Of a stretch of DNA of 11,913 nucleotides, positions 1 through 11,913 are shown in pieces. The translations under genes were made by a program, and so were the position numbers. How positions within the stretch are numbered: the stretch's first letter is position 1; every line of letters starts with the position of its first letter. Source of the DNA: Lachnospiraceae bacterium (lineage in GTDB: Bacteria; Bacillota; Clostridia; Lachnospirales; Lachnospiraceae); NCBI GenBank assembly GCA_017443685.1, contig JAFSYD010000062.1, forward strand, positions 1-11,913, written 5' to 3'. Under the pieces are notes generated by a model. The model saw nothing but the letters and a program-made list of their open reading frames with translations. It was not told where the DNA came from and searched no databases.

Positions 1-150
1 CGCAATGACTCCGCCGAAAGCGGCATTGCGCAGATAAAAGAAAAGAAGTATTTTGACTGCCTGTCGCATTACGAGGGCGACCTGCTGCTTGTCGGCATCA
101 GTTACGACGAAAAGACCAAGACCCACGAGGCGAAGATCGAGCGGCTGTAA
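1..150 (+). CDS. C-terminal fragment of AAA-ATPase / PD-(D/E)XK nuclease-like protein
   Basis: The window opens inside this reading frame and shows its last 49 residues, ending at TAA 148-150. The visible part contains AQIKEKKYF followed by a short strand LLLVGISYDEKTK. This matches the end of the PDDEXK_9 domain that closes AAA-ATPase-like proteins (PF09820/PF08011), where a helix of the type A-x-x-Q-I-x-x-K-x-Y precedes a G-I-x-F/Y-x strand. The family is widespread and multi-copy in gut Firmicutes and Bacteroidetes. Its role is not settled: a nuclease or defence-like ATPase is usually inferred. The ATPase part and the nuclease catalytic residues lie outside the window, so activity cannot be judged. 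A possible broken start of a relative lies at 463-540. Confidence 0.65.
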   Translation, partial: RNDSAESGIAQIKEKKYFDCLSHYEGDLLLVGISYDEKTKTHEAKIERL

Positions 151-294
151 CTGTTTGACGCGGCGGACGGTGATTCCCCGAAGACAGGCGACGTGATGGA
201 GCAGGTCATCTTCCCTGGCGAGATCCTCTTTGCACTCGGAATTATGTTCCTGACATTCCGAACGCTCCGCCGGGTAAGATACTTCCGCAGATAA
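151..294 (+). pseudogene. Orphan sortase-type cell-wall anchor tail, in frame behind the nuclease stop
   Basis: Translating on in the same frame after TAA 148-150 gives 47 residues that look like the end of a wall-anchored surface protein. SPKTGD (175-192, an LPXTG-like sorting motif common in clostridia) is followed by a short acidic stretch, a hydrophobic segment (VIFPGEILFALGIMFLTF, 205-258) and an Arg-rich end, then TAA 292-294. There is no start codon before the motif. The only ATG upstream of the hydrophobic part (196) would leave SPKTG out. I read it as the 3' remnant of a surface-protein gene joined to the nuclease gene by recombination. A rare readthrough extension of the nuclease is the less likely alternative. 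A terminator follows 28 bases later. Confidence 0.6.
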
Positions 295-322
295 CAGGGA
301 ATACGAATAATCATTTCATTAT

Positions 323-350
323 GGGGAGGGCGTTTTCGTCCTCTCCTTTT
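323..350 (+). terminator. Rho-independent terminator
   Basis: A 10-bp stem (GGGGAGGGCG at 323-332 with CGTCCTCTCC at 337-346, including two G-T pairs) has a TTTT loop and is followed by TTTT. The U tract is short, but the stem is strong. It lies 28 bases behind the stop of the sorting-signal remnant, where the end of the upstream transcript is expected. Confidence 0.75.
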
Positions 351-406
351 CGCTGGAAAAGGTTTGAAAAGAGAAATCAGGTTCACTTTTTTATGGTAGC
401 GCCGTT

Positions 407-432
407 AAATCCACATAAAGGTGGATTTTCTT
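407..432 (+). terminator. Probable second terminator
   Basis: AAATCCAC (407-414) pairs perfectly with GTGGATTT (421-428) across a 6-base loop, and the right arm runs into a T-rich stretch (TTTTCTTT). It is weaker than the stem at 323-350 because half of it is A-T. It sits just upstream of the promoter at 443-451 and may shield the next operon from readthrough. Confidence 0.5.
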
Positions 433-442
433 TGTACTTTCG

Positions 443-451
443 TGATATAAT
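443..451 (+). promoter_or_regulatory. Extended -10 promoter
   Basis: TGATATAAT contains a perfect TATAAT (446-451) preceded by TG with one base between, the extended -10 arrangement. No good -35 box is seen at 16-18 bases upstream. That region is the right arm of the hairpin at 407-428. Transcription would start near 457-459. An inverted repeat, GATGGGC (462-468) with GCCCATC (492-498), then lies at the 5' end of the RNA. It could drive the NYN gene, the tail-assembly gene and murE. Confidence 0.6.
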
Positions 452-462
452 AGAGGGTATGG

Positions 463-540
463 ATGGGCGAAAAGGATAGAAGGGGATGGATGCCCATCGG
501 AACAGATGACGTTCGAATATCGACGACGGGAAGCAGGTGA
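463..540 (+). pseudogene. 25-codon frame: broken AAA-ATPase N-terminus or leader peptide
   Basis: ATG 463 follows AGAGGG by five bases and opens a 25-codon frame containing GWMPIGTDDVR. It ends at TGA 538-540, overlapping the GTG start of the next gene as GTGA. Many AAA-ATPase-like/PDDEXK_9 proteins begin with a P-I/L-G-x-D/E-D-F motif. If one base near 511 is taken as an insertion, the frame reads TDDFEYRRREAGD, which fits better. I infer the decayed 5' end of a second gene of the family whose 3' end opens the window, leaving its promoter to the NYN gene. It may still be translated and coupled to that gene. The match is short. Confidence 0.4.
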
Positions 541-1565
541 TACACATCGAAACGTTTTATTTGATTGATTATGAGAACGTGCATGGCGACGGTCTGGCGG
601 GATGTCAGGACCTGGGCAGGACGGATCATATTGTGATATTTTTCACACAGAACGCGAAGAATATCGATATGAGCGACATTTCCAACCATGGAGCGGCGGA
701 GCTGGAAATGATCGAGGTGCCCACGGGGAAGCAGTCCGCGGATATGCATATTGTGTCATATCTGGGGTTCCTTGCCGGGACGAGAGGGAAGAACTGCAAT
801 GTCGTCATAGTAAGCCGCGATACCGATTTTGACAATCTGATCCGATTCTGGACGCAGAAGACCCAGATCACTGCCTCGCGGACGGAGCAGATCAAAAAGA
901 AGCCGGTTACCGGTACGAAGAAGTCCGCGAAGCAGCCGGGTACGGTTAAGAGCGCATCGTCGAAGGAAAGCAGGGCGAAGGGTTCCGCTTCGGCTAAGGA
1001 TGGCGGAACGAAGGGAACCGGCAGAACAAAGGATGGCGGAACGAAAGGCGTTAGCAGCGCAAAGGGATCCGGAACGAAGGAATCGGGGAGCACAAGGGAT
1101 GTCGGCGCGGAGAAGACGAAGCTGAACAAGGAAGTGATGCAGGCGGTGAGGAAAGCCGGCTTTGAGACCTCCGTGGCCAATACCGTCGCGCAGATCGCGG
1201 CCGCGCTGTACGGCAGCGAGCAGATTTTATCCGATACGCATAATGCGCTGCGCGAGAAGTATTCCAATTATCTGGAAGTGTATGAAGCCATCAAGCACGT
1301 AATGTCAAAATACGGGGAGGAAAAGCCGGCAAAGGATGATGGATCGAACGCATCCGGAAAGGATAAGAGCGCCGCAGACAGCGAGATCCGGAATGTGCTC
1401 AGTAAAGCCGGATTTCCGAACGATGTCACGAAATACGTTGCGTCGACGGCCGTAAAGAATCTCGGTGAAAAAAGCGGAAAGCAGCAGACCTATAGAGCTG
1501 TCATATCAAAGTACGGGCAGAACAAAGGCCTTATCATATACAATCATATCAAAAAGCTGATTTAG
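537..1565 (+). CDS. NYN (PIN-like) domain protein with repeat linker and duplicated C-terminal module
   Basis: This is a 342-residue cytoplasmic protein. Residues 7-105 form a NYN/PIN-like ribonuclease fold: YLIDYEN (D11), SADMHIVSYL (D69) and SRDTDF (D95, D97), the acidic residues that bind metal in this family. An RNA-cleaving role is inferred from the fold, and the target is unknown. Residues 121-197 are a basic linker of 11-residue repeats. Two related modules follow: 196-257 and 281-342. Each has a KAGF motif, a VA-rich helix and an ending of the type Y-x-x-I-K. I do not recognise these modules; nucleic-acid binding is a guess. No ATG fits, so GTG 537 is the likely start. It overlaps the TGA of the short upstream frame, and the weak GGGAAG before it hints at coupled translation. 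The next gene begins 23 bases after the stop. Confidence 0.8.
   Translation: MIHIETFYLIDYENVHGDGLAGCQDLGRTDHIVIFFTQNAKNIDMSDISNHGAAELEMIEVPTGKQSADMHIVSYLGFLAGTRGKNCNVVIVSRDTDFDNLIRFWTQKTQITASRTEQIKKKPVTGTKKSAKQPGTVKSASSKESRAKGSASAKDGGTKGTGRTKDGGTKGVSSAKGSGTKESGSTRDVGAEKTKLNKEVMQAVRKAGFETSVANTVAQIAAALYGSEQILSDTHNALREKYSNYLEVYEAIKHVMSKYGEEKPAKDDGSNASGKDKSAADSEIRNVLSKAGFPNDVTKYVASTAVKNLGEKSGKQQTYRAVISKYGQNKGLIIYNHIKKLI
897..1127 (+). repeat. 33-bp tandem repeat coding an 11-residue basic linker
   Basis: Residues 121-197 of the NYN protein divide into seven 11-residue units, each starting with Lys or Arg, for example KESRAKGSASA, KDGGTKGTGRT, KDGGTKGVSSA and KGSGTKESGST. At DNA level the two central units share an exact 17-base run (996-1012 and 1029-1045), which points to recent duplication. 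Gain or loss of a unit keeps the reading frame. Confidence 0.75.
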
Positions 1566-1588
1566 TAAGCAAAAAGGAGGATTACCAG

Positions 1589-1960
1589 ATGGCTTTTCAG
1601 GAAGAATATCATTTTACATTGCCGCGCGGCTATAAGGACATGGACGGGAATCTGCACCGGGAGGGCGTGATGCGTCTTGCGAACGCGGGTGACGAGATTT
1701 TGCCGCTTAAGGATCAGCGGGTGCAGCAGAATCCGGCGTACCTGTCGATCATTCTTTTATCAAGGGTGATCACGAAGCTGGGAGATCTGCCGGCGGTTGA
1801 TACGAAGGTGATCGAGCGGCTTTATACGATGGATCTTGCGTATTTACAGGAGCTTTACGAGGAGATCAATTCCTCGGATATGCCGCATTTTCGCGGGACC
1901 TGCCCGCATTGCAATAAAGAGATCGATATTCCCGTAAATTTTATGGAAGCCGGACGGTAA
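1589..1960 (+). CDS. Tail assembly protein (phage / contractile injection system type)
   Basis: This 123-residue protein resembles the small tail-assembly proteins next to DUF6760 in contractile injection systems and phage-like tails. It has an N-terminal strand-rich part (FTLPRGYKDMDG), the motif REGVMRLANAGDE, then NPAYLSIILLSRVITKLG, helical LYTMDLAYLQELYEEIN, and a CPHC half of a possible zinc ribbon (CPHCNKEIDIPV). In such systems these proteins are thought to help tail-tube assembly and are not part of the final particle. The start is firm: AAGGAGG at 1574-1580 lies eight bases before ATG. No sheath, tube, baseplate or ATPase gene is visible nearby, so its partners must lie elsewhere or be lost. 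The zero frame ends at TAA 1958-1960, while a -1 shift at 1936-1942 would give a 184-residue product. Confidence 0.7.
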   Translation: MAFQEEYHFTLPRGYKDMDGNLHREGVMRLANAGDEILPLKDQRVQQNPAYLSIILLSRVITKLGDLPAVDTKVIERLYTMDLAYLQELYEEINSSDMPHFRGTCPHCNKEIDIPVNFMEAGR

Positions 1961-1973
1961 AAACATATCCGGC
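1936..1973 (+). promoter_or_regulatory. Candidate programmed -1 frameshift site
   Basis: The slippery heptamer A-AAT-TTT (1936-1942) is in the correct phase, with zero-frame codons GTA AAT TTT. A 6-base spacer (1943-1948) follows, then a hairpin GCCGGA (1949-1954) with TCCGGC (1968-1973), whose 13-base loop holds the zero-frame TAA. This is the classic three-part layout of a -1 shift signal. A -1 shift is a conserved trait of many phage tail-chaperone gene pairs, as in lambda G/GT. Slippage would join the tail gene to the open frame ending at 2142. The efficiency of this heptamer in clostridia is unknown to me. Confidence 0.6.
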
Positions 1974-2142
1974 GGATAAAATCTACGAGGAAATGGCGTT
2001 CATCGGCTACTATATGCACTGGGAGGCGGACAGCATTGCCGCGATGAGTCATAGAGAGCGGACCCGCTGGTGCAGCGAGATCTCGAAGATCAACAGCAAG
2101 CTGAACCGTGAGCCGGAACGCAAAAATGTGTTTGAAATATAA
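1942..2142 (+). CDS. DUF6760-like segment, probably expressed as a -1 frameshift extension
   Basis: After the proposed slip this frame adds 66 residues, starting at TAT 1942 and ending at TAA 2140-2142. Its core, YPADKIYEEMAFIGYYMHW followed by SHRERTRWCSEISKIN, matches the small DUF6760 family, encoded beside tail-assembly genes in contractile injection systems. In this frame there is a stop at 1915-1917, and no ATG, GTG or TTG lies between it and the conserved YPADK. The first ATG (1993) would cut off the conserved start, and its purine run is too close to serve as a good ribosome binding site. Independent translation is therefore unlikely, and a fused 184-residue product is the better model. 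An ordinary frameshift mutation or a non-standard start remains possible. The murE region follows in the same frame. Confidence 0.6.
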   Translation, partial: YGSRTVKTYPADKIYEEMAFIGYYMHWEADSIAAMSHRERTRWCSEISKINSKLNREPERKNVFEI

Positions 2143-2172
2143 GTGCGGCTGCACGTAAGGGGGAAACGGGGA

Positions 2173-3636
2173 ATGAAAGACATCAAGCAGCTTTTGGAGC
2201 ATTTGGAATATCACATTTTACAGGGCAGCATCGAAGGAGAGATCACGGACCTTGTGTACGATTCGAGGAAGGCGACCGAGGGGTGTATGTTCGTCTGCAT
2301 TAAGGGCGCGTCCTTTGACGGGCACACGGCGGCCGGGCCTGTGGCGGATGTCGGAGCGAAGGTGATCGTGGTATCGGACGAGGTAGAGGTCAGAAGCGAC
2401 GTTACGGTGATCCGGGTCGCGGATACGCGGGAAGCGCTGGCGTATCTTGCGGCGGCGTATTTTGACTATCCGGGGGATGAGCTGAAGGTCATCGGTATCA
2501 CCGGAACGAAGGGGAAGACGACGACCACCTATATGGTGAAGTCCATTCTGGAAAACGCGGGCTATCGTGTCGGACTGATCGGAACGATCGAAGCGATCAT
2601 CGGCGACGAGCACATTCCTGCGCTCAATACTACGCCGGAATCCTACACCATCCAGGAGGATTTCAGACGGATGCTCGACGCGGGACAGAACGTCTGCGTG
2701 ATGGAGGTGTCCTCGCAGGGGCTTTTGATGCACCGGGTGGACGGCTTTACGTTCGAGCTTGGCATTTTCACCAATATCGAGCCCGACCATATCGGCCCGA
2801 ACGAGCATAAGGATTTTGATGATTATCTGCATTGCAAGAGCCTGCTTTTTACCAAATGCAAAAAGGGTATTCTAAACCGCGACGATACGCACATTGACGC
2901 GGTTTTAAAGGGACACACCTGCGAGGTGGAGACCTACGGCTTTACGTCGAAGGCCGATTATCGCGCGACGAACCGCAGGCTTAAGCTCAAGCCGGGGAGC
3001 TTAGGCGTCAGCTACGATGTGGCGGGGAAGGTGAACTGCCACGTGGATGTGTATATGCCGGGGACTTTTTCCGTATACAATTCCCTTGCGGCGATCGCGA
3101 TCTGCGCGCATTTTTTGGTTTCGACCGCGGATATGCAAAAGGCGCTTGCGGCGGCGAAGGTGAAGGGGCGGATCGAGATGATCGACGTATCGAAGGATTT
3201 TACGCTGATGATCGATTACGCGCATAACGCGATGAGTTTAAAGAGCCTGCTTACCACGTTAAAGGAGTATAAGCCCGCACGGCTGATATGCCTGTTCGGC
3301 TGCGGCGGCAACCGTTCGAAGCTGCGGCGGTACGAGATGGGAGAGGTATCGGGCGAGCTTTGCGATCTTACGATCATTACGTCCGACAATCCGCGGTTTG
3401 AAGACCCGGATGCGATCATTTCCGATATCAAATTCGGCATTGCAAAGACATCGGGCGAGTATGTCTGTATCCCCGACCGGAAGGAAGCAATCCGCTACGC
3501 CATCGAGCACGGGAGGGAGGGCGACGTGATCGTCCTCGCCGGAAAAGGGCACGAGGATTACCAGGAGATACAGGGCAAAAAATACCCGATGGACGAGCGT
3601 GTGCTGATCAAAGAAGTTATAGAGGAGATGGCCTGA
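2173..3636 (+). CDS. murE: UDP-MurNAc-peptide ligase MurE
   Basis: This 487-residue cytoplasmic Mur ligase uses ATP to add the third amino acid to the UDP-MurNAc dipeptide during peptidoglycan synthesis. Visible are the N-terminal UDP-binding part (DLVYDSRKATEGCMFV), the ATP loop GTKGKTTT (111-118), NTTPES, EVSSQGL, the lysine of LHCKS (K222, where the family carries a carbamylated Lys), IDYAHN, GCGGNR, DNPR (405-408) and the closing AGKGHEDYQ. DNPR is the signature of meso-diaminopimelate-adding enzymes, so that substrate is inferred. The central loop PDHIGPNEHKDFDDY differs from the usual DHLDxHG form. ATG 2173 is chosen because AAGGGGG (2157-2163) lies nine bases upstream. GTG 2143, abutting the previous stop, is the alternative. 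It is likely co-transcribed with the tail gene. Confidence 0.93.
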   Translation: MKDIKQLLEHLEYHILQGSIEGEITDLVYDSRKATEGCMFVCIKGASFDGHTAAGPVADVGAKVIVVSDEVEVRSDVTVIRVADTREALAYLAAAYFDYPGDELKVIGITGTKGKTTTTYMVKSILENAGYRVGLIGTIEAIIGDEHIPALNTTPESYTIQEDFRRMLDAGQNVCVMEVSSQGLLMHRVDGFTFELGIFTNIEPDHIGPNEHKDFDDYLHCKSLLFTKCKKGILNRDDTHIDAVLKGHTCEVETYGFTSKADYRATNRRLKLKPGSLGVSYDVAGKVNCHVDVYMPGTFSVYNSLAAIAICAHFLVSTADMQKALAAAKVKGRIEMIDVSKDFTLMIDYAHNAMSLKSLLTTLKEYKPARLICLFGCGGNRSKLRRYEMGEVSGELCDLTIITSDNPRFEDPDAIISDIKFGIAKTSGEYVCIPDRKEAIRYAIEHGREGDVIVLAGKGHEDYQEIQGKKYPMDERVLIKEVIEEMA

Positions 3637-3657
3637 CCCCTAAATCTCTATGGAAGG

Positions 3658-3682
3658 TTAACCGATAATGTATTATAGTTAA
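3658..3682 (+). other. AT-rich hairpin between murE and the surface-protein gene
   Basis: TTAAC (3658-3662) and ATAAT (3665-3669) pair with ATTAT (3672-3676) and GTTAA (3678-3682), with small unpaired bases between the two stems and a 2-base gap at the tip. There is no T tract, so it is not a standard terminator. It could end or process the murE transcript, or shape the leader of the next gene. The rest of the 86-base gap holds only the AAAGGAG site (3711-3717). Confidence 0.3.
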
Positions 3683-3722
3683 GGTAACGCAATATACCCA
3701 CTCTTATAGGAAAGGAGCTACT

Positions 3723-5255
3723 ATGGATCACTTGTTTGAACTTACCAAAAAGCGTGTTCTTGCACTTGCTGTCCTGTTTGTTGTCCTGGTCTGCTTTGTG
3801 TCGATCGGAATCCACGCGGAAGAAACGACGGCCATGGATGCGGGCAGCGGGTATGTGGTCACGGCGAAAGCGGAAAGCGACGCGGACTATTCGAGCGCGA
3901 AGAAGCTTGCCGACACCTTGAAATCCGGCACGGCAGTCACCGACGCGACGGTACTCGCCGTCGTTGATCTGGCGCTCAGCGCGACGCCCGCGAACAAGGG
4001 CGGCGACGGATATTACGAGGTCAGGTTAAGCGGCGTATCCAAGATCGAGTCGACGGACAACGTTAATACCATCCGGGTGATGCATCTTGAGAACGGGACG
4101 TGGGTGCCGGTAACGGTAACGGCAGTGGATGCGGCCAACAAGACCGTAACGTTTAAGACATCGGGAATGTCGCCGTTTTCCGTAATGCGTTTGAAAATGG
4201 ACAAGACCTCCCCGGTGGATGCACAGCTGTTCGGCGCATATGAAGCGTCTTCGAAAAAGCTTGTGACGGACAAGATCAAGACGGCCACGGACGCGATGCT
4301 CGGCGCGGCGACAAATAAGCTGAACGCGGATAAGCTGAAGCCGTCCGGCGTTGCGGATGTGAAGATATCCGTGGTGTCCGGGGATGCCAAGGACAACATC
4401 ATGGACAATGGGATAAAGCCGATCGTGAAGAAAAGCGTCGAGAACCGTGCGAAGAACTTGAACGGCGGTTCCGCGGGCGATCAGATCGACTGTGCGGATA
4501 TCGTTGGGATATATTATTTTAATCTGACGGCCAGTGCGACGGGCGATGTTACCTTCAAGATGGAGGATGAAGTAGACGCGACGGACGGGTATGCCTTCGT
4601 GCTGCATTATACGGGGATTTCCTCCGATGAGGACGGCATTACGGCGCAGTTTGTCAAGGTGAACGGCAGCGGTAAGGTTACGGCGCATTTTAACAGCTTT
4701 TCACCGGTAGCGATCATCGCGACGACCTGCAACAGCGCGCAGAAGCTGGCAAATTCGTGCTCCTTTAACATGGGTTCGGACGATCCGGCGTCGACGGCGC
4801 TCTCATCATCGGCTACGACGGTCGTAGGCACGACTACGGGATCGACATCGATCGGAACGGCGACGACGGTACCGGGCGCGACTACAACGATACCGGGTCT
4901 GACCTCGGCGACAGGCACGTCCGCGACAGGCACGACCACGACGACCGTTCCTGGGACGAATACAACGACAACGATCGGAACGGCGACGACGATACCGGGT
5001 ACGGCGACGGCAGTGCCCGAAGGGGTGACGCCGGAGCCCTCTCCCGCGCCGACCTTCTACTATTATGACGCGTATACCGGCAGCTCGGGAAGCATCGTGG
5101 ATGCGCTCAAAGCCGTCGGCGAGGTGTGGACGACCAAGGACCACCGCGCGCAGATCGCCGCGGCCAACGGCATCACCGGCTACCGCGGAAGCACGTCGCA
5201 GAACCTGCAGATGCTTCACCTGTTAAAAGCCGGACAGTTAAAGAAGGCACAATGA
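3723..5255 (+). CDS. Secreted Thr-rich surface protein
   Basis: This 510-residue exported protein has a positively charged start (KKR), a hydrophobic core at about 12-30 and a likely signal-peptidase site after IHA (32). Two related modules follow, ending in TVTFKTSGMSPFSVM (about 143-157) and KVTAHFNSFSPVAII (about 318-332). This V-T-x-x-F-x-S-x-S-P form is common in surface proteins of Lachnospiraceae. Residues about 353-443 are a Thr/Ser/Gly/Pro linker with repeats of GTATTIPG type, probably an extended wall-spanning stalk. The last 67 residues (DALKAVGE, RAQIAAANGI, SQNLQMLHLLKAGQL) resemble a C-terminal module I have seen at the ends of clostridial exported proteins; cell-wall attachment is a guess. 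No sortase motif or C-terminal membrane segment is present. AAAGGAG (3711-3717) supports the start. Its stop overlaps priA. Confidence 0.75.
   Translation: MDHLFELTKKRVLALAVLFVVLVCFVSIGIHAEETTAMDAGSGYVVTAKAESDADYSSAKKLADTLKSGTAVTDATVLAVVDLALSATPANKGGDGYYEVRLSGVSKIESTDNVNTIRVMHLENGTWVPVTVTAVDAANKTVTFKTSGMSPFSVMRLKMDKTSPVDAQLFGAYEASSKKLVTDKIKTATDAMLGAATNKLNADKLKPSGVADVKISVVSGDAKDNIMDNGIKPIVKKSVENRAKNLNGGSAGDQIDCADIVGIYYFNLTASATGDVTFKMEDEVDATDGYAFVLHYTGISSDEDGITAQFVKVNGSGKVTAHFNSFSPVAIIATTCNSAQKLANSCSFNMGSDDPASTALSSSATTVVGTTTGSTSIGTATTVPGATTTIPGLTSATGTSATGTTTTTVPGTNTTTTIGTATTIPGTATAVPEGVTPEPSPAPTFYYYDAYTGSSGSIVDALKAVGEVWTTKDHRAQIAAANGITGYRGSTSQNLQMLHLLKAGQLKKAQ
4851..4999 (+). repeat. Direct repeats in the Thr-rich linker
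   Basis: A 26-base block at 4851-4876 recurs at 4974-4999 with one mismatch. Between them a 12-base unit (GCGACAGGCACG) occurs twice in close succession (around 4908-4935). All encode short Thr-Pro-Gly units. The copies could change linker length in frame by slippage or recombination. Confidence 0.7.
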
Positions 5256-7483
5256 CCTACGCAAAGATCATAGTGGACATTTCCCACGAAAAATTAGACA
5301 AAACGTTTACTTACCGCGTCCCGGAGCAGCTTCGGGACGCGGTTGGTGTCGGTACGCCTGTCGTCATTCCCTTCGGCAAAGGCAACCGCAGGCTGACCGG
5401 CTTTGTGGTGGCGCTTTCGGATACGCCGGAATTCGACCTTAAGAAGATAAAGGACATCATCGGGGTTCCGACCGACGCCTTACCCATAGAAGCGGAGCTG
5501 ATCGCTCTTGCGGCGTGGATGAGAGAACGTTTCGGCGGAACGATGAATCAGGCGTTAAAATGTGTCCTTCCGATCAAGCGTAAAACGACGCCGAAGGAAA
5601 CGAAGCTTTTACATCTTGCGTTAGATGAAGCCACCGCAAAGGAGGAGCTTGTACAGCTGCATCGTCGCGCCCGCCATTCGGTGGCGAAGGAGCGGCTGCT
5701 TACTGCTTTGATCGAGCAGGGCGATATCCCGTGGGATGTCGTTGTGGGAAAGCTCGACATTCCCTCCGCCCATATCCGTGATTTTGAAAAAAAGGCGTGG
5801 ATTTCCGTTACATCCTCCCGGGATTACCGCAATCCGCTGAAAGGGATGCAGGTGCGCCCGAATGAAATTGAATTGAACGACGATCAGAAAAAGGCGCTTT
5901 CGGTATTTCTGGAGGAAAGGCGCACCGGCGAAGATAAGCCGTTTTTGCTCTACGGCGTGACAGGAAGCGGCAAAACGCAGGTCTACATCGAAATGATCGA
6001 AGCGGTGCTTCGCGAGGGAAAGCAGGCGATCGTGCTGATCCCGGAGATCGCGCTGACCTATCAGACGGTCATGCGTTTTTACGGACGCTTCGGCGAAAAG
6101 GTTTCGATCATGAATTCCCGGCTTTCCGATGGGGAACGCTGCGATCAGTTCGAACGGGCGAAGGCCGGTGAAGTATCGGTGATGGTCGGACCGCGCAGCG
6201 CGCTTTTCACCCCGTTTCCCGATCTCGGGCTCATCATCATCGACGAGGAACACGAGACTACTTACAAGAGCGAACAGGTACCGAAATACCATGCGGCCGA
6301 GGTGGCCAAAAAGCGGGCCGCACTTTCCGGCGCAAGTGTGGTATTCGGTTCGGCAACGCCGTCCGTTACAGGTTTTTCCTTTGTAAAAAGCGGAGCCTAT
6401 ACCCTTTTGACCCTGCCGTCCCGTGCGGCGGCAAAGGCCCTGCCCGAATGTCATATCGTTGATCTTCGGGAGGAACTGAAAAGCGGCAACAAAAATATGC
6501 TAAGCCGTCTTTTGCTCGCGAAGATACGGGAGCGCCTGGATGCGGGGGAACAGAGCATGCTTTTTATGAACCGGCGAGGGCTGGCCGGTTTCATTTCTTG
6601 CAGAGAATGCGGGTATGTGTTAAAATGTCCCCATTGTGATGTTTCGCTGTCGCTGCACCGCGGCGATATCATGCGCTGTCACTATTGCGGATATGAGACG
6701 GCCGCGCCGAAGATCTGCCCGGAGTGCGGCTCCAAATACATCGGCACCTTTCGGGCCGGGACGGAGCAGCTGGAGGAGAACGTTGCAAAGCTTTTCCCGG
6801 ATGCGCGGATCCTTCGGATGGACGCGGATACGACGAAGGGAAAGGATGGGCACGATAAGATCCTGTCCGCCTTTGCCAACCGCGAAGCCGATATTCTGAT
6901 CGGGACGCAGATGATCGTGAAGGGACACGACTTTTCCGCGGTGACGTTGATGGGCGTTGTCGCGGCGGATATGTCGCTGCACGCGGCGGATTATAACAGC
7001 GCGGAGCGGACCTTTGACCTGCTTTGCCAGGCGGCGGGCCGCGCGGGACGCGGCAGCGTGCCGGGGGAGGTTGTCATCCAGACCTATCAGCCCGGGCATT
7101 ACGCGATAAAAGCGGCGGCCGCGCAGGACTACGAAGCGTTTTATGAGACGGAGATCGCTTACCGGAAGCTTTTGCACTATCCGCCCTGCGGGGCGCTTCT
7201 GGTGATCCAGATCTTATCCGCGTATGAGCGGGATGCCGATGAAGCGGCTGATCTTGTTTTTGCCATGTTAATATCGCAGAAGGCAAAGGTGCAGGCGGCG
7301 CATCCGGTGGAAGCGCAGATCGCAAAATTAAAAGATATCTACCGCAGGGCGATCTATGTGAAAAGCGCCTCTTACGATGAGCTGGTGCGCATCAAGGATG
7401 CCGCGGAACGTTTCACGGAAGGGAATGCAGCCTGCAGACGTACGGTGATGCGGTTCGATTTTAACCCGATGTACGGGTTTTAG
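5252..7483 (+). CDS. priA: Primosomal helicase PriA
   Basis: This 743-residue protein is the replication-restart helicase that recognises stalled or repaired forks and helps reload the replicative helicase. The N-terminal DNA-binding domain begins at once (YAKIIVDISHEKLDKTFTYRVPE). Walker A is GVTGSGKT (235-242) and Walker B is DEEH (331-334). Eight zinc-binding cysteines lie at 450, 453, 459, 462, 476, 479, 489 and 492. GTQMIVKGHDF and QAAGRAGRG supply the late helicase motifs. The length is normal. ATG 5252 is chosen because the protein then starts at the usual N-terminus, with AAGAAGG (5241-5247) before it. It overlaps the previous stop as ATGA, so translation is probably coupled to the surface-protein gene. 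In many Firmicutes coaBC sits before priA; here it does not. Confidence 0.96.
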   Translation: MTYAKIIVDISHEKLDKTFTYRVPEQLRDAVGVGTPVVIPFGKGNRRLTGFVVALSDTPEFDLKKIKDIIGVPTDALPIEAELIALAAWMRERFGGTMNQALKCVLPIKRKTTPKETKLLHLALDEATAKEELVQLHRRARHSVAKERLLTALIEQGDIPWDVVVGKLDIPSAHIRDFEKKAWISVTSSRDYRNPLKGMQVRPNEIELNDDQKKALSVFLEERRTGEDKPFLLYGVTGSGKTQVYIEMIEAVLREGKQAIVLIPEIALTYQTVMRFYGRFGEKVSIMNSRLSDGERCDQFERAKAGEVSVMVGPRSALFTPFPDLGLIIIDEEHETTYKSEQVPKYHAAEVAKKRAALSGASVVFGSATPSVTGFSFVKSGAYTLLTLPSRAAAKALPECHIVDLREELKSGNKNMLSRLLLAKIRERLDAGEQSMLFMNRRGLAGFISCRECGYVLKCPHCDVSLSLHRGDIMRCHYCGYETAAPKICPECGSKYIGTFRAGTEQLEENVAKLFPDARILRMDADTTKGKDGHDKILSAFANREADILIGTQMIVKGHDFSAVTLMGVVAADMSLHAADYNSAERTFDLLCQAAGRAGRGSVPGEVVIQTYQPGHYAIKAAAAQDYEAFYETEIAYRKLLHYPPCGALLVIQILSAYERDADEAADLVFAMLISQKAKVQAAHPVEAQIAKLKDIYRRAIYVKSASYDELVRIKDAAERFTEGNAACRRTVMRFDFNPMYGF

Positions 7484-7504
7484 ATATTAGAAAGGAATAA
7501 TTTA

Positions 7505-8095
7505 ATGGCTTTACGGGAAGTGCGTGTGGCGGGGGATCCGATCCTGAACAAAACCTTCCGCCCGCTGAAGGAAATGACGGAACGGATATCGATGTTGATC
7601 GACGATATGTTTGAAACGATGTACGACCAGGAGGGCGTGGGCCTGGCGGCACCGCAGGTCGGCGTGCTGCGGAGGCTCTTTGTGATCGACATCCCGGAGG
7701 AGGACGAGGACGGCAACGAGACCGAAGAAAAGCATCCGATCGTATTTATCAACCCCGAGATCGTAGAAACGAGCGGGGAAGTGACACTGGCGGAGGGCTG
7801 CTTAAGCCTGCCGAACAAGGTGGCGAATGTTACGCGGCCGAGCCATGTGAAGATCAGGGCGCTCGACCGTGATATGCAGGAATTCGAGATGGAAGCCGAT
7901 GATATGCTGGCACGCTGCATTTTACACGAGTTCGATCATCTGGACGGACACGTGTATTCGGAGCTTGCGACCGGTCCGCTTTGGGACATTGAGGATGTCG
8001 AGGAGGACGGCGACACCGGTATGGTGCGCCTTAAGACCGACAAGGGTGCGAAGAAGAAGGAAAGCAGGAAAAGACGCAGGCGGAGAAGATTATAA
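7505..8095 (+). CDS. def: Peptide deformylase
   Basis: This 196-residue cytoplasmic metalloenzyme removes the formyl group from the first Met of nascent chains at the ribosome exit. All three family motifs are present: GVGLAAPQ (44-51), EGCLS (97-101) and HEFDH (141-145). They supply the metal ligands C99, H141 and H145 and the catalytic E142. After the core the protein is longer than usual: an acidic patch (DIEDVEEDGD) is followed by a very basic tail with KKKESRKRRRRRRL. An AAAGGA site (7491-7496) precedes ATG by eight bases. The gene lies 21 bases after priA and shares one base with fmt (TAATG), so def and fmt, which undo and make the same modification, are translated as a pair. Confidence 0.96.
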   Translation: MALREVRVAGDPILNKTFRPLKEMTERISMLIDDMFETMYDQEGVGLAAPQVGVLRRLFVIDIPEEDEDGNETEEKHPIVFINPEIVETSGEVTLAEGCLSLPNKVANVTRPSHVKIRALDRDMQEFEMEADDMLARCILHEFDHLDGHVYSELATGPLWDIEDVEEDGDTGMVRLKTDKGAKKKESRKRRRRRRL

Positions 8096-9060
8096 TGAAG
8101 CTGATCTTTATGGGTACGCCTGACTTTACGGTGCCGATCTTAGACGCACTTTACGGGGCCGGACACGAGATCGTACTGGTGGTGACACAGCCGGACAAGC
8201 CGAAAGGCAGGAAGGCGATCCTTACCGCACCGCCGGCGAAGGAATGGGCGTTAAAAAATGATATTCCGGTCTTTCAGCCGGTACGTATCCGGGACGACGG
8301 GGCATATGAGGAACTGAAAAAGTACGAGGCGGATGCTGCCGTTGTGGCGGCGTTCGGACAGATATTACCGAAGCGGGTGCTTGACCTTCCGGCGCATGGA
8401 TGCATCAATGTGCATGCCTCGCTTTTGCCGAAATACCGCGGTGCCGCGCCGATCCAGTGGTCGATCTTAAACGGCGACGTGATCACGGGCGTGACGACGA
8501 TGCAGATGGGCGAGGGGCTTGATGACGGCGATATCCTTCTGCAAAAGGAATGTGTCATCACGCCGGAGGATACGGGCGGCAGTCTGTTTGACAAGCTCGC
8601 TCTGCTTGGCGGAGAGGCGATCGTGGAGACGCGTTTTCTTTTGGAAGCAGGGAAGCTGATCCGGCATCCGCAAAACGAGGCTCTGGCAACGTCCGTGGGC
8701 AAGATCGACAAATCCCTCGGCCATCTTGATTTTACAAAGTCGGCCCTCGAGCTGGAACGCTATATCCGGGGGCTTGCACCCTGGCCCGCGGCTTACGTTA
8801 CCTTCCGCGGCAAAAGCTTAAAGCTCTGGGCGGCGGACGTGATCACGGAAGAGGAGGTCGCGGAGGGCGGTCTGATGGATTTTAAAGCGCTTTCGGTAGC
8901 CCCGGGGACGACGGCGTATGTCTCTAAGAGCGCATGGATCGTCCGCGCGGGCGAGGGGCTTCTGGCGCTGCACGCGGTGCAGCCAGAAGGGAAAAAGCGG
9001 ATGTCCGCGGAAGAATTCCTGCGCGGATATAAGGTGAAGGTCGGGGAAGCTTTTTTTTGA
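8095..9060 (+). CDS. fmt: Methionyl-tRNA formyltransferase
   Basis: This 321-residue protein transfers a formyl group from 10-formyl-tetrahydrofolate to Met-tRNA(fMet) for translation initiation. The start MKLIFMGTPDF is typical. The active-site block INVHASLLPKYRGAAPI (N105 and H107 by family alignment) and GEGLDDGD (D143) carry the expected catalytic residues. The Rossmann-like catalytic domain covers about 1-205 and the tRNA-binding beta domain about 206-321 (APWPAAYVTFRGK, VQPEGKKRMSAEEFLRGYK). Its ribosome binding site (GGAG, 8082-8085) lies within the codons for the basic tail of def. The last codons contain eight consecutive T (GAAGCTTTTTTTTGA), a possible slippage site just before the stop. 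Confidence 0.96.
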   Translation: MKLIFMGTPDFTVPILDALYGAGHEIVLVVTQPDKPKGRKAILTAPPAKEWALKNDIPVFQPVRIRDDGAYEELKKYEADAAVVAAFGQILPKRVLDLPAHGCINVHASLLPKYRGAAPIQWSILNGDVITGVTTMQMGEGLDDGDILLQKECVITPEDTGGSLFDKLALLGGEAIVETRFLLEAGKLIRHPQNEALATSVGKIDKSLGHLDFTKSALELERYIRGLAPWPAAYVTFRGKSLKLWAADVITEEEVAEGGLMDFKALSVAPGTTAYVSKSAWIVRAGEGLLALHAVQPEGKKRMSAEEFLRGYKVKVGEAFF

Positions 9061-9135
9061 TCCCGAATGGAGGGGCCCGGTACTGTCCGGGAACGAAGTG
9101 AGTGGCTGACAGCACTGGCATCCGGACGGACGTAA
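9061..9135 (+). other. Structured leader or intergenic RNA element
   Basis: This stretch has alternative, mutually exclusive pairings. CCCGG (9076-9080) can pair with CCGGG (9087-9091) across six bases. CTGTCCGG (9083-9090) can instead pair with CCGGACGG (9122-9129), enclosing a smaller AGTG/CACT or GCT/AGC hairpin at 9097-9116. It fits no riboswitch class that I recognise. The frame of fmt stays open through it to TAA 9136-9138, which may be chance. It may be a leader element of the downstream protease gene or a dispersed repeat. Confidence 0.35.
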
Positions 9136-9144
9136 GAAAGTCAA

Positions 9145-9170
9145 ATATTACTTGCGGTAATATAGGAGGA
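9145..9170 (+). promoter_or_regulatory. Hairpin touching a strong ribosome binding site
   Basis: ATATTAC (9145-9151) and GTAATAT (9157-9163) form a perfect 7-bp stem with a 5-base loop. The right arm is followed without a gap by AGGAGGA (9164-9170), the ribosome binding site of the protease gene starting at 9177. The mostly A-U stem could tune ribosome access or stabilise the 5' end of a processed RNA. Confidence 0.5.
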
Positions 9171-9176
9171 TGAGAA

Positions 9177-9866
9177 ATGTATTATGATCCTACATATATT
9201 TTAGTCATTATCGGCGCAGTTCTGTCGCTGGCGGCTTCCGCCAAGGTCAAATCCACCTTCGCGAAGTATTCACGGGTGGCTTCGAGGAGCGGTTTGGACG
9301 GAAGAGAGGCGGCAAGGCGTGTGCTTGGCGCGGCCGGGATCACGAATGTCGGCATCCAGCATGTCGGCGGAGAACTTTCCGATCATTATGATCCGCGGAC
9401 GAAGACGGTGAATCTGTCCGATCCGGTATATGCGAAGACCTCGATCGCAGCGATCGCTGTGGCGGCGCATGAATGCGGGCACGCGATCCAGGATGATAAG
9501 CAGTATTTTCCGTTGAATTTTCGCTCAACCTTAGTACCGGTGGCGAATTTCGGTTCCATGGCGGCCTGGCCTCTGATCGTGATCGGATTGTTCATCAATT
9601 CGAATACGGGCGTATTTCTTCTGAACCTCGGGATATGGGCGTTTTCGTTTTCGGTACTCTTCCAGCTGGTGACGCTGCCGGTGGAGTTTAACGCATCCCG
9701 CCGGGCGCTTGCGATGCTCGAGTCGAACGGGCTTGTGCCGGAGGATGAGCTTCCTTACGCGAAAAAGGTTCTCTTCGCGGCGGCGCTTACCTATGTAGCG
9801 GCAGCGGCAGCTTCCATATTGCAGCTTTTGCGTCTGATGATGATCGCGAACAGCAGACGGGACTGA
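9177..9866 (+). CDS. YugP-like membrane zinc metallopeptidase (Zn_peptidase_2 family)
   Basis: This 229-residue protein has the HExxH zinc motif in AAHECGHAIQ (H98, E99, H102), and E170 of LPVEFNASRRA is the likely third ligand. An N-terminal membrane segment lies at about 5-22, two more at about 119-140 and 145-168, and a last one at about 198-222. The block between 65 and 90 (SDHYDPRTKTVNLSDPVY) is typical of the YugP/PF04298 family. The family is broadly conserved in Firmicutes, but its substrates are not well defined; membrane protein quality control is a guess. AGGAGGA (9164-9170) before ATG gives a firm start. In clostridia the gene is often placed between fmt and rsmB, as here. Confidence 0.9.
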   Translation: MYYDPTYILVIIGAVLSLAASAKVKSTFAKYSRVASRSGLDGREAARRVLGAAGITNVGIQHVGGELSDHYDPRTKTVNLSDPVYAKTSIAAIAVAAHECGHAIQDDKQYFPLNFRSTLVPVANFGSMAAWPLIVIGLFINSNTGVFLLNLGIWAFSFSVLFQLVTLPVEFNASRRALAMLESNGLVPEDELPYAKKVLFAAALTYVAAAAASILQLLRLMMIANSRRD

Positions 9867-9881
9867 TCGGAGTGTTGTGGT

Positions 9882-11231
9882 TTGAACGCGCGGACAGCAG
9901 CATTACAGATATTAATAAAGGTTACGGAACACGGGGCGTATCTTTCCGATACGCTTCGGTTGCATTTTAAGGAATTGCCGGACCGGCAGGACCGGGCGTT
10001 CGTAAGCTTCCTTTGTACGGGAACGGTCAAACGTTTGATTGAGGTCGACTTTCGCATCAACTTATACGCGAAAACGAAGATCAAAAAGATGCACCCCATC
10101 GTACGGAACATCCTTCGCATGGGGGCGTACCAGCTATTGTATATGGACGGCGTTCCGGCATCGGCCGCGGTCAACGAGTCGGTGAAGCTGGCCAAAAAGA
10201 ACGGACAGGCCAAAGCGTCGGGTATGATCAACGGTATCCTGCGCAGTATGGCAAGAGAGGATAAGCCCTGGCCATTTACCGGCAGGAAGCCGCGGACGGC
10301 CGCGGAGTGCGCGCTTGTGTTTTCCGTGCCGGAGTGGATCGCGGAGCGTTTCGCCGGACGGTTCGGGTTGGAGGGCGCAAAGGAGATCTTAAGTGCCTGC
10401 CTTTCGCCGGCGCCGCTTACGATCCGGGTGAATACGAGCAGGATCGCGCCCGGGGAGCTTGCAAAGCGGCTTGCGGGGGAGGGCGTTACGGTAAAGGCGG
10501 CGGATGCGGCATATGTATTGGAGAATGTCGGGATCGTTGAGGCGCTTGCTTCCTTTAACGAAGGGCTCTTCTTTGTGCAGGATCTGTCATCGATGGAGCC
10601 GGCTGCCGCAGCCGGTATCCGCCCGGGAGATACGGTTGTGGACGTGTGCGCCGCGCCGGGCGGCAAGGCTATGCACGCGGCGGATATTCTGATGACGCAG
10701 GCGTCCGGCCGGGATAGCGGGGATGCGGCAGATCGCGGGATGGCGCCGGAGCGTTCACAGGCGGCCGGCCTTGTTATCGCCCGGGACGTCAGCGAGGCGA
10801 AGGTCGCGAAGATCCGTGAGAATATCGACCGGGCCGGCTTTACGAATATCCGCGCCGAGGTATGGGATGCACGGGTCTTCGACGAGCGGATGGCAGGCAA
10901 AGCCGATGTGGTGATCGCCGACCTTCCGTGCTCCGGCTTAGGTGTCTTAAAGCGAAAGCCGGAGATCAAGTTCCGGGTGACGGAGGATGACATCGCTTTG
11001 CTTAGCAGACTGCAGCAGGAGATCCTGGACACTGTCTGCGAATACGTAACAGACGGAGGAAAGCTCGTTTACTCCACCTGCACGCTTACCGAAGAGGAGA
11101 ACGAGGGGAACGTGCGGCGCTTTTTGGAGGCGCATAAAGATTTTTCCCTTATCTCCGAAAAGACGATCCTGCCCGACGCGCTGCGGGATGGATTTTTTGT
11201 AGCGGTACTGAAAAGATATGGAAAAAACTGA
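9882..11231 (+). CDS. rsmB: 16S rRNA m5C967 methyltransferase RsmB
   Basis: This 449-residue protein methylates cytosine 967 (E. coli numbering) of 16S rRNA with S-adenosylmethionine. The N-terminal NusB-like RNA-binding domain covers about 1-135 (NARTAALQILIKVTEHGAY). The methyltransferase part shows DVCAAPGGK (254-262), ARDVSEAKV, DLPCSG with C350, and STCT with C400, the two cysteines used in m5C catalysis. The start is TTG 9882: it is the only start-like codon after the in-frame TGA 9864-9866, it gives the usual N-terminus, and GGAG (9869-9872) lies nine bases before it. Residues about 274-295, between the first two SAM motifs, form a Gly/Asp/Ala-rich insertion absent from most relatives. 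The end overlaps rlmN by 14 bases. Confidence 0.94.
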   Translation: MNARTAALQILIKVTEHGAYLSDTLRLHFKELPDRQDRAFVSFLCTGTVKRLIEVDFRINLYAKTKIKKMHPIVRNILRMGAYQLLYMDGVPASAAVNESVKLAKKNGQAKASGMINGILRSMAREDKPWPFTGRKPRTAAECALVFSVPEWIAERFAGRFGLEGAKEILSACLSPAPLTIRVNTSRIAPGELAKRLAGEGVTVKAADAAYVLENVGIVEALASFNEGLFFVQDLSSMEPAAAAGIRPGDTVVDVCAAPGGKAMHAADILMTQASGRDSGDAADRGMAPERSQAAGLVIARDVSEAKVAKIRENIDRAGFTNIRAEVWDARVFDERMAGKADVVIADLPCSGLGVLKRKPEIKFRVTEDDIALLSRLQQEILDTVCEYVTDGGKLVYSTCTLTEEENEGNVRRFLEAHKDFSLISEKTILPDALRDGFFVAVLKRYGKN

Positions 11232-11913
11232 TTTAAAATCTTTCACTTATGAGGAAGCGGCAGACTTCCTCGCGCGCATCGGCGAGCCGGCCTATCGCGC
11301 GAAGCAGCTTTATGACTGGATGCACGTCAAAAAGGCGGCGGCTTTCGATGAGATGACGAACCTGCCGAAAAACCTTCGCAAAAAGCTGGAAAAGGAATGC
11401 GCCTATACGGCGCTTACGGCAAAGAGCATTCAGCAATCCGCCCGGGACGGCACACGCAAGTATTTATTCGAGCTTGCCGACGGCAATCACATCGAAAGTG
11501 TTTTGATGCGCTACCGGCACGGCAACAGTGTCTGCGTGTCCTCGCAGGTGGGCTGCCGGATGGGCTGCAGGTTCTGCGCGTCAACGCTGGACGGCGTGGA
11601 ACGCAACTTAACGCCCGGCGAGATCCTCGATCAGATCTACCGGATCGAAGCAGATATCGGCGAGCGCGTTTCCAATGTCGTCATCATGGGGATGGGCGAG
11701 CCGTTCGACAATTACGACAATGTGTTAAGATTCATCCGTATGGCAACGGATGCGCATGGCGCGAACATCAGCGGAAGGAACATTACCTTATCGACCTGCG
11801 GGCTCGTGCCGCGGATCTATGATCTGGCAGAGGAAGACTTAACGATCACGCTTGCGGTATCTTTGCATGCCGCAACCCAGGAAAAGCGTATGCAGCTGAT
11901 GCCGGTTGCAAAG
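11218..11913 (+). CDS. rlmN: RlmN, 23S rRNA/tRNA adenine-C2 methyltransferase (5' part)
   Basis: The first 232 residues are present and the frame is open at the window end; the family is about 340-380 residues long. RlmN is a radical SAM enzyme that methylates A2503 of 23S rRNA and A37 of some tRNAs. The radical SAM motif GCRMGCRFC carries C113, C117 and C120 for the iron-sulfur cluster. VVIMGMGEPFDNYDNV, LSTCGLVPRI and LAVSLHA are further family marks, and the N-terminal accessory domain (RAKQLYDWMH) is intact. The two catalytic cysteines near the end of the second half cannot both be checked here. The start overlaps the rsmB end by 14 bases. In related genomes this junction is followed by prpC and prkC. 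Confidence 0.95.
   Translation, partial: MEKTDLKSFTYEEAADFLARIGEPAYRAKQLYDWMHVKKAAAFDEMTNLPKNLRKKLEKECAYTALTAKSIQQSARDGTRKYLFELADGNHIESVLMRYRHGNSVCVSSQVGCRMGCRFCASTLDGVERNLTPGEILDQIYRIEADIGERVSNVVIMGMGEPFDNYDNVLRFIRMATDAHGANISGRNITLSTCGLVPRIYDLAEEDLTITLAVSLHAATQEKRMQLMPVAK

Follow-up and report, generated by a model that had tools for sequence, protein, structure and literature searches.

How is a DUF6760-like domain translated when its reading frame overlaps the end of a tail-assembly gene and holds no usable start codon of its own? This question is raised by positions 1,589 to 2,142 of an 11,913-nucleotide stretch of a Lachnospiraceae genome (contig JAFSYD010000062.1; the whole stretch is called the window below), for which an earlier note, made from the sequence alone, had proposed that a programmed -1 frameshift joins the two frames. 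We examined this junction in the window, in bacterial relatives and in plasmid and phage records, and weighed frameshifting against independent starts and against error or decay.

Anatomy of the junction in the window

The upstream member of the pair is a forward-strand open reading frame of 123 aa in frame 0 (1589-1960), taken from the ORF list and assigned as a tail assembly chaperone by its match to PHROG 508 (phrog_508, E 1.1e-8), a family also matched by 10 of 11 chaperones of relatives. In a Pfam search, no family, including the curated chaperone families, exceeded its cut-off for the window chaperone. Its AlphaFold2 model has a mean pLDDT of 79, with low confidence from residue 98 onward. 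The reading frame ends at a TAA at 1958-1960 on the forward strand, as seen both by direct reading and in the ORF list.

The overlapping -1 frame contains no stop codon between 1918 and 2139, the preceding stop lying at 1915-1917, and its forward-strand portion coding for the extension (1939-2142, with the stop at 2140-2142) matches the Pfam family DUF6760 (PF20546) with 52.6 bits against a cut-off of 27 (E 4.8e-14). AlphaFold2 models this part, 67 residues long, as three helices (mean pLDDT 85.6), of which the first is predicted to span residues 12-26. Solved structures searched by sequence gave no convincing match for either the chaperone or DUF6760. When the window was compared with four relatives, pN was 0.08-0.22 and pS 0.66-0.89 in both the chaperone and the DUF6760 parts, so that silent changes far outnumber amino-acid replacements in both frames.

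Across the junction the frame-0 codons read GTA AAT TTT ATG GAA GCC GGA CGG TAA. Direct reading of the forward strand places the slippery heptamer AAATTTT at 1936-1942, in X XXY YYZ phase with the tail ORF (A AAT TTT), followed by a 6-nt spacer, ATGGAA (1943-1948), and, by reading and folding, by a 6-bp hairpin (1949-1973) that pairs GCCGGA at 1949-1954 with TCCGGC at 1968-1973 and encloses the TAA in its 13-nt loop. The earlier note had described a heptamer, a 6-base spacer and a hairpin with the stop codon in its loop, and each of these was borne out by the window sequence. The same is true of its statement that the -1 frame lacks a usable start, as no ATG, GTG or TTG precedes the ATG at 1993, which lies already inside the DUF6760 domain.

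The junction recurs among relatives

Among 98 relatives searched, 11 genomes carry DUF6760, at 12 loci in all, and a family sample yielded it in 39 of 397 genomes (40 loci, E 1e-8). It was present in 13 of the 398 genomes of a phylum sample, and two class-wide searches, covering 10 and 4 genomes, returned no new locus. A pattern scan of genome contigs found at least 584 relatives, and because the best 80 of these were kept, this set leans towards its query; in viral contigs, 3 relatives were obtained.

At all 40 family-sample loci DUF6760 lies in the -1 frame of a chaperone ORF and is accompanied by a run heptamer, namely AAATTTT at 36 loci, TTTTTTG at 3 (two from one genome) and TTTTTTA at 1. 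A first pass over 121 loci produced 119 chaperone-DUF6760 rows, duplicates included, with 118 in the -1 frame and one in +1. Both a +1 and a -1 row came from L037, in which the first ORF is broken, and no pair was present in L013, L025 and L121. With duplicates removed and L037 set aside, the pooled set comprises 131 unique junctions, reported here as raw counts that ignore kinship.

Every one of these 131 junctions is in -1 phase. AAATTTT, whose loss in relatives the earlier note had named as evidence against a shift, is retained in 119 of them. The other 12 consist of 7 with another in-phase XXXYYYZ run under a looser rule that admits any bases, 4 with GGGGGA only, and one with none of these (L088), which reads C AAT TTT, has lost the heptamer and carries a TTG at the overlap. 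At one further locus, L026 (G448:C10:651-830), a TAG interrupts the stretch matched to DUF6760, yet AAATTTT stands at the junction.

With the same -1 junction recurring across the family sample and the pooled set, the shift is no peculiarity of the window genome. The earlier note had also pointed to single-frame fusions elsewhere as a possible sign of a recent mutation. Among the best 120 of 7974 matches to the 184-residue product, 4 are fused with DUF6760 (P0172, P0174, P0177 and P0181), each forming a one-sequence cluster with an altered joint, and a recent single-genome fusion was ruled out on these matches. A sequencing or assembly error, or a gene in decay, would fit the draft state of the window genome (1.68 Mb, 352 contigs, 71% complete) and the distance of the pair from the sheath-tube locus described below, but the occurrence of the same junction in 131 unique sequences and the paucity of amino-acid changes relative to silent ones rule this out for practical purposes, and we regard its probability as negligible.

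The putative slip site is constrained beyond its coding content

The conservation of the heptamer reaches beyond what the protein sequence explains. AAATTTT at the junctions is not a chance occurrence, because it is found in 119 of 131 junctions and in none of 2777 control windows of 40 nt elsewhere in the same ORFs. Under a strict rule (in-phase XXXYYYZ, with X different from Y, Y = A or T, and Z not G), heptamers of any kind occur in 35 of these 2777 windows.

Immediately ahead of AAT TTT, an A stands in 119/119 AAATTTT junctions, and the residue encoded by the preceding codon is Leu, Ile or Val, with CTA used 56 times, ATA 31, GTA 22 and TTA 10. Because four different codons keep the same A, this pattern argues for repeated change under constraint (the counts ignore kinship). 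In the first set, an A-ending Leu, Ile or Val codon stands at the slip site in 93/93 cases, compared with 470/2450 elsewhere in the ORFs. Across 93 unique AAATTTT junctions, with kinship ignored, the slip-site A column has a z of 18.9, the next highest of the 116 columns reaching 8.6. Within the heptamer of these 93 junctions, Asn is always AAT and Phe always TTT, while elsewhere in the ORFs AAT accounts for 160 of 291 Asn codons and TTT for 217 of 300 Phe codons.

A second position also stood out. At alignment column 112, the third base of the codon that lies five before the Phe codon of the heptamer, G occurs in 81/93 junctions, where about 54 would be expected. One possible cause of this preference is a stimulator (GAGG) that resembles a ribosome-binding site and precedes the slip site.

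Possible independent starts for DUF6760

Between the heptamer and the YP motif, 93 of the 119 AAATTTT junctions, including that of the window, hold no ATG, GTG or TTG. The remaining 26 do carry a start there (ATG alone in 11, TTG alone in 10, GTG alone in 3, mixed in 2), so that an independent start, which the earlier note had set against its own reading, is lacking ahead of the domain in the 93 and available in the 26, an occasional feature and not the general one. These 26 junctions would suit a free DUF6760 protein made by translational coupling, with ribosomes restarting on an overlapping ATGA, GTGA or TTGA and, elsewhere, on a non-standard codon. Annotators do enter DUF6760 as a separate CDS, and 8 of 17 plasmid pairs (below) have an ATG or GTG at the overlap, following a G-run that is possibly ribosome-binding. 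Coupling is nevertheless hard to reconcile with the 93 junctions that offer no such codon before the domain, the window among them, and it leaves the invariant A AAT TTT without a reason; we consider it improbable.

Initiation further downstream, at the internal ATG 1993, would give a shortened free protein and would require that the heptamer serve another use. Met occupies this position in 98 of the 119 AAATTTT junctions and in 15 of the 33 rows of alignment A4, and it is the start chosen in some database gene calls (P0019, P0034). Against such a start, the residue differs from Met in 21/119 junctions, and Y10, P11 and E18, all upstream of the internal Met, are nearly invariant among 26 aligned proteins. 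A protein begun at this Met, residue 19, would also lack half of the helix predicted at residues 12-26. We judge an internal start to be very improbable.

Two further observations speak against independent starts as the rule. The -1 frame remains open even through the sequence inserted ahead of the domain in L003 and L164. The stand-alone DUF6760 gene calls in databases comprise 43 proteins of 49-84 aa, and the 26 that were aligned start at several different sites. Because the database gene calls examined break this product up or truncate it, annotations and the sequence sets used in proteomic searches probably lack the long protein.

A hairpin in the closest clade

The window hairpin has a predicted energy of -10.5 kcal/mol (z -1.97), and 8 of 200 shuffled sequences fold at least as well, making it weak by energy alone. 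All 19 unique junctions with a downstream GCCGG share a 5-bp GCCGG/CCGGC stem after a spacer of the same 6 nt; since choosing junctions by GCCGG fixes the 5' arm, only the 3' arm is a test. In this arm the Pro codon is CCG in 18/18 junctions read (L003 has an insertion), and CCG makes up 66 of 151 Pro codons in the chaperone ORFs of the same clade and 45 of 100 at the same position outside it. The sixth pair varies over the 19 junctions, being A-U in 9, G-U in 2, G-C in 1 and mismatched in 7.

In the wider group, 80 of 93 junctions have, over the 40 nt after the heptamer, a folding energy lower than the average obtained by mononucleotide shuffling of the same stretch (mean -8.6 kcal/mol, vs -6.4 for shuffles). 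The stems differ among these 93 junctions, and no stimulatory hairpin shared by the entire group emerged from them. The hairpin of the earlier note thus persists as a 5-bp core in the 19 closest junctions and gives way to no common stem beyond them, which lends modest support to its being a feature of the closest clade.

Genomic setting of the pair

The locus of the relative L017 places the pair in a recognisable context. A sheath gene and a tube gene precede the chaperone and DUF6760, and a second tube gene and a gene for a 1447-aa protein, for which no Pfam match was found, follow them; downstream of the latter lie a CIS_tube/LysM protein, a hub, Phage_base_V and gp25, and the stretch also encodes an AAA ATPase. 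By this gene content, the locus around the pair is recognisable as a contractile injection system.

In the window, the pair stands alone between PIN7 and Mur ligase genes. Another contig of the same genome, C146 (L025), encodes a sheath and a pair of tubes of the gp19 type, of which the second scores slightly below its cut-off, together with Pvc16_N, AAA ATPases and Baseplate_J. Neither a chaperone nor DUF6760 was detected in this injection-system locus, including the interval between the sheath and tube genes and the second tube, and the sole DUF6760 found in the genome, at 71% completeness, is the window's own. The separation of the pair from the injection locus may reflect either relocation or an assembly effect.

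Plasmids, phages and other phyla

A tblastn search of plasmid records returned 41 records. Of the 23 that were examined, 17 have the pair and 6 do not (L130, L132, L134, L141, L143 and L144). Injection-system loci of other phyla show the same domain beside the same upstream neighbour, in the -1 frame in 16 of the 17 pairs; in the exception, L140, the chaperone is shortened and DUF6760 lies in frame 0. Upstream of the domain, an in-phase GGGGG follows CTG, ACG, GCG, TCG or CCG in 15 of the 17 plasmid pairs, vs 8 of 372 background windows. An ATG or GTG stands after the G-run or at the overlap in 8 of the 17 pairs, and the other 9 have no ATG, GTG or TTG there. The G-run could be a slip site or, equally, a ribosome-binding site.

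The earlier note had described DUF6760 as a separate gene in relatives, and annotators do give it a CDS of its own in other phyla, begun at an overlapping or an internal start codon. This status is at least partly an annotation habit, because nearly all plasmid pairs have the -1 phase and no start follows the G-run or lies at the overlap in 9 of 17; for the 8 pairs with a start, the description may hold. From these sequences, frameshifting is likely in other phyla too.

We consider it possible, at somewhat less than an even chance, that frameshifting is the ancestral mode, common to contractile injection systems, of producing DUF6760 as a rare extension of the chaperone instead of a separate protein, with the slip sequence drifting among AAATTTT, TTTTTTR and GGGGGAR and replaced by an overlapping start in some lineages. 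DUF6760 would on this reading be the chaperone part that sets assembly ratios in such systems.

Several variants were seen along the way. Two cyanobacterial plasmids (L131, L140) carry two chaperone copies in tandem, and double-length chaperones also occur as fused single proteins of about 250 aa (P0165, P0166). In the Deinococcus plasmids L132 and L144, a small gene occupies the place of DUF6760 and overlaps the chaperone by 4 nt; the DUF6760 profile did not recognise it. A tblastn search of 50,697 phage records with one chaperone gave no match at E 1e-3, and a P2 gpE scan of viral contigs returned 80 near-identical loci, which were left out of the counts.

A model for expression of the pair

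These observations make it very probable that a conserved -1 programmed ribosomal frameshift yields DUF6760 as an extension of the chaperone. The central proposal of the earlier note is in this respect supported at the sequence level, by the -1 phase of all 131 junctions and the AAATTTT of 119. The frameshift signal is, by the same comparison, a conserved property of the pair in the window's family and in the wider group. On the other side stand the 26 junctions with a start and the 98 with an internal Met, the lost heptamer of L088, the frame-0 pair L140, the broken L037, the restriction of the hairpin to the closest clade, the lack of a match between the chaperone and P2 gpE, and the distance of the pair from the injection locus of its own genome.

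In the model that we propose, most ribosomes would stop at the TAA at 1958-1960 and release the 123-aa chaperone, and a minority would move into the -1 frame on A AAT TTT and go on to produce a 184-aa chaperone-DUF6760 protein. In the closest clade, the slippage would probably be aided by the short G+C hairpin. By analogy with G/GT of phage lambda and E/E' of phage P2, the short form may cover a protein that resembles a tape measure, and the long form, through its DUF6760 tail, may recruit tube subunits of a contractile injection system. The long form probably helps build a phage-tail-like injection machine. We infer the slippage, its efficiency and the role of the long form, with the division of labour carried over from lambda G/GT.

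If the model is correct, a widespread domain of unknown function would gain both a role and an expression mode. The strong conservation of the junction opens the question of tail chaperones in injection systems to direct testing.

Comparison with known systems

The frameshift device itself is known from phage tail chaperones, and no description of its setting in injection systems was found in the open-access literature searched. No paper found in that literature mentions DUF6760. As far as the accessible parts of these sources go, no programmed chaperone frameshift was found for contractile injection systems or tailocins, the papers on ribosomal frameshifting together with contractile injection concern phage tail-tube proteins, and the match examined for frameshift together with eCIS describes a mutation in another gene. 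Two papers on Streptomyces injection systems report no typical tape measure in their accessible portions, and the main text, to the same extent, contains neither 'frameshift' nor 'chaperone' (PMC10066040, PMC12237407). For actinobacteriophages, the accessible part of one study reports GGGGGAA as the motif of joined tail chaperone genes (PMC10885494); the same motif is found at most of the cross-phylum plasmid junctions, whereas AAATTTT stands at the junction of the window and of its near relatives.

The closest likeness in gene order is to phage P2, in which FI (sheath) and FII (tube) are followed by E, by E' through a -1 frameshift, and by T (putative tail length determinator); the pair in L017, lying between tube genes, resembles E/E' in placement. 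P2 E is a Phage_TAC_7 protein, and Phage_P2_GpE (PF06528) is located in the E' part. The E' extension contains an HW motif, as does DUF6760, and an hhalign comparison of DUF6760 with P2 E' gave a probability of 69 (E 4.5e-5, for one comparison) over 29 columns around this motif. PF06528 was matched by 3 of 33 DUF6760 members (best E 0.0016), and the window domain had no match to it at E 3; DUF6760 is thus weakly similar in sequence to P2 E'. Homology of the chaperone with P2 gpE was considered as well, and no match was found. T4-like phages are said to make their tail chaperones in a way other than frameshifting, according to the title of one paper.

For scale, a tail-chaperone frameshift efficiency of 6-7% has been measured, according to the available part of one report (PMC3711429). 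In phage lambda, a -1 frameshift near the end of the tail-chaperone gene makes GT, the rare extended form of G; as described in the accessible portion of the source, the binding partner of G is the tape measure and that of the T part is the tube protein, at a ratio of about 30:1 (PMC5009743). The window pair is likened to G/GT by its arrangement, and the ratio and binding roles given here are those of lambda. Should the likeness extend to function, it would point to the retention, in contractile injection systems, of the frameshift by which phage tails set their ratios.
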